This document shows positions 1 to 64,000 of a stretch of DNA of 64,000 nt, piece after piece. The notes beneath the pieces were generated by a model that saw only the letters and a list, made by a program, of their open reading frames with translations, was not told the origin of the DNA and searched no databases. Position 1 is the stretch's first letter. Every line of letters begins with the position of its first letter. The DNA lies in the NCBI RefSeq assembly GCF_006716355.1, contig NZ_VFOW01000001.1, forward strand, positions 4,464,001 to 4,528,000, given 5' to 3'. Both the position numbers and the translations under genes were made by a program. Source of the DNA: Stackebrandtia endophytica. Lineage in GTDB: Bacteria; Actinomycetota; Actinomycetes; Mycobacteriales; Micromonosporaceae.

Positions 1-1
1 G

Positions 2-469
2 GCGCCCTACCACCGCGAGAGCCGCCGCATCGCCGCCGAGTACACCGTGGTCGAACAGGACCTCTCGCACGACGTGCGCGGCGACAAGGGCGCGGTCGAG
101 TACCACGACTCGGTCGGTGTGGGCATGTACCGCATCGACCTGCACCCCTCCACCGGCGGAGACAACTACATCGACGTCGCCTCCTGCCCCTTCCAGATTC
201 CACTGGGGGCACTCATCCCGCAGCGAGTGGAGAACCTGCTCCCCGCAGGGAAGAACATCGGCACCACCCACATCACGAACGGCTGCTACCGGCTGCACCC
301 GATCGAATGGAACATCGGCGAAGCGGCCGGAACCCTGGCCGCCTACTGCCTCGACAACGGCACCACCCCCCGCGCGGTCCGCAACGATCCCACACAGCTG
401 AGCCGATTCCAGCAGGTGCTCGCCACCGCCGGAGTCGAACTCAGTTGGCCGACGGTCGCCGGGTACTGA
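2..469 (+). CDS. FAD-dependent oxidoreductase, C-terminal part (5' end outside window)
   Basis: The reading frame is open from the first bases and ends at a TGA at 467-469, so only the last ~155 residues are present. It begins with a stretch containing RESRRI, then VVEQD, and ends with a block containing LLPAGKNIGTTHI and a run of Gly/Ala after IEWNIGEAAG. This pattern is typical of the C-terminal half of the FAD_oxidored (PF12831-like) flavoprotein family, where the late block helps close the FAD site. The N-terminal dinucleotide-binding motif would lie upstream of the window. The stop is 19 bases before a sugar-binding lipoprotein gene, so the enzyme probably belongs to the same carbohydrate-use operon. 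Its substrate cannot be told from this part. Confidence 0.8.
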   Translation, partial: APYHRESRRIAAEYTVVEQDLSHDVRGDKGAVEYHDSVGVGMYRIDLHPSTGGDNYIDVASCPFQIPLGALIPQRVENLLPAGKNIGTTHITNGCYRLHPIEWNIGEAAGTLAAYCLDNGTTPRAVRNDPTQLSRFQQVLATAGVELSWPTVAGY

Positions 470-488
470 CACACGCAAGGAGCATCAC

Positions 489-1763
489 ATGACCACGAGA
501 ACCCGAAACCGCCTGGCGGCGGCCGGGCTGGCCGGTGTACTGGCGCTGTCCGCCTGCGGCGGCGGTGGCGACGACGACGGTCCGGTGGATCTGCGCATGA
601 CCATCTGGACCGCCAACGACGCCCACCTCGAACTGTTCAACGAGATCGCCGACGCCTACATCGCGGACAACCCCGGCGTCGCCTCGATCACGTTCGACCC
701 GCTGCCGTTCGAGAAGTACACCTCCACATTGACCACCCAGATCGCCGGAGACAACGCGCCCGACATGGCGTGGATCCTGGAGAACGCGGCCCCCGACTTC
801 GTCTCCAGCGGCGCACTCGTTCCGCTGACCGAGAAACTGGGCGGCACCGAGGGATATGACCTCGACGATCTCGAACCGGCCACCACCGCGTTGTGGGAGG
901 CCGACGGCGAGCTGTACGCCTACCCCTTCTCGACCTCCCCGTTCGGTGTGTTCGTCAACAACGACCTGCTGACCGACGCCGGCCAACCCACCGCCGCCGA
1001 ACTGCGCGAGTCCGGCGACTGGAACTGGGAACGCGTCATCGAGGCTGCCGCGGCGGTCAACGACTCCACCGGCAAGGCCGGGTTGGTGGTTCGCGACTTC
1101 GACTACACCGGCTGGGACAACCTCTCGACGATGTGGGCCGGCTGGGGAGCGCAGGCGTGGAGCGATGACGGCACCACCTGCGGCTTCGACCAGCCCGCCA
1201 TGGTCGAGGCGATGACCTTCCTGCATGAGGCGATCTTCGAGCAGTCGGCTCTGCCGGGTCCGGGAAGCACCGCCGACTTCTTCGCCGGCGACTCCGCGTT
1301 CACGATCACTCAGATCTCGCGGGCGTCACTGCTCGAAGAGGACGGATTCGACTGGGACCTGGCACCACTGCCGGCCGGGCCGCAGGGCGAGTACTCCGTG
1401 ATCGGGCAGGCCGGACTGGGCGTGCTGAAGCTCAGCAAGCACCAGGAGGAGGCCGCCGACTTCGTCGCCTTCATGACCAATCCGGAGAACTCCGCCAAAC
1501 TCGCCCAGTTCTTCCCGCCGCCGCGCGCCTCACAGTTGACCGCCGAAACCCTGGGGCAAACCAACCCGCTGCTGAGCCCCGAACAGCTGCAGTCGGTCGT
1601 CATCGACGGCATCGCCACCGGAATCGTCAAGCCTAGCCACCTCGGGCAGGCCGAGATCAGTGAGACCGTCCGTGCGCAGCTCGACTCACTGTGGACGGCC
1701 GACGCCGACGTCGCCGGTGTGATGTCCCAAGTCTGTCAAGCCATCCAACCTCTGCTGGACTGA
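489..1763 (+). CDS. ABC transporter sugar-binding lipoprotein (family 1)
   Basis: This 424-residue protein starts with a lipoprotein signal: basic N terminus, hydrophobic stretch, then lipobox LSAC with the lipidated Cys at residue 23, followed by a Gly/Asp linker. The mature part has the layout of family 1 extracellular solute-binding proteins (MalE/UgpB-like), including a FNEIADAY segment early and a DMAWILENAAPDF block that usually lines the hinge. It would capture a sugar or oligosaccharide outside the membrane and pass it to the two permeases encoded directly downstream. An AAGGAG motif lies just before the ATG. The specific sugar is unknown. Family assignment is solid. Confidence 0.9.
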   Translation: MTTRTRNRLAAAGLAGVLALSACGGGGDDDGPVDLRMTIWTANDAHLELFNEIADAYIADNPGVASITFDPLPFEKYTSTLTTQIAGDNAPDMAWILENAAPDFVSSGALVPLTEKLGGTEGYDLDDLEPATTALWEADGELYAYPFSTSPFGVFVNNDLLTDAGQPTAAELRESGDWNWERVIEAAAAVNDSTGKAGLVVRDFDYTGWDNLSTMWAGWGAQAWSDDGTTCGFDQPAMVEAMTFLHEAIFEQSALPGPGSTADFFAGDSAFTITQISRASLLEEDGFDWDLAPLPAGPQGEYSVIGQAGLGVLKLSKHQEEAADFVAFMTNPENSAKLAQFFPPPRASQLTAETLGQTNPLLSPEQLQSVVIDGIATGIVKPSHLGQAEISETVRAQLDSLWTADADVAGVMSQVCQAIQPLLD

Positions 1764-1766
1764 CCT

Positions 1767-2696
1767 GTGAGCCGCTTGAGAGAGCAACCCACCACCGCCG
1801 GGCGTGCCCGGCGGTGGTGGACCGCGCGCCGCCGTGACCAACTCGCCGGGTATCTGTTCATCACCCCGCAGATCCTCGGCACCGCGCTGTTCGTCATCGC
1901 ACCGCTGGTCATGGTCGCCTGGTACAGCCTGCACGAGTGGAACGTCCTGGCCGGTTCGTTCGAGTTCGTGGGAGACGCCAACTACCGGCAGCTTCTCGAC
2001 GACCCCGGTCTACCGGGCGTGCTCGCCGCGACCGGGGTGTTCTCGCTGGGCCTGGTGGTGCTGAACCTGAGCCTCGCACTGTGGTTGGCGATCATGCTGA
2101 ACCGGCGGTTCGCCGGCACCACGGTGTTTCGCACGGTCTTCTTCTCACCGGTGGTCGTGTCCCTGGTCGCCTGGACGATCGTGTGGGGTTTCCTGTTGCA
2201 GAACGACGGCGGTATCAACGGCCTGCTGTCGGTGATCGGAGTGGACGGGCCGAACTGGCTGCGCGGCGAGGCCACCGCCATGGGCGCGGTCGTCGTCGTC
2301 CAGGTGTTCAAGAACGTCGGTCTGAACATGGTGCTGTTCCTCGCCGCACTTCAAGGTGTGCCCCGCGAACTGTACGAAGCCGCCTCCATCGACGGAGCCA
2401 GCCCGTGGCGCCAGTTCCGCCGTATCACCGTGCCGTTGATCAGCCCCACGATCCTGTTGACCTCGATCATCACGATCGTGGGGTCGCTACAGGTGTTCGC
2501 GCAGATCGACGTGCTCACCCAGGGTGGACCGGGCACCTCGACGACCGTGCTGGTCTATTACCTGTACCAGCAGGCATTCGACTTCCATCACTTCGGATAC
2601 GGCTCCACACTGGCGATGCTGCTGTTCGTCATCGTGCTGGTGCTGACCATCATTCAGTGGCGGATGCGCCGCAGGTGGGTGTTCCATGAAAACTAG
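1767..2696 (+). CDS. ABC sugar transporter permease, MalF type
   Basis: The protein has 309 residues and starts with GTG only three bases after the stop of the binding-protein gene. It has a basic N-terminal tail and about six predicted membrane segments. The cytoplasmic EAA loop (EAASIDGASPWRQF, near residue 204) is the contact site for the ATPase subunit in this family. Together with the next gene it would form the heterodimeric membrane channel of a carbohydrate importer. The end overlaps the next start by 11 bases, which suggests translational coupling. Confidence 0.9.
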   Translation: MSRLREQPTTAGRARRWWTARRRDQLAGYLFITPQILGTALFVIAPLVMVAWYSLHEWNVLAGSFEFVGDANYRQLLDDPGLPGVLAATGVFSLGLVVLNLSLALWLAIMLNRRFAGTTVFRTVFFSPVVVSLVAWTIVWGFLLQNDGGINGLLSVIGVDGPNWLRGEATAMGAVVVVQVFKNVGLNMVLFLAALQGVPRELYEAASIDGASPWRQFRRITVPLISPTILLTSIITIVGSLQVFAQIDVLTQGGPGTSTTVLVYYLYQQAFDFHHFGYGSTLAMLLFVIVLVLTIIQWRMRRRWVFHEN

Positions 2697-3528
2697 AGCA
2701 AACCGCGGAATGCGTCTACTGTGGTATGGCGCGTTGTCGGTCGCCGCGATCCCGTTCGTGTTCCCGACGTGGTGGATGGCGACCTCGTCGCTGAAACCGG
2801 TCAGCGAGATCTTCGCGTTCCCGCCGAGCCTATTGCCGCAGAGCCCCCGGCTGGACGCCTATGAACGGGTGTTCCAGCTGCAACCCTTCGCGCAGCAGTA
2901 CTTCAACAGCATGTACATCGCGATCCTGGTGACCATCGGAACGCTCGCGGTGTCCTCATTGGCCGGATATGCCTTCGCGCGGATTCGGTTCCGGGGGCAG
3001 AACGTCCTGTTCGTGGTCGTCATGATGGGGCTGTTGATCCCCAGCGAGGTCACCATCGTCCCGCTGTTCCAGATGTTCAACGGGTTCGGCATGGTCGACA
3101 CCCACTGGCCGCTGATCCTGGTGCCGATCTTCGGCGCCTCCAGCGTTCTGGCGACCCTGATCATGCGGCAGTTCTTCATCACCCTCCCGGTGGAACTGGA
3201 GGAGGCCGGTCGCATCGACGGCCTGGGCAGGTTCGCGCTGTACTGGCGTATCGGACTGCCGTTGGCCAAGCCGGCGTTGGCCGCGGTGGCGATCGTGACC
3301 TTCCTGAACAGCTGGAACCTGTATCTGGAGCCGATCGTCTTCCTGTCGACGCCGGAGAACTTCACCGTCCCCCAGGCGTTGACCCACTTCACCGACGCCT
3401 ACGGTGGTCCACTATGGGATGTCCAGTTGGCCGCCGCGTCCATCACCGCGCTGCCGGTGCTGCTGGTATTCGTGATCGCTCAACGCCACTTCGTCGAAGG
3501 GCTGGCCAACACCGGGTTGAAGGGTTGA
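2686..3528 (+). CDS. ABC sugar transporter permease, MalG type
   Basis: This 280-residue integral membrane protein has a typical MalG-like beginning (hydrophobic segment, then TSSLKPVSEIF) and an EAA loop at about residue 172 (EEAGRIDGLGRFALYW). It pairs with the MalF-type permease whose gene it overlaps. No ATP-binding subunit follows: the next bases form a strong terminator hairpin. The importer must therefore borrow a shared MsmK/MsiK-type ATPase encoded elsewhere, a common arrangement in actinobacteria. Confidence 0.9.
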   Translation: MKTRANRGMRLLWYGALSVAAIPFVFPTWWMATSSLKPVSEIFAFPPSLLPQSPRLDAYERVFQLQPFAQQYFNSMYIAILVTIGTLAVSSLAGYAFARIRFRGQNVLFVVVMMGLLIPSEVTIVPLFQMFNGFGMVDTHWPLILVPIFGASSVLATLIMRQFFITLPVELEEAGRIDGLGRFALYWRIGLPLAKPALAAVAIVTFLNSWNLYLEPIVFLSTPENFTVPQALTHFTDAYGGPLWDVQLAAASITALPVLLVFVIAQRHFVEGLANTGLKG

Positions 3529-3530
3529 GG

Positions 3531-3570
3531 CGGTGTCCGCGTGGTCGCCTCACGAGCCACGCGGACACCG
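3531..3570 (+). terminator. Hairpin terminator after the sugar transport operon
   Basis: A perfect 14-base stem (CGGTGTCCGCGTGG at 3531-3544 pairing with 3557-3570) encloses a 12-base loop, starting two bases after the permease stop codon. There is no long T run, as is common in high-GC actinobacteria. Confidence 0.75.
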
Positions 3571-3644
3571 AGGGGCTCTGTCGTCCCCGTCGTGGCGAGG
3601 CCGAAGCGGTGCTCATCAATGGCAGGCGCTTCGGCCGGGTGTGA

Positions 3645-3854
3645 CTACCGGCAGTCGCCGATCTTGGTGCACGCGACCGTGCAGTTCTGGTAGACGTGAC
3701 ACTCGTAGCGGCAGAGTCCGCTGCGGCACCCCCAGGTTTCGTTGACGCACTTGTAGTAGGTCTCCGACTTGCAGGCCGCTTGCGCGGTGCCGCCGCCCAC
3801 CAGTGCATCCAGGGCCTTGTCGCTGAGACGTCGGACGCCATCGATGAAACGCAC
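3645..3854 (-). CDS. Small Cys-rich peptide with leader-like N terminus (possible RiPP or disulfide-rich precursor)
   Basis: A 69-residue product starts with GTG at 3854, preceded by GAGGA at seven bases' spacing. Residues 1-26 look like a leader: amphipathic and helical, ending LVGGGTAQA, a Gly-rich and Ala-x-Ala end suitable for a protease. Residues 27-69 form a compact core with eight cysteines (28, 36, 43, 48, 52, 58, 62, 68), several aromatic residues and no long hydrophobic run. That fits a secreted peptide with four disulfides or a modified RiPP. No modification enzyme, protease or transporter is next to it, so its maturation is unknown. I do not recognise the family. The gene sits alone between two hairpins and an AT-rich pocket. 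Confidence 0.6.
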   Translation of the reverse strand: MRFIDGVRRLSDKALDALVGGGTAQAACKSETYYKCVNETWGCRSGLCRYECHVYQNCTVACTKIGDCR

Positions 3855-4104
3855 GAGAGGATCCTCGCTTTCTGTTGGTTACCTGTGCTTTGCACGGTAG
3901 CAATCCGACGCGACCGATGGGGTCCTCATTATGTTGTGGGATAAGGGATCGATCAGAATGATCCACAAGGTATAGTCTGTTATGTCGCATTCCACGATCC
4001 AATGGGGATAATTTATGGAAGGCATGGATCGGTTGGTGCTCAGGGAATTGCTGTGGGCGGCAGGGAGGGGAACCTGCGCGAACCTCGTGGACTGAACCGC
4101 CGGT

Positions 4105-4704
4105 TCAGCCCGCCTGTTTGGCAGCCGTGATGAAATCACGGATCAGGCCGGGATCTTTCATCCCTCGGGAGACTTCCACTCCGCTGGAGACGTCGACTCC
4201 CCACGGGCGGGCCTCGGCGACGGCGCAGGCGACGTTGTCCGGGCTCAGTCCGCCGGCGAGTAGCCAGTGACCGGTGGGTTCGGCGGGCAATCTCGTCCAG
4301 TCCCAGGGCTCACCGGAGCCGGGTTTCGCGGCGTCGACGATGAGCAGGTCCTCACCGTAGGCTCCGCAATCGGTGTTCGGGTCCTCGGCGCCCGCGATGG
4401 CGCGGATCAGTTTCACCGGCAGATCCGCCAGCGCCTGGAAGTCCTCGTGCTTATAGGCACCGTGCAGCTGGATCGTGTCGACACCAGCAGCCTCGGCGTC
4501 GCGTCGGATCTGTTCGGTCGTCTCGGTGGCGAACACCCCGACGCTGAGCACGTGATCGGGCACCGTCGCAGCCAGCACCGCCGCCTCGCTCGGCGTGACC
4601 TGCCGAGGGCTGCGACTCAACAGGAACCCGATCGCATCGGCCCCCGCCGCCACAGCCGCCTCAACATGCTCCACCGAGCGCAGCCCACAGATCTTGACGA
4701 ACAT
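4105..4704 (-). CDS. trpF: Phosphoribosylanthranilate isomerase
   Basis: TrpF converts N-(5'-phosphoribosyl)anthranilate to the carboxyphenylamino-deoxyribulose phosphate in tryptophan synthesis. The 199-residue protein has the (beta/alpha)8 barrel hallmarks: MFVKICGLR at the N terminus with the catalytic Cys at residue 6, an IQLHG strand, the catalytic Asp near residue 124 (LIVDAA), and a phosphate-binding LLAGGL plus DVSSGVE near the end. The start at 4704 was chosen because TrpF proteins begin at this MFVKICG; an upstream in-frame start would add 25 unrelated residues. No other trp gene is nearby, so it is a stand-alone copy. Confidence 0.95.
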   Translation of the reverse strand: MFVKICGLRSVEHVEAAVAAGADAIGFLLSRSPRQVTPSEAAVLAATVPDHVLSVGVFATETTEQIRRDAEAAGVDTIQLHGAYKHEDFQALADLPVKLIRAIAGAEDPNTDCGAYGEDLLIVDAAKPGSGEPWDWTRLPAEPTGHWLLAGGLSPDNVACAVAEARPWGVDVSSGVEVSRGMKDPGLIRDFITAAKQAG

Positions 4705-4775
4705 GGGGAGCAACTGTACTGCTTGGGATGAGAACCTCACCCACGTGGTTGAATCCGCTGCGTACGAGGATGCGG

Positions 4776-4988
4776 TCAATGCCAGACGATCCGAACGTGG
4801 CTGTCGTTCACCAGCAACAGCTGTCGGAGGGGGACCATCCGGGTGGGCGAGCGTAGGACCACCAACCCGGCCTGGAGGCGGCCTTCGACCTTGATGCCGC
4901 AGGTTCCGGCTCGGCTTCGTTCGACAAGTTCTGTCGTGACGTGGGCCGACTGCCGACGGGGTGATCGCCGCCGACGGTTGCGGGCCAC
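4776..4988 (-). CDS. Possible small basic protein downstream of the DUF5713 gene
   Basis: A 70-residue frame starts with GTG at 4988, next to the stop of the DUF5713 gene, with GGTGAGG around the junction, so coupled translation is possible. The N terminus is very basic. The C-terminal half reads like a folded domain (VVLRSPTRMVPLRQLLLVND). I do not recognise a family. It could be a remnant or a chance frame in GC-rich DNA. Confidence 0.3.
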   Translation of the reverse strand: MARNRRRRSPRRQSAHVTTELVERSRAGTCGIKVEGRLQAGLVVLRSPTRMVPLRQLLLVNDSHVRIVWH

Positions 4989-4989
4989 C

Positions 4990-5340
4990 TCACCAGTCTC
5001 GGGCGGCTATCAGGGCCTCGGGGTCGGCGGTGGGGAAACCGTAGGCGGTGGCTATGAACCAGAAGGCCTCGCCGATCTCGTCTCGGGCCACGGTCTCGAT
5101 TTCGCTGCCGGCGGCGTCGAATTCGGCCTCCAGCAGGTTGAACTCCTTGGTCGCGACCTCGGTGAGGGTGTAGAGCGCGGTGAGGTCGGCGGGGCGCTCG
5201 GCCTCGATGGTCGCGCACAACCGCAGCAGGATGTCCCTGCCCTTGTCGACGACGTGGTCGGGGAAGTACGGGTCGGTGTAGAGGCCGGCCAGGAACGGGT
5301 GTTCGTTGACCTGTTCGTTGGTGATCGTCATGCGTGTCAT
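4990..5340 (-). CDS. DUF5713 family protein
   Basis: The protein has about 116 residues, is acidic, and appears helical and soluble. The segments NEHPFLAGLYTDPYFP, VDKGRDILLRLC and the C-terminal IAARDW match my memory of the DUF5713 family, small proteins of unknown function found in many bacteria. Two starts are possible (5340 MTRM and 5331 MTIT); neither has a good Shine-Dalgarno sequence. It is divergent from the XRE-cupin regulator gene about 100 bases away, so the two may share a control region. Confidence 0.75.
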   Translation of the reverse strand: MTRMTITNEQVNEHPFLAGLYTDPYFPDHVVDKGRDILLRLCATIEAERPADLTALYTLTEVATKEFNLLEAEFDAAGSEIETVARDEIGEAFWFIATAYGFPTADPEALIAARDW

Positions 5341-5441
5341 TGTCCGGCTGCCCGCCATCGTGGGCGGTGGCGGATCGACGCCTTCGCGCGTCCGCCGACT
5401 CGTTTCCGGTGGGCGTGCGGGTGCTCGGTAGATTGGAGGTG

Positions 5442-6029
5442 ATGCGCAACAGGGACGAAGCCGAGGCCGAGATCGCCGCCGTGGGCGCCGCTTTGCGGGT
5501 GGAGCGGCAACGGCAGGGATTGAGTGTGCAGGCGCTCAGCCAACGGTCCGGGGTGAGTTTCGGGCTGATCAGTCAGTTGGAACGTGGTCTGGGGAACCCG
5601 GCGTTCCAATCGCTGTACCGATTGGCCAGCGCGCTGGGGATCAGTCTGCCGAAGCTGTTGAGCGGCATGGGTGGTGACAGCATGGTGGTGCGCTCCGACG
5701 AGCGGTACGCCCTACCGACCTCGCCCGATCTGCCGACGGCGCAGCAGGTGATTCGGGAGCTGTTGACTCCGCGCTCGCAGTCGAATCTCCAGGTGATCCG
5801 CAGTACCATTCCGCCCGGTTTCTCCAATGAGGGCAATCCGTTCCGGCACCTGGGCACCGAGAGCGTCACCGTGGATCGGGGGCGGTTGCTGGTGGTGCAC
5901 GGTGATCGCCGGGTCGAGTTGGCCGAGGGGGACACCATGACCTACGGCTGTTCACAGCCGCACTGGTGGGCCAACATCTCCGACGAGGTCACGATCGTCA
6001 CCGGCGCGGTCAGCCCGTTCGAGTCCTGA
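5442..6029 (+). CDS. XRE-family regulator with C-terminal cupin domain
   Basis: This 195-residue DNA-binding protein has an N-terminal helix-turn-helix of the XRE/SinR type (about residues 12-70, including LSQRSGVSFGLISQLERG) and a C-terminal cupin barrel (about 115-190). The cupin holds PPGFSNEG and a late TYGCSQPHWWANISDE segment. Such HTH-cupin proteins sense a small ligand through the cupin and repress nearby genes. The start at ATG 5442 follows GGAGGT with almost no spacing, so the true start may be the GTG at 5439 or further upstream. The divergent DUF5713 gene is the nearest candidate target. Confidence 0.85.
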   Translation: MRNRDEAEAEIAAVGAALRVERQRQGLSVQALSQRSGVSFGLISQLERGLGNPAFQSLYRLASALGISLPKLLSGMGGDSMVVRSDERYALPTSPDLPTAQQVIRELLTPRSQSNLQVIRSTIPPGFSNEGNPFRHLGTESVTVDRGRLLVVHGDRRVELAEGDTMTYGCSQPHWWANISDEVTIVTGAVSPFES

Positions 6030-6051
6030 CCCGGTCCGGGTGTATCGGTCC

Positions 6052-6194
6052 GGGTGGTTGCGCTCGCCGCTGCCCGGGTGGGCGCCCAGTTGATCTTCAA
6101 GGAACATGGCCACGCAGCCGAGACCTCAGTGCAGGAACACAGTACAGCGCAACATCGGCACGGCGAAAGAACCTGCGCGGATCCACCACACAGG
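6052..6194 (-). repeat. Dispersed repeat, copy 1 (conserved ends, variable middle)
   Basis: Read on the minus strand, this ~143-base element begins CCTGTGTGGTGGATCCGCGC followed by AGGTTCTTTCG, and ends with GGCGCCCACCCGGGCAGC, then GAGCG and AACCACCC. Both ends are nearly identical to those of the copy at 20215-20393, and more weakly to the copy at 17865-18027, while the 60-100 bases between them are unrelated. It lies between two convergent genes. No coding frame is apparent. Confidence 0.7.
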
Positions 6195-6196
6195 AC

Positions 6197-6835
6197 CTAA
6201 CCGAATTGCAGCCGCAGCGCCTCGGTGAGGTCGTGCACCGGGTCGGTGCTGTTGTCGGCGCGCAGGTCGACGGCGCAGTCGGGCGGCCAACTCGTCAGCG
6301 TGGTCATGGGTGCCACCTGGATCGCGGCGCTCTGTCGGCCACGGACGTCGCCGCCGGCGGACTCTCCAGCATGGAGGGCACTCAACAGCCGAGCGGCGAA
6401 CCGATGCACCGGTTCGGTCTCCTGTAGGCGGTCGGCGGCGAAGCCGGTTCGCATGGCGCTCAACACCTGTGGCCCGGCGAGTAGGTTGCCGGTCACCACG
6501 ATGCCGGTCTCGCACCATTCGCCCGCCCAGCTGGAGCATCCGGAACCGGTGGCCGCCGCCGTGGTGCCGTCGCGGCTGATGACCGACAGCTGACGCAGCT
6601 GAGGTTCACCGTCCCATTCGGGCAGTCGCGCGATGATCGCCTGCGGCGTCAGGCCGTCGCGTAGTCCGTCGATGGCGTGAGAGCGCAGCCGACGGTTGGT
6701 GTACGCCTGGCTGGCGACCGCACCCACGTCGGGGGCCACGGCGATGACCGCGTTGCCCACGGCCAGGGAGTATGAGGCGGTGGCGGCTCCGATGAGTCCC
6801 GCTTCGGCGTCGATGGCCAGCACGGTGTAGGTCAC
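6197..6835 (-). CDS. DUF1028 family protein (Ntn-hydrolase-like)
   Basis: The 212-residue product matches the DUF1028 family: an N-terminal MTYTVLAIDAEAGLIGAATAS strand-turn, a central TGSGCSSWAG segment and conserved VVTGNLL. These proteins share the fold of N-terminal-nucleophile hydrolases but their substrate is unknown, and they are often encoded next to peptide transporters or peptidases. Here the gene is divergent from a peptide importer operon, which fits a role in using or processing peptides. The start is GTG 6835, preceded by GGAGA at a good distance. Confidence 0.8.
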   Translation of the reverse strand: MTYTVLAIDAEAGLIGAATASYSLAVGNAVIAVAPDVGAVASQAYTNRRLRSHAIDGLRDGLTPQAIIARLPEWDGEPQLRQLSVISRDGTTAAATGSGCSSWAGEWCETGIVVTGNLLAGPQVLSAMRTGFAADRLQETEPVHRFAARLLSALHAGESAGGDVRGRQSAAIQVAPMTTLTSWPPDCAVDLRADNSTDPVHDLTEALRLQFG

Positions 6836-6914
6836 GCGGTTCTCCGGGGGTCGGTGTTTCGCTTCGACGGGGTGTCGACGCCAATGTCAAGATCGAGTAA
6901 CGATGCAGCTCCGC

Positions 6915-6970
6915 TTGCCATTGTCCGTGCCGTTGATCATATAATGATCCTATCATCAGTAAAATGATCC
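6915..6970 (+). promoter_or_regulatory. Promoter and probable operator of the peptide importer operon
   Basis: A consensus -10 TATAAT at 6940-6945 has a TTGCCA 19 bases upstream (6915-6920). Overlapping its downstream edge is a small palindrome, ATGAT-CCT-ATCAT (6944-6956). The word AATGATCC occurs twice, at 6943-6950 and 6963-6970, two helical turns apart. This AT-rich island between divergent genes is a likely repressor site; the regulator is not identified. Confidence 0.5.
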
Positions 6971-6983
6971 CCCGGAGAAGTCG

Positions 6984-8498
6984 ATGCGAAGAACAACAGC
7001 ACTCATCGGCGCCGGCACCGCCGCCGCCATCCTGATCACCGGCTGTTCAACGGGGGAGGGAACCGACCTCGGAGGCACCTCCGGTGGACTGGTTGCCGCC
7101 ATCGCGGGCGAACCCGATCAGCTCGACCCGCACATGACCACCTCGTATTTCGCGTTCCAAGTGCTGGAGAACGTCTACGACACCCTCGTCGAACCCGACG
7201 AGAACCTGGAGATGCAACCGGCGCTGGCGCAGTCCTGGGAACTCAGCGACGACCAACTGACCTGGACCTTCAACCTGCGAGACGACGTCACCTTCCACGA
7301 CGGATCCGAGTTCACCGCCGACGACGTCCTCTACTCCTACAACCGGATCATCGACGGGGAACTGTCCAACGCCTGGCGCCTGAGCGCCATCGAGGACATC
7401 ACCGCCCCCGACGAGCACACCGTCGAGATCACCGTGTCGCAGCCCAGCCCCAACCTGCTGTCGAACCTCGGCGGCTTCAAAGGGCTGGCGATCGTGCAAC
7501 AGGCCAACGTCGACAGCGGCGACATCACCACCAAGCCCATCGGCACCGGCCCGTTCGCTCTGGAGAGCTACACCAGCGGCGACTCGATCACCCTGACCGC
7601 CAACGAGAAGCACTGGGCGGGGGCTCCGCAGATCCCATCGGTGACCTTCCGATTCATCTCCGAGGGCAGCACCGCGATCGCCGCGCTCAAGGGCGGCGAG
7701 ATCGACTGGACCGACTCCATACCGGCCCAGCAGGTCGAGGGACTGTCCGCCGACTCCGAGGTCCTGACACTGGGGCAGACCCCCAGTAACGACTACTGGT
7801 ACCTCACACTGAACCAGAACCGGGAACCGTGGAACGACGTGCGGGTACGGCAGGCGATCGCCTACGCCATCGACCGCGACGCGATCGTCCAGGCCACCAG
7901 CTACGGCACCGCCGCCGCCAACCAACTGGCGATCCCGGTGCAGAGCGTCTGGTACACCGAGTACGACACCTACTCCACCGACCTGGATCGGGCGCAAGCC
8001 CTGCTCGACGAGGCCGGAGTCGGTGACCTCACCCTCGATCTGATGGTCTCCTCCGACTACCCGGAGACCGTCACCGCCGCGCAGATCATCGCCGACAACC
8101 TGGAGCCGTTGGGCATCACCGTCGAGATCCGCTCACCCGACTTCGCCACCTGGCTCGACGAGCAGAACACCGGCGAGTTCGACATGCTGATGATGGGCTG
8201 GCTGGGCAACATAGACCCCGATGACTTCTACTACGCGCAGCACCACTCCGGTGGAGCCAGCAACGCGCAGGGCTACGCCAACTCCGAGGTCGACGACCTG
8301 CTCGACCAGGCGCGGACCGAGACCGACGCCGACGTCCGCCAACAGCTCTACGGCGAACTGGCGACCATCATCGCCGACGAGGCCAGCTACATCTACCTGT
8401 ACAACCCGTCGGTGATCCAGGCCTGGAACCCCGACCTCGACTACGAGGTGCGTGGCGACCGGGCGGTGCGATTCCGCGACGTGAGCTTCGGAGAGTAA
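6984..8498 (+). CDS. Peptide/nickel-type ABC transporter binding lipoprotein (family 5)
   Basis: The 504-residue protein starts with a lipoprotein signal (lipobox ITGC, Cys at residue 21). It shows the layout of family 5 solute-binding proteins (OppA/DppA): EPDQLDPH near the start, ENVYDTLVEPDENL, then LRDDVTFHDGSEFTADDVLYS, a strongly conserved family block. It would bind oligopeptides or a related ligand outside the membrane. CGGAGAAG precedes the ATG. It is the first gene of a complete four-gene importer operon. Confidence 0.93.
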   Translation: MRRTTALIGAGTAAAILITGCSTGEGTDLGGTSGGLVAAIAGEPDQLDPHMTTSYFAFQVLENVYDTLVEPDENLEMQPALAQSWELSDDQLTWTFNLRDDVTFHDGSEFTADDVLYSYNRIIDGELSNAWRLSAIEDITAPDEHTVEITVSQPSPNLLSNLGGFKGLAIVQQANVDSGDITTKPIGTGPFALESYTSGDSITLTANEKHWAGAPQIPSVTFRFISEGSTAIAALKGGEIDWTDSIPAQQVEGLSADSEVLTLGQTPSNDYWYLTLNQNREPWNDVRVRQAIAYAIDRDAIVQATSYGTAAANQLAIPVQSVWYTEYDTYSTDLDRAQALLDEAGVGDLTLDLMVSSDYPETVTAAQIIADNLEPLGITVEIRSPDFATWLDEQNTGEFDMLMMGWLGNIDPDDFYYAQHHSGGASNAQGYANSEVDDLLDQARTETDADVRQQLYGELATIIADEASYIYLYNPSVIQAWNPDLDYEVRGDRAVRFRDVSFGE

Positions 8499-8504
8499 GG
8501 CGAC

Positions 8505-9473
8505 GTGTCGGCATTCCTGCGCAACTCCACCGTCCGGTTCCTGGCACGGCGACTGGCCTACTCGGCGATCGTGCTGGCCGGGGTCATGGTCGTGGTGTTC
8601 TCCCTGGTGCACCTGGTACCCGGTGACCCGATCCGGATCGCGCTGGGAACCCGATACACGCCGGAGGCCTACGACGCGCTGCTGGTCGCCAGCGGCCTGG
8701 ACCGACCACTGTGGGAGCAGTTCTTCTCCTACATCGGCAGTGCCGTCACCGGTGATCTGGGCGTCAGCTTCCGCAACGGATCACCGGTGACGGTCAACCT
8801 GCTGGATCGGTTGCCCGCCACCGCGTCCCTGGCCGTCGTCGGCTTGATCGTGGCGCTGTTGATCTCGGTTCCCGCCGGGATCTGGTCGGCGTTGCACGAG
8901 GGACGCGTCAGCGACGCGATCGTTCGGGTCTCCAGCCAGTTCGGTGTCTCGGTGCCGGACTTCTGGATGGGCATGCTGATGATCACGCTGTTCTCATCGG
9001 TGCTGGGGTGGCTGCCGTCGTCGGGATACGTTCCGCTGACGGAGGATCCGCTGCTGTGGCTGCGACACGTCACCCTGCCGGCGGTCACGGTCGGAATCGT
9101 CGCCGGCGCCATCATGACCCGATACATCAGAGCCGCCGTCCTGGAGGTCGCCGCCGCCGGTTACGTGCGCACCGCCCGCTCCAAGGGGTTGGCGCCCGCC
9201 GTCATCACCTTCCGGCACATCGTGCGCAACGCGCTGATCCCGGTGCTGACCATCGCGGGCATTCAGCTGGCGACGATCCTCGGCGGAGTCATCGTCGTCG
9301 AGGTCGTGTTCGCCTGGCCGGGCATCGGACGCCTGGTCTTCGACGCCGTCGCGGCTCGCGACTACCCGCTGATTCAGGGCGCCGTACTTCTCATCGCGGC
9401 GTTGTTCCTGCTGATCAACCTCATCGTGGACGTGCTGTACGCGGTGGTCGACCCGAGGATTCGGCTGTCATGA
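8505..9473 (+). CDS. Peptide ABC transporter permease, DppB type
   Basis: This 322-residue inner-membrane subunit begins with the usual first membrane helix followed by LVHLVPGDPIRIALG, the conserved block of the DppB/OppB family. The EAA-like loop near GYVRTARSKGLAPAVITFRH is the contact point for the ATPase. The GTG start lies six bases after the binding-protein stop and is preceded by AAGG. Its stop overlaps the next ATG by four bases. Confidence 0.93.
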   Translation: MSAFLRNSTVRFLARRLAYSAIVLAGVMVVVFSLVHLVPGDPIRIALGTRYTPEAYDALLVASGLDRPLWEQFFSYIGSAVTGDLGVSFRNGSPVTVNLLDRLPATASLAVVGLIVALLISVPAGIWSALHEGRVSDAIVRVSSQFGVSVPDFWMGMLMITLFSSVLGWLPSSGYVPLTEDPLLWLRHVTLPAVTVGIVAGAIMTRYIRAAVLEVAAAGYVRTARSKGLAPAVITFRHIVRNALIPVLTIAGIQLATILGGVIVVEVVFAWPGIGRLVFDAVAARDYPLIQGAVLLIAALFLLINLIVDVLYAVVDPRIRLS

Positions 9474-10381
9474 CCAATATGGAACCCTCGCTGACCGAGG
9501 TGGAACCGCAGCCGCCGACGACCAGTCGGGTCGCCTCCTGGCGGTTGTTGCTGTCGAACCCGGTGACCGTGATCAGTGCGATCGTGCTGCTGACCGTCAT
9601 CGTGGTCGCGTTCATCGGGCCGTGGATCGCGCCGTACGGGATCAACAAGACCAACGTCGCCAACGCGTTGCAACCGCCCAGTGGTGCGCACTGGTTCGGC
9701 ACCGACGACCTGGGCCGCGACATCTTCTCCCGCGTTCTGGTGGCCACACAGGTGTCCCTGAAGGTGGCGGTGGTCAGCGTGGCCATCGCGCTGGGCGCGG
9801 GACTGCTGATCGGGGTCGTCGCCGGTTACCGCGGCGGCTGGCTCGACATGGTGCTCATGCGGGTCGTCGACGTGATGTTCGCGTTCCCGGTGCTGCTGCT
9901 GGCCCTGGCGATCGTGGCGATCCTGGGGCCGGGCCTGACGACCACGATGCTGGCGATCGGGGTGGTCTACACACCGATCTTCGCCAGGGTGGCGCGGGCC
10001 AGCACCCTCAGCGTCAGCGTGGAACCGTTCGTCCAGGTGTCGCGCACGATGGGTACCGGCAACGGGTACATCCTCGGGCGGCACATCCTGCCCAACATCG
10101 CCGGGACACTGATCGTCCAGACCTCCCTGTCGTTGGCGTTCGCGCTGCTGGCCGAGGCGGCGCTGTCGTTCCTGGGACTGGGTGTGCAACCGCCGCAACC
10201 GTCCTGGGGGCGGATGCTGTTCGACGCGCAGGGCTTCCTCGGGCAGGCCTGGTGGATGAGCGTCTTCCCCGGCGCGGCCATCTGCCTGACCGTGCTGGCG
10301 TTCAACCTGGCAGGTGACGGAATGCGCGATGTCCTCGATCCCAAGCAGCGCACCATGCTCGAAGCCAGGAGGAAACGATGA
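9470..10381 (+). CDS. Peptide ABC transporter permease, DppC type
   Basis: The 303-residue protein has a cytoplasmic N-terminal tail, one membrane helix, the family block GAHWFGTDDLGRDIFSRVL, and a second set of helices. It pairs with the DppB-type subunit to form the channel. The ATG at 9470 was chosen because it forms an ATGA overlap with the preceding stop and gives the normal family length; the longer open frame from 9008 lies inside the previous gene. The stop again overlaps the next start by four bases. Confidence 0.93.
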   Translation: MTNMEPSLTEVEPQPPTTSRVASWRLLLSNPVTVISAIVLLTVIVVAFIGPWIAPYGINKTNVANALQPPSGAHWFGTDDLGRDIFSRVLVATQVSLKVAVVSVAIALGAGLLIGVVAGYRGGWLDMVLMRVVDVMFAFPVLLLALAIVAILGPGLTTTMLAIGVVYTPIFARVARASTLSVSVEPFVQVSRTMGTGNGYILGRHILPNIAGTLIVQTSLSLAFALLAEAALSFLGLGVQPPQPSWGRMLFDAQGFLGQAWWMSVFPGAAICLTVLAFNLAGDGMRDVLDPKQRTMLEARRKR

Positions 10382-11991
10382 GCACTCCGGTCATCAGTGT
10401 GCGCGACCTCGGGGTCCGCATCGGCGCCAACCGGATCGTCGAGGGTATGTCCTTCGACGTCGAACCCGGACAGACCCTGGGGATCGTCGGCGAATCCGGC
10501 TCCGGCAAGTCCATGACCGTGTTGGCGGCCACCGGCCTGATCGACGTTCCCGGTGCGGTCGTCGCCGGGTCCAGTCTGCTCGCCGACGGCACCGAACTCG
10601 TCGGCGCCCGTGAGCGGACCATGCGGCGGGTACACGGCAAGACCATCGGGTTCGTCTTCCAGGACCCCAGCACGTCGCTCAATCCGTTGCTCACCTTGGA
10701 GCGACAGATCACCGAGTCGCTGCAGGCGCACCGCGGCCTCACCCGCCGTGCCGCACGGACCCGCGCGCTGGAACTGTTGGAGGCCGTCGGTATTCCGGAG
10801 CCGGAGGCCAGATTGGACGGTTATCCGCACCAGTTGTCCGGTGGGCAGCGTCAACGGGTGATGATCGCCATCGCGTTGGCCTGCGACCCGCAGCTGCTGA
10901 TCGCCGACGAACCCACCACCGCCCTCGACGTCACGACTCAGGCGCAGATCATCGACCTGGTGCGCGACCTCCAGCGTGATCGGGGAACCGCGGTCGTGTG
11001 GATCAGCCACGACCTGGGGGTGATCGGTCAGGTCGCCGACGAGGTGACCGTGATGCGTACCGGCGCCTCGGTGGAGCAGGCGCCCATCACGGACATCTAC
11101 GATGCACCGCGTCACTCCTACACCCGAGAACTGCTCGCCGCCCGCCCCATGCTGGGTAAGGCGACCCCGCCGCCCGCCCCCGAGGCGCCGGAGGCCCTGC
11201 TGTCGGTGGAGGGCCTGGACGTGCGTTTCACGGTGGGATCGGCCACCGGCAGGCGAACCGTTCACGCCGTCGACGACGTGTCCTTCACGGTCAAACGGGG
11301 CACCACCCTGGGGCTGGTCGGCGAATCCGGCTCCGGAAAGTCCACGGTGGCCGGTGCCCTCACCGGACTGGTGCCGCCGCACGCCGGGACCGCCGTCATC
11401 GGGGACCGGTCGATCTTCGACGCTCGGGGTCGATCGGTGACCAAGGCGCTGCGTCGACGCATCAGCATGGTCTTCCAGGATCCGTTCTCGTCACTGAACT
11501 CCCGCAACACCGTCGGCACCGCGATCGCCGAACCGCTGCGGGTGCATCGGCTGGCCGACGGCCGGTCGGGGCGCGAGCACCGGGTCGCGCAGCTGTTGGA
11601 GTTGGTGGGCCTGCCCACCGATTTCGCCCGACGCTATCCGCACGAGTTGTCCGGTGGTCAACGGCAACGCGTGAGCATCGCCCGGGCGCTGGCCGTGGAA
11701 CCGGAACTGTTGATATTGGACGAATCGACGGCATCGCTGGATGTGTCGGTGCAGGCCAAGGTGCTCGACCTGCTGAAACGGCTTCAGGCGGAGCTGGGCA
11801 TCGCCTACCTGTTCATCGCGCACGACCTCGCGATCGTGCAGGAGATGTGCCACGAGGTGCTGGTCATGCGTCAGGGGAGGGCCGTGGAGTACCGACCGGC
11901 CGTCGAACTGTTCGCCGACCCCGAGGACGAGTACACCCGCCGACTGCTCGACGCCGTTCCACCGGAACGTCCCCGCGCCGCCGCGTCCTGA
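10378..11991 (+). CDS. Fused double-ATPase subunit of the peptide ABC importer (DppD-DppF type)
   Basis: The 537-residue protein contains two complete ABC ATPase domains in tandem. Each has a Walker A GESGSGKS (about residues 38 and 315) and a signature LSGGQRQR (about 153 and 424), with Walker B segments LLIADEPTT and LLILDESTA. Each half is followed by the short peptide-importer C-terminal region. In many operons these are two genes (dppD, dppF); here they are one polypeptide, a common actinobacterial arrangement. It energises import through the two upstream permeases. Confidence 0.93.
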   Translation: MSTPVISVRDLGVRIGANRIVEGMSFDVEPGQTLGIVGESGSGKSMTVLAATGLIDVPGAVVAGSSLLADGTELVGARERTMRRVHGKTIGFVFQDPSTSLNPLLTLERQITESLQAHRGLTRRAARTRALELLEAVGIPEPEARLDGYPHQLSGGQRQRVMIAIALACDPQLLIADEPTTALDVTTQAQIIDLVRDLQRDRGTAVVWISHDLGVIGQVADEVTVMRTGASVEQAPITDIYDAPRHSYTRELLAARPMLGKATPPPAPEAPEALLSVEGLDVRFTVGSATGRRTVHAVDDVSFTVKRGTTLGLVGESGSGKSTVAGALTGLVPPHAGTAVIGDRSIFDARGRSVTKALRRRISMVFQDPFSSLNSRNTVGTAIAEPLRVHRLADGRSGREHRVAQLLELVGLPTDFARRYPHELSGGQRQRVSIARALAVEPELLILDESTASLDVSVQAKVLDLLKRLQAELGIAYLFIAHDLAIVQEMCHEVLVMRQGRAVEYRPAVELFADPEDEYTRRLLDAVPPERPRAAAS

Positions 11992-12047
11992 CGTATCCGG
12001 CCCCGCAGTCGTCGGCCGGAAACGTCTGTGATGATTCTTCGGTGCGA

Positions 12048-13505
12048 ATGCTGATGGACTCCGTCGATGTGGACCGCCTGCGTGAGGCGCTGGTCGGCGC
12101 CGACTACACCAGCGCGGGTGTCACCGCGCGACTGGGGCAACGGGCCGAGGCGGCGATGCGACGCGGCGACCACCGCGCCGCCCTGGCGGCCACCGACGAT
12201 CGAGACCGACAGGCGACCCTGATCCGGTTGTTCTGCTGTGGACAGACCGAGTCGATCGACTCGGTCGCCGCCGCGGTGGCGCCGCTCCCGGTGCGCACGG
12301 CCGTCGAGTGTGGACTGTTGACCGAAGCCGAGGACGGTATCCGCGCCGGATGGGCGCTGGCGGCCCACCAGGGGCGGTGGCTGCTGTCGGACCTGCCCGC
12401 CTGGCTCGGCGGGACCGTCGACTCCGAGCACGTGCTGGGTGTCGCCGGAGCGTCCGAATCGCTGGCCGGATACCTGATGCGCCGCCCCGTCGAGACCGCG
12501 CTGGACATCGGCACCGGCTCCGGCCCGCTGGCGTTGCAGCTGTCCGGGCAGGCCACCACGGTCACCGCCACCGATCTGTCGTCACGGGCGCTTCGGTTCG
12601 CCGCCACCAACGCCGCACTCAACCGGCTCGACTGGGAACTGCTGGAGGGAGACCTGGTCGAACCCGTCGCCGGACGACGGTTCGACCAGGTGGTGAGCAA
12701 CCCTCCGTTCATCACCGGGCCGGGCGCGACCGACTTCACCTACCGCGACTCGGGGCGCGCCGGCGACGGCGTGTGCGCCGAATTGGCGCAGGCGGCTCCC
12801 GGGTTGCTCAATCCGGGCGGGACCATGCAGTTCCTCGCCAACTGGTTGCATGTGGAGGGACAACCGTGGACCGAGCGGGTCGCCGGTTGGTTCACCGACT
12901 CCGGCTGCGACGTGTGGGTGATCCAGCGCGACGTCGCCGACCCACTGGACTACGTGCGCATCTGGCAGCGCGACGCCGGCGGCGATCACGACCCCACCGC
13001 ATTGGCGGCCTGGCTCGACTGGTTCGAGATGCAACGGGTCGAGGCGGTCGGGTTCGGGGTCGTCAACATCAGACTGCGCGAATCCGGTGACGCGACGGTG
13101 GTGTGCGAGGACCTGCGTCAGCAACCGGCGGTCGCCTTCGACACCCTGATCACCGACTGGTTCGACCGGGTGGACATGCTGGCGGACTTGTCCATGGAGG
13201 AGCTGCTGGACGCGCGGTTGTCGGTGCGTCCCGGCGTCAAACTCGATCAGCGCGCCGAACTGACCGACGAAGGCTGGGACGTGGAGCGTCAGATCCTCAG
13301 CGACACCGCCGGCCTCGGGCGACGCGAGGAGATCGACCCGCTACTGGTGTCGTTCCTGGGCGGATGCTCCGGTCTGGTGCCGATGCGAACGCAGATAGGT
13401 CTACTGGCGCAGGCACACGAGGCGCCGGAGGCGTTGTTGGCCGCCGGTCTGCTTCCGGTGGTCACCGGGTTGATCCGACGCGGTTTCCTGGACGTGCGCC
13501 GGTGA
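12048..13505 (+). CDS. Class I SAM-dependent methyltransferase (PrmC/RsmC-like core, large actinobacterial form)
   Basis: About 485 residues. The central part has the SAM-binding motif LDIGTGSGPLALQL (near residue 152) and the catalytic-type motif VVSNPPF (near 217), as in N6-adenine or glutamine methyltransferases. A ~140-residue helical N-terminal domain and a ~170-residue C-terminal domain flank it, which matches a conserved actinobacterial methyltransferase architecture. The target (RNA, protein or small molecule) is unknown. The start is uncertain (GTG 12042, ATG 12048 or ATG 12054) because there is no clear ribosome-binding site. Confidence 0.8.
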   Translation: MLMDSVDVDRLREALVGADYTSAGVTARLGQRAEAAMRRGDHRAALAATDDRDRQATLIRLFCCGQTESIDSVAAAVAPLPVRTAVECGLLTEAEDGIRAGWALAAHQGRWLLSDLPAWLGGTVDSEHVLGVAGASESLAGYLMRRPVETALDIGTGSGPLALQLSGQATTVTATDLSSRALRFAATNAALNRLDWELLEGDLVEPVAGRRFDQVVSNPPFITGPGATDFTYRDSGRAGDGVCAELAQAAPGLLNPGGTMQFLANWLHVEGQPWTERVAGWFTDSGCDVWVIQRDVADPLDYVRIWQRDAGGDHDPTALAAWLDWFEMQRVEAVGFGVVNIRLRESGDATVVCEDLRQQPAVAFDTLITDWFDRVDMLADLSMEELLDARLSVRPGVKLDQRAELTDEGWDVERQILSDTAGLGRREEIDPLLVSFLGGCSGLVPMRTQIGLLAQAHEAPEALLAAGLLPVVTGLIRRGFLDVRR

Positions 13506-13508
13506 CGA

Positions 13509-13542
13509 ACCGGCCCCGGCTCAAACGGAGCCCGGGGCCGGT
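13509..13542. terminator. Bidirectional hairpin terminator between convergent genes
   Basis: ACCGGCCCCGGCTC (13509-13522) pairs with 13528-13542 with a single bulged C and a five-base loop. It lies between the methyltransferase stop and the stop of the opposing SRPBCC gene. Confidence 0.75.
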
Positions 13543-13550
13543 CCACCTCA

Positions 13551-14329
13551 TCACGTCTCCTGCATCGGCGGTGCCTCGCTGGCGGGAAACAGGGTGGCCA
13601 ACCAGTCCTGCCACCGTTGGGTCCATTCCGGTCCGTCGAGGTCGACCCCGTACCGGTAGTGGAACGAGTTCGCCATGCCCCAGGCGTCGGCTCCCTCGCC
13701 ACCGAACCGGTACAGGCCGTCCTCGGTGCGGATGCCCAGCAGCTGCCCGGGGCGGTGCACGTCGACGTGACCCCGAATCGGTTCCACGCCCTCCGGTGTG
13801 AGGTCGACCGGGGAGCCGACCGTCAGATCGGGGCTGGTGCCCAGAGCGTGGTGATACCGGTCCCACACCGTCGGTCCATCGACTGTGGTGAATGCCATGG
13901 CGAGGGCGTTCACGGCCGGCGCCGGGGCGAAGTAGCGCAGGTAGCTGTCCAGGTTGTGGAAGAACAGGTCCCACCCCTTGGAGTGGTACTCCATCTCCCA
14001 GTCTTCCCCCAAGACCCCGCTCTGCACCAGACGAAGGACGGTACCGCCGCCCTCTTTGGACTCCACGAAGAACTCCAGGGCCTCCGTCGGGTTCCCGGCG
14101 TCCCCGCCGTAGCGCACCATGTTCGGCGGATCCCAGGCCAGGACTCTGCCCTGCGCGACGTTGCCGGAGCCGAAATCGGCTTCGGCGGCGGGGGCGTCGG
14201 AGGAGTCGGCCGGTGGTGTGATCCGGTGCGGTACGAACCAGGTGGCCATGCCCTCGCCGGTCGAGATCGCCTTCCACACCTCGTCGACGCTCGCGTCGAG
14301 TTCGATCTCCTTGTCCAGCCGCTTCCCGG

Positions 14330-14333
<4 letters not shown>
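13551..14333 (-). CDS. SRPBCC (AHSA1/START-like) domain protein
   Basis: The 260-residue protein starts with the classic AHSA1-type opening LDKEIELDASVDEVWKAIS, followed by a strand containing GMATWFVP and the loop LAWDPPNMVRY. These are hallmarks of the SRPBCC helix-grip fold, which binds hydrophobic ligands. The C-terminal ~110 residues look like a second, more diverged half. It overlaps the upstream VOC gene by four bases and is third in an ArsR-VOC-SRPBCC operon. Such sets are often self-regulated, but the ligand is unknown. Confidence 0.85.
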
Positions 14334-14743
<410 letters not shown>

Positions 14744-14746
14744 GTG

Positions 14747-15361
14747 TTACTCCTTCGTGTGTGGTGCCGAATCCGGTTCGGTGGTGGGTGGCACCGCGTG
14801 CAGCGCCACGATGACTCGGTGGTCACGGCCCGCGGGGGCCGCGTCGGTGTGGTACTTGGCGACCAGTCCGGTGACGGCCTCGGTCAGTTCGGTGGCGAAC
14901 GCGGCCCGCTCGGCGGCCGAGGCGAACCGCACCCGCCCGTCGATCGTGAAGGTCGCGACCCGTTTGTCGGTGCGCGCCGCGCCGGTGATCAGGTCGCCGA
15001 CTTCGCGGATCAGTCGGGTGGCTATCGCCAGCAGCCAACGTGCCGAAAGTCGATCGGGGGACCGGTCGGGGTCGGGGGTCATGGCTCCCATGACCTGCGG
15101 GGCGATGAGGTATTCGTCGGCGGTGGTGCGCATGATCCGCTCGGTGAAGTTGCCTTTGGGGCGTTCGGCGACGAGTTCGATCAGGCCGTGGTTCTCCAGG
15201 GCCTTCAGGTGGTAGTTGATCTTCTGCCGGGGGACGTCGAGGCGACGTGCGAGGTCGGCGGCCGAGGCGGGTTCGACGAGTTCGGTCAGCAGCCGCGCAC
15301 GGATGGGATCCAACGACGCCTCGGCCGCCGCCGGGTCACTGATCACGGCAACGTTTGTCAT
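14747..15361 (-). CDS. ArsR-like winged-helix transcriptional regulator
   Basis: The 204-residue protein has an N-terminal winged helix (about residues 12-80) with DPIRARLLTELVEPASAADLARRL and the recognition-helix region VPRQKINYHLKALENHGLI. The C-terminal ~110 residues are a separate ligand or dimerisation domain with no metal-binding CxC. The ATG at 15361 was chosen because the longer frame adds 49 residues from the divergent gene's control region, and GGGGGT precedes this ATG. It likely controls its own VOC-SRPBCC operon. Confidence 0.85.
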   Translation of the reverse strand: MTNVAVISDPAAAEASLDPIRARLLTELVEPASAADLARRLDVPRQKINYHLKALENHGLIELVAERPKGNFTERIMRTTADEYLIAPQVMGAMTPDPDRSPDRLSARWLLAIATRLIREVGDLITGAARTDKRVATFTIDGRVRFASAAERAAFATELTEAVTGLVAKYHTDAAPAGRDHRVIVALHAVPPTTEPDSAPHTKE

Positions 15362-15381
15362 ACCCCCAGCATGCGCTAGGA

Positions 15382-15391
15382 AAATTAATTT
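15382..15391. promoter_or_regulatory. AT-rich palindrome between the divergent ArsR and GNAT genes
   Basis: AAATTAATTT is a perfect 10-base palindrome 20 bases upstream of the ArsR-like start, in an otherwise GC-rich context. It is a candidate operator for autoregulation. Confidence 0.35.
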
Positions 15392-15439
15392 GTCAATGGC
15401 CTTGAAAATCATGTGACGTATCCGATCCGGTCCGGCACG

Positions 15440-16318
15440 ATGACGAACATGGAGATTCGCCCCACCACGCTCGAAGACCTTGAGCGCCTTGACTTCTCGT
15501 ATCAGCATCAGTACCCGGACGGTTGGCGGCCGAACGGATCGTCATTCGTCGCCGTCGTAGCCGAGCGGATCGTCGGCATCGTGCACTCCTGCCCCAACCG
15601 GACTCACCCCACACGTGACCTGCTGTTCGGGTACGTGGTGCCGGAGCACCGTCGCCGGGGCATCGCCTCCGCGCTGGTCGCCGAGGTCCGAACCCGGGCG
15701 ACCACGCCGCTGTCGGTGAAGGCTTATCCGGGCACCGGCGACCACCGGTTCGCCAAGGCTCTGGGGGCGACGGCCTATCAGGTCTGTCCGCCGGCAACCA
15801 TCGACACCTCCCGCGCCGACGTCATCGATTGGGCGCGACGGCACCGGGGCGAGGTGACCCGCGGAACCGAGTTCACCGTCGAGGAACTGACCGAGTTCCT
15901 GTTGACCGAGTACGAGTTCACCCATCAGGCGTGGTCGCCCGCGGCTCCACGCGACGTCCTCATCAAGCATTTGGTTCCCGAGCTGATGGACGATCTCGAC
16001 GTCGGTCGCAGCTACTTCGTCACCGACGACGCCGGATTGGTGGCCGGATCCACCGTTTACGGCGAACCGCCCATCGACGTCTACGGTGCCGGACGTGGCG
16101 GGACCGTAGAGATGCTCGCCCAGGCGCCGTTCCCGGACCGCCCGGGGGTGCGAACCGGGCTCGCCGCGTGCATTGCCGAAGCCCTGCTGGAGGCCGACGG
16201 GGCGGTCGTGACCTTCGACGGCCACGTGAGCGACCTGCACTTCTACCCGTTGCTGTCGACGATTCCCGGTGTGACCGGCAAGACCCTGGAGCTTCTCGAG
16301 ATCCCGTATCGGGGGTGA
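15440..16318 (+). CDS. GNAT-family acetyltransferase
   Basis: The ~292-residue protein has an N-terminal GNAT domain: MEIRPTTLEDLERL opening, VAERIVGIV strand, and the acetyl-CoA pyrophosphate loop PEHRRRGIASAL. The second half (after residue ~130) appears to be a diverged GNAT-like or accessory fold, so this may be a double-domain enzyme. The start could be 15440 (MTNMEIR) or 15449 (MEIR). It is transcribed away from the ArsR gene. The acceptor substrate is unknown. Confidence 0.85.
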   Translation: MTNMEIRPTTLEDLERLDFSYQHQYPDGWRPNGSSFVAVVAERIVGIVHSCPNRTHPTRDLLFGYVVPEHRRRGIASALVAEVRTRATTPLSVKAYPGTGDHRFAKALGATAYQVCPPATIDTSRADVIDWARRHRGEVTRGTEFTVEELTEFLLTEYEFTHQAWSPAAPRDVLIKHLVPELMDDLDVGRSYFVTDDAGLVAGSTVYGEPPIDVYGAGRGGTVEMLAQAPFPDRPGVRTGLAACIAEALLEADGAVVTFDGHVSDLHFYPLLSTIPGVTGKTLELLEIPYRG

Positions 16319-16375
16319 CCCACCCCGACGTCGTACCCTTCTCTACTAATCGGTCAGTGGTGGGAAAGGGTGAGG

Positions 16376-16969
16376 ATGTCGGCGACCCGGTTGCTCGTTC
16401 TGGGGGCGGTTCGTATCCACGGCACCGCCCACGGCTACCTCGTGCAGCATGAGTTCCTCTCCTGGGGTGCGCACGAATGGGCGAACGTGAAATGGGGCTC
16501 GATCTATCACGCGCTCAAACAGATGACCAAACAGGGATTGTTGACCCAGCGGGAGACCGACGACGGTTCCTGGCGCGTCGACTACACCATCACCCCCAAG
16601 GGCGACACCGAGTTCCTCAAGCTGATGCGGGCGGCGCTGTCCCACCCGGAGCATCGCCCCGACGCGTTGGCGGCCGCGCTGGCGTTCTTCACGGCGTTGC
16701 CCCGGGCCGAGGTCATCGACCTGTTGCGTCGGCGCATCACCGCGTTGGAGGAGGAACGCGCCGACAAGGAACACCACGCCCGCAAGATCGCCAAGGAGTC
16801 GCCCGAGCACATCAGCGAGCTGTTCGGATTGTGGGTGACCACCGCCGACAACGGAATCGAGTGGACCCGGGGACTGATCGAGCGCCTGACGGCGGGTGAA
16901 TACACCATGGTGGACGATGATCCCCGGGCCTTCGGAACCCCCGGTTCGGGAAAACGCCCGGCCGGTTGA
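16376..16969 (+). CDS. PadR-family transcriptional regulator
   Basis: The 197-residue protein has the PadR winged helix: LLVLGAVRIHGTAHGYLVQ, then WGSIYHALKQMTKQGLL as the recognition helix and wing. A C-terminal helical bundle (Vir_C-like) follows, including ALEEERADKEHHARKIA. ATG 16376 is preceded by AAAGGG; a GTG two codons earlier is possible. The next gene begins 25 bases later on the same strand, so it may regulate that dehydrogenase. Confidence 0.87.
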   Translation: MSATRLLVLGAVRIHGTAHGYLVQHEFLSWGAHEWANVKWGSIYHALKQMTKQGLLTQRETDDGSWRVDYTITPKGDTEFLKLMRAALSHPEHRPDALAAALAFFTALPRAEVIDLLRRRITALEEERADKEHHARKIAKESPEHISELFGLWVTTADNGIEWTRGLIERLTAGEYTMVDDDPRAFGTPGSGKRPAG

Positions 16970-16994
16970 GAACGCCCGAACCGGGAGGACGCGC

Positions 16995-17864
16995 ATGACG
17001 AGCCCGCTGGCCGGGAAGACCGCACTGATCACCGGAGTGTCACGTCGCAGGGGCATCGGGTTCGGCATCGCCGCCGAGCTCGCCCGGCTGGGCGCGCACG
17101 TGTTCCTCCACCACTATTCGCCGTATGACCGGCATCAGCCGTGGGGCGACGACGACCTGTCCCTCATACGGTCGGGGATACGGGAACGGCTCATCGACGG
17201 CGCCGCGTTCGGCGATGTCAGCGCCGACCTGAGCCTGCCGGACGGTCACGAGACCGTCATGGACGCCGCCGTCGAATTGACCGGCACAGTCGACATCATG
17301 GTGTGCAACCACGCCACCGACGGCTCCGGATCGATCTTCGACGTGACGGCGGCTCAACTGGACACGTGCTGGAACGTCAACACCCGTTCTACTCTGCTGC
17401 TGACCCGTCGCTTCGCCGAACAGTACGCACCACGATCGGCGGCCGATCCGAAACGCCCCGGCGACCGGGACCGGCCCGAGCAACACGTCGACGAACACCG
17501 CACCGGGCGGGTCATCTGGTTGACCTCCGGGCAGCAGGACGGACCGATGCGCGGCGAGGTCGCCTACGCCACCACCAAAGCCGCACTCGCCGGAGTCACC
17601 CCCACGGTTGCGGCGGAACTGTTGGAACGCGGCATCGTGCTCAACACCGTCAACCCCGGCCCGGTCAACACCGGATACCTCGATCCGGAGACGACCGACC
17701 GGGATCTCACCGAACTGACCGCCATGATCGCCGAGACCCCGTACGGCCGGTTCGGAACACCGGAGGACCCGGCCCGACTGATCGGGTGGCTCGTCACCGA
17801 CGCGGCCCGCTGGATGGTGGGGCAGGTGTTGACCAGTGACGGCGGATTCGCCGTCAACGGTTAG
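16995..17864 (+). CDS. Short-chain dehydrogenase/reductase (SDR)
   Basis: The 289-residue oxidoreductase has a Rossmann N terminus (KTALITGVSRRRGIGFGIA, the TGxxxGIG-type loop with an insertion), a CNHA segment in place of NNAG, and the catalytic YATTK (YxxxK). A conserved NPGPVNTGYL follows, and DGGFAVNG closes the fold. An Asp/Pro/Arg-rich insertion lies before the catalytic region. GGGAGGA lies at good spacing before the ATG. The substrate is unknown. Confidence 0.87.
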   Translation: MTSPLAGKTALITGVSRRRGIGFGIAAELARLGAHVFLHHYSPYDRHQPWGDDDLSLIRSGIRERLIDGAAFGDVSADLSLPDGHETVMDAAVELTGTVDIMVCNHATDGSGSIFDVTAAQLDTCWNVNTRSTLLLTRRFAEQYAPRSAADPKRPGDRDRPEQHVDEHRTGRVIWLTSGQQDGPMRGEVAYATTKAALAGVTPTVAAELLERGIVLNTVNPGPVNTGYLDPETTDRDLTELTAMIAETPYGRFGTPEDPARLIGWLVTDAARWMVGQVLTSDGGFAVNG

Positions 17865-18027
17865 GCGTGCGGTGAATCCGCGCATGAGCTTGTGACGTGC
17901 CGGGGTAGGGAGGTCTGGCCCGTTCACACCCTCTGGTGAAAGCGCCGCCTGGTGAGAACACCGTCTGGTGAAAGCGCCGTCTGGTGAAAGCGCCGCCGGG
18001 CGCCCATCCGGGTCGCCTGAGCACCCT
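17865..18027 (+). repeat. Dispersed repeat, copy 2 (diverged)
   Basis: Its left end contains GCGGTGAATCCGCGCA and its right end GGGCGCCCATCCGGGTCGCC then TGAGCACCC, matching in order the two ends of the copies at 6052 and 20215. The interior is different and contains a 16-base tandem repeat. It fills the gap between two convergent genes. Confidence 0.55.
17933..17996 (+). repeat. Four tandem copies of a 16-base unit
   Basis: The unit CTGGTGAAAGCGCCGT is repeated four times head to tail (17933, 17949, 17965, 17981) with small variation in the second copy. It lies inside the dispersed repeat and in no gene. Confidence 0.85.
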
Positions 18028-18043
18028 CGTCACGCCACCGCGG

Positions 18044-19363
18044 TCACGGTGTCGGTTGGTCGATGCGTTTCGTCGCCGTCAGCTCGTTGTCCCACTGGGT
18101 GATGGTGAGACCGCGAGCGCTGCCGTGCTCGTCCTGCTCGAATCGCACCTGAGTCGGAATACCCTTCACCACCGCCAGTTGAAGATTGACGACTTGGACG
18201 GCGTAGCTGGGCCCGCCGTCGACGGACACTCCGGGCTGCAGCAGCCAGGCGTCCGGTCCGTCCGGGCAACCGACGGTCACCGAGGTCCCCGTGTCGGACA
18301 CGTACTCGCCGGCGTACCGGTGGATCCACTCCTCGATGGTGGTGCCGCCCGGTTCGTCGGCCGGTGGCGGGGTGTGCGGCCAGTCGGTGGCGGCCATCAG
18401 GGTGTCGCGGGCGGTGCGGCAGAACCGTCCCGCCTCGTTGCCGTTGGTCATGACCGCCGCCGCGTGATCGCCGTAGCGTGCGGCGGTGACGAAACAGCCG
18501 TACCCGTAGTTTCCACCGGTGTGACCGAAGCGGTTCATCGCCGGGTCGGCCTCCAGGAACATGCCCAGGCCCAGCGGTGCCGCCTGCGGTGTCAACATTT
18601 CCCGGGCCAGATCCTGTGGCAGCAGGGCGGTGTCGCCGTTGGCGGCTTCCCGGATTGCGGTCACGAAGTTGATGAGATCGGTTGGCGTGCACCACATTCC
18701 AGCAGTGGCCTGTTCGGGGTGGCGATGCCAGTCGCCGTGGATCGCCTGTCCACGCACATGACCGATCGCCGCCTGCCCGGTGCCCGGCGCCGCGTAGGTG
18801 GCGGTGGACATCTCACACGGCGTGAACACCAGTTCCTCGGTCAGCGCGGCGAACGGTCCGGCGGTCACGTCTTCCAGCAACTGTTGGAGGATCACGTATC
18901 CGCCGCCGGAGTACCGGAAGCCGAGGCCGGGGATGCCGTCGATCCGCACCGGGTCGGTGTTGGCGTCACCGGTGCCGTCCAGGATCTGCGGAAGAGTCGG
19001 CAGCGGTTGGCTCGTCGGGTAGCCGGGAAAGCTCGGCGTGGTCAGGGCACCGGAGTGGCTGAGGAGTTGACGGATCGTCACTCGACCTGGTTGTCCGGGA
19101 ACTCCGGGTAGCTTCCATGACGTCAGATGGTCGTTGACGTCATCATCCAAACCGATGACATCATCGGCGACCAGTCGCAATGTCGTCAATGCCGCGACCG
19201 CCTTGCTGATGGACGCGGCTTGAAAAAGGGTGCTCTCACTGCAGTTGAAGGCCTTGACGGTCAATCCGGACGCATCGAGTACGGCCATCGACACCGAGGG
19301 AATGGTGTCGGGTTCATCCCGGTTGTCAAAGATTGCCGTCATTGCCTGATCAAGTGATGTCAT
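18044..19363 (-). CDS. Serine hydrolase of the beta-lactamase/DD-peptidase (class C) superfamily
   Basis: The 439-residue enzyme has the three landmark motifs of the family: SISK (residues 51-54, catalytic Ser and Lys), a YSGGG in the YxN position, and HTGG in the KTG position. There is no clear signal peptide, so it may act in the cytoplasm as an esterase, amidase or D-amino-acid peptidase. After the catalytic domain there is a ~100-residue C-terminal domain. The ATG at 19363 (MTSLDQ) was preferred over a GTG six codons upstream. True beta-lactamase activity should not be assumed. Confidence 0.85.
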   Translation of the reverse strand: MTSLDQAMTAIFDNRDEPDTIPSVSMAVLDASGLTVKAFNCSESTLFQAASISKAVAALTTLRLVADDVIGLDDDVNDHLTSWKLPGVPGQPGRVTIRQLLSHSGALTTPSFPGYPTSQPLPTLPQILDGTGDANTDPVRIDGIPGLGFRYSGGGYVILQQLLEDVTAGPFAALTEELVFTPCEMSTATYAAPGTGQAAIGHVRGQAIHGDWHRHPEQATAGMWCTPTDLINFVTAIREAANGDTALLPQDLAREMLTPQAAPLGLGMFLEADPAMNRFGHTGGNYGYGCFVTAARYGDHAAAVMTNGNEAGRFCRTARDTLMAATDWPHTPPPADEPGGTTIEEWIHRYAGEYVSDTGTSVTVGCPDGPDAWLLQPGVSVDGGPSYAVQVVNLQLAVVKGIPTQVRFEQDEHGSARGLTITQWDNELTATKRIDQPTP

Positions 19364-19433
19364 AACGACACCATACTGCACCTTTTTGGCGATCGCAAGG
19401 CGCCACCTATGGTGTCGGTTCTTCGGTCGGAGT

Positions 19434-20156
19434 TCAGGCCGTCGTCGGGTAGAGGCAGAACTCGTTGCCGTCGGGGTCGGCCAAGACCGCCCAGTCGTTC
19501 GACCCCTGCCCGATGTCCAGGTGGGACGCCCCCAACGCGATCAGGCGGTCGACCTCATCGGCCATCGAGCCGTCGTCGACGACCAGATCGAAGTGCAGGC
19601 GGTTCTTTCCCGTCTTGGCGGCCACCGGCGGACCACCCCAGGTGACCTTGGGTCCGCCGTGCGGCGACCGGATCGCGGTCTCCTCATCCTGGTCCCACAC
19701 CAACGGCCAGCCCAGCGCCTCACTCCAGAAATAACCGACCGCCTGTGAGCCGTCGCAGGCCAGCGCCCCGATGAACCCGCAGTCGGCGAGGAAGTTGTTG
19801 CCCGGCCCGATGACGCAGAACTCGTTGCCCTCGGGGTCGGCCAGCACCACGTGCCCCTCCTCCGGCAGTTGCCCGATGTCGATGTGTCGTCCGCCGAACT
19901 TAAGCGCCCGAGCGACCGTGTTGCCCTGATCCTCATGGGAGGAACTGGTGAGGTCGAAGTGGATCTGATTCGGCCGGATCTTCGGTTCGTCACTGGCGCG
20001 GAACCGGAGGCGGAAGCCGGTGTCGTCCCTCGGTGGGAGTGTGACGCCGCCCCGCGGGTCGGCGGTCGCCTCCCAGCCGAGCACTCCCGCCCAGAACCGT
20101 CCCATCTCGACCGGGTCATGGGCGTCGAACGAGAGTGCGTGAAGTCGTGAGGACAT
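19434..20156 (-). CDS. Double glyoxalase-like/VOC protein
   Basis: The 240-residue protein contains two tandem VOC-type modules, each with a DPEGNEFCVI or DPDGNEFCLY segment near its end. The first opens with RLHALSFDAHDPVEMGRFWAG. This fused form is common in actinobacteria, where some members act in resistance or aromatic metabolism, but most are uncharacterised. ATG 20156 has AAAGG nine bases upstream; a longer form would add 14 residues. Confidence 0.85.
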   Translation of the reverse strand: MSSRLHALSFDAHDPVEMGRFWAGVLGWEATADPRGGVTLPPRDDTGFRLRFRASDEPKIRPNQIHFDLTSSSHEDQGNTVARALKFGGRHIDIGQLPEEGHVVLADPEGNEFCVIGPGNNFLADCGFIGALACDGSQAVGYFWSEALGWPLVWDQDEETAIRSPHGGPKVTWGGPPVAAKTGKNRLHFDLVVDDGSMADEVDRLIALGASHLDIGQGSNDWAVLADPDGNEFCLYPTTA

Positions 20157-20214
20157 TCGTCGGGCCTTTCGATTCATCGGGCGGATCGGTCCGACCACGT
20201 AGGAATCAACCTAG

Positions 20215-20393
20215 GGCCTGTGTGGTGAATCCGCGCAGGTTCTTTCGACGTGTTGGTGCTGCAGCGACGTCTTGGATGCGGGGTGTTCAGGTGAGTGGAT
20301 GGCAAGGCGGAGGAGGAGTCAGTACGGGGTTTGTACTGGCGACGACGACAACGCGGCCAGGCGCCCACCTGGGCAGCCCGAGCGTAACCACCC
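20215..20393 (+). repeat. Dispersed repeat, copy 3
   Basis: This ~179-base element begins CCTGTGTGGTGAATCCGCGC, AGGTTCTTTCG, and ends GGCGCCCACCTGGGCAGCCC, GAGCG, AACCACCC. Both ends match the inverted copy at 6052-6194; the middle does not, and includes a short GTAC-bounded hairpin. The ends can pair weakly (GTGGT with ACCAC). Confidence 0.7.
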
Positions 20394-20495
20394 ACTCCAC
20401 AGTATTCATACACACGCCCTGGCGCGTGTCGGGTGGACCGCTATCGGATTGAGTCGACCGACGGCTCGTTTTCGGGGCTACTAAAATTTTGGTAT

Positions 20496-20552
20496 TCAAG
20501 TTTGCATACACCGGAGTCGGGGGAGTAGGCTCGGTCGGCACTCAAGTTTGAG
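20496..20552. promoter_or_regulatory. Repeated TCAAGTTTG words upstream of the DrrAB operon
   Basis: TCAAGTTTG occurs at 20496-20504 and 20542-20550. The second lies in the palindrome CTCAA-GT-TTGAG (20541-20552), 15 bases before the GTG start. Such spaced half-sites suit a TetR or PadR-type repressor controlling the exporter. The regulator is not in the immediate vicinity. Confidence 0.4.
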
Positions 20553-20567
20553 CAACGGAGGCTCCTC

Positions 20568-21554
20568 GTGATCCACACCCGTGGACTGGCCCGGGACTAC
20601 CGGGCGAAGAAGGAAATCGTCACCGCGGTCAAGGGAATAGACATCGATGTGGAACCCGGCGAACTCGTCGCGTTCCTTGGACCCAACGGGGCCGGAAAAT
20701 CCACCACACTGCGCATGCTGACCACGTCACTGCGGCCCAGCCGCGGTACCGCGACCGTGGTGGGCCACGACGTACACACCCAGGCGAAACGGATACGCGG
20801 CAAGATCGGATACATCGGACAGGGCAACGGCGCCGGCCACAACCACCGCATCCTCGACGAACTCGTCGACCACGGCAGGTTCTACGGCCTGTCCTCCGCC
20901 GAATCCAAGCGTCGGGCCGGGCAACTACTGGAGAACTTCGGCCTGACCTCACAGGCCAGGCGCGCCATCGGCACCCTGTCGGGGGGACAACGTCGCCGCG
21001 TCGACATCGCCATGGGCATGATGCACCGACCGAAACTGCTGTTCCTGGACGAGCCGTCGACCGGACTCGACCCACAGAACCGAGTCAACCTGGCGGAGGA
21101 GATCGGTCGACTCCGCAGCGAACTCGGCATGACCGTCTTCCTCACGACCCACTACCTGGAGGAGGCCGACCAACTCGCCGAACGGGTCATGATCATCGAC
21201 GGCGGAGCCGTCATCGCCGAAGGCAGCCCCACCGAGTTGAAGGCCACCCTGGCCGGTGACCGCATCCGGATCGGCCTGGCCGATGAGATGGCCGCCAAAG
21301 CCGCCGCCGTCTTCGTCGGCGAACACCTGCCGACGGCCCGGGAGACGACAGTGGAGGATGCGACCCTGACGACCGCAGTGGACAACGGCGAGGCGACACT
21401 GCCGAAACTGTTGCGGGGCTTGGATTCAGTGGGCCTGGAGGCCCGCTCCGCATCGGTTCGGCTGCCCACACTGGATGACGTGTTCCTATCCCTGACCGGT
21501 CGCACCCTGCGCGACGCCGACCAGGCCGCCCAGACCGAGGGGAGCCAAGGATGA
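20568..21554 (+). CDS. ABC exporter ATP-binding protein, DrrA type
   Basis: The 328-residue ATPase has Walker A GPNGAGKST (about residues 39-47), a Q-loop region, signature LSGGQRRRVDIAMGMMHRPK and Walker B LLFLDEPSTGLDPQNR. The ~100-residue C-terminal extension after the H-loop is typical of daunorubicin-resistance (DrrA) exporters. GTG 20568 is preceded by GGAGG. It overlaps the ABC-2 permease gene by four bases and would power export of a drug or lipid. Confidence 0.92.
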   Translation: MIHTRGLARDYRAKKEIVTAVKGIDIDVEPGELVAFLGPNGAGKSTTLRMLTTSLRPSRGTATVVGHDVHTQAKRIRGKIGYIGQGNGAGHNHRILDELVDHGRFYGLSSAESKRRAGQLLENFGLTSQARRAIGTLSGGQRRRVDIAMGMMHRPKLLFLDEPSTGLDPQNRVNLAEEIGRLRSELGMTVFLTTHYLEEADQLAERVMIIDGGAVIAEGSPTELKATLAGDRIRIGLADEMAAKAAAVFVGEHLPTARETTVEDATLTTAVDNGEATLPKLLRGLDSVGLEARSASVRLPTLDDVFLSLTGRTLRDADQAAQTEGSQG

Positions 21555-22306
21555 GTTTCGTCTCCGACACCGCGAAGGTCTTCGTCCGCGAATCACGACC
21601 CACGCTCTACGACCCGTTCACCCCGGTGTTCTCCCTCGTGCAACCCCTGGTGTTCCTGGGACTGCTGGGGCCACTGGTCGCCGCCATGCCCACCATCCCC
21701 GGAGAATCGCCCTGGCAGTGGTTCGTACCCGGGATCGTCGTCATGGTCGCATTGTTCGGAACCGCCATGACCGGATCGAACCTCCAGTACGAGATGACCA
21801 CCGGCTCCCACGAACGAATCATGGTGAGCCCGCTGAGCCGCTCGGCCATCATGGTCGGTAAGGCGCTCAAGGAGATCGCCCCACTGGTCGTCCAGGCGAT
21901 CGTCATCGTGCTGGTCATGCTGCCGTTCGGATTCACGCTGTACCCGCTGGGCGCGATCCTCGGACTGGCGATCCTGGCCGTACTGGGAGTGGGGATCGGG
22001 GCGCTGTCGTACTCGCTGGCGCTGGTCTCCCAGGGCAAGGAATGGCTGTTCTGGGGAGTCCAGCAGTCGCTGCTGTTCCCGCTGCTGATCCTGTCGGGCA
22101 TGATGCTGCCGCTGGAACAGGGCCCGGACTGGATGCAGACGATCGCCAAGATCAACCCGCTCACCTACATCGTCGAGGCGGAGCGGGCCCTGTTCTCCGG
22201 CGACTACTCCCTCACGATCGTCGGGCCCGGTATCGCCGCGGCCGTGGCCACCGCGATCGTCGGACTGGCGGTGGGCATCCTGACCATCCGGCGTGAGACC
22301 GAGTAA
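21551..22306 (+). CDS. ABC-2 type exporter permease, DrrB type
   Basis: The 251-residue protein has about six membrane helices: an amphipathic N terminus, FSLVQPLVFLGLLGPLV, the conserved cytoplasmic MTTGSHERIMVSPLSRSAIMVGKAL, and the late NPLTYIVEAERALFSGDYS. These are standard features of DrrB/ABC-2 permeases. It forms the membrane part of the exporter with the preceding ATPase. Confidence 0.92.
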   Translation: MSFVSDTAKVFVRESRPTLYDPFTPVFSLVQPLVFLGLLGPLVAAMPTIPGESPWQWFVPGIVVMVALFGTAMTGSNLQYEMTTGSHERIMVSPLSRSAIMVGKALKEIAPLVVQAIVIVLVMLPFGFTLYPLGAILGLAILAVLGVGIGALSYSLALVSQGKEWLFWGVQQSLLFPLLILSGMMLPLEQGPDWMQTIAKINPLTYIVEAERALFSGDYSLTIVGPGIAAAVATAIVGLAVGILTIRRETE

Positions 22307-22317
22307 CCGAAACCCGA

Positions 22318-22349
22318 GGCGCGGGTGTCCCGATCGAGGCACCCGCGCC
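22318..22349 (+). terminator. Terminator-like hairpin after the DrrAB genes
   Basis: GGCGCGGGTG (22318-22327) pairs with CACCCGCGCC (22340-22349) around a 12-base loop, twelve bases after the permease stop. It separates the exporter from the DUF503-rbfA genes. Confidence 0.65.
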
Positions 22350-22414
22350 GTGGCGGCCCACTCACGCCGTAATTCGATTTCGGCTCACGGGTGGTCAGGG
22401 CGTATTCTGTAGCC

Positions 22415-22708
22415 GTGTTTACCGGTACTGCGATCTTCGACGTGCTCCTGCCGGGTGATTCGCGCTCGCTGAAAGCCAAACGTTCCTATGTCAGGCCGGT
22501 CGTGGCCGCACTTCGCAAGCTTGAGGTGACGGCCGCCGAAGTCGGCGCGATGGAATTGCACGGCCGCAGCGAAGTCGGGATCGCCGTGGTTTCCGGGGAA
22601 CATTCGCACGTCCAGGAGGTTTTGGACAAGTGCGAGAAGCTGGTCGCGGCCCGCCCCGAGCTGGAACTGCTCAGCGTGCGGCGTCGCGTTTTCGGCCAGG
22701 ATGACTAG
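22415..22708 (+). CDS. DUF503 family protein
   Basis: The ~97-residue protein begins VFTGTAIFDVLLPGDSRSLK and has the family blocks KAKRSYVRPVV, ELHGRSEVGIAVVSGE and LLSVRRRVF. DUF503 proteins are small and ferredoxin-like, with unknown role. In many actinobacteria the gene lies between infB and rbfA, and its presence directly before rbfA here fits that neighbourhood. GTG 22415 is chosen because it gives the standard family N terminus; an upstream frame adds eight residues. Confidence 0.88.
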   Translation: MFTGTAIFDVLLPGDSRSLKAKRSYVRPVVAALRKLEVTAAEVGAMELHGRSEVGIAVVSGEHSHVQEVLDKCEKLVAARPELELLSVRRRVFGQDD

Positions 22709-22722
22709 AAAGGTGGGTCACG

Positions 22723-23163
22723 ATGAGTGATGCGGCAAAGGCGCGCAGGATGGCCGGTCGGCTGAAGGAGTTGACGGCGACGGCGATTCGCCAGCATGTG
22801 AAAGACCCTCGGCTCGGCATGGTGACCATCACCGACGCCCGGCTGACCCCCGACTTCAGGGAGGCGACCGTCTTCTACACCGTCTTCGGTGACGAGGAGG
22901 CGCATGAGTCCAGTGCCGCCGCGCTCGACAGCGCCAAAGGCCTGCTGCGTACCAGTGTCGGGCGGGCGTTGGGGTTGCGGCACTCGCCGTCACTGACCTT
23001 TGTGGCCGACCGACTGCCCGACCAGGTCAACCACATTGACGATCTGTTGGCCAAAGCAGCCGACGAAGACGCGCGAGTCCACCAGATCGCCGCGGGAGCC
23101 CGCTACGCGGGCGAGTCCAACCCCTACAAGGAGGAGAAGGCCTCCGAGGAGGACACCGACTGA
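22723..23163 (+). CDS. rbfA: Ribosome-binding factor A
   Basis: RbfA binds the 30S subunit during late maturation and cold adaptation. The 146-residue product shows the KH-like domain pattern: a helical RMAGRLKELTATAIRQHVKDPRLG opening, VTITDARLTPDFREATVFYTV, then LRHSPSLTFVADRL. The C-terminal tail is long and acidic. AAAGGTGGG lies before the ATG, 14 bases after the DUF503 stop. Confidence 0.95.
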   Translation: MSDAAKARRMAGRLKELTATAIRQHVKDPRLGMVTITDARLTPDFREATVFYTVFGDEEAHESSAAALDSAKGLLRTSVGRALGLRHSPSLTFVADRLPDQVNHIDDLLAKAADEDARVHQIAAGARYAGESNPYKEEKASEEDTD

Positions 23164-23171
23164 TCAACCCG

Positions 23172-23204
23172 CCGCCCGGGACCGTGGGGTTTGGTCCCGG
23201 GCGG
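23172..23204 (+). terminator. Hairpin terminator after rbfA
   Basis: A perfect 12-base stem (CCGCCCGGGACC with GGTCCCGGGCGG) encloses a nine-base loop eight bases downstream of the rbfA stop. Confidence 0.8.
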
Positions 23205-23261
23205 TATGTGTAAGCCCTCACAGCACAGCCACCCATTACGGGACTGTGGCACGATATTGAA

Positions 23262-24770
23262 GTGCACTCCTCGGCTGACGCCACCCCCGCCAACTCGGCC
23301 AGTCTCAAACGCATCACCGCTCTAGCGCTGCCCGCGCTGGTGGTGCTCGCCGCCGAGCCTATGTACATCCTGGTCGACACCGCCGTAGTCGGTCACCTAG
23401 GCCGAATTCCGCTGGCCGCGTTGGCCCTGGGCGGCGGCGTCATGTCCGTCGCCGGCTGGATCGGCGTCGTCCTCGCCTACGGAACCACCGGTCGAGTCGC
23501 CCGACGCTTCGGCGCAGGACAACGCACCGAAGCCGTCGCCGAAGGCGTCCAAGGGTCCTGGCTGGCGATCATCGGCGGCGTCATCATGATCGCACTCATC
23601 CAACTGTTCGCCGGACCCCTCACCCGAGCCCTCGCCGGCGACAGCGTCGAAGGACAGGCCATCGCCGCCGACGCCGAATCCTGGCTGCGCATCGCCGTGT
23701 TCGGAGTGCCCTTCCTCCTCCTGGCCATGGCAGGCCAAGGCTGGATGCGAGGCGTCCAAGACACCAAACGCCCCATGTACATAGTGCTGTCCGCTTTCAT
23801 CGGCTCCGCCGTGCTGGCGCCCATCCTCGTGTACCCGGTCGGCATGGGACTCAACGGATCCGCCGTCGCCAACGTGATCGCCCAAATGATCTCCGGCGGC
23901 CTGTTCATCCGAGCCCTCGCCACCGAAGGCGTCTCACTCAAACCCCGCTGGGGCGTCGTCCGACGGCAACTGTCCCTCAGCCGCGACCTCGTCATCCGCG
24001 GCGGCGCCTTCCAACTCTGCTTCATCTCAGCAGCCGCGGTCGCCGCCCGATTCGGAGCCGCCGCACTCGCCGCCCACCAAATCGGCCTCCAACTCTGGTT
24101 CTTCGCCGCATTGGCCCTAGACGCGGTGGCCATCGCCGCCCAAGCCCTGATCGGTGCCGAACTAGGCGGTGGCGACATCGACCGCGCCAAAACCACCGCA
24201 CGCCGCATCGGCTGGATCGGCCTGGGATACGGCACGGTCTTCGCGGTCCTAGTCGCCGCAGGTGCGCCCTTCCTACCCGGCCTCTTCTCACCCGACCCGG
24301 CGGTCGGACAACAGGCGACCGCCCTATGGCCCTGGTTCATCGGACTGCTCCCCATAGCCGGAGTCGTATTCGCCCTCGACGGAGTCTTCATCGGAGCCGG
24401 CGACGTCGCCTTCATGCGCAACATGACCGTCTTGGCCGCCCTGATCGGCTTTCTGCCTTTGATCTGGCTGACCTACGCCTTCGACGGCGGCCTCGGCGGC
24501 ATCTGGGCCGGACTCGCCGCCTTCATGACGGTCCGACTGATATCCCTGTTGTGGCGGATGAAGTCCCAGAAATGGGCAATCGCCGGCGCCGAACGCTTAT
24601 TCGCACTGCCCAGGCACGTGTCTGGCGGCGTCGTGGACCGGCTTGCCTACCAAAACCGTAGGCGGCGCCGGTCCACGTCTTGCCATACGCGCACCTGGAC
24701 GGCGCGAATCCTGGGTGGACTGGGCTTCGCCTCGCGGCGTCGCAGTCTTCCTTGCCTACCAAGACCGTAG
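23262..24770 (+). CDS. MATE-family efflux transporter with a repeat-encoded C-terminal tail
   Basis: The protein has about twelve membrane segments and the MATE/DinF pattern (VDTAVVGHLGRIPLAALALGG early; AAHQIGLQLWFFAALALDAVAIAAQALIG in the second half). It would export organic cations or drugs using an ion gradient. At 502 residues it is ~55 longer than expected. The normal-looking end is around KWAIAGAERL (about residue 447); from ~24600 the frame enters the palindromic array and stops at a TAG inside its second unit. The Arg/Pro-rich tail is probably not functional. Confidence 0.85.
   Translation: MHSSADATPANSASLKRITALALPALVVLAAEPMYILVDTAVVGHLGRIPLAALALGGGVMSVAGWIGVVLAYGTTGRVARRFGAGQRTEAVAEGVQGSWLAIIGGVIMIALIQLFAGPLTRALAGDSVEGQAIAADAESWLRIAVFGVPFLLLAMAGQGWMRGVQDTKRPMYIVLSAFIGSAVLAPILVYPVGMGLNGSAVANVIAQMISGGLFIRALATEGVSLKPRWGVVRRQLSLSRDLVIRGGAFQLCFISAAAVAARFGAAALAAHQIGLQLWFFAALALDAVAIAAQALIGAELGGGDIDRAKTTARRIGWIGLGYGTVFAVLVAAGAPFLPGLFSPDPAVGQQATALWPWFIGLLPIAGVVFALDGVFIGAGDVAFMRNMTVLAALIGFLPLIWLTYAFDGGLGGIWAGLAAFMTVRLISLLWRMKSQKWAIAGAERLFALPRHVSGGVVDRLAYQNRRRRRSTSCHTRTWTARILGGLGFASRRRSLPCLPRP
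24632..24677. repeat. Best-preserved hairpin of the array (type A unit)
   Basis: CGTGGACCGGC (24632-24642) pairs with GCCGGTCCACG (24667-24677), and inside them GCCTAC (24645-24650) pairs with GTAGGC (24658-24663) around a seven-base loop CAAAACC. It gives 17 paired bases in all. Confidence 0.85.
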
Positions 24771-25125
24771 GCGGCGGAAGCCCGCGTCTGGCGACGCGAG
24801 GCCTGGACGGCGCGAATGTCATTCGCACTGCCCAGGCACGTGTCTGGCGGCGCCGCTCGCGGGCTTGCCTACCAAAACCGTAGGCGGCGCCGGTCCACGT
24901 CTTGCCATACGCGCACCTGGACGGCGCGAATCCGCGGTTGGCCCGGGCAGGTGTCTGGCGGCGTCGTGGCCCGGCTTGCCTACCAAGACCGTAGGCGGCG
25001 CCGGTCCACGTCTTGCCATACGCGCACCTGGGCGGCGCGAACCTCGGGTGGCCCAGGCTTGGCCTCGCGGCGTCGCGGTCTTCCTTGCCTACCAAAACCG
25101 TAGGCGGCGGAAGCCCGCGTCTGGC

Positions 25126-25431
25126 GCTCCGTTTTTTGGTCTGCCTCCGGCAGAACGGAGGCCTGGACGGCGCGAATGTCATTCGCACTGCCCGGGCAGG
25201 TGTCTGGCGGTGTCGTGGATCGGCTTGCCTACCAAGACCGTAGGCGGCGCTGGTCCAGTCTTGCGCTCTGTTTTTTTGGCCTGCCTTCGGCAGGGACGCA
25301 CCTGGACAGCGCGAATCCGGGGTTGGCCCGGACTTGGCCTCATGGCGTCGCGGTCTTCCGTGTCTACGTGACTGTAGAGGGCGGAAGTTTGGGTGGTGTG
25401 TTCCGCTTTTGGGCGCTGCCTTCGGCGGAAT
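25126..25431. repeat. Three T-rich hairpin inserts at the same place in consecutive units
   Basis: Units 5, 6 and 7 each carry an extra ~25-30 bases near 25126-25160, 25265-25296 and 25401-25431. Each has a T run (six, seven and four T) followed by a small hairpin, CTGCC-tcc-GGCAG, CTGCC-ttc-GGCAG or CTGCC-ttc-GGCGG. The last has decayed. Units 1-4 lack them. Confidence 0.7.
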
Positions 25432-25663
25432 GACGCCCGGTGGCGCGGATCTTGGTTGCCGGGGAGCGTCTGGTGGCGTCACGGGCCGACTCGTCGACAG
25501 GAGCGGTCATGGATGCGAGCTATGGGTTGCGCGCCGACCTGGTCTGCCTTGCGCGTCACCGGCCAGGGCCATACGGGGTGAGGGGGCGGACTAGGGCGCA
25601 TCGCCCACCGTGGGGGCGTCGGCCCGGCCTCTGAGGGAGTTGCCGTTTCGCCTGGTAGCCGGG

Positions 25664-26515
25664 TCAGTCGGCAACCGATCGGATGGCTCGGGTGACCGCC
25701 TGCACCGCCAGGGTGCGGACGATGTCGACCTCGGCGTCCACGGTTCCGGTGGAGGCGGCGATGAAGGCGTCCCCGTCGTGACTCAGATGCGGCGGAGCGA
25801 TCGCCCGGGCCAGCCCGTCGTGGGCCCCCTGCGCGATATGCAGGCATCCGAGCTTGTCGAGCCGGGCATTGGTGATGACCACCCCGATCGTGGTGTTGCC
25901 GAACCAGTTCTCCTGAACCGGTCCGCCGAACAGGTTGGTGTCCATACCGGTGCCGTCGACGTCGATGTCGCCCAACGCGTTCACCGCCACGATCGCCTGT
26001 ACCGCAACCGGTCCGGCGGACGCCTTGCCCACTCCGATCCCGCCGGGTTTGACCTGGTCCAGCCCGCGCAGTTTCGCGATGGTGGCGCCGGTCCCGGCTC
26101 CGATGGTGCCGGTGCCGATCTCGTACCCGCTGGCGGCCTGCGCCGCGAGGTAACCGGCTTCGGCTCCCGGCCGGGTCTTGGGGTCGCCCACCGCGAGGTC
26201 GTAGAGGCCGAGCGTGGGAACGATCGGTACTCGCCCCACCGGGGTGGACACTCCTCGACCGGACTCCTCGCAGTACCGCATGACTCCGTCGGCGCTGGCC
26301 AGCCCGAACGCGGATCCCCCGGTGAGGACTGCGGCATCGATGCGTTGGACGCTGCGGTGCGGTGACAGCAGTTCTATCTCTCGACTCGCGGGCGCGCCGC
26401 CGCGTACTTCGGCGGAGGCGGTGGCGCCGTCGTCGAACAGGATGACGGTGCACCCGGTGCGGGCCGTCTGATCAGTCCAGTGACCCACTCGTACGCCGGG
26501 CAGAGGTGTCGTCAT
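25664..26515 (-). CDS. P1-family (DmpA/S58) aminopeptidase or amidase-like protein
   Basis: The 283-residue protein begins LPGVRVGHWTD, continues with GGAPASREIELL and TGGSAFGLASADGVMRY, and has the N-terminal-nucleophile region FGNTTIGVVITNARL. By alignment with DmpA, cleavage before Thr208 would expose the catalytic residue and yield two chains. Members hydrolyse N-terminal D- or beta-amino acids or act as L-aminopeptidases; specificity here is unknown. ATG 26515 (GGAGA upstream) is chosen over a start 33 codons earlier because family proteins begin close to VRVGHWTD. Confidence 0.88.
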   Translation of the reverse strand: MTTPLPGVRVGHWTDQTARTGCTVILFDDGATASAEVRGGAPASREIELLSPHRSVQRIDAAVLTGGSAFGLASADGVMRYCEESGRGVSTPVGRVPIVPTLGLYDLAVGDPKTRPGAEAGYLAAQAASGYEIGTGTIGAGTGATIAKLRGLDQVKPGGIGVGKASAGPVAVQAIVAVNALGDIDVDGTGMDTNLFGGPVQENWFGNTTIGVVITNARLDKLGCLHIAQGAHDGLARAIAPPHLSHDGDAFIAASTGTVDAEVDIVRTLAVQAVTRAIRSVAD

Positions 26516-26781
26516 CGCTGGTCTCCTCACCAGTGGTGTCGCTGCGGTCCCGCCTGGTCGTTCCAGCACGGTGAGATCAGGTGCCGATCGTGTGGGGGCA
26601 CCGGTCACCAGCATTCCAGGTATTGGGACGGCTGGGGGAGTTCGAGTTTTCAGGTAATGCCAAAGTGGGACACCGGGCGATGAGGGGAGCGAGCCGGATC
26701 GGGTTGAGCTGGGGCGAGCAACCCATTCCGGTCACTCGTTCGCGTGGCAACACCCGCCTGTTTCCCAGATTTCGGGAAAAC

Positions 26782-26811
26782 TTAGGCAACATTCGGGAGC
26801 AGCGTTAGTGT
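26782..26811 (+). promoter_or_regulatory. Promoter of the leader/40-residue ORF unit
   Basis: TTAGGC (26782-26787) and TAGTGT (26806-26811, fitting the actinobacterial TAnnnT -10) are 18 bases apart. Transcription would start at 26818-26820, on the leader ATG, making the leader a leaderless message. Confidence 0.45.
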
Positions 26812-26819
26812 GGACTGCG

Positions 26820-26861
26820 ATGCGTTTCGTAATCATCCTTCTCTGCCGCGGCGGGACCTGA
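26820..26861 (+). CDS. 13-residue leader peptide MRFVIILLCRGGT (branched-chain-rich)
   Basis: ATG 26820 to TGA 26859-26861 encodes a 13-residue peptide with five branched-chain codons in a row (GTA ATC ATC CTT CTC). It ends in the left arm of a strong stem-loop, as ribosome-controlled attenuator leaders do. No ribosome-binding site precedes it, in keeping with leaderless translation from the promoter just upstream. The expected ilv or leu gene is not downstream. It may sense valine, isoleucine or leucine charging. Confidence 0.5.
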   Translation: MRFVIILLCRGGT

Positions 26862-26932
26862 ACCAACAGGCCGACTCCCCGCCGCGGTGTTGACGCGTCG
26901 GTCCGCTGTCAATCGAGACAGCGCGGGGAGTC
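26846..26932 (+). promoter_or_regulatory. Two mutually exclusive stem-loops (attenuator-like)
   Basis: Stem 1 pairs CCGCGGCGGG (26846-26855) with CCCGCCGCGG (26878-26887). Stem 2 pairs GACTCCCC (26873-26880) with GGGGAGTC (26925-26932) and encloses a smaller hairpin, CGCTGTC/GACAGCG (26904-26923). The right arm of stem 1 and left arm of stem 2 share 26878-26880, so full formation of one disturbs the other. A ribosome stalled on the leader codons would cover the left arm of stem 1. Confidence 0.55.
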
Positions 26933-27013
26933 CATCGAAGTACCGCGAACTGCGTATCTCTTCCTCAGGCTCTCCACGAATTCACGCCTAACTCAACCCA
27001 TGAGGAGAGCATC

Positions 27014-27136
27014 ATGTCCACAGTGACCATGACGTCGGCCGCCCGTACCCGCATCAGCCACCGGAAGCGGACCGACGACGACGCCCGCGAGGAGGCCCGT
27101 CGGGCCCTGCAGGAATCGATGAACCTGCGGCAGTAG
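27014..27136 (+). CDS. 40-residue charged peptide
   Basis: ATG 27014 is preceded by GAGGAG with six bases' spacing, the strongest ribosome-binding site in this stretch. The product (40 residues) begins MSTVTMTSAARTRISHRKR and continues as an alternating acidic and basic, probably helical segment with EEARRALQES. It has no signal, membrane helix or Cys. A terminator hairpin follows 28 bases after the stop. I do not recognise it. Its own promoter, attenuator-like leader, ribosome-binding site and terminator argue it is real. Confidence 0.6.
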   Translation: MSTVTMTSAARTRISHRKRTDDDAREEARRALQESMNLRQ

Positions 27137-27164
27137 TCCGTGCGGGTATCACTCCGCGAACTGT

Positions 27165-27210
27165 CCGGACGTGATCGCGAGCCGAGATGACGGCCCGCGG
27201 TCACGTCCGG
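27165..27210. terminator. Bidirectional hairpin terminator between the 40-residue ORF and the MFS gene
   Basis: CCGGACGTGATCGCG (27165-27179) pairs with CGCGGTCACGTCCGG (27196-27210) with one mismatch. It overlaps the last bases of the opposing MFS gene. Confidence 0.7.
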
Positions 27211-28571
27211 TGTGGAGTCACACCGGACGCCCGGCTCAGTGCCAGTACCGCCAGCACCAGCGGAATACTGAAGCACACCAGGTAGCCGATGGTGCCACCC
27301 ATCGGCAGCAACGCCGCGAACAGCGACGCCGTGGCGGTCAGCAGCACCGTCGTGAAGAGCGTTTCGGACAATTTCAGCGCTGCGGTGTTGTGTCCCCGGG
27401 TGTTCACATCGGACAGGTCGAGCACGAGCGCCGACAATGCCGGATACGCCAAACCCATCCCCAGCCCACACAGCAGCCAGCCGGCGAACCCGATCGCGAC
27501 CGGGACCTCCCCGATCACCAGCAGGGTCACCAGGGCGACGCCGGCCGCCAGTGAACCGGTGCCTCGCCGTATCAGTTGCACGCGGCTCCAGGTGAGCCGG
27601 TCGCGTCCCTGCCACCAGGAACCCAGTGCCCAGGAACAGGCGCCAAGCGACACCCCGATACCCACGATGACCGGGGACAGGTTTCGCTGCTCGGTCAACA
27701 ACAGTGGGACGAAGACCTCGGTGCCCGCGAAGGTCGCCGAGGTCAAACCCCGCAGTGCCACCACGGTGGGAAGCCCGCGCGCCCCGGAGAACGTTCCCCG
27801 GGGCAGCAGACGCGGCACCACGACGACCAGCGTGACGATCGCGGGGATGATCAGCAGCACCGCCGTCGCGCCGGACTGCTGACCCGCCAACTGAAGTACA
27901 CCCGCCGCCGCGGCGGCCGCGGCCGCCCATCGGATCAGCCGTGCGGCGTCGGGCCGGACCGGTTTGTCGGTGGAGCCGGCGCGGTTGACGGTCGTGCGCA
28001 TCAGCAGCGCGGCCGGTATCGCCAGTGCCGGAACCGATAGGAACACCCAGCGCCAGTCGAGGTGGTCGACGACGAGACCGGTGATGGACGGACCCACGAC
28101 GGCGGGGACGACCCAGGCCGTCGCAAAGGACGCGAACACCTTGGGCCGTAGTTCCTCCGGGTACACCTGAGCGACCACTATGTACATGGTCACGCCGATC
28201 AGCCCGCCGCCGAACCCCTGGACCACCCGCCCGGCGATCAGCATGAGCATCGACACCGCCGAACCGGCCACGACCAGGCCCAGACTGAACAGTGTGATGC
28301 CGGTCCACATGGGCCATTTCGGGCCTCTGGCGTCGTTCCATACACCGGCGATGACGGTGCACAGCACGCTCGCGGCGAACGCGCCACCGAAGGCCAGCCC
28401 GTAGAGTGCGACCCCGTCGAGTTCGACGGCGGCGGTGGGCATCGCGGTGGCCACCGCCAGATATACGAACGAGATGAGCGACATGATCGCGACCATGCCG
28501 ACGGTCGTGGCGCGCCAGCGGCGATCCAGCAGGCCGACGGGACGGGTTCGTGGGACCGGTGGCGTGGACAT
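27201..28571 (-). CDS. Major facilitator superfamily drug exporter
   Basis: The ~456-residue protein has about 12-14 membrane helices. The DHA-type features include a motif-A-like NDARGPKWPMW between helices 2 and 3 and VVQGFGGGLIGVTMY in helix 4. It most resembles multidrug exporters driven by proton exchange. ATG 28571 (MSTPPV, AGGA upstream) is preferred over a start seven codons earlier that would lie closer to the operator palindrome. The start region carries a MerR-type promoter, so expression is probably induced by a small molecule. Confidence 0.88.
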   Translation of the reverse strand: MSTPPVPRTRPVGLLDRRWRATTVGMVAIMSLISFVYLAVATAMPTAAVELDGVALYGLAFGGAFAASVLCTVIAGVWNDARGPKWPMWTGITLFSLGLVVAGSAVSMLMLIAGRVVQGFGGGLIGVTMYIVVAQVYPEELRPKVFASFATAWVVPAVVGPSITGLVVDHLDWRWVFLSVPALAIPAALLMRTTVNRAGSTDKPVRPDAARLIRWAAAAAAAAGVLQLAGQQSGATAVLLIIPAIVTLVVVVPRLLPRGTFSGARGLPTVVALRGLTSATFAGTEVFVPLLLTEQRNLSPVIVGIGVSLGACSWALGSWWQGRDRLTWSRVQLIRRGTGSLAAGVALVTLLVIGEVPVAIGFAGWLLCGLGMGLAYPALSALVLDLSDVNTRGHNTAALKLSETLFTTVLLTATASLFAALLPMGGTIGYLVCFSIPLVLAVLALSRASGVTPHRT

Positions 28572-28575
28572 GCGG

Positions 28576-28608
28576 CAATCCTGCAACTTCAACCGCGGTT
28601 GAAGTCAA
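28576..28608 (-). promoter_or_regulatory. MerR-type promoter/operator of the MFS gene (20-base palindrome)
   Basis: ACTTCAACCG-CGGTTGAAGT (28586-28605) is a perfect palindrome. On the minus strand it is embedded in TTGACT, a 19-base spacer and CAGGAT. The long spacer with a centred dyad is the hallmark of MerR-family controlled promoters. The -10 hexamer lies seven bases before the ATG, so the transcript would be almost leaderless. No merR gene is adjacent. Confidence 0.55.
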
Positions 28609-28635
28609 CGTCGTCGTCTATGCGCTCGGCCACTC

Positions 28636-28668
28636 GGTGGGATCACACGGGTTACGTGTGACCCCACC
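28636..28668 (-). terminator. Hairpin terminator after the tricorn protease gene
   Basis: GGTGGG-CACACG (28636-28649) pairs with CGTGTG-CCCACC (28655-28668) with a two-base internal loop, 13 bases past the protease stop. Confidence 0.65.
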
Positions 28669-28680
28669 GCTCGTGGAGAC

Positions 28681-31600
28681 TCAGCCGTTGCCGCGCGGCG
28701 GCAGCGGCGGCGCCGCCTTACCGGGGAACGGCCACAGCGCGTACCTGTCGGCGGGTTGGGTATCCAAGAGGGACAGAACCTCCTGGATACCGCGCGCCAG
28801 TTGCGGATCGACGCCGTTCACGTGGTCCTGTGGCGCGTACTGCACCTCGATGTCGGGTTCGACACCGTGGTTCTCGATGCCCCAGCCGTTGGCGGTCAGG
28901 TGCATCGCGAAGGCCGGTTGGGTGACCAGCGTGTTGTCGACCAGGAAGTCCCGGACACTGATGCCGACCGTGCCGCCCCAGGTGCGGGTGCCGATCAGCG
29001 GCCCGAGACCGCGCTCCCGGAAGTGGTGGCTTCCCAGGTCACCGTCGGAGCCGGCGTTCTCGTTGGTCAGTCCGACCATCACGTCGGTGACGCTGCCGGT
29101 GGGGTAGCGGCTCGGTTTGGCGTGTCGGGAGAACGTCGAGCCGGTTCGGGTCCGGGCCAGTCGGTCCAGCAGCAGCGGCGATACGTGGCCACCGCCGTTG
29201 AACCGCAGGTCGACGATCAGGCCGTCCCGCGACTCCTCGGCCAACAGTCCTCGGTGGAATTCGGAGAAGCCGTCGGCGCCCATGTCGGGGATGTGCAGGT
29301 ACCCGATGCGGCCGTCGGTCGCCTCGTGTACGAGGCGGCGGTTCCCCTCGACCCAGTCGCGGTAACGGATTGCCAGTTCGCTGGTGAGCGCTTTGACCTT
29401 GACCCGGCGAGGTGCCTCGTCGCCGGATCGAACCGTCAGCCAGACCTCCTGTCCACCGAGGTCGGCCAGCCGGTCACCCGGTGGTGTCGACCGGTCGACC
29501 ACCTGTCCGTTGACCGCCACCAGTTCGTCGCCGACCTTGACGTTGACGCCCGGTCGGTTCAGCGGCGAGGTCTTGGCCGGGTTCCACCGGTCGCCCTCCA
29601 GGATCTTCGCTATCCGGTAGGTGTCACCGTCGAGTGTGTACTCGACTCCCAGGAATCCCTGGCGGTATTGCGGGCCCGACGGGTAGTCGCCGAACATCTC
29701 GTAGGCGTGGGAGTTGCCCAACTCGCCCTGCATCTCCCATACGAGGTCGGAGAACTCCGAGCGGGTCGTGACCCGCTCGGCCAACGGCGAGTATCGCCGG
29801 TAGACGTCGTTCCAGTCGATGCCGCCCATGTCGGCCAGCCAGAAGTGTTCGCCTTGAAGGCGCCAGGCTTCGGCGAACATCTGCGGCCATTCGCTGGCGA
29901 CGTCGACCGACACCTTGATGCGGTCCAGGTCGATCCAGCCGGTGTCGCGGCCCGCCGCGTCACCCTCGGGTGCCTTGTCTCCGGCTTTCAAGACGCGAAG
30001 CCGTTGACCGGAGCGGTACAGCAGTGTGGAACCGTCGGATGACAGCCACACGTCACCGACGGCGTCGGCTATCTTCTCCACGGTTCCGGTGGCCAGGTCG
30101 ACGCTTTCGAGGACCCCGGTCGATGCGGCGTTGCGGTCGAAGATCCGAGAGCTGTCGACGGGCTGCGGCGCCTGGGACAGCACGATCGCCTTACCCTTGA
30201 CGCCCAACACCTTCTCGTAGCGTTTCTCCTCGACTGGGAACGGAACCACTCGGTCCGCGAGACCGTCGAGGTCGATGTGGACCTCCACTGCCGCCGGCTC
30301 GGTGTCGGCTGTGTCCGAGGTGGACTCGTCGGGGCCGGTGAAGGGCGCCGCCGCAGTTGCATCGAGCACCACCGCGTAGGGGCGTGATCCCCACGTGAAC
30401 GCCAGCTCGAAGTCCAGTCGTTGGTAGACCGAGCTGAACTCGCGGTGACCGATGAAGAAGAGGTATCGACCGTCCCGATCGAAGTGTGGCCGCTCGTCGC
30501 TGCGCACCGGTTCGGTGACGACGTGGCGTCGACCGGTGGCCACCTCGATCAGGTTGATCTGTCCGACCTCGCCGGACTCGGTGCCGTCGGGTGTCCCCAT
30601 CGGTCGAAGGTAGGCGATCCATCGTCCGTCGGGGGAGAAGGTCAGATGCGATGGTGGGCCGTAGGGATCGGCGTCGACCAGTCGGGTTCGCGGCAGGTCG
30701 CCGTCGAGGTCGACGATGGCCAGATCGCCTCGGTACGAACTGATCGCGATACGGGCGTCGATGGGTGAGGCCACGATCTCCGAGACCGCCGTTATGTCCA
30801 CATCGAGTGGTCGAGGTGGCTCGACGTCCTCGGTGTCGAGCTCGACGAGGGACTCCTCCCGCTCCTTGCTGGATGCGAGTGCGACCAGTCGTTCTCCGCC
30901 GGCCAGCCAGGTCGGCAACCGATACGCCACGCCGTCGGCGGCGCCGTGCTGCCACACTGGGCCGTCCCAGTTTTTGAGGGTGAACAGTTTTCCTCGGGTT
31001 TGGACGGTCACGCCGGAACCGTCCGGGGTCGGCACACTGCGATGCATGAACTCGGACGCCGAAACGTACCGGCGGGCGCGGTGTTTGTCGCTGCTGGGGA
31101 TGCGTACCTCGATGGCGGTCGGCTCGTCGGCCTGCGGGTCGAGCAGGTACAGCCGGCCACCGCAGGAGTAGACCAGTCGACTGTCGTCGCCGGAGAGGTG
31201 GCGTGCGTAGAAGTCGGCGTGATCGGTATGACGGCGAAGGTCGGTCCCGTCCGGCAGGTAGGAGTAGACGTTGCCGGTTCCCTCGTGGTCGGAGAGGAAG
31301 TAGACGCGCCCGCCCAGCAGGTGCGGGTTCTCGACGAAGCCGTGGGGTTCCGGCATGCGTTCGAACTCGCCCGAACCGGCGGCATCGATCCACAGGTGTC
31401 CGGCGGTGCCGCCCCGGTACCGCTTCTGGTAGGCGGCGCTTCGGGTCGGGTGGCCGCGCGCGATGACGGTGAGGCCGTCGGCGTCGCGGCACATGGAGAG
31501 TGCGGGTCCGTAGGGCAGCGGCTGCGGCTGGCCGCCCTGCGCCGGAACCCGCCACAGGCTGAGCGCACGAGCGTTGAACGCGCTGCCGTTGCTGGAGAAC

Positions 31601-31902
31601 AGCAGGTGGGTGCCGTCGGAGTCCCAACCGACCCATCCGATGGTGCCGGCCAGGTGGGTCAGCCTCCGGGGCCGACCGCCGTCGGCGTCGATGACATACA
31701 GGTCGGAGGGACCGTCCTCCCGTCCGACGTAGGCGATCCGGGAACCGTCGGGGGACAACGCGGGTGCGGTCGCGGCGGCCTTGCCACTGGTGATGCGGCG
31801 TGCGGTGCCGCCTTTGGCGGGTACCGACCACAGATCGTCCTCGGCGACGAAGACGACGTTGTCGGAGTGAATCGTGGGGAACCGTGGGTATCCGTCAGCC
31901 AT
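28681..31902 (-). CDS. Tricorn protease homologue
   Basis: The 1073-residue protein follows the tricorn architecture. An N-terminal beta-propeller (about 1-330) contains repeated DG..I.Y.. blades such as LSPDGSRIAYVGRED, followed by a second propeller (~330-660). A helical core and PDZ domain come next (FLGVEYTLDGDTYRIAKIL to WLTVRS), then the C-terminal serine-protease core. The likely catalytic residues are the Ser and His of GELGNSHAYE (near 730), the Ser of NAGSDGD (near 950) and the Glu of GVEPDIEV (near 1012). It should trim peptides released by the proteasome or Clp/Lon in the cytoplasm. GGGAG precedes ATG 31902. Confidence 0.93.
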   Translation of the reverse strand: MADGYPRFPTIHSDNVVFVAEDDLWSVPAKGGTARRITSGKAAATAPALSPDGSRIAYVGREDGPSDLYVIDADGGRPRRLTHLAGTIGWVGWDSDGTHLLFSSNGSAFNARALSLWRVPAQGGQPQPLPYGPALSMCRDADGLTVIARGHPTRSAAYQKRYRGGTAGHLWIDAAGSGEFERMPEPHGFVENPHLLGGRVYFLSDHEGTGNVYSYLPDGTDLRRHTDHADFYARHLSGDDSRLVYSCGGRLYLLDPQADEPTAIEVRIPSSDKHRARRYVSASEFMHRSVPTPDGSGVTVQTRGKLFTLKNWDGPVWQHGAADGVAYRLPTWLAGGERLVALASSKEREESLVELDTEDVEPPRPLDVDITAVSEIVASPIDARIAISSYRGDLAIVDLDGDLPRTRLVDADPYGPPSHLTFSPDGRWIAYLRPMGTPDGTESGEVGQINLIEVATGRRHVVTEPVRSDERPHFDRDGRYLFFIGHREFSSVYQRLDFELAFTWGSRPYAVVLDATAAAPFTGPDESTSDTADTEPAAVEVHIDLDGLADRVVPFPVEEKRYEKVLGVKGKAIVLSQAPQPVDSSRIFDRNAASTGVLESVDLATGTVEKIADAVGDVWLSSDGSTLLYRSGQRLRVLKAGDKAPEGDAAGRDTGWIDLDRIKVSVDVASEWPQMFAEAWRLQGEHFWLADMGGIDWNDVYRRYSPLAERVTTRSEFSDLVWEMQGELGNSHAYEMFGDYPSGPQYRQGFLGVEYTLDGDTYRIAKILEGDRWNPAKTSPLNRPGVNVKVGDELVAVNGQVVDRSTPPGDRLADLGGQEVWLTVRSGDEAPRRVKVKALTSELAIRYRDWVEGNRRLVHEATDGRIGYLHIPDMGADGFSEFHRGLLAEESRDGLIVDLRFNGGGHVSPLLLDRLARTRTGSTFSRHAKPSRYPTGSVTDVMVGLTNENAGSDGDLGSHHFRERGLGPLIGTRTWGGTVGISVRDFLVDNTLVTQPAFAMHLTANGWGIENHGVEPDIEVQYAPQDHVNGVDPQLARGIQEVLSLLDTQPADRYALWPFPGKAAPPLPPRGNG

Positions 31903-32109
31903 GGGTGACTCCCGAGAGTAATTGTGAAGCGTTCCTTTCACGTTAACATTCGGGAGGGGTGCGTGTCGGGGCGTCAGCGGGTCACGAGGGTCGACGGTCC
32001 ACTATTTCGGCAGGTCGCGAAAGGTATCGTGGTGTGCGTAACGTCACAATCTCCGCCGTTGTTTGTCCGGCATGGATCGGGCAACCGGGGGAGGGCCGTC
32101 GGACAAAAC

Positions 32110-32144
32110 AAAGATCCCGACCGTCTACGACGATCGGGATCTTT
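32110..32144 (-). terminator. Terminator downstream of tRNA-Gln
   Basis: On the minus strand an 11-base stem (AAAGATCCCGA with TCGGGATCTTT) is followed by TGTTTTG. It is one of the few hairpins here with a T-rich tail. Confidence 0.75.
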
Positions 32145-32152
32145 CGTTACCG

Positions 32153-32224
32153 CTGGGGTACCAGGACTCGAACCTAGACTAACTGGGCCAGAACCAGTCG
32201 GGCTGCCAATTACCCCATACCCCA
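32153..32224 (-). tRNA. tRNA-Gln (anticodon CTG)
   Basis: The 72-base cloverleaf starts TGGGGTA and ends TACCCCA plus discriminator G. The D arm is GGGGTAATTGGC, the anticodon loop holds CTG flanked by TT and GC, and the T arm is the invariant GGTTCGAGTCC. The CCA end is not encoded at 32150-32152. A terminator follows. Confidence 0.93.
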
Positions 32225-32355
32225 TGGGATGTGCTGTGCCGAGAATGAACTCTACCGGACCGATCCCACGCCTGATAACGGGGCCCCGGCACAGCCGGTG
32301 AACGGCCGCACCGGGACTTCCGCCGCTGGCCGCGTCACCGTCTACTCGGCCGATC

Positions 32356-33054
32356 TCACCGCCCCGACAGACGTTGACCGGCCCGAATCACGGCCATCGC
32401 CAGCCGGTCACCGGGTCGTCGTCCCAGGCGTTCGATGGGGCCCGACACCGAGATGGCCGCCACGACGCGACCGGTGCGGTCGCGGACCGGCGCCGACACC
32501 GACGCCACCCCGGCCTCGCGTTCGGCGACACTCTGCGCGTAGCCGCGTCGGCGTACCTCGGTGAGGGTCTGGGCGCTGAAACGACAGCGGGGCAACAGCG
32601 GCAGTACCGCCTCCGGTGGCTCCCAGGCCAGCAGGACCTGCGCGCCGGAACCGGCCGACATCGGTAGAACCGAACCCACCGGAACGGTGTCCCGAAGTCC
32701 GCTGCCGCGTTCGGCCGCGGCGACACACACCCGCTCGTCGGCCCTGCGGCGATACAACTGCGCGCTCTCGCCGGATTGGTCCCGCAGCAGTTTCAGGATC
32801 GGATCGGCGGCGGCCAGCAGAACGTCGGGCGCCGCGTCGGCCAGTTCCGCCAGGCGGGGGCCGGGACGCCACCGATTCTCGTGGTCCCGAATGAGGAGTC
32901 GGTGTGTCTCCAGGGCCTGCGCCAGCCGGTGCGCGGTGGCGCGGGGCAATCCCGAACGTTCGACGAGCTCAGCAAGGCTCGCACCCTCCATACACGAGGT
33001 GAGAATCAACATGGCCTTGTCGAGAACACCCACACCGCTGATACTGTTTCCCAT
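32356..33054 (-). CDS. ndgR: IclR-family regulator of leucine biosynthesis (NdgR/LtbR type)
   Basis: The 232-residue regulator has an N-terminal winged helix (VLDKAMLILTSCMEGASLAELVERSGLPRATAHRLAQAL) and a C-terminal IclR effector domain ending in a VSAPVRDRTGRVVAAISVSG block. In actinobacteria the IclR protein divergent from leuCD (NdgR in Streptomyces, LtbR in Corynebacterium) controls leucine and other amino-acid genes, and here it is placed exactly so, 52 bases from leuC. ATG 33054 has GGGAGG about 12 bases upstream, longer than ideal. Confidence 0.88.
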   Translation of the reverse strand: MGNSISGVGVLDKAMLILTSCMEGASLAELVERSGLPRATAHRLAQALETHRLLIRDHENRWRPGPRLAELADAAPDVLLAAADPILKLLRDQSGESAQLYRRRADERVCVAAAERGSGLRDTVPVGSVLPMSAGSGAQVLLAWEPPEAVLPLLPRCRFSAQTLTEVRRRGYAQSVAEREAGVASVSAPVRDRTGRVVAAISVSGPIERLGRRPGDRLAMAVIRAGQRLSGR

Positions 33055-33106
33055 GAAATGAAATGTACCTCCCAAAATGCGGGAAGTCTAGGAAGGGTGG
33101 GCAGTA

Positions 33107-34513
33107 ATGTCGACGACGGCCCCGGCGACCATGGCAGAAAAGGTGTGGCGGGCACACACCGTGCGAACCCGTGACGGTGAACCCGATCTGCTGTACATCG
33201 ACCTCCACCTGATTCACGAGGTCACCAGCCCTCAGGCGTTCGATGGACTGCGAGCGGCGGGGCGGAAGGTGCGTCGCACCGACCTCACGATCGCCACCGA
33301 GGACCACAACACTCCGACCGACAATCTGCTGACGATCAGCGACCCGGTCTCCCGCACCCAGATCGAGGCCCTGCGCGCCAACTGCGCCGAGTTCGGGGTC
33401 CGTCTGCATCCGCTCGGTGACGACGAACAGGGCGTTGTCCACGTTGTGGGACCACAGCTGGGACTGACCCAGCCGGGGATGACCGTGGTGTGCGGTGACT
33501 CGCACACCAGCACGCACGGTGCGTTCGGCGCGTTGGCATTCGGCATCGGAACCAGCGAGGTCGAACACGTCCTGGCGACGCAGACCCTGCCGCAGCAACG
33601 GCCCAAGACCATGGCGGTCACGGTGGACGGTCGGTTGCCCGACGGAGTGTCGGCCAAGGACCTCATCCTCGCCATCATCGCCAAGGCCGGTACCGGTGGC
33701 GGTCGCGGCCACATCGTCGAATACCGCGGCGAGGCCATTCGTGCGCTGTCGATGGAAGCCCGGATGACGGTGTGCAACATGTCCATCGAGTGGGGTGCCA
33801 AGGCCGGGATGATCGCCCCCGACGAGACCACCTTCGCCTACCTGAAGGGCCGCGACCATGCACCCACCGGACAGCGGTGGGACGAGGCGGTTTCCGCCTG
33901 GCGAGAGTTGGTCACCGACGAGGACGCCCGGTTCGACGCCGAGATCCACATTGACGCCTCCGAGCTGGCCCCGTTCGTCACCTGGGGAACCAACCCCGCG
34001 CAGGGCGCGCCGTTGAGCGCGTCGGTGCCCGATCCGCTCGGCATCACCGATCCCGTGGCGCGGGCGACCGCGCAGCGTGCGCTGGAGTACATGGATCTCA
34101 AGCCCGGTACCGCGTTGCGTGACGTCGGCATCGACGTGGTGTTCCTGGGGTCGTGCACCAACGGCCGGATCGAGGACCTCCGTGCCGCCGCGGACGTGTT
34201 GCGCGACCGCAGTGTCGCCGATGGACTGCGGATGCTGGTGGTTCCCGGGTCGGCTCGCGTACGCGCGCAGGCCGAATCGGAGGGACTGCACGAGGTCTTC
34301 ACGCGGGCGGGTGCGGAGTGGCGGTTCGCCGGTTGCTCCATGTGCCTTGGGATGAACGCCGACCAGCTGTCGCCCGGGGCTCGGGCCGCCTCGACCTCCA
34401 ACCGCAACTTCGAAGGGCGCCAGGGACGCGGTGGGCGGACCCACCTGGTCTCACCCGAAGTCGCCGCCGCCACCGCTGTGGTCGGTCGGCTGGCGGCCCC
34501 CGCCGACCTGTGA
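33107..34513 (+). CDS. leuC: 3-isopropylmalate dehydratase large subunit
   Basis: LeuC, with LeuD, isomerises 2-isopropylmalate to 3-isopropylmalate using a [4Fe-4S] cluster. The 468-residue protein has the aconitase-family blocks [36 protein letters not shown], and three cluster Cys: one in [10 protein letters not shown] and two in [12 protein letters not shown] late [20 protein letters not shown] closes the active site. It is divergent from the IclR regulator and 50 bases before leuD. Confidence 0.97.
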
Positions 34514-34563
34514 ATGCCCTGCTCACGTCCCCAGCCTGTTGACGCAAAGGAGATACCCAGATC

Positions 34564-35160
34564 ATGGAGAAGTTCACCGTCCACACCGGCCAGGCGGCGC
34601 CGTTGCGCCGTTCCAACGTGGATACCGATCAGATCATCCCCGCGGTGTTCCTGAAACGGGTCACCCGCACCGGTTTCGCCGACGGCCTGTTCGCCGCGTG
34701 GCGTAACGATCCCGAATTCGTTCTCAATCAGAATGCATATGCGAATTCCAGCATTCTGGTCGCCGGCACCGAATTTGGTACCGGATCGTCACGGGAACAC
34801 GCTGTGTGGGCGCTTCAGGACTATGGCTTCCGCGTAGTTATCGCACCCCGTTTCGGTGACATCTTCCGCGGCAACGCGCTCAAAGGGGGATTGTTGCCTG
34901 TGGAGTTGCCCGCGTCGGATGTGGAGTCGTTGTGGGACACGTTGGAATCCGATCCCTCAATACCGGTCACCGTCGATCTTGCCGAGCGTGAAGTACGTGT
35001 CGCCGAACGGGTCTGGCAATTCGATCTGGACGAACACAGTCGGTGGCGGCTCCTGGAAGGTCTGGACGACATTGACTTGACGCTTCGCGATGAGTCACAA
35101 ATCACGGCATTCGAAACACAGCGTCCGCAGTGGCTTCCGCGTACACTTCTCGACGCTTAG
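34564..35160 (+). CDS. leuD: 3-isopropylmalate dehydratase small subunit
   Basis: The 198-residue swivel-domain partner of LeuC carries [16 protein letters not shown] at the N terminus and the substrate-contact loop [35 protein letters not shown] follows. The length is normal for the family. AAAGGAG lies before the ATG. Confidence 0.97.
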
Positions 35161-35329
35161 TGGCACGAGATTGTTGCCCTGACAGCGATCCTCAGGCGTA
35201 GCCGAAGAAAAAACTTTGCGACACAACGGCTTTTTCTCTCTGATATGGTTGCGCCCGCGTTCAAATCGGCATAACGTGCGGATACGGTTCATCAGAACCA
35301 TTAGATGTGTTGTCGGGAGGGAAAATCTC

Positions 35330-35815
35330 GTGAATAAGGCCGAGTTCATCGATGCGCTCGTGGAGCATTTGGGAGACAGGAAGACTGCTCTCAAGGCGCT
35401 CGACGCAATGCTGGAGGAAATCCAGCGGGCGGTCTCCAAAGGGGAGAAAGTCTCCTTTGCCGGATTCGGTGTCTTCGAAAAGCGTCAGCGCGCGGCTCGG
35501 ATGGCCCGTAATCCGCGCACCGGCGAGGCTGTTCGTGTGAAGAAGACGGTGGTGCCCGCGTTCCGCCCAGGCCAGGGCTTCAAGGAACTCGTTACGGGCG
35601 AGAAGAAGCTGCCGAAGAAGGCTACGAAGAAGGCCGCGAAGAAGACGACCGCCAAGAAGACGGCTCCGGCTAAGAAGGCGACGACGCGGAAGACGACCGC
35701 CAAGAAGACGGTTCGTACCGCCGCGAAGTCCGCCACCAAGTCGGTCACCAAGCGGGTTGGCGCTACCAAGAAGACCGCGAAGAAAGCCGCTAAGAAGACC
35801 GCCCGTAAGCGTTAA
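35330..35815 (+). CDS. hup: HU-family nucleoid protein with Lys/Ala-rich tail
   Basis: Residues 1-~90 are a standard HU fold (VNKAEFIDALVEHLGDRKTA start, AGFGVFEKRQRAARMARNPRTGE arm, FRPGQGFKELV end). Residues ~95-161 are a basic tail built from KKA, TKK and KKT motifs, like the histone-H1-like tail of mycobacterial HupB and Streptomyces HupS. It bends and compacts DNA. GGGAGG lies before the GTG start. The downstream hairpin is a terminator. Confidence 0.95.
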   Translation: MNKAEFIDALVEHLGDRKTALKALDAMLEEIQRAVSKGEKVSFAGFGVFEKRQRAARMARNPRTGEAVRVKKTVVPAFRPGQGFKELVTGEKKLPKKATKKAAKKTTAKKTAPAKKATTRKTTAKKTVRTAAKSATKSVTKRVGATKKTAKKAAKKTARKR

Positions 35816-35864
35816 CTCTTACGGTTACTCGGCTGAGTCTCTTGCGGCGACGGTAACGAAGCAA

Positions 35865-35904
35865 TTAAGGGGAACGGACTCAAATGTGAGACCGTTCCCC
35901 TTAA
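35865..35904 (+). terminator. Terminator after hup
   Basis: A perfect 13-base stem (TTAAGGGGAACGG with CCGTTCCCCTTAA) has a 14-base loop, about 50 bases after the hup stop. Confidence 0.8.
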
Positions 35905-36033
35905 TGGTTTCACGTTTTGGGGTCAGGTGGGACCCCAAAACGCCGTTGCTTATCGGGTATTCGGATATCTGAAGGAGTCGATTTAGCGATTCGGCTCCCG
36001 ATATTCTCTTCTCCTATTACCCCTACGGTGTTA

Positions 36034-37119
36034 TCACCATCCGGCGTACCGTAGGTAGTCGGCAAAGAACAGTCCAATTCCGAGCGCCGACGCGACGGCG
36101 GCCAGCATCCAGAATCGGACCACGATCGTCACCTCACTCCATCCAGCCATTTCAAAGTGATGATGTAGTGGTGACATTCGGAACACTCGCACCCCGGTCG
36201 TCTTGTAGGAGACGTACTGAATTACGCGCGACATCGTCACCAGGACGAACAATCCGCACATCACCGGCAGCAGAATGACCGTGTGAGTGGCCAGCGCGAA
36301 ACCCGCCAACAGGCTGCCCAAGCCCAACGCGCCCACATCGCCCATGATGATCTGCGCCGGAGAGGTGTTCCACCAGAGGAAACCGATCAGCGCCCCGGTG
36401 ATCGCGGCGGCCACCAACGCCACGTCGAACGGGTCGCGCACCGGATAGCAGCCGGGCATGTCGGGAGCCGTGACACACCAATGCCGATACTGCCAGAACG
36501 CGATGAACATGAACCCCGACGTGACCGCCGCGGTGGAACCGCCCGCCAAACCGTCGAGACCATCGGTCAGGTTGACCGCATTGGACGTGGCCACCACCAT
36601 GAGGACGAACAACGCCACCGTGGCTATCTTGCCGATGTCGGCCCATGCCAACTCCCTGGTGGCCGACAGGAACTGACTGCCCACCGTGTACCCGTCCGTA
36701 CTGGGCATGTACAACGCGGCGGCGCCCAACCCGGCGCCCACAGTGATCTGTCCAATGATCTTGTAGCGACCGGGAAGCCCACCGGGGTGCCGTTTCACCA
36801 CCTTCAACACGTCGTCCAGAAGGCCGATCAATCCGCCTCCCACCAGCAGCCCCAGCAGGATCAACCCGGTGAGGGTGGGACGGAAGCCACCGCCGTTCAT
36901 GGCCATCTCGACCAGATGCCCGATGGCGTAGGCGATCAATGTCGCCCCGATGAACACCAGGCCGCCCATGGTGGGGGTTCGCTGCTTGCCTTCGTTGCTG
37001 GCCAGACCGAGCTCATTGCGGATGGGTTGATGGGCTCTTCGCAGAATGCGGATCGCCAACGGCGTCACCGCCAAGGCGATGACCATCGCGGCGAAGGCAC
37101 TGACAAAAATGGCGGCCAT
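36034..37119 (-). CDS. MraY-family phospho-N-acetylmuramoyl-pentapeptide transferase
   Basis: The 361-residue, about ten-helix membrane enzyme has the MraY landmarks. These are the DDVLKVVKRHPGGL loop with the catalytic Asp pair, NAVNLTDGLDGLAGG, and the C-terminal MSPLHHHFE with the triple His. MraY makes lipid I for cell-wall synthesis. Two points are unusual. It lies between hup and mutT1 rather than in a mur/fts cluster, and the normally strict MGDTGSL block reads MGDVGALGLG. It may be a second, diverged MraY or a related lipid phosphotransferase. GAGGAG lies before ATG 37119. Confidence 0.85.
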   Translation of the reverse strand: MAAIFVSAFAAMVIALAVTPLAIRILRRAHQPIRNELGLASNEGKQRTPTMGGLVFIGATLIAYAIGHLVEMAMNGGGFRPTLTGLILLGLLVGGGLIGLLDDVLKVVKRHPGGLPGRYKIIGQITVGAGLGAAALYMPSTDGYTVGSQFLSATRELAWADIGKIATVALFVLMVVATSNAVNLTDGLDGLAGGSTAAVTSGFMFIAFWQYRHWCVTAPDMPGCYPVRDPFDVALVAAAITGALIGFLWWNTSPAQIIMGDVGALGLGSLLAGFALATHTVILLPVMCGLFVLVTMSRVIQYVSYKTTGVRVFRMSPLHHHFEMAGWSEVTIVVRFWMLAAVASALGIGLFFADYLRYAGW

Positions 37120-37502
37120 GCAGGCTACTCCTCGAAGCGTGTCCGATGTAGGCACGCTTACTCGACGTGGGTGGATACGGCGGCGCCGGCGAGTGCGCGT
37201 CGATCTGGCGACGGGCGAGACGAAAGCGGCGCCACCTTCGTGACACCCGCGACGAGGGCAACGCCGCCAATCGTCACCGGGAATCGGCGTTGGGACATCC
37301 CGAGCCGTCTCGCGGCTACACGTCCTCAGCAGGCAACGCCGAACAATGTACCGGGCGGCACCGAACGCTTTACGACGCCCGTTGCCCGAGACCTCCGTCA
37401 TCGGACACGGCCGAACGCAACGCGGACAACCGGTCACGGGCCGCCGCGACGCGACGGCCCGAAGGCGCCGATTCCGGTTGAGGAACGTTCGATCTCAGGC
37501 GG
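37120..37502. other. 383-base intergenic region without a recognisable gene
   Basis: It lies between the start of the MraY-family gene and the stop of the Nudix gene, both on the minus strand. Long frames here have a very Arg-rich composition typical of GC-rich shadow frames. It must hold the MraY promoter, but I could not pick one out. Confidence 0.5.
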
Positions 37503-38390
37503 TCACAGGCGTTGCGCGGCGACCAGTTTCTCCTGCGAGAACGACAGTGCCCAGACCTGGCCGGGCGCGGTACGCAGGCTCGGCACCGCGACACCGTCGC
37601 AGTCCGACAGGATGGCCAGCACATCGGCGATGACCGGTGCCTGGCTGCACACCGCCGCGCCGCCGTCCAGCGCCAGCTCCCGCAACCGGGTCGCGGCACG
37701 TTCCGGATTGTGATTGGTCTGGTCGTCGAACACCGAGTCCCCGGTGACCGGACGCCGCAACGCCTCCGCCAGCGGAGCCATCGTCTTCACACACCGCAGT
37801 GGAGTGGCTGACAGCAGCCGCGGCGACTCGTACACCGCGAGCAGCCGTGCCAGATCACGCGACTGGTCGTACCCGTGTGGGCTGAGTGGCCGCGCGGCAT
37901 CGGGCCCGGGGAAGTAGCCGGGATCCTCGGCCTGGGCGTGCCGCAACAGTAGAACGGTCGCGGTGACCGGTGGCAGTGTGGTGAACGCGGCCATCGCCTG
38001 TCGATCGCGCGGCCGCTCCAACAACTTGTCGGCCTCCGCCAGCGGCATCCAACGCTGAATGGTGACCTCATCGGTCGGTATGAAGGCGGCTTCGGGATCG
38101 CGGGCCCGCATCGACCAGAAGTCCACCACCTTGGTGACCGGACCGGTCGGCCGGGACAGCTCATAGCTGGCCCGGGTCAGGTACACCTCGGGAATGGGGT
38201 CCAAACCGGTCTCCTCGGCGACTTCCCGGCACGCCCCCAACAGCCGGTGCTCACCGACGTCGAGTTTTCCCTTGGGAAGCGACCAGTTCGCCGGGCCGGG
38301 TCGATACACCCCTACGACCTCGATACCCGCGGTGCCGGAGCGCCACAACACCCCTCCGGCAGCCAACACCTGATTCGGCTGGTTGTTCAC
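37503..38390 (-). CDS. mutT1: Nudix hydrolase fused to histidine phosphatase (MutT1 type)
   Basis: The 295-residue protein has an N-terminal Nudix domain with the box GKLDVGEHRLLGACREVAEE (about residues 41-60), followed by TGLD. A C-terminal phosphoglycerate-mutase-like domain starts at VLLLRHAQAE (~145), carrying the catalytic RH. This fusion is known from mycobacterial MutT1, which degrades 8-oxo-(d)GTP and can cleave diadenosine polyphosphates. The GTG start at 38390 has GGTGG upstream. Confidence 0.9.
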   Translation of the reverse strand: MNNQPNQVLAAGGVLWRSGTAGIEVVGVYRPGPANWSLPKGKLDVGEHRLLGACREVAEETGLDPIPEVYLTRASYELSRPTGPVTKVVDFWSMRARDPEAAFIPTDEVTIQRWMPLAEADKLLERPRDRQAMAAFTTLPPVTATVLLLRHAQAEDPGYFPGPDAARPLSPHGYDQSRDLARLLAVYESPRLLSATPLRCVKTMAPLAEALRRPVTGDSVFDDQTNHNPERAATRLRELALDGGAAVCSQAPVIADVLAILSDCDGVAVPSLRTAPGQVWALSFSQEKLVAAQRL

Positions 38391-38432
38391 ATCGCCACCG
38401 TAACCGTTGTCGACCGATATTGGAGAGACTCG

Positions 38433-38642
38433 TCACTCCAACGAGTCATGGATGGTCGGTATCCGGATGCCGGTGACGGCGCCGTCGTCGACCACCGTCA
38501 GTTGAACACGTTGGCCCGGCCGCAACAGTCGCAAACCCGACAGCGCGAACGTTTCGCCGTCGAAACTCACCTTGGTGCCGTCATCGCGATAGACCGTGCC
38601 CCCGCCGGTCTCGGGATCGAAGCTGGCAACGGTACCCTGCAT
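38433..38642 (-). CDS. Small beta-barrel (OB/cold-shock-like) protein
   Basis: The 69-residue product begins MQGTVASFDPETGGGTVYRDDG and continues with VSFDGETFALSGLRLLRPGQRVQLTV. This is the strand pattern of a cold-shock or OB-fold domain, but the RNA-binding RNP motifs are not obvious. It is a conserved-looking small protein between mutT1 and fbiD on the same strand. The upstream start at 38666 adds eight residues and is less likely. Confidence 0.7.
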   Translation of the reverse strand: MQGTVASFDPETGGGTVYRDDGTKVSFDGETFALSGLRLLRPGQRVQLTVVDDGAVTGIRIPTIHDSLE

Positions 38643-38672
38643 GCCGCTCAGCATACGCCGAGACACCGCCCG

Positions 38673-39293
38673 TCACACCCACCCGGTGGCCGGCTGGTTC
38701 GCCTGCGCCGACATCAGTTCGGCGGTGTGAACTCCCACGCCCAACGCCATCGCCTCGGCCAGGTTCGCCGGGGTGTCGACGTCCCGCCGCAGCCCGGGCC
38801 AGGCACCCGAGAGCCGGGCGGCACCGGAGGCGGCGTGACGGCGGGCCGAATCGGGCCCGAACAACGGGTTGAGGTCATCGGCCGGGCCGGACAACGCAAC
38901 GGTGCCCGTTCCGTCGGCGTCGGGCACGAACGCCCGGTGATGTCCCCGGGCCAATTCCAACGCGTCACGGAGCTCCTCGGCTCGAAGCGCCGGTAGATCG
39001 GCGGTGAGAACGGTGATCCGGGCGGTTCCGAAGTGGGCGGCGCCGCCGATGATCGCCGCGTTCAAACCCCGGACTCCGCACTCGGGGACCACTGCGATCG
39101 ATGCGGCCGCCATCGCGTCACGAACCCGGTCGTCATCGGTGACGACGGTGACGGAGGCGAGTCCGGCGGCCTCACTGGCGGTGTCGATCGCGAAGGCCAG
39201 CGCCAACCGCGCACGATCGACATCGGATGTCGACAACCGGGTTTTGGCCGTGGCCAGAGGTTTGACCGGTATGAGGATCCGGGGGAGCGTCAC
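38673..39293 (-). CDS. fbiD: Guanylyltransferase of coenzyme F420 synthesis (CofC/FbiD)
   Basis: The ~206-residue enzyme begins LPRILIPVKPLATAKTRLS and has the nucleotidyltransferase pattern TVVTDDDRVR, LNAAIIGG and TADLPALRAEEL. The late GTGTVALSGPADDLNPLFG is followed by the metal-binding RRDVDTPANLAEAM. In actinobacteria FbiD couples phosphoenolpyruvate to GTP, the first committed step of F420 side-chain assembly. GTG 39293 was chosen because the family starts close to PVKPL; a GTG at 39323 is possible. Confidence 0.9.
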   Translation of the reverse strand: MTLPRILIPVKPLATAKTRLSTSDVDRARLALAFAIDTASEAAGLASVTVVTDDDRVRDAMAAASIAVVPECGVRGLNAAIIGGAAHFGTARITVLTADLPALRAEELRDALELARGHHRAFVPDADGTGTVALSGPADDLNPLFGPDSARRHAASGAARLSGAWPGLRRDVDTPANLAEAMALGVGVHTAELMSAQANQPATGWV

Positions 39294-39407
39294 GAATCCG
39301 CCTCGACCGTCGAGTTCGCCCACCCGGTCCCGCTGTCGCCCCCGGCGACTCGGCGTGACGAACGGGTGGGCGAATCGGTGCTCGTCGCCAGTTCGTTCAC
39401 CTGTGGA

Positions 39408-39614
39408 TCAGGGGATCATCTTGCGCTGTGATCCGGCCCCCACCTTGTTCTTCATCTTCCCCCAGCCCCAGATGGCCAAGCCGACCGCCGCGACGCCGAT
39501 GGCCAGGTAGAAGACCCATCCGAACACCCAGGCGATGATGTTCCAGACGATGATTCCGGCCAGAATCAGACCTACGATCGGCAGGGTGATCCAGGCAAGT
39601 AGCTTCAGGTTCAC
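39408..39614 (-). CDS. Small two-helix membrane protein
   Basis: The 68-residue product has two hydrophobic helices (WITLPIVGLILAGIIVWNII and the following WVFYLAIGVAAVGLAIWGWG) and a basic C terminus. GAGGAG precedes GTG 39614. I do not recognise the family. Similar small membrane proteins of unknown function are common in actinobacteria. Confidence 0.7.
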   Translation of the reverse strand: MNLKLLAWITLPIVGLILAGIIVWNIIAWVFGWVFYLAIGVAAVGLAIWGWGKMKNKVGAGSQRKMIP

Positions 39615-39742
39615 GAAGACTCCTCGTGGGCGTTGTGACTGTAGTGATGACTCCATGATGACATCATTTTTGGGTCGCGGCTATGGGGGACCACCCCGAT
39701 TTCGCGCCCAGTAGGGTGCGGTGAACAGTTGTGGAGGTAAAT

Positions 39743-40507
39743 GTGTCCCCTGGCCCAACGCCGTCCGATGCGAAGTACTGGGGCCGACGTGGTGGCGGTG
39801 ACCAGTGCGGATTCTGGTTGCGCACCGCCGTGGTCGTCGTCAAACCGGTCATGGCCGCGATGTACAGCCGCACCTGGAGTGGGATGCGCAACATCCCTCT
39901 GAAGGGTGGCGCGATTCTGGCGGTCAATCACATCTCGCAGGCCGACCCGATCGCGGTGGCCCACTACGTGTACAACAGCGGTCGAAACCCGCACTTCCTG
40001 GCCAAGGACGGCGTGTTCAAGGTGCCGGTGTTCGGTCCGTGGATCAAGGCCACCGGCCAGATCCCGGTGTACCGGGGCGGCGCCGACGCCATCAAGTCGT
40101 TGAACGCGGCGATCACCGCCGTCAACGACGGTGATGTCGCGATCTTCTACCCCGAGGGCACCACCACCAAGCACCCCGAGCATTGGCCGATGAAGGGACG
40201 CACCGGTGTCGCCCGGTTGGCGTTGGAGACCAAGGTTCCCGTCATCCCGGTGACCGTGTGGGGACCGCACCGCATCTTCAACCCCGTCACCAAGAAGCTC
40301 CGGATTCGACCGCGCACCCCCGTCACCATCACCGCCGGAGAACCCGTCGACCTGTCGGCGTGGCTGGACCGGGGACCGTCCAGCCAGCTGCTCACCGAGA
40401 TGACCGACGCCATCATGCTGCGACTGCGCGATCAGTTGGCCCAACTGCGTGGCGAGGAACCGCCCCCGTTGTACGACCCCAAGGCCGCCTCCCGGAAGGA
40501 CTCTTGA
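39743..40507 (+). CDS. 1-acyl-glycerol-3-phosphate acyltransferase-like protein (PlsC family)
   Basis: The 254-residue enzyme has the acyltransferase motifs NHISQADP (NHxxxxD, motif I), [20 protein letters not shown] (motif II), [10 protein letters not shown] (motif III) and [10 protein letters not shown] (motif IV). It should transfer an acyl chain to lysophosphatidate at the inner face of the membrane. Its gene meets gpsA, which makes the glycerol-3-phosphate for the same pathway, so the two form a phospholipid operon. GGAGG lies five bases before GTG 39743. Confidence 0.9.
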
Positions 40508-40509
40508 CG

Positions 40510-41499
40510 GTGACACACGCAGCAGTACTGGGAGCCGGCTCCTGGGGCACCGTGTTCGCGAAGATCCTGGCCGATGCGGGCAATCCGGTCCGGCTGCTGG
40601 CGAGGCGACAGTCGGTCGCCGACGAGATCAACACCTCCCACACCAATCGCGGCTACATCCCCGGCGCCCGCCTACCCGAGGCGATAACGGCCACCACCGA
40701 CCCGCAGGAGGCGTTGGCCGGCGCCGACCTGGTCGCCCTGGCGGTACCCAGCCAGTCGTTGCGCGACAACCTCGCCGATTGGAAGGACCTGCTGCGACCC
40801 GACGCGACCGTCATCAGTCTGATGAAGGGCATCGAGTTGGGCACCACCAAACGGATGAGTGAGGTGATCCGCGAGGTCGCCGACATCCCCGCCGACCAGA
40901 TCGCACTGGTCACCGGTCCCAACCTGGCACCCGAGATCGCACAGGAGCAGTTGACCGCCGCAGTCGTGGCCTGCACCGACCACGACCGTGCCAAGCGGGT
41001 GCAGAAGGCCGTGGCCACCGGATACTTCCGGCCCTACACCAACCCCGATGTCATCGGGTGCGAACTCGGTGGCGCGGTGAAGAACGTGATCAGCCTGGCC
41101 TACGGGATGGCCGCGGGTATGGGCATGGGGGACAACACCAAGGCCACCCTGATCACGCGTGGACTCGCCGAGACCACCCGGCTGGGCGTCGAACTGGGCG
41201 CCGACCCGCTCACCTTCGCGGGCTTGGCGGGGCTGGGTGACCTGGTGGCCACCTGCAACGCTGGACGGAACCGGGCCTTCGGCGAACAGCTGGGTATGGG
41301 ACGGACGATGGCGCAGGCTCAAGAGGCCACCAACCAGACCGTCGAAGGCGTCAAGAGTTGCCGGTCGATCCGGGACCTCGCACGTGGCCACGGTGTGGAG
41401 ATGCCCATCACCGAGCAGGTGGAACGGGTCTGCCACGAGGGTGTTCCGGTTCGCCAGGCGGTCGCGGTTCTCATGGCCCGCCAAACCAAACCGGAGTGA
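40510..41499 (+). CDS. gpsA: Glycerol-3-phosphate dehydrogenase [NAD(P)+]
   Basis: GpsA reduces dihydroxyacetone phosphate to sn-glycerol-3-phosphate for phospholipids. The 329-residue enzyme has the GAGSWGT nucleotide loop at the N terminus, [19 protein letters not shown], the catalytic Lys of [15 protein letters not shown] and the C-terminal [12 protein letters not shown]. Its GTG start is two bases past the acyltransferase stop, with GGAAGGA as ribosome-binding site. Confidence 0.96.
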
Positions 41500-41553
41500 C
41501 CAACTGGGATGGACGACTCCGCGGTACCCGCCGGAGAGGTTAGGCTCGTCGCG

Positions 41554-42651
41554 ATGACGAAGAAGATCAAGATCGCCGTGGTTTTGGGCGGCCAGAGTGT
41601 GGAACACCCGGTCTCGTGCGCCAGCGGTGCGGGTGTGATCGCCGCGCTGGCCGGAGACGAGTTCGACGTGGTTCCGGTCGGAATCACCGAAAGCGGCCGC
41701 TGGGTGACGGTGGATCCGGAGGCGGCGAAACTGGCCATCGGTGACGGCCAACTGCCGCAGATCACCGACGGAACCGGCAGCGAGGTCGTCGTGGTCCCCG
41801 AGGCCGGTGGCGGCGCGTTGCGGGTCACCGACACCGCCGGCGGTACCTCGGTCATGTCGGAAGTGGACGTGGTCTTCCCGGTGCTGCACGGTGCCTACGG
41901 TGAGGACGGGACCATTCAGGGACTGCTCGATCTGGCCGGTATCCCCTACGTCGGATCCGGTGTGCTGGCCTCGGCGGTGTCCATGGACAAGGAGTTCACC
42001 AAGCGGTTGCTCGCCGCCGACGGCATCGCGGTCGGTGAATATGTGGTGCTGCGGCGCGGTCGGGAACTGTCGATGGAGCAGCGGGAACGCCTGGGATTGC
42101 CGGTGTTCGTCAAACCCGCTCGGGCCGGTTCGAGTCTGGGAATCACCAAGGTCACTGATTGGGCGGATCTGCCCGAGGCACTGGAGACGGCCCGACGCGT
42201 CGACCCCAAGGTCATCATCGAGGCGGCGCTGACCGGAATCCGAGAGCTCGAATGCGGTGTACTGGCCAGTGAGGACGGTGGAGCACCCGATGTGACCCCG
42301 CCGCTGGAGGTACTCGACGCGGGCCCGGAGGGTTGGTTCGACTTCGACACGAAGTACCTGGGCAGCGAATCGCCCTATGACTTCGCTCCGCAGTTGCCCG
42401 ACGGGGTCGTCCAGGCGGCTCAGGAGTTGGCGGCGCGGGTGTTCACACTGCTCGACTGCTCCGACCTGGCGCGAGTGGACTTCTTCCTCCTCGCCGACGG
42501 CACCCTCGTTGTCAACGAGATCAACACGATGCCCGGCCTGACCCCGCAGTCGGGGGTTCCGTTGGCGTGGGCCGCCGCCGGAGTGGACTATGCGACGTTG
42601 GTGGCCCGGCTGGTGCGGATGGCCGTGCGCCGCGGATCCGGTCTGCGATAG
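41554..42651 (+). CDS. ddl: D-alanine--D-alanine ligase
   Basis: Ddl joins two D-Ala for the peptidoglycan stem. The 365-residue ATP-grasp enzyme has VVLGGQSVEHPVSCAS at the N terminus (Pro replaces the usual Glu/Asp of HEVS), VFPVLHGAYGEDGTIQGLL, VKPARAGSSLGITKV and the metal site ARVDFFLLADGTLVVNEINTMPG. ATG 41554 was chosen because family proteins begin just before the VVLGG strand. A terminator hairpin follows. Confidence 0.95.
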   Translation: MTKKIKIAVVLGGQSVEHPVSCASGAGVIAALAGDEFDVVPVGITESGRWVTVDPEAAKLAIGDGQLPQITDGTGSEVVVVPEAGGGALRVTDTAGGTSVMSEVDVVFPVLHGAYGEDGTIQGLLDLAGIPYVGSGVLASAVSMDKEFTKRLLAADGIAVGEYVVLRRGRELSMEQRERLGLPVFVKPARAGSSLGITKVTDWADLPEALETARRVDPKVIIEAALTGIRELECGVLASEDGGAPDVTPPLEVLDAGPEGWFDFDTKYLGSESPYDFAPQLPDGVVQAAQELAARVFTLLDCSDLARVDFFLLADGTLVVNEINTMPGLTPQSGVPLAWAAAGVDYATLVARLVRMAVRRGSGLR

Positions 42652-42687
42652 CCGACCATCCACTTTACTTATTCACACGCCTGATCG

Positions 42688-42716
42688 TCGGGGGTCACCG
42701 CTATGGTGACCCCCGA
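42688..42716. terminator. Terminator between ddl and the PadR gene
   Basis: A perfect 12-base stem (TCGGGGGTCACC with GGTGACCCCCGA) encloses a five-base loop in the gap between these convergent genes. Confidence 0.8.
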
Positions 42717-42740
42717 ACGCGTCGTCGGTGCCGCCTCGGC

Positions 42741-43415
42741 TCAGCCCTCGTCGCCCTCGGCCAGCAGCAGGTACAGCGACCGGCGGCTGTCGGTCAGTAT
42801 CTGCTTGGCCTTGGCCACCTGTGCGGGGCTTCCCGTCTGCGCCACCTGCATCAGAGCCGCGGTCGTCTGCTGGGCCAGCCCGAACAACTCGGTTACCTCC
42901 TCGTCGACCTGCGGAATCATCGCCTCCCACGGGGCGTCGACCTCCTCGGCGTGTTCGGTCACGTAGGAGTGTCCGGTCTCGGTCAGTTCGAACCGGGATT
43001 TGCGGCCTTCGCCGATCTGCTGCACCAGTTCCTCTTCGGACAGTTGTTGCAGCGCCGGGTATACTGCGCCCGGGCTGGGGCGCCACGCGCCGTGGCTGCG
43101 CTCACCGATCTCCTGAATGATCCGGTAGCCGTTGTGCGGCCCCTCGGCCAGGATCGCCAGGATCGCGGCGCGGACGTCTCCCCGTTTCGCCTTGCGGCCG
43201 TGGGGCGGCGGTGCGAATCCGAAGGTGGGCGGCGGCGGGGGCATGGGCGGCATCGGGGGCACCGGCGGCTGGAAGTCCCACGGGCCGCGATGTGAATGGC
43301 GCCGACCCCGGCCTCCTCTGCCGTGATCGGGTCCTCGGCGCATGTGGCGCTCTCGGTGGGGAGGTGGTCCGTCGAGTCGGCCCCAGGGCCCCTGCCAGTT
43401 GAATGCGGATGTCAT
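42741..43415 (-). CDS. PadR-family regulator with a Pro/His-rich N-terminal extension
   Basis: The 224-residue protein has a ~75-residue low-complexity N terminus rich in Pro, His, Arg and Gly (PPPPHRERHMRRGP-like and a PPMPPMPPPPP run). The PadR winged helix follows (KRGDVRAAILAILAEGPHNGYRIIQEI, then GAVYPALQQLSEEELV), with a helical C-terminal domain. The His-rich segment could bind metal. AAAGG lies before ATG 43415, and a perfect AT-rich palindrome is 45 bases upstream, likely its own operator. Confidence 0.88.
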   Translation of the reverse strand: MTSAFNWQGPWGRLDGPPPHRERHMRRGPDHGRGGRGRRHSHRGPWDFQPPVPPMPPMPPPPPTFGFAPPPHGRKAKRGDVRAAILAILAEGPHNGYRIIQEIGERSHGAWRPSPGAVYPALQQLSEEELVQQIGEGRKSRFELTETGHSYVTEHAEEVDAPWEAMIPQVDEEVTELFGLAQQTTAALMQVAQTGSPAQVAKAKQILTDSRRSLYLLLAEGDEG

Positions 43416-43459
43416 ATCGTCACCTTTCAGCGAACATCGACGACTATCGCCGATGCGTC

Positions 43460-43473
43460 AACGATATATCGTT
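43460..43473. promoter_or_regulatory. 14-base palindrome upstream of the PadR gene
   Basis: AACGATATATCGTT is a perfect palindrome 45 bases from the PadR start codon. PadR proteins commonly bind such AT-rich dyads to repress their own promoter. Confidence 0.55.
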
Positions 43474-43569
43474 AACTGTCGGATGGCAACCGGAGACTCG
43501 ATCGATCACGGCGAGATGAACGGCGGAGGGGTGGTCGCAACGCACAACGCAAGACAACGCACAACGCAA

Positions 43570-43618
43570 CGCGCGGACCGGCGACTCCTGCGGTGTTGCA
43601 GGAGCGCCGATCCGCGCG
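43570..43618 (-). terminator. Large terminator hairpin after the DUF3515 gene
   Basis: Three nested paired segments (CGCGCGGA/TCCGCGCG, GGCG/CGCC and CTCCTGC/GCAGGAG) form a hairpin of 19 base pairs with short internal loops. It lies 23 bases past the stop of the DUF3515 gene. Confidence 0.75.
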
Positions 43619-43640
43619 TGACAGATCGGAAAGCTGTGGA

Positions 43641-44249
43641 CTACTGGTAGCAGCCGGTGGGGACGTCCGCTTCGTCGGCGGCCGGGACCTTCTCGTCGAT
43701 CGGCCCCGACAACGAGGTGGCCAGTTGGCCGGAACCGTCGTGATCCCCGGGCACGAACAACTGAACCGACTCCTGCCGGTCCACCGTCGTCCACACGGTG
43801 CCTTCGTCGGTCTCGTCGGCGAACCAGCACGCGTTGCTGAGTCGATAGACCTGGTCGGTGTCGGACACCTCGATCGGATCCACCCCGCACACCATGGTCA
43901 CGGCCGGGTCACCCCAGGCGGCCCCGATCTCGGCGGCCCCCGGACCGCCCTCGACCGGACGCTGTTGCAGATCACCCAACTCGGACGGAATCACCGAGAC
44001 CAGCGCCCGACAGACCTCGAACTCCTGCTCCGACATCTCGGGCACCTCGATGGCGACCGGTTCGGCGGAAACCGTGGTGTCGGAATCGTCGGCGTCCTCG
44101 GCCTGAGAATTGGCGGCGATCAGATTGAACGCGCCGAAGGCGGCCAGCAGGGTCACCGGCACCGCGACGAAGGTCGCGATCCGTGCCGCCCTGCGACGAT
44201 CCGAGCGGTCGACAGCCGCGACATCGCGTTTCTCATCGTCGTCGGCCAC
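43641..44249 (-). CDS. DUF3515 family membrane-anchored protein
   Basis: The 202-residue protein has a charged N-terminal tail, one membrane helix (about residues 24-47) and an extracytoplasmic domain with conserved VCRALVSVIPSELGDL, TMVCGVDP and WFADETDEGTVWTTVDR. These match DUF3515, an actinobacterial family often encoded beside thiL and the small Lrp-like gene, as here. Its function is unknown. GGGAG precedes GTG 44249. Confidence 0.87.
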   Translation of the reverse strand: MADDDEKRDVAAVDRSDRRRAARIATFVAVPVTLLAAFGAFNLIAANSQAEDADDSDTTVSAEPVAIEVPEMSEQEFEVCRALVSVIPSELGDLQQRPVEGGPGAAEIGAAWGDPAVTMVCGVDPIEVSDTDQVYRLSNACWFADETDEGTVWTTVDRQESVQLFVPGDHDGSGQLATSLSGPIDEKVPAADEADVPTGCYQ

Positions 44250-44260
44250 GAACTCGCTCC

Positions 44261-44494
44261 CTACAGGTGAACCACTGAACAGGTCAAGGTGCGGGTAATA
44301 CCCGACACCTGCTGTACTTTACTGACCACCAGTTTCCCCAACTCGTCGACGGTGTTGGCTTGGGTGAGTACCACCACGTCGTACGGGCCGGTCACCGAAT
44401 CGACGTGCACGACACCGTCGAGCTGTTTGATGGCCAACGCGACGTCGCGAGCCCTGCCGACCTCGGTCTGGATCAGGATGTACGCCTGTACCAC
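44261..44494 (-). CDS. Stand-alone Lrp/AsnC ligand-binding (RAM) domain protein
   Basis: The 77-residue protein corresponds to just the C-terminal effector domain of Lrp/AsnC regulators (VQAYILIQTEVGRARDVALAI, then GPYDVVVLTQANTVDELG) with no helix-turn-helix. Such proteins may bind amino acids and assemble with full-length Lrp proteins. It is 11 bases upstream of the DUF3515 gene on the same strand, so the two are co-transcribed. GAGGAG lies upstream of the GTG. Confidence 0.88.
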   Translation of the reverse strand: MVQAYILIQTEVGRARDVALAIKQLDGVVHVDSVTGPYDVVVLTQANTVDELGKLVVSKVQQVSGITRTLTCSVVHL

Positions 44495-44789
44495 GACACT
44501 GACTCCTCTATCTGCTCATGAACGTGTCGGCGGCCCTTCCCCAGCCGCCCGACGTTCGATTCCGTGTTCGATCTCGCGGCCCGCCACCCACCAGCACGTC
44601 GAAAGACCATGCGCGCATCGACCACGCACGGTCTAGTTCATCGCATACCGCAACAGAACGCAACCATCCTGCGACGATCTCGTGCCATCAGTGTTCTCCC
44701 GAACGCCCACCTGACACGTTCCACCTCGAAACCGATTGTTTTCGGCCGGGTGGCGTGGGAAACGAGAGGGCATCAGTGAGACTAGGCGG

Positions 44790-45746
44790 GTGGAGAGTGA
44801 AGAAAGCGCACTGGCGCAAGCTGGAGAGTTCGGATTCATCGCCCGATTGACCGAACGCCTGGACCAGGGGGCGGGCGTCCGGCTCGGTCCCGGTGACGAC
44901 GCCGCAGTAGTCGCCGCGCCCGACCGCAACGTCGTCGCCAGCACCGACATGCTGGTCGAGGGGCGGCACTTCCGCCGCGACTGGTCCACCGGCCTGGACG
45001 TGGGGCACAAGGCCGCCGCCGCCAACCTGGCCGACATCGCCGCAATGGGCGGCAAGGGCACTGCGCTGTTGGTGGGGTTGTGCGTTCCCGACGACATGCC
45101 GATGGGTTGGGCCGAGGACCTCGCCGACGGACTCACCGCCGAAGCCGCCCGGGTGGGAGCCTCGGTGGTGGGTGGCGACACGGTGGCCGGGCCGGTGTTG
45201 ACCGTCGCCGTCACCGCGCTGGGGGATCTCCAGGGTCGAGAGGCGGTGACCCGCGCGGGTGCCAAGCCCGGCGACGTGCTGGCGGTCGCGGGTCGCCTGG
45301 GTTGGTCGGCGGCGGGGACGACGATCCTGTCCCGCGGATTTCGGTCCCCCGGGGCATTGGTGAACGCTCACCGACGTCCGGAGGTGCCGTACCCGGCCGG
45401 ACCGGTCGGCGCGGTGTTGGGTGCGACGGCGATGATCGACGTCTCGGACGGACTGTTGGCCGACCTGGGGCACATCGCCGGACAGTCGGGGGTCGCCATA
45501 GATGTGGATCGATCGTCGGTGGAGATTCCGACGCAGATGCGGGACGCCGGCCAAGCCCTGGGCGTCGATCCCTACGAATGGGTGTTGACCGGGGGAGAGG
45601 ACCACGCGCTCGTGGCGACGTTCCCACCAGATGTGTTGCTGGGCCCTGATTGGACGGTCATCGGGCGGGTCGACTCGGGCAGCGGGGTCACCGTCGACGG
45701 GCTGCCGTATCAGGGACAGCTCGGTTGGGACCACGGACGCGCGTAG
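44790..45746 (+). CDS. thiL: Thiamine-monophosphate kinase
   Basis: ThiL phosphorylates thiamine monophosphate to thiamine diphosphate. The 318-residue enzyme shows LGPGDDAAVV, the substrate and metal loops TDMLVEGRHF and NLADIAAMGG, VGGDTVAG, MIDVSDGLLADLGHIA and VLTGGEDHALVATF, all typical of the PurM/ThiL superfamily. GTG 44790 is preferred; a longer frame starting 54 bases upstream has no support. A terminator hairpin follows before rpmB. Confidence 0.95.
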   Translation: MESEESALAQAGEFGFIARLTERLDQGAGVRLGPGDDAAVVAAPDRNVVASTDMLVEGRHFRRDWSTGLDVGHKAAAANLADIAAMGGKGTALLVGLCVPDDMPMGWAEDLADGLTAEAARVGASVVGGDTVAGPVLTVAVTALGDLQGREAVTRAGAKPGDVLAVAGRLGWSAAGTTILSRGFRSPGALVNAHRRPEVPYPAGPVGAVLGATAMIDVSDGLLADLGHIAGQSGVAIDVDRSSVEIPTQMRDAGQALGVDPYEWVLTGGEDHALVATFPPDVLLGPDWTVIGRVDSGSGVTVDGLPYQGQLGWDHGRA

Positions 45747-45775
45747 GCGTCGACGCGGATGTGAAGACAGCGAAG

Positions 45776-45803
45776 CGCCGCCGGGCAACGGTTCCCGGCG
45801 GCG
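45776..45803. terminator. Bidirectional terminator between thiL and rpmB
   Basis: CGCCGCCGGG pairs with CCCGGCGGCG around an eight-base loop in the gap between these convergent genes. Confidence 0.75.
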
Positions 45804-45836
45804 GAAGCTTCATCAGGTCCAGGGGCGGTGAGGCCC

Positions 45837-46031
45837 TCAGACGCGGGAGACCTTGCCTGCCTTCAGGCACGAGGTGCAGACCTTGACCCGCTTGAGGTTG
45901 TCGCCGGAGCCGGTAGCGGCGCGCACGCTCTGCAGGTTCGGGTTCCACCGACGGTTGGTCTTCTTCTTCGACCACGGAACGTTGTGGCCGAACCCTGGGC
46001 CCTTGCCACAGACGTCACATTTGCGGGACAT
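45837..46031 (-). CDS. rpmB: 50S ribosomal protein L28 (zinc-binding form)
   Basis: The 64-residue protein begins SRKCDVCGKGPGFGHNV and ends with VKVCTSCLKAGKVSRV. Cys 5, 8, 52 and 55 form a complete zinc ribbon, so this is the 'C+' paralogue. In actinobacteria with two L28 genes, the C- copy is induced under zinc starvation. CAGGAG lies before ATG 46031; a longer frame starting 75 bases upstream is rejected. Confidence 0.95.
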   Translation of the reverse strand: MSRKCDVCGKGPGFGHNVPWSKKKTNRRWNPNLQSVRAATGSGDNLKRVKVCTSCLKAGKVSRV

Positions 46032-46284
46032 TGCTCGCACTCCTGCTACTGCTCTTGCGGAACGTTGATCGGATTTCATCCCGCCGGTCGGCGGACAACC
46101 GGGCAAGTCTATCCGACGTGCTCAATGCCAGCCCACGACGGGTGGCGATGGTGTCGGCCGAATCGGCGATTGCCGGGTTGGTGCGGTGATCGTACTCTTC
46201 GATAGCGGCCCGGACACACGGCATCGGTTCTGCCGAGACCCGATGGACCGGTCGCGTACTTACCGCCTCCTCGAGAGTAACCAC

Positions 46285-47370
46285 ATGACCTACCCCCCTC
46301 ACCAGCCGGGGCAGCCTGGCGATCCCTACTCGCCGCAACAACCACCGCCGGGTTATCCCGCACCCCCGGCGTGGGACGGTTCACAACCGGGAGCACCGAT
46401 GTCCGGTGTACCGATGTCGGGTGCGCCGGCCCAGCCCGACCCCTATGCCGCACCGGATCCCTATGCCCAGCCCGATCCTTATGGGGCACCGATGAGCGCG
46501 CCCGGGGGCCAGCCGATGAGTCCCGGCGTCGCGTCGGCTCCGCCCTACGGCCAACCCATGGCGGGCGCGCCCGGGCAACCGGGGTATCCGCAGGATCCGT
46601 ACGCCCAACAGCAGCAGTGGGCCGGGCCGGTGATTCCACCGACGCAGGGCGGCGGTTCGAAGGCCTGGATCTGGGGGGCGTTGGCCGGTGTTGTGGTCGT
46701 CGCCCTGATGGTGGGCGTGGTGCTGTATGTCACCGGCGGCGATGACGAGACGCCGGTCGCCGATTCCTCTGCGACGCCGTCAGAGGAAGTGGATCCGTCG
46801 ACCGAACCCTCCGAGGAGGCGCCGGACACCGAGCTGGTCACCGACCCGGCGACGGGCTTGTCCTTCGCCCCGATGCCCGAGCCGTGGCGCGACTCGACCG
46901 CCAACTACGGCGTCATCGGGTTCTACGAGGTGACCGGGCAGGTCCTGGATGTGCTCACCTTCGAGGACGGGAGCGGCTGGATCGCCACGTTCGTCGTCGG
47001 TGAGATCAACCCCTCGCAGCTGGGGTCCAGCTCCATGACGACCGACGATGCCATCAACGCGTTGGCGGATTTGGTCGACGGCGCGCATTACAGCAAGCCG
47101 CCGGACTTCACCGAGCCACTCGACGGCCTCGAACGCAACGAGGTCGAGGTGAATCCGTTGACCGTCGGTTCCTACAGCGGATCGGCGATGTCCTACCACC
47201 TGTCGTGGGACGACGACTCCATCGAGGAGACCGGGGAGTCGATCGCGCTGGGCGTGTTGGACATGGGAGACGGCCGTACCGCAGGGTTCTTCCTCAGCCT
47301 GCCCGACTCGGTTCCCGACGAGCATCTCGACCAGATGTTGGAAGCGCTCGACTCGTTGACATTCGTTTAA
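46285..47370 (+). CDS. Membrane protein with Pro-rich cytoplasmic tail (paralogue 1)
   Basis: The 361-residue protein has a ~130-residue cytoplasmic N terminus rich in Pro, Gln, Tyr and Gly (MTYPPHQPGQPGDPYSPQQP, repeated PDPYAxPDPYG motifs). One membrane helix (WIWGALAGVVVVALMVGVVLY), a Ser/Pro/Glu linker and a ~200-residue outer domain starting at DPATGLSFAPMPEPW follow. It is a close relative of the next gene (MTYPP start, helix, GL.F..(M/L)PEPW). I do not recognise a named family; stress-sensor or envelope-assembly roles are guesses. The start is 46285; an upstream start would add 33 residues. Confidence 0.8.
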   Translation: MTYPPHQPGQPGDPYSPQQPPPGYPAPPAWDGSQPGAPMSGVPMSGAPAQPDPYAAPDPYAQPDPYGAPMSAPGGQPMSPGVASAPPYGQPMAGAPGQPGYPQDPYAQQQQWAGPVIPPTQGGGSKAWIWGALAGVVVVALMVGVVLYVTGGDDETPVADSSATPSEEVDPSTEPSEEAPDTELVTDPATGLSFAPMPEPWRDSTANYGVIGFYEVTGQVLDVLTFEDGSGWIATFVVGEINPSQLGSSSMTTDDAINALADLVDGAHYSKPPDFTEPLDGLERNEVEVNPLTVGSYSGSAMSYHLSWDDDSIEETGESIALGVLDMGDGRTAGFFLSLPDSVPDEHLDQMLEALDSLTFV

Positions 47371-47389
47371 CGGATCGACGGCGGCCGAA

Positions 47390-47423
47390 GGCGTTCACCG
47401 CTGAACGTGGAATGATGAACGCC
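47390..47423 (+). terminator. Possible terminator after paralogue 1
   Basis: GGCGTTCA pairs with TGAACGCC across an 18-base loop, 20 bases past the stop. It is weaker than the other hairpins in the window. Confidence 0.4.
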
Positions 47424-47574
47424 TGCACCGGGGATTCGTCGAGCTAGCCGTCGGCGGATCGTCGGCGTGAACACGTCCGGTCGCTTGCGGCGTTCGTGCG
47501 ATCGACGCCGTACCCTACTACTAGGTACGTTTGCCTCGTCAACCGTTGGCCGGCTCTCTTGTGAAAGTTGAACG

Positions 47575-49086
47575 ATGACCTACCCCCCGCAGCAACCGGA
47601 AGACGGCTGGAATCGCCAGCAGTACGGTCAATATCCGGCTGATCCGGGCCAGCCTTCGGATGGCCAGGCCTATCAGGACCAGCAGGCTTATGGCCAGCCG
47701 CAGTACGACCCGGCCACCGGCCAGCCGTATCCGCAGCAAGATCAGGGGCAGTATCAGGCCGATCCCGGTCAGTACCAATACGACCAGAGTCAGTACGCGC
47801 AGGAGCAGTACCCGCAAGAGCAGTACCCGCAGGCGCCGTACAACCACGAGGAACCCCCCACCGACCAGACGCAGTCTCTCGGGGAGGGCGCGGACCGCAC
47901 GCAGGTCATCGGTCAGCAGCCTCGACCGGTCGACAACGGCGGCCAGCCGGTTCAGGAAGAGCCGGTCTCCTACGCCGATGACGAACCGGTGCAGCCCTTC
48001 GCGCCGGCCCACGACCCGGCGAACCCGTACCAACACCAGCAGCCGTATCCGCAGCAGCCGCCGCCACCGGAGCAGCCCTACCAGGCGCCGGTGTCGGTGA
48101 ACCCGGCCTCGGGCCAGCCGTACCACCCGCCGGTTTCGGCCAGCCCCGCCTCGGGCCAGCCGTATCAGGCGCCGGTGTCGGCGAACCCGGCTTCGGGTCA
48201 GCCGTTCCAGCAGTACCAGCAGCCGTATCCGCAGCAACCGCCGATCTACCAGCCCAACCAGGCGCCTCCGGGGGTTCCGGAGTCACCGTTCGCGGCGCCG
48301 CAGGGGCAACCGCACCTGCCGGCTCCGATCAGTGCTCAGCCGTCCTCGGCGCAGCCATGGGGAGGCGGAGTCGTTCCGCAGTTCACCCCCAAGCGCAACA
48401 AGGGTGTCCCGAGTTGGGTGTACATTGTGGGCACTGTCGTCGTGGTGCTGGCGTTGGCCCTGGGCGCGGTGTTCTGGTTCGGGCTCCCCGGCGGCGAGCC
48501 GGGCACCGACCCGACGCCGCAGGCGACGGGTGACAGTCAGTCGCCCGAGCCGGAAATCGTCGGTGGTGGTGAACTGCTGACCGATGAGGAATCCGGGCTG
48601 GGATTCATCACGTTGCCGGAACCGTGGGCCAACACCGATGAGATCGAGCAGGACGGCAACGTACCCGGGTTCACCTCGTTCACGGGGCAGTATGTGGCAC
48701 CGACTCAGGACAACGGCTACATCGGCCTGGTCGGTGTCGGAGGTGTGGACCCGGATGCGGTCGAATACCTGGGCACCGATTCACTGCGCACCGCTGCGGC
48801 GGAGCTCAGTGCAGTCACCGACGCCGCGACCTGGGAAGCCGAGGACGTGAAGGCCGGCGACGCCGTCTACGAGTATCTGCGCATCGACGGTCGCCGCGCC
48901 ATCCTGATGAACTACCAGGTGTCGTTCACCGACGATTCTCCGCCGGAGACCGGTGCCGCCGTCTTCCTGGCCGTCGTCGACCTGGGCGACGGTAAGGCCG
49001 CGGCGTTCATCGCCCACGTTCCGGACACGTTGGCCGAGACCCATCTCGACATGGTCCGTGACACGGTCATGACCATGCAGTTCTGA
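47575..49086 (+). CDS. Membrane protein with long Gln/Pro/Tyr-rich tail (paralogue 2)
   Basis: The 503-residue protein has the same plan as the gene upstream but with a ~280-residue low-complexity cytoplasmic region full of QYxxDPGQ and QPYPQQP motifs. One membrane helix (WVYIVGTVVVVLALALGAVF) and an outer domain containing EESGLGFITLPEPWANT follow. Three near-exact 14-residue repeats (APVSxNPASGQPYx) lie at 48085-48210. The tail resembles disordered scaffolds of actinobacterial envelope proteins. A strong double terminator follows the stop. Function unknown. Confidence 0.8.
   Translation: MTYPPQQPEDGWNRQQYGQYPADPGQPSDGQAYQDQQAYGQPQYDPATGQPYPQQDQGQYQADPGQYQYDQSQYAQEQYPQEQYPQAPYNHEEPPTDQTQSLGEGADRTQVIGQQPRPVDNGGQPVQEEPVSYADDEPVQPFAPAHDPANPYQHQQPYPQQPPPPEQPYQAPVSVNPASGQPYHPPVSASPASGQPYQAPVSANPASGQPFQQYQQPYPQQPPIYQPNQAPPGVPESPFAAPQGQPHLPAPISAQPSSAQPWGGGVVPQFTPKRNKGVPSWVYIVGTVVVVLALALGAVFWFGLPGGEPGTDPTPQATGDSQSPEPEIVGGGELLTDEESGLGFITLPEPWANTDEIEQDGNVPGFTSFTGQYVAPTQDNGYIGLVGVGGVDPDAVEYLGTDSLRTAAAELSAVTDAATWEAEDVKAGDAVYEYLRIDGRRAILMNYQVSFTDDSPPETGAAVFLAVVDLGDGKAAAFIAHVPDTLAETHLDMVRDTVMTMQF
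48085..48210 (+). repeat. Three 42-base repeats inside paralogue 2
   Basis: Each repeat encodes a 14-residue unit (consensus APVSANPASGQPYQ). Variation is mostly at third codon positions, so the units are maintained as protein repeats. Confidence 0.8.
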
Positions 49087-49146
49087 GAAGCTGTCTTTGG
49101 TCCTCGTTCGTCGTGCAACAGAACAGCAGGTTTGAAGACAGCTTCT
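49086..49146 (+). terminator. First of two consecutive hairpins after paralogue 2
   Basis: AGAAGCTGTCTT (49086-49097) pairs perfectly with AAGACAGCTTCT (49135-49146); the left arm begins within the stop codon. The 37-base loop is long for an intrinsic terminator. Confidence 0.5.
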
Positions 49147-49169
49147 GACACGTCGGGTCTTCGACGTAG

Positions 49170-49211
49170 GTGGCGGGGGCGTGTCCGTTCAAGCGGACAC
49201 GCCCCCGCCAC
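49170..49211 (+). terminator. 18-base-pair terminator hairpin
   Basis: GTGGCGGGGGCGTGTCCG (49170-49187) pairs perfectly with 49194-49211 around a six-base loop. It is the longest perfect stem in the window. Confidence 0.85.
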
Positions 49212-49279
49212 GCCTGCGACCGCACCCGTGTCACACCCAGTCGTTAAGCTCACCAACTGTGCAGGAGGTTGACCGATCG

Positions 49280-50932
49280 GTGCCAGTCGCTGGTAAGCAG
49301 CTGACCGCACTGGACGTGGTGGCGGTGCGGTCGTGGTACCGCAACTCGTTGGCCGCCTTGAGCCGCCATCGCCGGATCGTCAATGAGCTCAACGTCTTCC
49401 CGGTGCCCGACGGGGATACCGGTACGAATCTGGCCACCACGATGGCCGCCGCCTGTGCCGAATGCGATCGGATCCCGGATGCCGACCTGGCGACGGTGAC
49501 GGCCGGGGCCGCGCGCGGTGCGTTGCTGGCCGCACGTGGGAACTCCGGCGTGATCCTGGCGCAACTGCTGCAGGGGCTGGCCGACAGCTGGACCGGGGAT
49601 GTCGTCGACGCCACCGCCCTCGCCGCCGGATTGACCAAGGCCGCCGAGGTCGCCGCCGAGGCCGTCGCCGAACCCGCCGAGGGAACCATCCTGACCGTCG
49701 CGACCCAGGCCGCCGACGCCGCAGCCCAGCGGGTTCGACCACGGGGCACCGAGAGATCGGGGGAGTTGGCCGAGATGGCGGTGGCGGTCGCCGAAGCCGC
49801 CGCGACCGCCGTGGCCGCGACGGTGGATCAACTGCCGGCGCTCAGCCGCGCCGGAGTCGTCGACGCGGGCGGGTTGGGGTTGGCGCTGATCCTCGCCGAG
49901 TTGGCCGGGGTCGTCACGGGTCACTCCGGCCAGGTCGCCGATCTGTTGCGCGACACCGATCGCCCGGGACGCGGTACCGCCGGCCGCCAGGTGATGCGCG
50001 AGTCGGGCTCACCGGAGTTCGGGTTCGAGGTCCAGTACCTGTTGAACACCGATGCCGACGCGATCGGTCGACTGCGGCCGGTGTTGTCGCAGCTGGGTGA
50101 TTCGGTGGCGATCGTGGGGGCGGCCGCGGCGGAGTCGGACGCGACCCGAACCTGGAACGTCCATGTGCACACCAACGACGTCGGCGCCGCCGTCGAGGCC
50201 GGAATCGCGTTGGGGCGCCTGCATCGCCTGTCGGTGACTCGATTCGCCGACCACGCCCCCGAGCCGACCTCTCACCACGACGCCGACCGGGCGATCGTCG
50301 TGGTGACCGTCGATGCCGGTCTGGCCTCGATCATCACGGGGGAGGGCGCCCGGCCGCTCACCGGCACCGAATTGACTTCGGCTCGGATCGTTCGCGCGAT
50401 TCGGGCGACCGGCGCCGAGGACGTCGTGATCCTGGCCGAACCGGTTCACCGGGCCGCCGCCGAGGCCGCCGCCCGTGATGCTCGGCGGGTCGGGTTCCGG
50501 GTGCTGCTGGTGCCCATTCAAGCGCCGGTACAGGCGTTGGCGGCGTTGGCGGTGCGTGATACCTCCCGCCGACTGGATCAGGATGCGATCGCGATGGCCG
50601 AGGCCGCCGGGTCTTGTCGGTTCGGTGAGGTCGTCATCGCCACCGATGAGGCGTTGACGACGGTCGGCAGATGTATGCCCGGTGACTGTCTGGCGATGGC
50701 CGACGGAGAGGTCGTCTTGATCGGTGGCGATCCGCTCGCCGTCGCCGGTGGACTGGTGGACCGGTTGTGCGGTGCGGGCACCGAACTGTTGACGCTGATC
50801 GCCGGGTCCCAGCTGTCGGAGTCGGTGCGGCGGGGTATCGACCGGCACCTGGCCGACGTCTGGCCGCTGGTGGAGCTTCAGTGGTTGGAGACCCGCCAAA
50901 ACGATCATCTGTTGTGGATCGGAGCCGAATGA
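49280..50932 (+). CDS. DAK2/DegV-type kinase domain protein (FakA/YloV family)
   Basis: The ~550-residue protein opens with VRSWYRNSLAALSRHRRIVN, then VFPVPDGDTGTNLATTM (the nucleotide-binding DGDTGTN of DAK kinases) and ARGNSGVILAQLLQG. The C-terminal half matches the domain that binds the fatty-acid carrier FakB in FakA. It could phosphorylate fatty acids bound to a DegV/FakB partner, but other substrates are possible. It lies directly before recG, a conserved order. GGAGG is 11 bases before GTG 49280; GTG 49259 is an alternative start. Confidence 0.88.
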   Translation: MPVAGKQLTALDVVAVRSWYRNSLAALSRHRRIVNELNVFPVPDGDTGTNLATTMAAACAECDRIPDADLATVTAGAARGALLAARGNSGVILAQLLQGLADSWTGDVVDATALAAGLTKAAEVAAEAVAEPAEGTILTVATQAADAAAQRVRPRGTERSGELAEMAVAVAEAAATAVAATVDQLPALSRAGVVDAGGLGLALILAELAGVVTGHSGQVADLLRDTDRPGRGTAGRQVMRESGSPEFGFEVQYLLNTDADAIGRLRPVLSQLGDSVAIVGAAAAESDATRTWNVHVHTNDVGAAVEAGIALGRLHRLSVTRFADHAPEPTSHHDADRAIVVVTVDAGLASIITGEGARPLTGTELTSARIVRAIRATGAEDVVILAEPVHRAAAEAAARDARRVGFRVLLVPIQAPVQALAALAVRDTSRRLDQDAIAMAEAAGSCRFGEVVIATDEALTTVGRCMPGDCLAMADGEVVLIGGDPLAVAGGLVDRLCGAGTELLTLIAGSQLSESVRRGIDRHLADVWPLVELQWLETRQNDHLLWIGAE

Positions 50933-53094
50933 TGGCTACATTGGATACCAAGCTTTCCTCGGTGGTCGGCGCCAAGACCGCCACCGCGCTGGCCGACAAC
51001 CTGGAGATGGCCACCGTCGGGGATTTGTTGCACCACTACCCGTTCAGATACGCGCAGCGGGGTGACCGAGCCGACCTGAACGCCCTTCAAATTGGGGAGC
51101 ACGCCACGGTGGTGGCTCGGGTCCGGACGGTCACCAACCGTCCGATGCGGAATCGCCGAGGCTCCATGTTGGATGTCACGGTGTCCGACGACGGCGGCAA
51201 CACACTCAACCTGACCTTCTTCAACCAGCCCTGGCAAGCCCGCCACCTCAAGGCCGGTCGGTGGGGACTGTTCGCGGGGAAGGTCACCGAGTTTCGGGGG
51301 CGACGACAGCTCAACAGCCCGGACTTCCGCATGCTGGCCGACACCGACGAGGAGGAGACCAGCGAACTGATCGAGGAGTTCGCCGGGGCCATGATCCCGG
51401 TGTACCGGGCCACCGGCAAGGTCGCGACCTGGACGATCGCGCGTTGTGTCCGGGTGGCACTGGACGTACTGACCGATCCTTCGGACCCGTTGCCCGCCTC
51501 GCTGCGCACCGAACACTCCCTCATGGACTACGGTGCGGCGCTGCGGGCGATCCACCGCCCCGACTCCACCGAGACCCTGTACGCGGCCAAGAAACGCCTG
51601 AAGTGGCAGGAGGCTTTCCTGCTGCAGGTGACGCTGGTGCAACGCAAGACCCGAGCCGCCGCGGCGCCCGCCACACCGCGACCCGGGCGTACCGGCGGGA
51701 TCCGTGATGCGTTCGACGCTCGACTGCCCTTCGAACTGACCGACGGCCAGCGTCGGGTCGGCGACGACATCGGCACCGATCTGGCCCACCCGCACCCCAT
51801 GCACCGCCTGCTTCAGGGAGACGTGGGCAGTGGCAAGACCATGGTGTCGCTGCGCGCCATGCTTCAGGTCGTCGACTCCGGTGGCCAGGCGGCGATGCTC
51901 GCCCCGACCGAGGTCCTTGCCGCGCAACACTTTCACACGATTCGGGAACAACTGGGGGACCTGGCGCGCGCAGGTGAACTCGGCGCGCCGGAGACCGCCA
52001 CCGGCGTGACCCTGGTGACCGGCTCGCTGGGGGCGGCCGCCCGGCGCGGCGCACTGGCAACCCTCGCCGACGGTAGTGCCGGAATCGTCATCGGCACCCA
52101 CGCGCTGTTGTATGAGGGCGTCGACTTCGCCGACCTCGGTCTGGTCGTGATCGACGAACAGCACCGGTTCGGCGTCGAGCAGCGCGACGCCTTGCGGGCC
52201 AAGGCGGGCAAACCGCCACACGTCCTGGTCATGACCGCCACACCCATACCCCGGACCGTCGCGATGACCGTCTACGGGGACCTGGAGACCAGTCGACTCA
52301 CCGAGCTGCCCGCCGGCCGCACTCCGATCAAGACCCACGTGGTGCCCGGCGGTGACGGACGCTGGATGAACCGAACCTGGCAACGCGTCCGCGAGGAGGT
52401 CGAAGCCGGTCACCAGGCTTATGTCGTGTGTCCACGTATCGGCGACGACGAGTCCGATAGCGCTCCCGCCGACGACCGACGGCCCCCGTTGGCGGTGTTG
52501 GAGGTCGCCGAAGGACTGTCCAACGGTCCGCTGGCGGGCCTGCGGATCGGGATCCTGCACGGCCGCATGACCGCGGACGCCAAAGAACAGGTCATGAACG
52601 AATACGCCGCCGCGAAACTGGACGTGTTGGTGGCCACCACCGTCATCGAAGTGGGCGTCAACGTTCCCAACGCCACCGTGATGATCATCATGGACGCCGA
52701 CCGGTTCGGCGTGTCACAGCTGCACCAGCTGCGTGGCCGGGTCGGGCGCGGCACCGCCGCCGGTTTGTGCCTGCTGGTCAGCGAGGCCGAGGCTGAGTCA
52801 CCCGCCGGTGAACGACTCGCCGCGGTGGCCTCCACGACCGACGGATTCCGGTTGGCGGAGCTGGATCTGGAACAGCGCCGTGAAGGCGACGTGCTCGGGG
52901 AGGCTCAGTCGGGGGCCCGTTCGCACGTGCGACTGTTGTCGTTGCTGCGCGACGCCGACCTCATCGGACAGGCTCGCGTGGCGGCCGAGGCCGTCGTCGG
53001 CGACGACCCCGACCTGACGGCCGAACCCCTGCTCGCGCAGGCGGTGGCCAACCTCATCGACGACGAACGCGCCGAATACCTGGAGAAGGGCTGA
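50932..53094 (+). CDS. recG: ATP-dependent DNA helicase RecG
   Basis: RecG remodels stalled forks and Holliday junctions. The 720-residue protein has an N-terminal wedge/OB domain (RVRTVTNRPMRNRRGSMLDVTVSDD), Walker A GDVGSGKTM (near residue 296), the DEQH box of motif II (VVIDEQHRFG, near 406), TATPIPRT and the C-terminal QLRGRVGRG. The start at 50929 or 50932 overlaps the DAK gene stop; GGAG is best spaced for 50932. Confidence 0.96.
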   Translation: MATLDTKLSSVVGAKTATALADNLEMATVGDLLHHYPFRYAQRGDRADLNALQIGEHATVVARVRTVTNRPMRNRRGSMLDVTVSDDGGNTLNLTFFNQPWQARHLKAGRWGLFAGKVTEFRGRRQLNSPDFRMLADTDEEETSELIEEFAGAMIPVYRATGKVATWTIARCVRVALDVLTDPSDPLPASLRTEHSLMDYGAALRAIHRPDSTETLYAAKKRLKWQEAFLLQVTLVQRKTRAAAAPATPRPGRTGGIRDAFDARLPFELTDGQRRVGDDIGTDLAHPHPMHRLLQGDVGSGKTMVSLRAMLQVVDSGGQAAMLAPTEVLAAQHFHTIREQLGDLARAGELGAPETATGVTLVTGSLGAAARRGALATLADGSAGIVIGTHALLYEGVDFADLGLVVIDEQHRFGVEQRDALRAKAGKPPHVLVMTATPIPRTVAMTVYGDLETSRLTELPAGRTPIKTHVVPGGDGRWMNRTWQRVREEVEAGHQAYVVCPRIGDDESDSAPADDRRPPLAVLEVAEGLSNGPLAGLRIGILHGRMTADAKEQVMNEYAAAKLDVLVATTVIEVGVNVPNATVMIIMDADRFGVSQLHQLRGRVGRGTAAGLCLLVSEAEAESPAGERLAAVASTTDGFRLAELDLEQRREGDVLGEAQSGARSHVRLLSLLRDADLIGQARVAAEAVVGDDPDLTAEPLLAQAVANLIDDERAEYLEKG

Positions 53095-53099
53095 CGAAG

Positions 53100-53453
53100 T
53101 TGACGATCCTGCATTTCTGTACCGAACCGCAGTGGCGGGCCGCCGCGGAATCCGGTTGGTATCGCCACGATTCCCTCGCCGCGGAGGGATTCATCCATTT
53201 CTCCGAGCCCCACCAGGTGCACCTGCCCGCCGATTATCTGATGCGCGGACGAACCGACCTCGTGCTGTTGGAGGTCGACGAGAATCGTGTCGGCGCCGAG
53301 ATCAGGTACGAACCGGGCGACCCGACCGACCCGGACTCCATGCGGTTTCCGCATCTGTACGGCCCCCTGGAGACCTCGGCGGTCGTCGCGGTTCACCCGT
53401 TTCCGCCCGGTGCGGACGGCCGCTTCACCCTCCCGGAGGGGATCGCCCGGTGA
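53100..53453 (+). CDS. DUF952 family protein
   Basis: The 117-residue protein begins TILHFCTEPQWRAAAESGWY and includes GFIHFSEPHQV and MRFPHLYGPL, the pattern of DUF952, a small family proposed to share the ADP-ribosyltransferase fold. Its function is not established. It starts with TTG five bases after recG and overlaps rsmD by four bases, so it is part of the same operon. Confidence 0.85.
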   Translation: MTILHFCTEPQWRAAAESGWYRHDSLAAEGFIHFSEPHQVHLPADYLMRGRTDLVLLEVDENRVGAEIRYEPGDPTDPDSMRFPHLYGPLETSAVVAVHPFPPGADGRFTLPEGIAR

Positions 53454-54016
53454 CTCGGATCATCGCCGGAGAACACGGCGGTCGTCGATTGGCCACCCCG
53501 ACCGGTGACCGCACCCGTCCCACCTCGGATCGAGTCAGGGAGGCGCTGTTCGGGGCGTTGACCGCCCGCGGTGAACTCACCGACCTGGCGGTCCTGGACC
53601 TGTACGCCGGGTCCGGAGCGATCGGCCTGGAGGCGGTCTCGCGAGGAGCCGGCGTCGCGTTGTTGATCGAGTCACACCCGGCGACGGCCCGGGTCATCAA
53701 GCGCAACATAGCCACATTGCGGGTCGAGGATCGTGCGGAGGTAAAGGCGGCGTCCCTGCCCCAGGCATTGAATCGCCCGGCACCCCGCCGGTTCGACGTC
53801 GTCTACATCGATCCGCCCTATGACCTGCCGCAGCGTGACTTGACCGAGGTCTTGGCCGCGTTGACGACCGGCGACTGGCTGGCCGAGGACGCCGACGTGA
53901 TCGTGGAACGCTCCAGCCGAAGCGACGAACCGGACTGGCCGGACGGACTCGCCACGGTACGCAGTCGTCGTTACGGGGAATCGACCCTTTGGTACGGTCG
54001 CGCGTTGTGGACCTGA
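53450..54016 (+). CDS. rsmD: 16S rRNA (guanine966-N2)-methyltransferase
   Basis: RsmD methylates G966 of 16S rRNA. The 188-residue enzyme has the N-terminal TRIIAGEHGGRRL, the SAM loop LDLYAGSGAIGLEAVSRG and the catalytic DPPY in YIDPPYDLP. The GTG start forms a GTGA overlap with the DUF952 stop. Its end overlaps the coaD start, the usual rsmD-coaD pair. Confidence 0.95.
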   Translation: MTRIIAGEHGGRRLATPTGDRTRPTSDRVREALFGALTARGELTDLAVLDLYAGSGAIGLEAVSRGAGVALLIESHPATARVIKRNIATLRVEDRAEVKAASLPQALNRPAPRRFDVVYIDPPYDLPQRDLTEVLAALTTGDWLAEDADVIVERSSRSDEPDWPDGLATVRSRRYGESTLWYGRALWT

Positions 54017-54534
54017 CACAACGCCCCCAAACGCCCGCGGTCAACCAGCCCGCCTCTCGACGAGCCCTGTGCCCCGGTTCGTTCGACCCGGTCACCTACG
54101 GCCACTTGGACATCATCAACCGGGCGGCGCAACTGTATGACGAGCTGTTCGTCGCCGTGTTCATCAACCCCTCCAAGCGGGGGCTTTTCACCCTCGACGA
54201 ACGCATGGAGATGCTCACCGAGGTCACCGGACATCTGCCCAATGTCTCGATCACCTCGTTTCAAGGCCTGACGGTCGACTTCTGTCGCACCAACGACGTC
54301 GGCATCATCGTCAAAGGCATCCGGGCGGTCTCCGACTTCGACTACGAACAACAGATGGCCCAGATGAACTACGGACTGGCCGGCGTGGAAACCCTGTTCA
54401 TGCCAACGAATCCGCTGTACTCGTTCGTGTCGTCGAGTCTGATCAAGGACGTCGCCAAGTGGGGCGGCGACGTTGACGGCCAGGTTCCGGCACCCGTCGC
54501 GGCCAGGCTAGTCGCCCGGTTGCGTGACGCATAG
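54007..54534 (+). CDS. coaD: Phosphopantetheine adenylyltransferase
   Basis: CoaD makes dephospho-CoA. The protein has the family opening RRALCPGSFDPVTYGHLDI with the TxGH nucleotide motif, VKGIRAVSDFDYE, and the ATP-site SFVSSSLIKD. Compared with most CoaD proteins it has about 16 extra N-terminal residues if it starts at GTG 54007; ATG 53989 would add six more. It overlaps the rsmD stop by ten bases. Confidence 0.95.
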   Translation: MDLTQRPQTPAVNQPASRRALCPGSFDPVTYGHLDIINRAAQLYDELFVAVFINPSKRGLFTLDERMEMLTEVTGHLPNVSITSFQGLTVDFCRTNDVGIIVKGIRAVSDFDYEQQMAQMNYGLAGVETLFMPTNPLYSFVSSSLIKDVAKWGGDVDGQVPAPVAARLVARLRDA

Positions 54535-54589
54535 CGCAGAATATTGAGGTGGGACGTTCGAAGTCGCACGCGGATGAATGGAGTTTCGG

Positions 54590-55093
54590 GTGGGGCCATT
54601 GGATCGGATCGAAGACATCGTGGGGTATGTGGAGGCCGCCAAGGCCATCCCCATGTCACGCGGCTGCAAGGTCGATCGCGGCGAGATGATCGCGATGCTG
54701 GAGGAGCTGCGCGCCGAACTGCCGGGTGAACTGCGCCGGGCCGACGCGATGCTCGCCGAGCGCGACAAGATCATCGACGCGGGACAACGCGAATCGGAGC
54801 GGATCATCGCTGACGCCGAAGCCGAGCATGCCCGGCTCGTTTCGTCGCATGAGGTGACCGTATCCGCTGAACATGAGGGAAACCGTATCGTCGCCGAGGC
54901 ACGTGCCGAGGCGCAACGGCTGCGTGAAGAGGTCGACGAGTACGTCGACACGACACTGGCGAACTTCGAGCAGTTCCTGCAGCGGGCGTTGTCCGGAGTC
55001 GAACGCGGCCGTGACAAGATGCACGCGTTGCGGGAGATCGGTTCGTTCGCGCCGGCGGCGGAGGAAGAGGACAAGCCACTGCCGACGTTCTGA
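54590..55093 (+). CDS. DivIVA-like coiled-coil protein (SepIVA type)
   Basis: The ~167-residue protein has an N-terminal LDRIEDIVGYVEAAKAIPMSRGCKVDR motif followed by a long coiled coil rich in Glu, Ala and Arg (residues ~30-145), ending in an acidic tail. Mycobacterial SepIVA, a septal DivIVA-domain protein, sits in the same neighbourhood beside the DUF177-rpmF-rnc block, so a role in division or cell-wall placement is likely. GTG 54590 has GGAG six bases upstream; ATG 54578 would add four residues. Confidence 0.85.
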   Translation: MGPLDRIEDIVGYVEAAKAIPMSRGCKVDRGEMIAMLEELRAELPGELRRADAMLAERDKIIDAGQRESERIIADAEAEHARLVSSHEVTVSAEHEGNRIVAEARAEAQRLREEVDEYVDTTLANFEQFLQRALSGVERGRDKMHALREIGSFAPAAEEEDKPLPTF

Positions 55094-55233
55094 TGAACCG
55101 GCCCGGTGACGTTCGCCGGGTGCGCCCGGCGGCGTGCCACGGGTTCCGGCGTACGGCCGCCACCCAGGTCGACGCCGGGTGCCCGGTTCAGGTAACCTCT
55201 ATCGTCGGCCTGTACGGGCCGAGACACGAAGTG

Positions 55234-55785
55234 ATGATGATGCAGAAGACACCTCCACTGAACCCCAACGCGCCAATGGTCGCCGACGTGCGCACCATGT
55301 CGCGTGCTCCGGGCACGGTCAAGGAGTGGTCGGCCGACATCGGATTCGCCGACGGCCTCGGTCTGGACATGATCGCGATCCCGGCGGGAGCCACCGTCAC
55401 GGCACGGCTTACTCTGACGGCGGTCTCCGAAGGCATTCTCGTCACCGGAACGGTGAGCGCTCCGGTTGTCGGTGAATGTGGTCGGTGTCTGAAAGCGATC
55501 GAGGAACCGCTGGACGTCGAGGTCAACGAGTTGTACGCCTTCGAGGGCAGTGTGACCGCTGAGACGACCGACGAGGACGAGATCATGCGGCTGCAAGGCG
55601 ATCTGCTCGACTTGGAGCCGGTGATACGGGACGCACTCGTGTTCGCGATGCCGGGCACACCGCTGTGTCGTCCCGAGTGCCCCGGGCTGTGCCAGGACTG
55701 TGGTACGTCCTGGGACGATCTGCCCGCCGACCATGGTCACGAGATCATGGACCCGCGGTGGGCACAACTGAAGAAACTGATGTAA
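55234..55785 (+). CDS. DUF177/YceD family protein
   Basis: The ~183-residue product has a central beta-rich domain (TARLTLTAVSEGILVTGTVSA) and the cysteine cluster VGECGRCLKAI, with CPGLCQDCG near the C terminus, as in the YceD family. YceD is linked to 23S rRNA accumulation and is nearly always next to rpmF, as here. The start could be GTG 55231 or one of three consecutive ATGs; none has a strong ribosome-binding site. Confidence 0.9.
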   Translation: MMMQKTPPLNPNAPMVADVRTMSRAPGTVKEWSADIGFADGLGLDMIAIPAGATVTARLTLTAVSEGILVTGTVSAPVVGECGRCLKAIEEPLDVEVNELYAFEGSVTAETTDEDEIMRLQGDLLDLEPVIRDALVFAMPGTPLCRPECPGLCQDCGTSWDDLPADHGHEIMDPRWAQLKKLM

Positions 55786-55856
55786 GAAGTCCCAGGCCTT
55801 CGGCCTTTCGGCACCAGCCGGAATGACGATGGCCCATGAGCATTCGGAGAAGAATC

Positions 55857-56030
55857 GTGGCCGTTCCCAAGCGCCGTATGTCACGGAGCAACACGCGTAG
55901 CCGCCGTGCCAACTGGAAGGCCGCGCCGGTGACCGTGTCGGCCTGCTCGCAGTGCCGGTCGCCGAAGCTGCCTCACGCCGCCTGCGGCGTATGCGGCACC
56001 TACAAGGGTCGTCAGATCCTCGACGTCTAA
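55857..56030 (+). CDS. rpmF: 50S ribosomal protein L32 (zinc-binding form)
   Basis: The 57-residue protein begins [20 protein letters not shown] and carries Cys 30, 33, 43 and 46 as a full zinc ribbon. GGAGA lies before GTG 55857. It sits between the DUF177 gene and rnc, the conserved order. Together with the C+ rpmB it shows zinc-type ribosomal proteins in this region. Confidence 0.95.
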
Positions 56031-56050
56031 TCTGCGGATTCGAGTTCGCA

Positions 56051-56791
56051 GTGCGAAACAAGTCGGGTGTCGGGCCCGATGGCAACGACAGCGTCGCGCA
56101 CTTCAGCGCGGCGCTGAATGTCGTGATCGACGCCGATCTGTTGCGATTGGCGTTGACGCACCGTTCTTACGCGTACGAACGGGGCGGGCTGCCCACCAAC
56201 GAGCGGTTGGAGTTTCTGGGCGATTCGGTTCTCGGGCTGGTCGTCACCTCGACCCTGTACCGCAACTACCCTGATCTCCCGGAGGGACAGCTCGCCCGGT
56301 TGCGCGCCAGCGTGGTCAACATGCGCGCGTTGGCCGGTGTCGCCCGCACCTTGCGGGTGGGCCCACACCTGTTGCTGGGGAAGGGCGAGGAATCCTCGGG
56401 CGGTCGTGACAAGAACAGCATCCTCGCCGACTCGGTCGAGGCGCTGTTGGGCGCGATCTACCTCGATCACGGCATCGAGGTCGCCTCGGACGTGGTCCAC
56501 CAGCTGTTCGATCCGTTGTTGGCGGTCGCGGCACGACGTGGCGCGGCTCTCGACTGGAAGACCAGCCTCCAGGAACTGACCTCGGGCGCCGGATTGGGCG
56601 TCCCGGACTACCGGATCTCCGAAACCGGACCCGACCACGCGAAGCGGTTCACCGCGTGGGCGGTCGTCGGCGGTGAGGAGTTCAGCGAGGGCATCGGCGG
56701 CAGCAAGAAGGAAGCCGAGCAGATCGCAGCGGAGGCCGCCTGGCGCGCCATCAGCGACCGATTGGGCAATTCGGCTCCGCCGACCCGCTGA
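56051..56791 (+). CDS. rnc: Ribonuclease III
   Basis: RNase III cleaves double-stranded RNA, including rRNA precursors. The 246-residue enzyme has the signature [13 protein letters not shown] (about residues 50-62), a second acidic site [15 protein letters not shown], and a C-terminal double-stranded RNA-binding domain ([19 protein letters not shown] to [16 protein letters not shown]). GTG 56051 is the only reasonable start and lies 20 bases after rpmF, so translation is probably linked to it. Confidence 0.95.
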
Positions 56792-56970
56792 GTCCTGTTG
56801 TCGTCGACCTCGTGGTGGCGCCGGTGTGGTGCCCCGGGCGGATCGACATCCGGTGTCCGTCCAGCGTGGCGCCGGCGGGGGGCGGGCGCATTCGGTCCTC
56901 CGCGCGCCACCGCCTCAATCACCAGGGTGGCATCGCCGGGCCTGTCCCGGGACGTGTGTGCACTCCCCGG

Positions 56971-57810
56971 TCACGCCACCGGCTGACACTGTGGACAGTA
57001 GAACGACGACCGGTTGGTGAACTTCTCCCGCACGATCGGAGTGGAGCAGCGCGGGCAGGGTTGACCCTGTTTCCCGTACACCGCAAGGGATCTGTCGAAG
57101 TACCCCGACTCCCCGTTGGCGCGCACGTACAGCTCGTCGAACGAGGTTCCGCCGGCGGCCAGAGCCTCGGTGAACACGTCCCGCAGGTTCGCCAGCAGTT
57201 CGCTCACCAGCTCCACCGTGAGAGTGTGAGTCGGATGTCCACCATGGATCCGGGTGCGCCACAGCGTCTCGTCGGCGTAGATGTTGCCGATCCCGGAGAT
57301 CAGCGACTGGTCCAACAGCGCCCGTTTCAGATGACTGCGACGCATGCGCAGCGCCGTGGTGAAGGCGGCCGGATCGAAACCGGGATCGAACACATCGGGT
57401 GCGATGTGTCGAATCTCGTCGGGTGCCTCGGCGCCATCGGCGCTGACCAGCATCTCACCGAAGGTGCGCTGGTCGACGAACCGCAGCTCGTGGTCGGGAT
57501 CGTCGAGGCTCAGCCGGATGCGAAGATGCGGCCCGTCCGGGTCCTCAGGGGCCTTGATCAACAACTGCCCCGACATCCCCAGATGACACAACAGCGCATC
57601 GTCGGTGTCCAACGGAAACCAGAGATACTTCCCCCGACGGCGTGTTCCGGTGACGGTGGCGCCGATCAACCGGCGCGCGAAGTCGTCCGGACCGGCCGGG
57701 TGACGGCGGATCGCACGCGGATGCATGACCGTCACGCTGCCGATTTGTCGTCCGGTGACCCACTCGGCGACTCCCTGCCGGATGGACTCCACTTCGGGTA
57801 GTTCAGGCAT
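56971..57810 (-). CDS. mutM: Formamidopyrimidine-DNA glycosylase
   Basis: MutM removes 8-oxoguanine and ring-opened purines. The 279-residue protein starts [12 protein letters not shown], with the catalytic Pro-Glu at the N terminus after Met removal. It has the DNA-binding H2TH region, and ends with a zinc finger CPRC-(16 residues)-CPQC. ATG 57810 is fixed by this N terminus. It is on the opposite strand to rnc and smc, whereas in many actinobacteria rnc-mutM-smc read in one direction. Confidence 0.95.
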
Positions 57811-58006
57811 GCGCTCGACGGTACTCGGTCGGGTCCTCGATCCGTGGGGTGCGGCCGGACCAGGTCCCGCCGTACCCCACGGTCGGATCGCGCTGTGCTG
57901 TCTGGATCGCACGGTGCTGCCCGTACCGCCTGTCACCCGTGGCGCGTGCCGCCCGATCGCCAGCCACCGTGCCGCCCGATCGCGGCCGGCGTTCGTCGAT
58001 GCGCAT

Positions 58007-58696
58007 CTAGTCGGCTCCGGCGGCCTCCCCTCGCGGTGCGGGAATGTCGGCGGGGCCCTCACCCCGGTTGTGAGCCAGGACGAACGCCGCCGCCTCCAAC
58101 CGCGAATGCACTCCCAGTTTGGCGAGCACCTTCTGAATGTGGGACCGCACCGTGGCGGTGCTGATGTTCAGTGTCGCGGCGATGGTTCGGGTGGTGTGGC
58201 CGGCCACGATGGCCGCCAGCACGTCGCGTTCCCGGCCGGTGAGTTGTTTCAGTCGCAGGGCGGCCTGACTGCTGGGTGCCGGTTGTCCGGCCCCCAGCGC
58301 CGCCTGCAGCAGTCGCCGGTCGTAGTACGGCTGCCCCGCCGCGATCCGGTCGATCGCGGCCAACAGTGTTGACATCGGACGGTTGATGGACAGGAGCCCG
58401 GCCGCCCCCAGGGATACCGCCTCCTTGAGCACCTGACCGTCATTGCGGTCGGTCACCGCCAGGATCGCCGGTCGCTGCCCCGTGGTGCCGGGCAGCAGCG
58501 TCGACGCCAGCGAGATATCCATGATGTACAGAGTCTGGTCGGCCGTGGTGGCCGGAATGGAACGAACGATGTTCACCTCGTTCCCGCGGTTGGAGATGGC
58601 GGCGACCACTTCGTCACCGAACATCCCCACGGGATCACAAAGGACGACTATCACGTAGCTGCCCCCACGCGCCGAATGTGATGTTGACGCAGCCAT
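58007..58696 (-). CDS. LuxR-type (NarL-like) response regulator, possibly without phosphorylatable receiver
   Basis: The ~229-residue protein has a ~140-residue N-terminal domain resembling a receiver ([20 protein letters not shown]) and a C-terminal LuxR helix-turn-helix ([40 protein letters not shown]). Position five or so of the first strand pattern shows only one Asp before VGMFGD, and no Lys in the usual place is evident. It may be an atypical regulator, and no histidine kinase is adjacent. ATG 58696 is one of two possible starts. Confidence 0.82.
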
Positions 58697-59045
58697 CCTG
58701 TCGTGACCTGGCGCTTGCGCACCAGATACCAGTCGGATGTCCGACACGAACGGTGGTTGACGAACCCCAGGGTTCGTCTGTCGTCATCTCTGCGGCCGCC
58801 GATGAGGTCGCGAATCGAGTTCGCGTGAGTGTTCGCTGTGGTCGATGACCCCTGTGTCGTCACGACGGCTCCCCCTGTGGTTGAGAAGGTTCGACGGTGT
58901 CACCGGATACGTTCGCTCGAACCGGTGATGTTCCGGAGCGTGACGCGCCGACGTACAGGGGTTTCAGTCGATAATCTTTAGCCGAATTTAACGTCCACAT
59001 CGGGTCGGCTTTGGGATCGAGCGCCGTGGGCCCGACCGACGGCCG
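58697..59045. other. 349-base intergenic region, no gene recognised
   Basis: It lies upstream of the LuxR-type gene and downstream of the CAP protein gene, both on the minus strand. It is less GC-rich near 58970-59000. Short frames here are Arg-rich and unlikely to be translated. A promoter for the LuxR gene is expected but not pinpointed. Confidence 0.5.
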
Positions 59046-59786
59046 TTATTGCCGGCCGAACATCTGCGTCCAGACGAGGGCACCGGAGGCGTCGCGGGCC
59101 ACTCCGATTCCCACCGCCTTCGCATCGCAGTTGAGCAGGTTGTCGCGGTGCCCGGGGGAGTCCATCCAGCCCTGGACGACGGCGGCGGCGTCGGGGTAGC
59201 CCTTGGCGATGTTCTCGCTCATGGCCTGGTCATAGCCCTGTGCGGCGGCACGATCGGTGAAGGTGCGACCGTCTCGGGAGGTGTGGTCGAAGTAATCGTT
59301 GTCGGCCATGTCCTTCGAATGGGCCGTCGAGGCCGCGGCCAGCGATGCGTTGTCCGACACCGTGCCGCACCCGGCGTTCTGACGCTCCTGATTGGTCAGT
59401 GCGACGGCATCGGTGGCGAGCGCGGCCAACTCGTCGACTGGGCCGTTCTCGGTTTCTGCACCGGACTCCTCCGGTTCGGGGGACGACGACGAAGGTGCCT
59501 CTGAACTGGGGGTTTCGGCGGGTTGCGTGACTACGGCGGAGTCAGGTGACTCGTTCTGTTCATCCTGATCGGTCAGGGTTCGGGTGTCGGTGACCGGTTC
59601 CAGTGCGGTGGTCGATTCCTGCGAATCCGGTAGCTCGGCGACGGCCAGGCCCGCGCCAGTCAGGACCGCGACCGGCAGCGTGATCCCCAGCAGCCAGCGC
59701 CAGCGCAGCGGAGTCGGCGCACGGTGAGCGCCGGACCGGCGCCCCCTGGGGCCCGCCTGTGGATCATGGGATCGAGGAATCTGCAT
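59046..59786 (-). CDS. Secreted or membrane-anchored CAP (SCP/PR-1) domain protein
   Basis: The 246-residue protein has a basic N terminus, one signal-anchor helix (about residues 32-50), a ~65-residue Ser/Glu/Thr-rich linker and a C-terminal CAP domain (residues ~118-246) with HSKDMADNDYFDHTSRDGRT, SENIAKGYPDAAAVV and HRDNLLN. Such CAP proteins act outside the cell; substrates of bacterial members are unclear. The start at ATG 59786 gives the full signal region, and a good promoter lies just upstream. Confidence 0.9.
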   Translation of the reverse strand: MQIPRSHDPQAGPRGRRSGAHRAPTPLRWRWLLGITLPVAVLTGAGLAVAELPDSQESTTALEPVTDTRTLTDQDEQNESPDSAVVTQPAETPSSEAPSSSSPEPEESGAETENGPVDELAALATDAVALTNQERQNAGCGTVSDNASLAAASTAHSKDMADNDYFDHTSRDGRTFTDRAAAQGYDQAMSENIAKGYPDAAAVVQGWMDSPGHRDNLLNCDAKAVGIGVARDASGALVWTQMFGRQ

Positions 59787-60100
59787 ATCTCCGGCAGCAT
59801 AGTCATGTTGGAATCATCACTCAACCTGCGACGAGAACCACCATAGTCGAGGTAAGGTGGCCCGTGAAGCCGCGATGACAACACAGGGGTCGCTGCCGTG
59901 GGCCAACTGGTCGTCTGGAAAGCTTGACGACAACAGTTGTGAGGCGGAGGATGAGGGTGTCGCAGAAATGACACTGGCATCTGCCTCTCATTTATCGCCC
60001 GGGGCAACGGGCTCATCGAGGCGACACAATTCAAATCACATGCGAAGCTGCGGGGCACGTCTCCAGCGTCGTCTCAGCTACGCGCTCGCAAGGAGAAACC
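59787..60100. other. 314-base divergent intergenic region
   Basis: It contains the CAP-gene promoter and, near 60050-60100, the upstream region of the small coiled-coil gene. It also has a short GTGTC/GACAC dyad (59958-59974). No further gene is evident. Confidence 0.5.
59796..59824 (-). promoter_or_regulatory. Promoter of the CAP-domain gene
   Basis: On the minus strand, TTGAGT (59819-59824) and TATGCT (59796-59801) are separated by 17 bases. Transcription would start just before the ATG at 59786, giving a very short leader. Confidence 0.55.
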
Positions 60101-60295
60101 ATGGCGAAGGCCCTTTATGGCTACGTTGGGCACACACCGGATCGCAGGATGCTCGATGAAGTCACCCGACTGCGTGCCAAGGTACAAAGCCTTGAATTCG
60201 AGGTGACCAGGCTGCGCGCCGACAATGATCGGCTCAGCGCTGAAGTCACTTCCGCCGAGGAGGTCGCCCGGTTGTCCGAACCGGCATTGACCTGA
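60101..60295 (+). CDS. Small coiled-coil protein
   Basis: The 64-residue product begins MAKALYGYVGHTPDRRMLDE and then forms a leucine-zipper-like coil (EVTRLRAKVQSLEFEVTRLRADNDRL). AAGGAGAAACC lies before the ATG, an excellent ribosome-binding site. It looks like a conserved actinobacterial small protein, but I cannot name the family. The gene lies between the CAP protein and smc, in the same direction as smc, 167 bases before its start. Confidence 0.8.
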   Translation: MAKALYGYVGHTPDRRMLDEVTRLRAKVQSLEFEVTRLRADNDRLSAEVTSAEEVARLSEPALT

Positions 60296-60462
60296 CCTCT
60301 GATACACGCATATACCGCGCGCCGGCACCGTCCGTCGGCGCGCTTCGTCGTGTCTGGCGCCGGTTCGTCGTGCCCTACCCGAGCGATCCATGATTCACCG
60401 CGCGGCCAGGCGGTACTCTGCCTGTTGTTTGAAAGCAATCTGACCGGCCTCGGGGAGCACGC

Positions 60463-63400
60463 GTGCATTTGAAGAGTTTGACGCTGAAGGGTTTCAAATC
60501 CTTCGCGTCCGCCACGACGTTGCGCTTCGAACCGGGCATCACCTGCGTGGTGGGGCCCAACGGGTCCGGAAAGTCCAATGTGGTTGACGCGATCGCCTGG
60601 GTCCTGGGTGAACAGGGGGCCAAGGCGCTGCGCGGCGGCAAGATGGAAGACGTCATCTTCGCCGGTACGACCGGCCGCGCCCCCCTGGGCCGCGCCGAGG
60701 TCACTCTCACCATCGACAACTCCGACGGCGCGCTGCCCATCGAGTACTCCGAAGTCTCCATCACCCGCCGAATGTTCCGATCCGGCGAGGGCGAGTACGA
60801 GATCAACGGCGACCGTTGCCGTCTTCTGGATGTACAGGAACTGCTGTCGGACTCCGGCATCGGCCGTGAGATGCATGTCCTGGTGGGGCAGGGCAAACTC
60901 GACTCCTATCTCCACGCCCGTCCCGAGGACCGCCGTGCCTTCATCGAGGAGGCGGCCGGAGTCCTGAAGCACCGCAAGCGCAAGGAGAAGGCGCTGCGCA
61001 AGCTTGAGGCGATGGAGGTCAACCTCAACCGCCTCACCGACCTCACCGCCGAACTGCGCCGTCAGCTCAAACCGTTGGGACGTCAGGCCGACCTCGCCCG
61101 TCGGGCCGCCGGTATCCAGGCCGATCTGCGTGACGCACGTCTGCGGTTGCTGTCCGACGACCTGGTTCAACTGCGGGGGACCCTCGCCAAGGAACTCGCC
61201 GACGAGAACTCGGCACGCGCGCGACGCGCGAAAATAGAGGCCGACCACGCCGAGGTCAACGAACAGCTGACCACCCTGGAGGCCGAGCTGGCCGCCGACG
61301 CCCCGGCACTGGCGCGTGCCCAGGAGACCTGGTACCGGCTGTCCGCGCTGCAGGAGCGACTGCGCTCCACCGGACAACTGGCCACCGAACGCATCCGGTA
61401 CCTCAGCGAGGAGACCACGGAGGAACGCGGCGGTCGCGACCCCGAACAGCTGGAGGCTGAGGCGGTCCGGGTCCGGGAACAGGAGTTGGAGCTTCGCGAA
61501 GCCCTGGAAGCGGACCAGGAGCGGTTGTCGGCGGCCGTGGAACAACGTCAGGAGATCGAAGAGTCCCTCGCCGAGGCCGAACAGGCACTGGTCGCCGCGG
61601 TCAAGGCCGTCGCGGCTCGCCGGGAGGGCCTCGCCAAACTGACCGGTGAGGTCGGCGCGTTGCGTACCCGCGCGCAGGCCGCCGCCGACGAGATCGCCCG
61701 AGTCGCCGCGTCGCTGCAGCAGGCCCGCGACCGGGCCGAGGCCGCCAAGAGCGAGCTGGCGCTGGCCCAGGAGGAATCCGACTCCGCCGAGGCCGGTGAT
61801 ATCGACCTGTCGGAGCGGCTGCGAAACGCCACCGAGGAACTGGAGTCGGCCACCGCCCGTGTGAAGGAGTTGGTCGCCGCCGAACGGGCCGCCCACGCCG
61901 AGGCGACCCAGTGGAGTGCCCGCGAGGAGGCCCTCGCCATGGGGCTGCGGCGCAAGGACGGTGCCGGTGCGCTCCTCGGCAAGGCCGATCAGGTTCCGGG
62001 CCTGTTGGGAAGCGTGGCCGCCCTGTTGAGCGTGGAGCCCGGTTACGAGGCGGCGCTGGCGGCGGCGTTGGGCCGGTTGGCCGACGCGGTCGTGGTGCGT
62101 GACGTCGCCGGCGCCGATTCCGCGCTGCGCCTGCTGAAGGCCGATGACGCCGGCCAGGCCAGCATGCTCATCGCCGCTGCCGACGAGGCCCCGAGGTCGG
62201 CGGCACCGCTGCCGCCGGGAGCCCGGTGGGCCGCGGACCTGGTGACCTCGTCGGCGGAACTGACCACGGCGGTGGCCGCCGCGCTCTCCGGGGTCGCCAT
62301 CGTCGCGGACCTGGCTGAAGCCACCGATCTGGTCGCGAGCCGCCCGGAGTTGACGGTGGTCACCCGTGAGGGCGACGTGCTCAACGCGACGTGGGCCACC
62401 GGTGGTTCCACCGCGTCGCAGAGCTTCATCGAGGTGCAGGCCGCCGTCGACGAGGCCCGTGACAACCGCGCCGAGTCGCAGGCACGTGCCGACGCGGTGC
62501 AGGCGCAGTTGGAGGGTGCTCGACAGGAGGAGGCCGCCCGCAAGGCCACTCTCGCCTCGATCACCGCTCGACGCAAGGAGGTCGACGCGCAGCGCAACGC
62601 GGTGGCGCGACGCCTCGCCCAGCTGGAGGCTCAAGCCGGTTCCGCCGAAGGCGAGGTCGCCCGGATGACGGTGACCAAGGAGCAGGCGGAGCAGGCTCGG
62701 GACAAGGACCTCGCGGGTCTCGCCGAGCTGGAGGAGCGGCTGCGGTTGGCGGAGGACGCACCCGACGAGGATGAACCATCCACATCGGTCCGTGACACCC
62801 TGTCGGTCTCGCTGCAGCAGTCACGCCAGACCGAAATGGAGACCCGCCTGTCGGTGCGCACCGCCGAGGAGCGGGTGGCGGCGCTGTCAGGCAGAGCCGA
62901 GGCCTTGACCCGGCAGGCCGCGTCGGAGCGCCAGGCGAGGCAACGGGCCGAGGTGCGTAGAGCGGCGCGTCAGCGGGGCGCCGCGATCGCCGGTCGAGTC
63001 GCCGAGGGGGTCGAGGCCGCGCTGGGACGCATCGCCGTCTCACTGGATACCGCCGCCGCCGAGCGGGACGCGGCCCAGCAGGCGAAGACCGCGCGGGAGG
63101 CCGCGGTCACCGAGGTGCGCAAGCGGGCGCGGGAGTACGCCGGGGAACTGGAGCGGCTGACCGACGCGGTGCACCGCGACGAGGTCGCCCGCGCCGAGCA
63201 GCGGTTGCGGATCGAGCAACTGGAGGGGCGTGCCGCCGAGGAGTTCGGCATCGACGTCGACACCCTCATCGCCGAGTACGGTCCCGACCAGCCGGTGCCG
63301 CCCAGCGGGGTCGAACTGGCCAAGGCCGAGGCCGATGACAAACCCGAACCGCTGCCGACTCCGTTCGAGCGGGCCGTCCAGGAGAAACGGGCGGCACGCG

Positions 63401-64000
63401 GTGAACGTGAACTGAAACTGCTCGGCAAGGTCAACCCGTTGGCGTTGGAGGAGTTCGCGGCGTTGGAGGAGCGGTACAAGTTCCTCGCCGAGCAGCTGGA
63501 GGATCTCACTCGCACCCGCAAGGACCTCATGACCGTGGTCAAGGAGGTCGACGAACGCATTCTCACGGTGTTCGCCGAGGCTTATCACGACACCGCCGTG
63601 GAGTTCGAGAAGGTGTTCGGCGTCGTGTTCCCCGGCGGTGAGGGTCGACTGGTGCTGACCGAGCCCGACAACATGTTGACCACCGGAATCGAGGTGGAGG
63701 CGCGGCCGCCGGGAAAGAAGGTCAAGCGACTGTCGCTGCTGTCCGGTGGTGAGCGGTCGTTGACGGCGTTGGCGTTGTTGTGCGCGATCTTCCGTGCTCG
63801 GCCCAGCCCGTTCTATCTGATGGACGAGGTCGAAGCCGCGTTGGACGACGTCAACCTGGGACGGTTGTTGACGTTGCTCCAGCAGCTTCGCGACACGTCG
63901 CAGCTGCTGGTCATCACTCACCAGAAACGGACCATGGAGATCGCCGACGCGCTCTACGGCGTCACGATGCGGTCGGGGGTCACCCAGGTCATCAGCCAGA
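60463..64000 (+). CDS. smc: Chromosome segregation protein SMC (3' end outside window)
   Basis: SMC condenses and segregates chromosomes with ScpA and ScpB. The visible 1179 codons start at GTG (GGGGAG upstream) with LKSLTLKGFKSFASATTLRF, Walker A GPNGSGKSN (about residues 32-40), two coiled-coil arms, the hinge (~505-640, VPGLLGSVAALLSVEPGYEAALAAALG), and the ATPase head with signature LLSGGERSLTALALL (~1090) and Walker B LMDEVEAALDD (~1116). The end is cut at the window edge. Confidence 0.96.
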   Translation, partial: MHLKSLTLKGFKSFASATTLRFEPGITCVVGPNGSGKSNVVDAIAWVLGEQGAKALRGGKMEDVIFAGTTGRAPLGRAEVTLTIDNSDGALPIEYSEVSITRRMFRSGEGEYEINGDRCRLLDVQELLSDSGIGREMHVLVGQGKLDSYLHARPEDRRAFIEEAAGVLKHRKRKEKALRKLEAMEVNLNRLTDLTAELRRQLKPLGRQADLARRAAGIQADLRDARLRLLSDDLVQLRGTLAKELADENSARARRAKIEADHAEVNEQLTTLEAELAADAPALARAQETWYRLSALQERLRSTGQLATERIRYLSEETTEERGGRDPEQLEAEAVRVREQELELREALEADQERLSAAVEQRQEIEESLAEAEQALVAAVKAVAARREGLAKLTGEVGALRTRAQAAADEIARVAASLQQARDRAEAAKSELALAQEESDSAEAGDIDLSERLRNATEELESATARVKELVAAERAAHAEATQWSAREEALAMGLRRKDGAGALLGKADQVPGLLGSVAALLSVEPGYEAALAAALGRLADAVVVRDVAGADSALRLLKADDAGQASMLIAAADEAPRSAAPLPPGARWAADLVTSSAELTTAVAAALSGVAIVADLAEATDLVASRPELTVVTREGDVLNATWATGGSTASQSFIEVQAAVDEARDNRAESQARADAVQAQLEGARQEEAARKATLASITARRKEVDAQRNAVARRLAQLEAQAGSAEGEVARMTVTKEQAEQARDKDLAGLAELEERLRLAEDAPDEDEPSTSVRDTLSVSLQQSRQTEMETRLSVRTAEERVAALSGRAEALTRQAASERQARQRAEVRRAARQRGAAIAGRVAEGVEAALGRIAVSLDTAAAERDAAQQAKTAREAAVTEVRKRAREYAGELERLTDAVHRDEVARAEQRLRIEQLEGRAAEEFGIDVDTLIAEYGPDQPVPPSGVELAKAEADDKPEPLPTPFERAVQEKRAARGERELKLLGKVNPLALEEFAALEERYKFLAEQLEDLTRTRKDLMTVVKEVDERILTVFAEAYHDTAVEFEKVFGVVFPGGEGRLVLTEPDNMLTTGIEVEARPPGKKVKRLSLLSGGERSLTALALLCAIFRARPSPFYLMDEVEAALDDVNLGRLLTLLQQLRDTSQLLVITHQKRTMEIADALYGVTMRSGVTQVISQ

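Follow-up and report, generated by a model that had tools for sequence, protein, structure and literature searches.

The window, a stretch of 64,000 nucleotides from a 5.66 Mb genome of the genus Stackebrandtia, contains at positions 26782 to 27210 a compact unit made up of a short leader ORF, a structured spacer and the gene for a 40-residue peptide. The next ORF recorded after the peptide is a convergent MFS gene. The features of the unit, in window coordinates, are as follows.

26806..26811, + strand: -10 promoter box TAGTGT, eight bases ahead of the ATG at 26820; a leaderless start is expected on or next to this ATG
26820..26861, + strand: leader ORF MRFVIILLCRGGT, closed by a stop codon, with the conserved V-x-I-L codons GTA (26829-26831), ATC and CTT (26838-26840)
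26846..26855, + strand: 5' strand of P1 (stem A), CCGCGGCGGG; 95.9% of cells paired in 17 sequences
26869..26875, + strand: 5' strand of P2, GGCCGAC, in the P1 loop; 98.3% of cells paired, with both partners changed in three pairs
26873..26882, + strand: 5' strand of stem B, GACTCCCCGC, which competes with P1 and P2
26878..26887, + strand: 3' strand of P1 (stem A), CCCGCCGCGG, partner of 26846-26855
26897..26903, + strand: 3' strand of P2, GTCGGTC, partner of 26869-26875; 7 bp in the window copy
26904..26923, + strand: hairpin CGCTGTC/GACAGCG, located between the two strands of stem B and variable in both arms within Stackebrandtia (by eye)
26923..26932, + strand: 3' strand of stem B, GCGGGGAGTC; alternative partners are the leader codons (6-8 bp) and the anti-Shine-Dalgarno sequence (7-8 bp)
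26968..26975, + strand: anti-Shine-Dalgarno (anti-SD) sequence GGCTCTCC, invariant in all five Stackebrandtia spacers
27004..27010, + strand: Shine-Dalgarno (SD) sequence GGAGAGC, which pairs with the anti-SD
27014..27136, + strand: 40-residue micropeptide MSTVTMTSAARTRISHRKRTDDDAREEARRALQESMNLRQ, with a conserved C-terminal part, a helix model and coding constraint
27165..27210, no strand assigned: strong hairpin without a T-run between convergent genes, a possible transcript 3' end, from fold energy and a terminator scan

A sequence-only reading made earlier had described a leaderless branched-chain leader, stems that exclude each other and a peptide as the only gene of the unit. The sequence comparisons support this description and show the peptide to be conserved. 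The five branched-chain codons that it counted are present in the leader (GTA ATC ATC CTT CTC). Its TAnnnT promoter and leaderless start agree with TAGTGT before the ATG and with the finding of such a box 5-11 nt ahead of an in-frame start in each of the 28 micropeptide-linked leaders, as against 65 of 5,600 random positions. When the leader and the ORF were searched for in relatives, both were found in all five Stackebrandtia genomes, along with the two stems and the anti-SD, and in other genera and families as well. The five Stackebrandtia leaders are MRFVIILLCRGGT, MRYVFILPSRGGT, MRFVQILPSRGGT, MRFVLILPSRGGT and MRFVVILPSRGGT. We thus regard it as confirmed that the window holds a conserved unit. 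The ribosome-binding site called excellent is indeed present as GGAGAGC, but it can be closed by the anti-SD. The terminator assigned to the unit did not hold up: the hairpin at 27165-27210, which extends into the end of the convergent MFS gene and lies in a region (27137-27215) folding at -46 kcal/mol, has no T-run, and a terminator scan of 26600-27300 found no intrinsic terminator with a U-run, a feature of classical transcription attenuators. No similar plasmid DNA was found.

By sequence comparison, the leader and stems in the window are a paralogue of the published LEU element, known before leuA in Actinobacteria (Seliverstov et al. 2005). The accessible text of that paper (PMC1262725) describes a leader whose leucine codons form a base stem with the leuA SD, together with a pseudoknot. 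The conserved two-helix pseudoknot expected of a LEU element is present in the window as P1 and P2, likened to the published one through its description in that text. An order-level relative (L014) has the same leader and stem directly ahead of leuA, and the genome of the window itself contains a second, diverged LEU copy (MRRVLLLGCRGGAR, closed by a stop codon) before leuA, the latter identified with TIGR00970 above cut-off. Since the target of the window element is the micropeptide and leuA has a LEU element of its own, we treat the window element as a paralogous branch and not as a leuA leader. The refuting outcome named in the sequence-only reading, a relic whose leader stands before leuA in relatives with the ORF absent, did not come about: such a leader does precede leuA, but these genomes carry it as a paralogue distinct from the window copy, which keeps its peptide in all five Stackebrandtia genomes and in several genera and families.

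A covariance model, R1, was based on ten copies, five linked to the peptide and five to leuA. It matches the window leader at 4490820-4490897 of the genome contig with 89.7 bits, the window copy (G000) being itself one of the ten sequences in the model. R1 detected a LEU element in 294 of 300 family genomes and two copies in each of the five Stackebrandtia genomes. An order-wide search with the first profile gave matches in 81 of 397 genomes, only three of them, all weak, outside the family. A match was also seen in an Anaerolineae metagenome-assembled genome (L053). At Rfam gathering thresholds neither the window leader nor the leuA-linked copies gave a match; three Rfam matches to the leader by E-value were weak and unrelated, and were rejected.

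The window element and the LEU elements before leuA, as the accessible parts of PMC1262725 and, for S. lividans leuL1, PMC8079986 present them, share a leader ORF that ends in an RGG-type stretch within the first stem, branched-chain codons just ahead of this stretch, the P1/P2 pseudoknot and the absence of a T-run terminator. The leuL1 leader, MRFGLLLLSCRGEGL, is described there on a leaderless transcript without a typical Rho-independent terminator (PMC8079986). The codons of the window branch, however, are V-x-I-L rather than L-L-L, and its target is a micropeptide (with leuB next in other families) rather than leuA; in Stackebrandtia, moreover, the SD-like strand at 26923-26932 would act as an internal relay to a separate anti-SD.

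The micropeptide ORF is 29-40 codons long in the five Stackebrandtia genomes. Over the last 17 codons pN/pS is 0.29 in 11 family sequences. A single helix was predicted for residues 8-39 with a pLDDT of 94.5 from one sequence, although a single-sequence model of a short helix carries little information on function. The best Pfam match, with an E value of 0.15, was below cut-off, NCBIfam gave no match for the four micropeptides tested, and PHROGs gave a single weak match (E 0.036) to a family of unknown function. No description of a LEU-controlled micropeptide was found in the titles and abstract openings of the papers listed in searches of an open-access collection. The comparisons support the view that a known RNA element has a new branch coupled to a micropeptide, and of the latter we found no description.

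Distribution within the family was assessed in 58 chosen genomes of 44 genera. The peptide profile matched in 49 of these genomes and 35 of the genera at E <= 0.1, and in 45 genomes at E <= 0.001 (counted by hand); R1 matched in 54. In 15 genomes (G000-G004, G026, G030, G434, G437, G444, G445, G451, G459, G460, G470) a LEU element lies ahead of the peptide, at a distance of up to about 500 nt and in the same orientation; G435, in which the peptide was recognised by eye, brings the number to 16. For 30 of the 45 genomes with the peptide at E <= 0.001, no LEU element was detected ahead of it under the strict filters of the R1 search. A second conserved UTR motif (CCAGGGUC-GACC-GACCCGGGC ... UCCGGYRAYCCCGGA) was seen upstream of the peptide in one genus (g4), which we take to be Micromonospora, and in other genera (L016-L043, L089, L066, L015). 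RNAalifold applied to 14 of these sequences gave two hairpins with little covariation, and the micropeptide UTRs with this motif had no Rfam match above curated cut-offs. Three genomes (G437, G026, G444) have the LEU element and the second motif together. Because so many peptide genomes lack a detected LEU element, the other motif occurs there and some genomes carry both, the LEU element before the peptide seems to have been lost, or gained, repeatedly.

LEU elements apart from a recognised micropeptide were also observed. Those of G429 and G016 (L138, L128) have GRIL or DKIL leaders; by eye, a MATE-like ORF follows about 900 nt on in G429 and a TruB-like ORF in G016. Four genomes (G603, G504, G399, G024; L130, L132, L133, L137) have an extra LEU element before another leuA-like gene, as judged by motif; LSRHGGA and LRRHGGA are among the leader variants there.

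At the level of the class, the family profile matched in 8 of 296 genomes, of which five belong to other families. A profile made from four outside-family peptides then matched in 22 of 394 genomes and found the window peptide among them at E 1.1e-4. Of the 21 other class loci, 12 have a LEU element ahead of the peptide according to R1 (E 4e-6 to 4e-14) and nine have none there. One match, G658 (L164), was treated as false, being inside a long ORF with none of four pathway genes nearby, and was kept in the denominators of the 21 loci. The pathway genes were sought by tblastn in about 1.5 kb on either side, with query proteins that NCBIfam identified above cut-off as 3-isopropylmalate dehydrogenase, phosphoglycerate dehydrogenase, ketol-acid reductoisomerase and dihydroxy-acid dehydratase. 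We found leuB downstream in 15 loci, serA upstream in 13, ilvC upstream in four and ilvD downstream in one; at least one of the four lies beside the micropeptide in 19 of 21 loci, the others being G801 and G658. In the 12 loci with a LEU element, serA or ilvC is upstream in 11 and leuB downstream in 10. In G848 leuB starts about 1.4 kb beyond the peptide. These neighbours tie the peptide to branched-chain metabolism more strongly than the sequence-only reading could have known. A LEU element was present in all 22 genomes searched (20 of the 21 class genomes, without G658, plus G040 and G049). The 16 additional LEU elements inspected in these genomes all precede leuA by sequence motif; some weaker additional matches lie outside this set of 16.

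These neighbourhoods bear on what the peptide itself does. The micropeptide ORF might be a mere second regulatory ORF that relays the LEU element to leuB and that in Stackebrandtia is a stranded leftover without a function of its own, as could be expected from the frequent position of leuB downstream and from G623, where the ORF overlaps the leuB start. We consider this unlikely, however, since the peptide is under constraint in the family, where no leuB stands beside the loci inspected, and is found by its profile in most of the genera sampled; the gene that follows it is a MATE transporter in several family genera and the convergent MFS gene in the window. Conservation of the micropeptide away from leuB in the family, together with the ilv and leu linkage elsewhere, argues for a trans-acting part in branched-chain metabolism, and the peptide probably acts in trans as a small helix on a partner of the branched-chain pathway. 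The results point to a micropeptide that lies outside the curated families searched and is linked, in several families of actinobacteria, to genes for the synthesis of valine, isoleucine and leucine. In its fullest form, to which we give an even chance, the proposal is that this undescribed actinomycete micropeptide (about 20-46 residues with a conserved ARRALQESMDRR core) is a dedicated member of the branched-chain regulon, that its duplicated LEU element was retuned from leucine to valine, isoleucine and leucine, and that the peptide works in trans, on the pathway or on translation, under shortage of these amino acids.

The leader codons of the two LEU branches were compared in 28 peptide-linked and 52 leuA-linked leaders, leaving out the orphan elements of G429 and G016. 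All 80 leaders have CTT at one common position, and MRFVIILLCRGGT has a second Leu codon too. An Ile codon directly precedes this CTT in 25 of 28 peptide-linked leaders but in 1 of 52 leuA-linked ones, and GTA occurs within the four codons before it in 26 of 28 as against 3 of 52. Conversely, Leu-Leu precedes CTT in 47 of the 52 leuA-linked leaders and in none of the 28 peptide-linked ones. Fisher p is below 1e-14 for each contrast, although the leaders are related and the p-values overstate independence. In the micropeptide branch, then, V-x-I-L replaces the leucine run of the LEU element, with GTA and CTT invariant in 16 of 16 family peptide-linked members. Both are rare codons: in 10 window genes GTA accounts for 6.0% of the codons for Val and CTT for 3.8% of those for Leu. 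The leader of M. tuberculosis ilvB1NC, for which attenuation is reported, has LVVI codons with GUA as a regulatory codon, according to the accessible text of PMC13236596. The simplest reading is that the leuA branch would sense leucine and the micropeptide branch valine, isoleucine and leucine.

P1 and P2 were evaluated in an alignment of 17 family elements (16 peptide-linked, with G445 and G470 included, and the orphan of G429). Standard pairs occupy 96.9% of cells, compared with a shuffled mean of 92.7, and the covariation score is 0.231 compared with 0.152; neither value was reached in any of 500 shuffles. Both partners had changed in five pairs, where the shuffles averaged 1.7; further standard pair types numbered 11, not above the shuffles (mean 12.5; 500 of 500 as high). 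Sliding the partners along each other reduced pairing to 33-63% of cells. All 12 elements from other families have a P2 of 7-11 bp, with differing sequences and a shuffle p <= 0.05 in eight. In the family the single-sequence p for P2 was <= 0.05 in 8 of 15 peptide-linked and 4 of 36 leuA-linked elements, the per-sequence script giving no P1 for G445 and a wrong stem for G470. Because these per-sequence values are modest, it is the covariation that carries the claim for P2. The two stems of the sequence-only reading, P1 and stem B with ten pairs each, do share bases, but the overlap is 26878-26882 and not 26878-26880. Stem B has 8-10 contiguous bp in all five Stackebrandtia genomes; among 10 other family elements scored it has 7 bp in G030, G460 and G470 (the last discounted, as it rests on a misplaced P1) and 4-6 bp in the remaining seven. 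The structure kept in nearly all elements examined is the pseudoknot, which the earlier reading lacked, and a long stem B is confined to Stackebrandtia. Variants of the hairpin at 26904-26923 in this genus include CACCGTC/GACGGTG and CGCCGTT/AACGGCG, noted by eye and not counted with a tool.

Comparison establishes the parts of the unit, their conservation, a codon signature that follows the target gene, a covarying pseudoknot, coding constraint on the peptide and, elsewhere, linkage to leuB and ilv genes. On these grounds we think it probable that the window contains a second, specialised LEU element, which would sense all three branched-chain amino acids through the ribosome and drive a micropeptide of that regulon. 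The position of this element before the peptide gene suggests that the micropeptide would be made under shortage of valine, isoleucine or leucine. The 2005 paper did not settle how the LEU element works. In its accessible text it favours a regulatory protein and cites mutations of leader codons that were without effect at S. coelicolor ilvB and others at leuA that behaved unlike classical attenuation (PMC1262725). The element would then be a binding site for a protein or another ligand, a role that the conserved pseudoknot could serve, and the leader ORF would not be an amino-acid sensor. We find this rather improbable for the window branch, since a binding site would need neither the replacement of Leu by Val and Ile codons according to the target gene nor the retention of the rare GTA, and the TAnnnT box is kept at leaderless distance in every peptide-linked leader. 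Two LEU branches in one genome, with codons that track the target, are a natural experiment that argues for codon reading. That the element is a decayed or chance duplicate of the leuA leader with no present function, as the few branched-chain codons of some Stackebrandtia leaders might suggest (VxIL with Pro and Ser at positions 8 and 9 in four of five), is very improbable, being contradicted by the invariance of GTA and CTT, the covariation, the promoter box and the association across families.

The anti-SD, the 8-mer GGCTCTCC, is the longest word common to the five Stackebrandtia spacers; 3,000 mononucleotide shuffles never gave more than 5. It pairs with the SD at 7 of 7 positions in four of these genomes and at 5 of 7 in G001. 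The SD-like strand at 26923-26932 has three possible partners: the 5' strand of stem B, the leader codons and the anti-SD. In the five leuA copies examined, the leader codons can pair with the leuA SD in a base stem of 7-9 bp; in the peptide-linked copies of Stackebrandtia their pairing amounts to 6-8 bp with the strand 26923-26932 and at most 6 bp with the true SD. The free-energy minimum of the window copy has P1 and the anti-SD held by this strand (-73.5 kcal/mol, versus -68.2 for stem B with anti-SD:SD), and G003 has the same minimum; even in this fold the SD region is partly paired locally. Other folds are favoured in G001, G002 and G004, the most stable fold varying by species. SD accessibility was computed from partition functions with a ribosome mask of about 26 nt and no pseudoknots. 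In the window the expected pattern did not emerge, the six SD-region bases having an unpaired probability of 0.34-0.35 at all five ribosome positions. Of 15 elements with the ribosome stalled at GTA (G444 left out), eight gained at least 0.1 in unpaired probability, G003 lost 0.19 and six shifted by less than 0.1. We infer the direction of the switch and the level of control, since this test is flat in the window copy and mixed elsewhere.

In the proposed mechanism, transcription would begin on the leader ATG and the ribosome would read GTA-x-ATY-CTT just before the pseudoknot. If charged Val-, Ile- or Leu-tRNA is scarce, the ribosome would stall on the V-x-I-L codons and melt the stem of leader codons with the SD-like strand, leaving P1 and P2 intact. 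The freed strand 26923-26932 could then pair with the anti-SD, releasing the SD so that the micropeptide would be made. If charged tRNA is plentiful, the ribosome would enter P1, stem B would form and the anti-SD would close the SD. Only a ribosome stalled on V-x-I-L would break the leader-strand stem and yet keep P1. Control would be at the level of translation, perhaps with Rho. The stem B relay would be specific to Stackebrandtia, and other genera would have to use a variant. In ermC-type translation attenuation a stalled leader ribosome causes strands to re-pair and frees the SD; the proposed switch resembles it in this respect, but its expected signal is a shortage of charged tRNA rather than an antibiotic. 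With the M. tuberculosis ilvB1NC attenuator and Streptomyces ilvL, as given in the accessible text of PMC13236596 and PMC8079986, the window unit shares a short Val/Leu/Ile leader ORF and mutually exclusive structures, whereas those systems have a U-rich terminator before acetolactate synthase genes and the window has a micropeptide gene and no T-run.

Several features near the unit were also recorded. An IclR-family regulator (32356-33075, - strand) is divergent from an ORF taken for leuC (33107-34513, + strand), an arrangement that recalls LtbR/NdgR. The window has a tRNA-Gln gene at 32152-32224, and in two Stackebrandtia genomes a tRNA gene adjoins the micropeptide unit (L005 at 1654-1725, by Rfam; L004 at about 1297-1370, by eye). 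Imperfect 111-bp tandem repeats, 4.5 copies at 24608-25109, lie around the 3' end of the MATE gene at 23262-24770.
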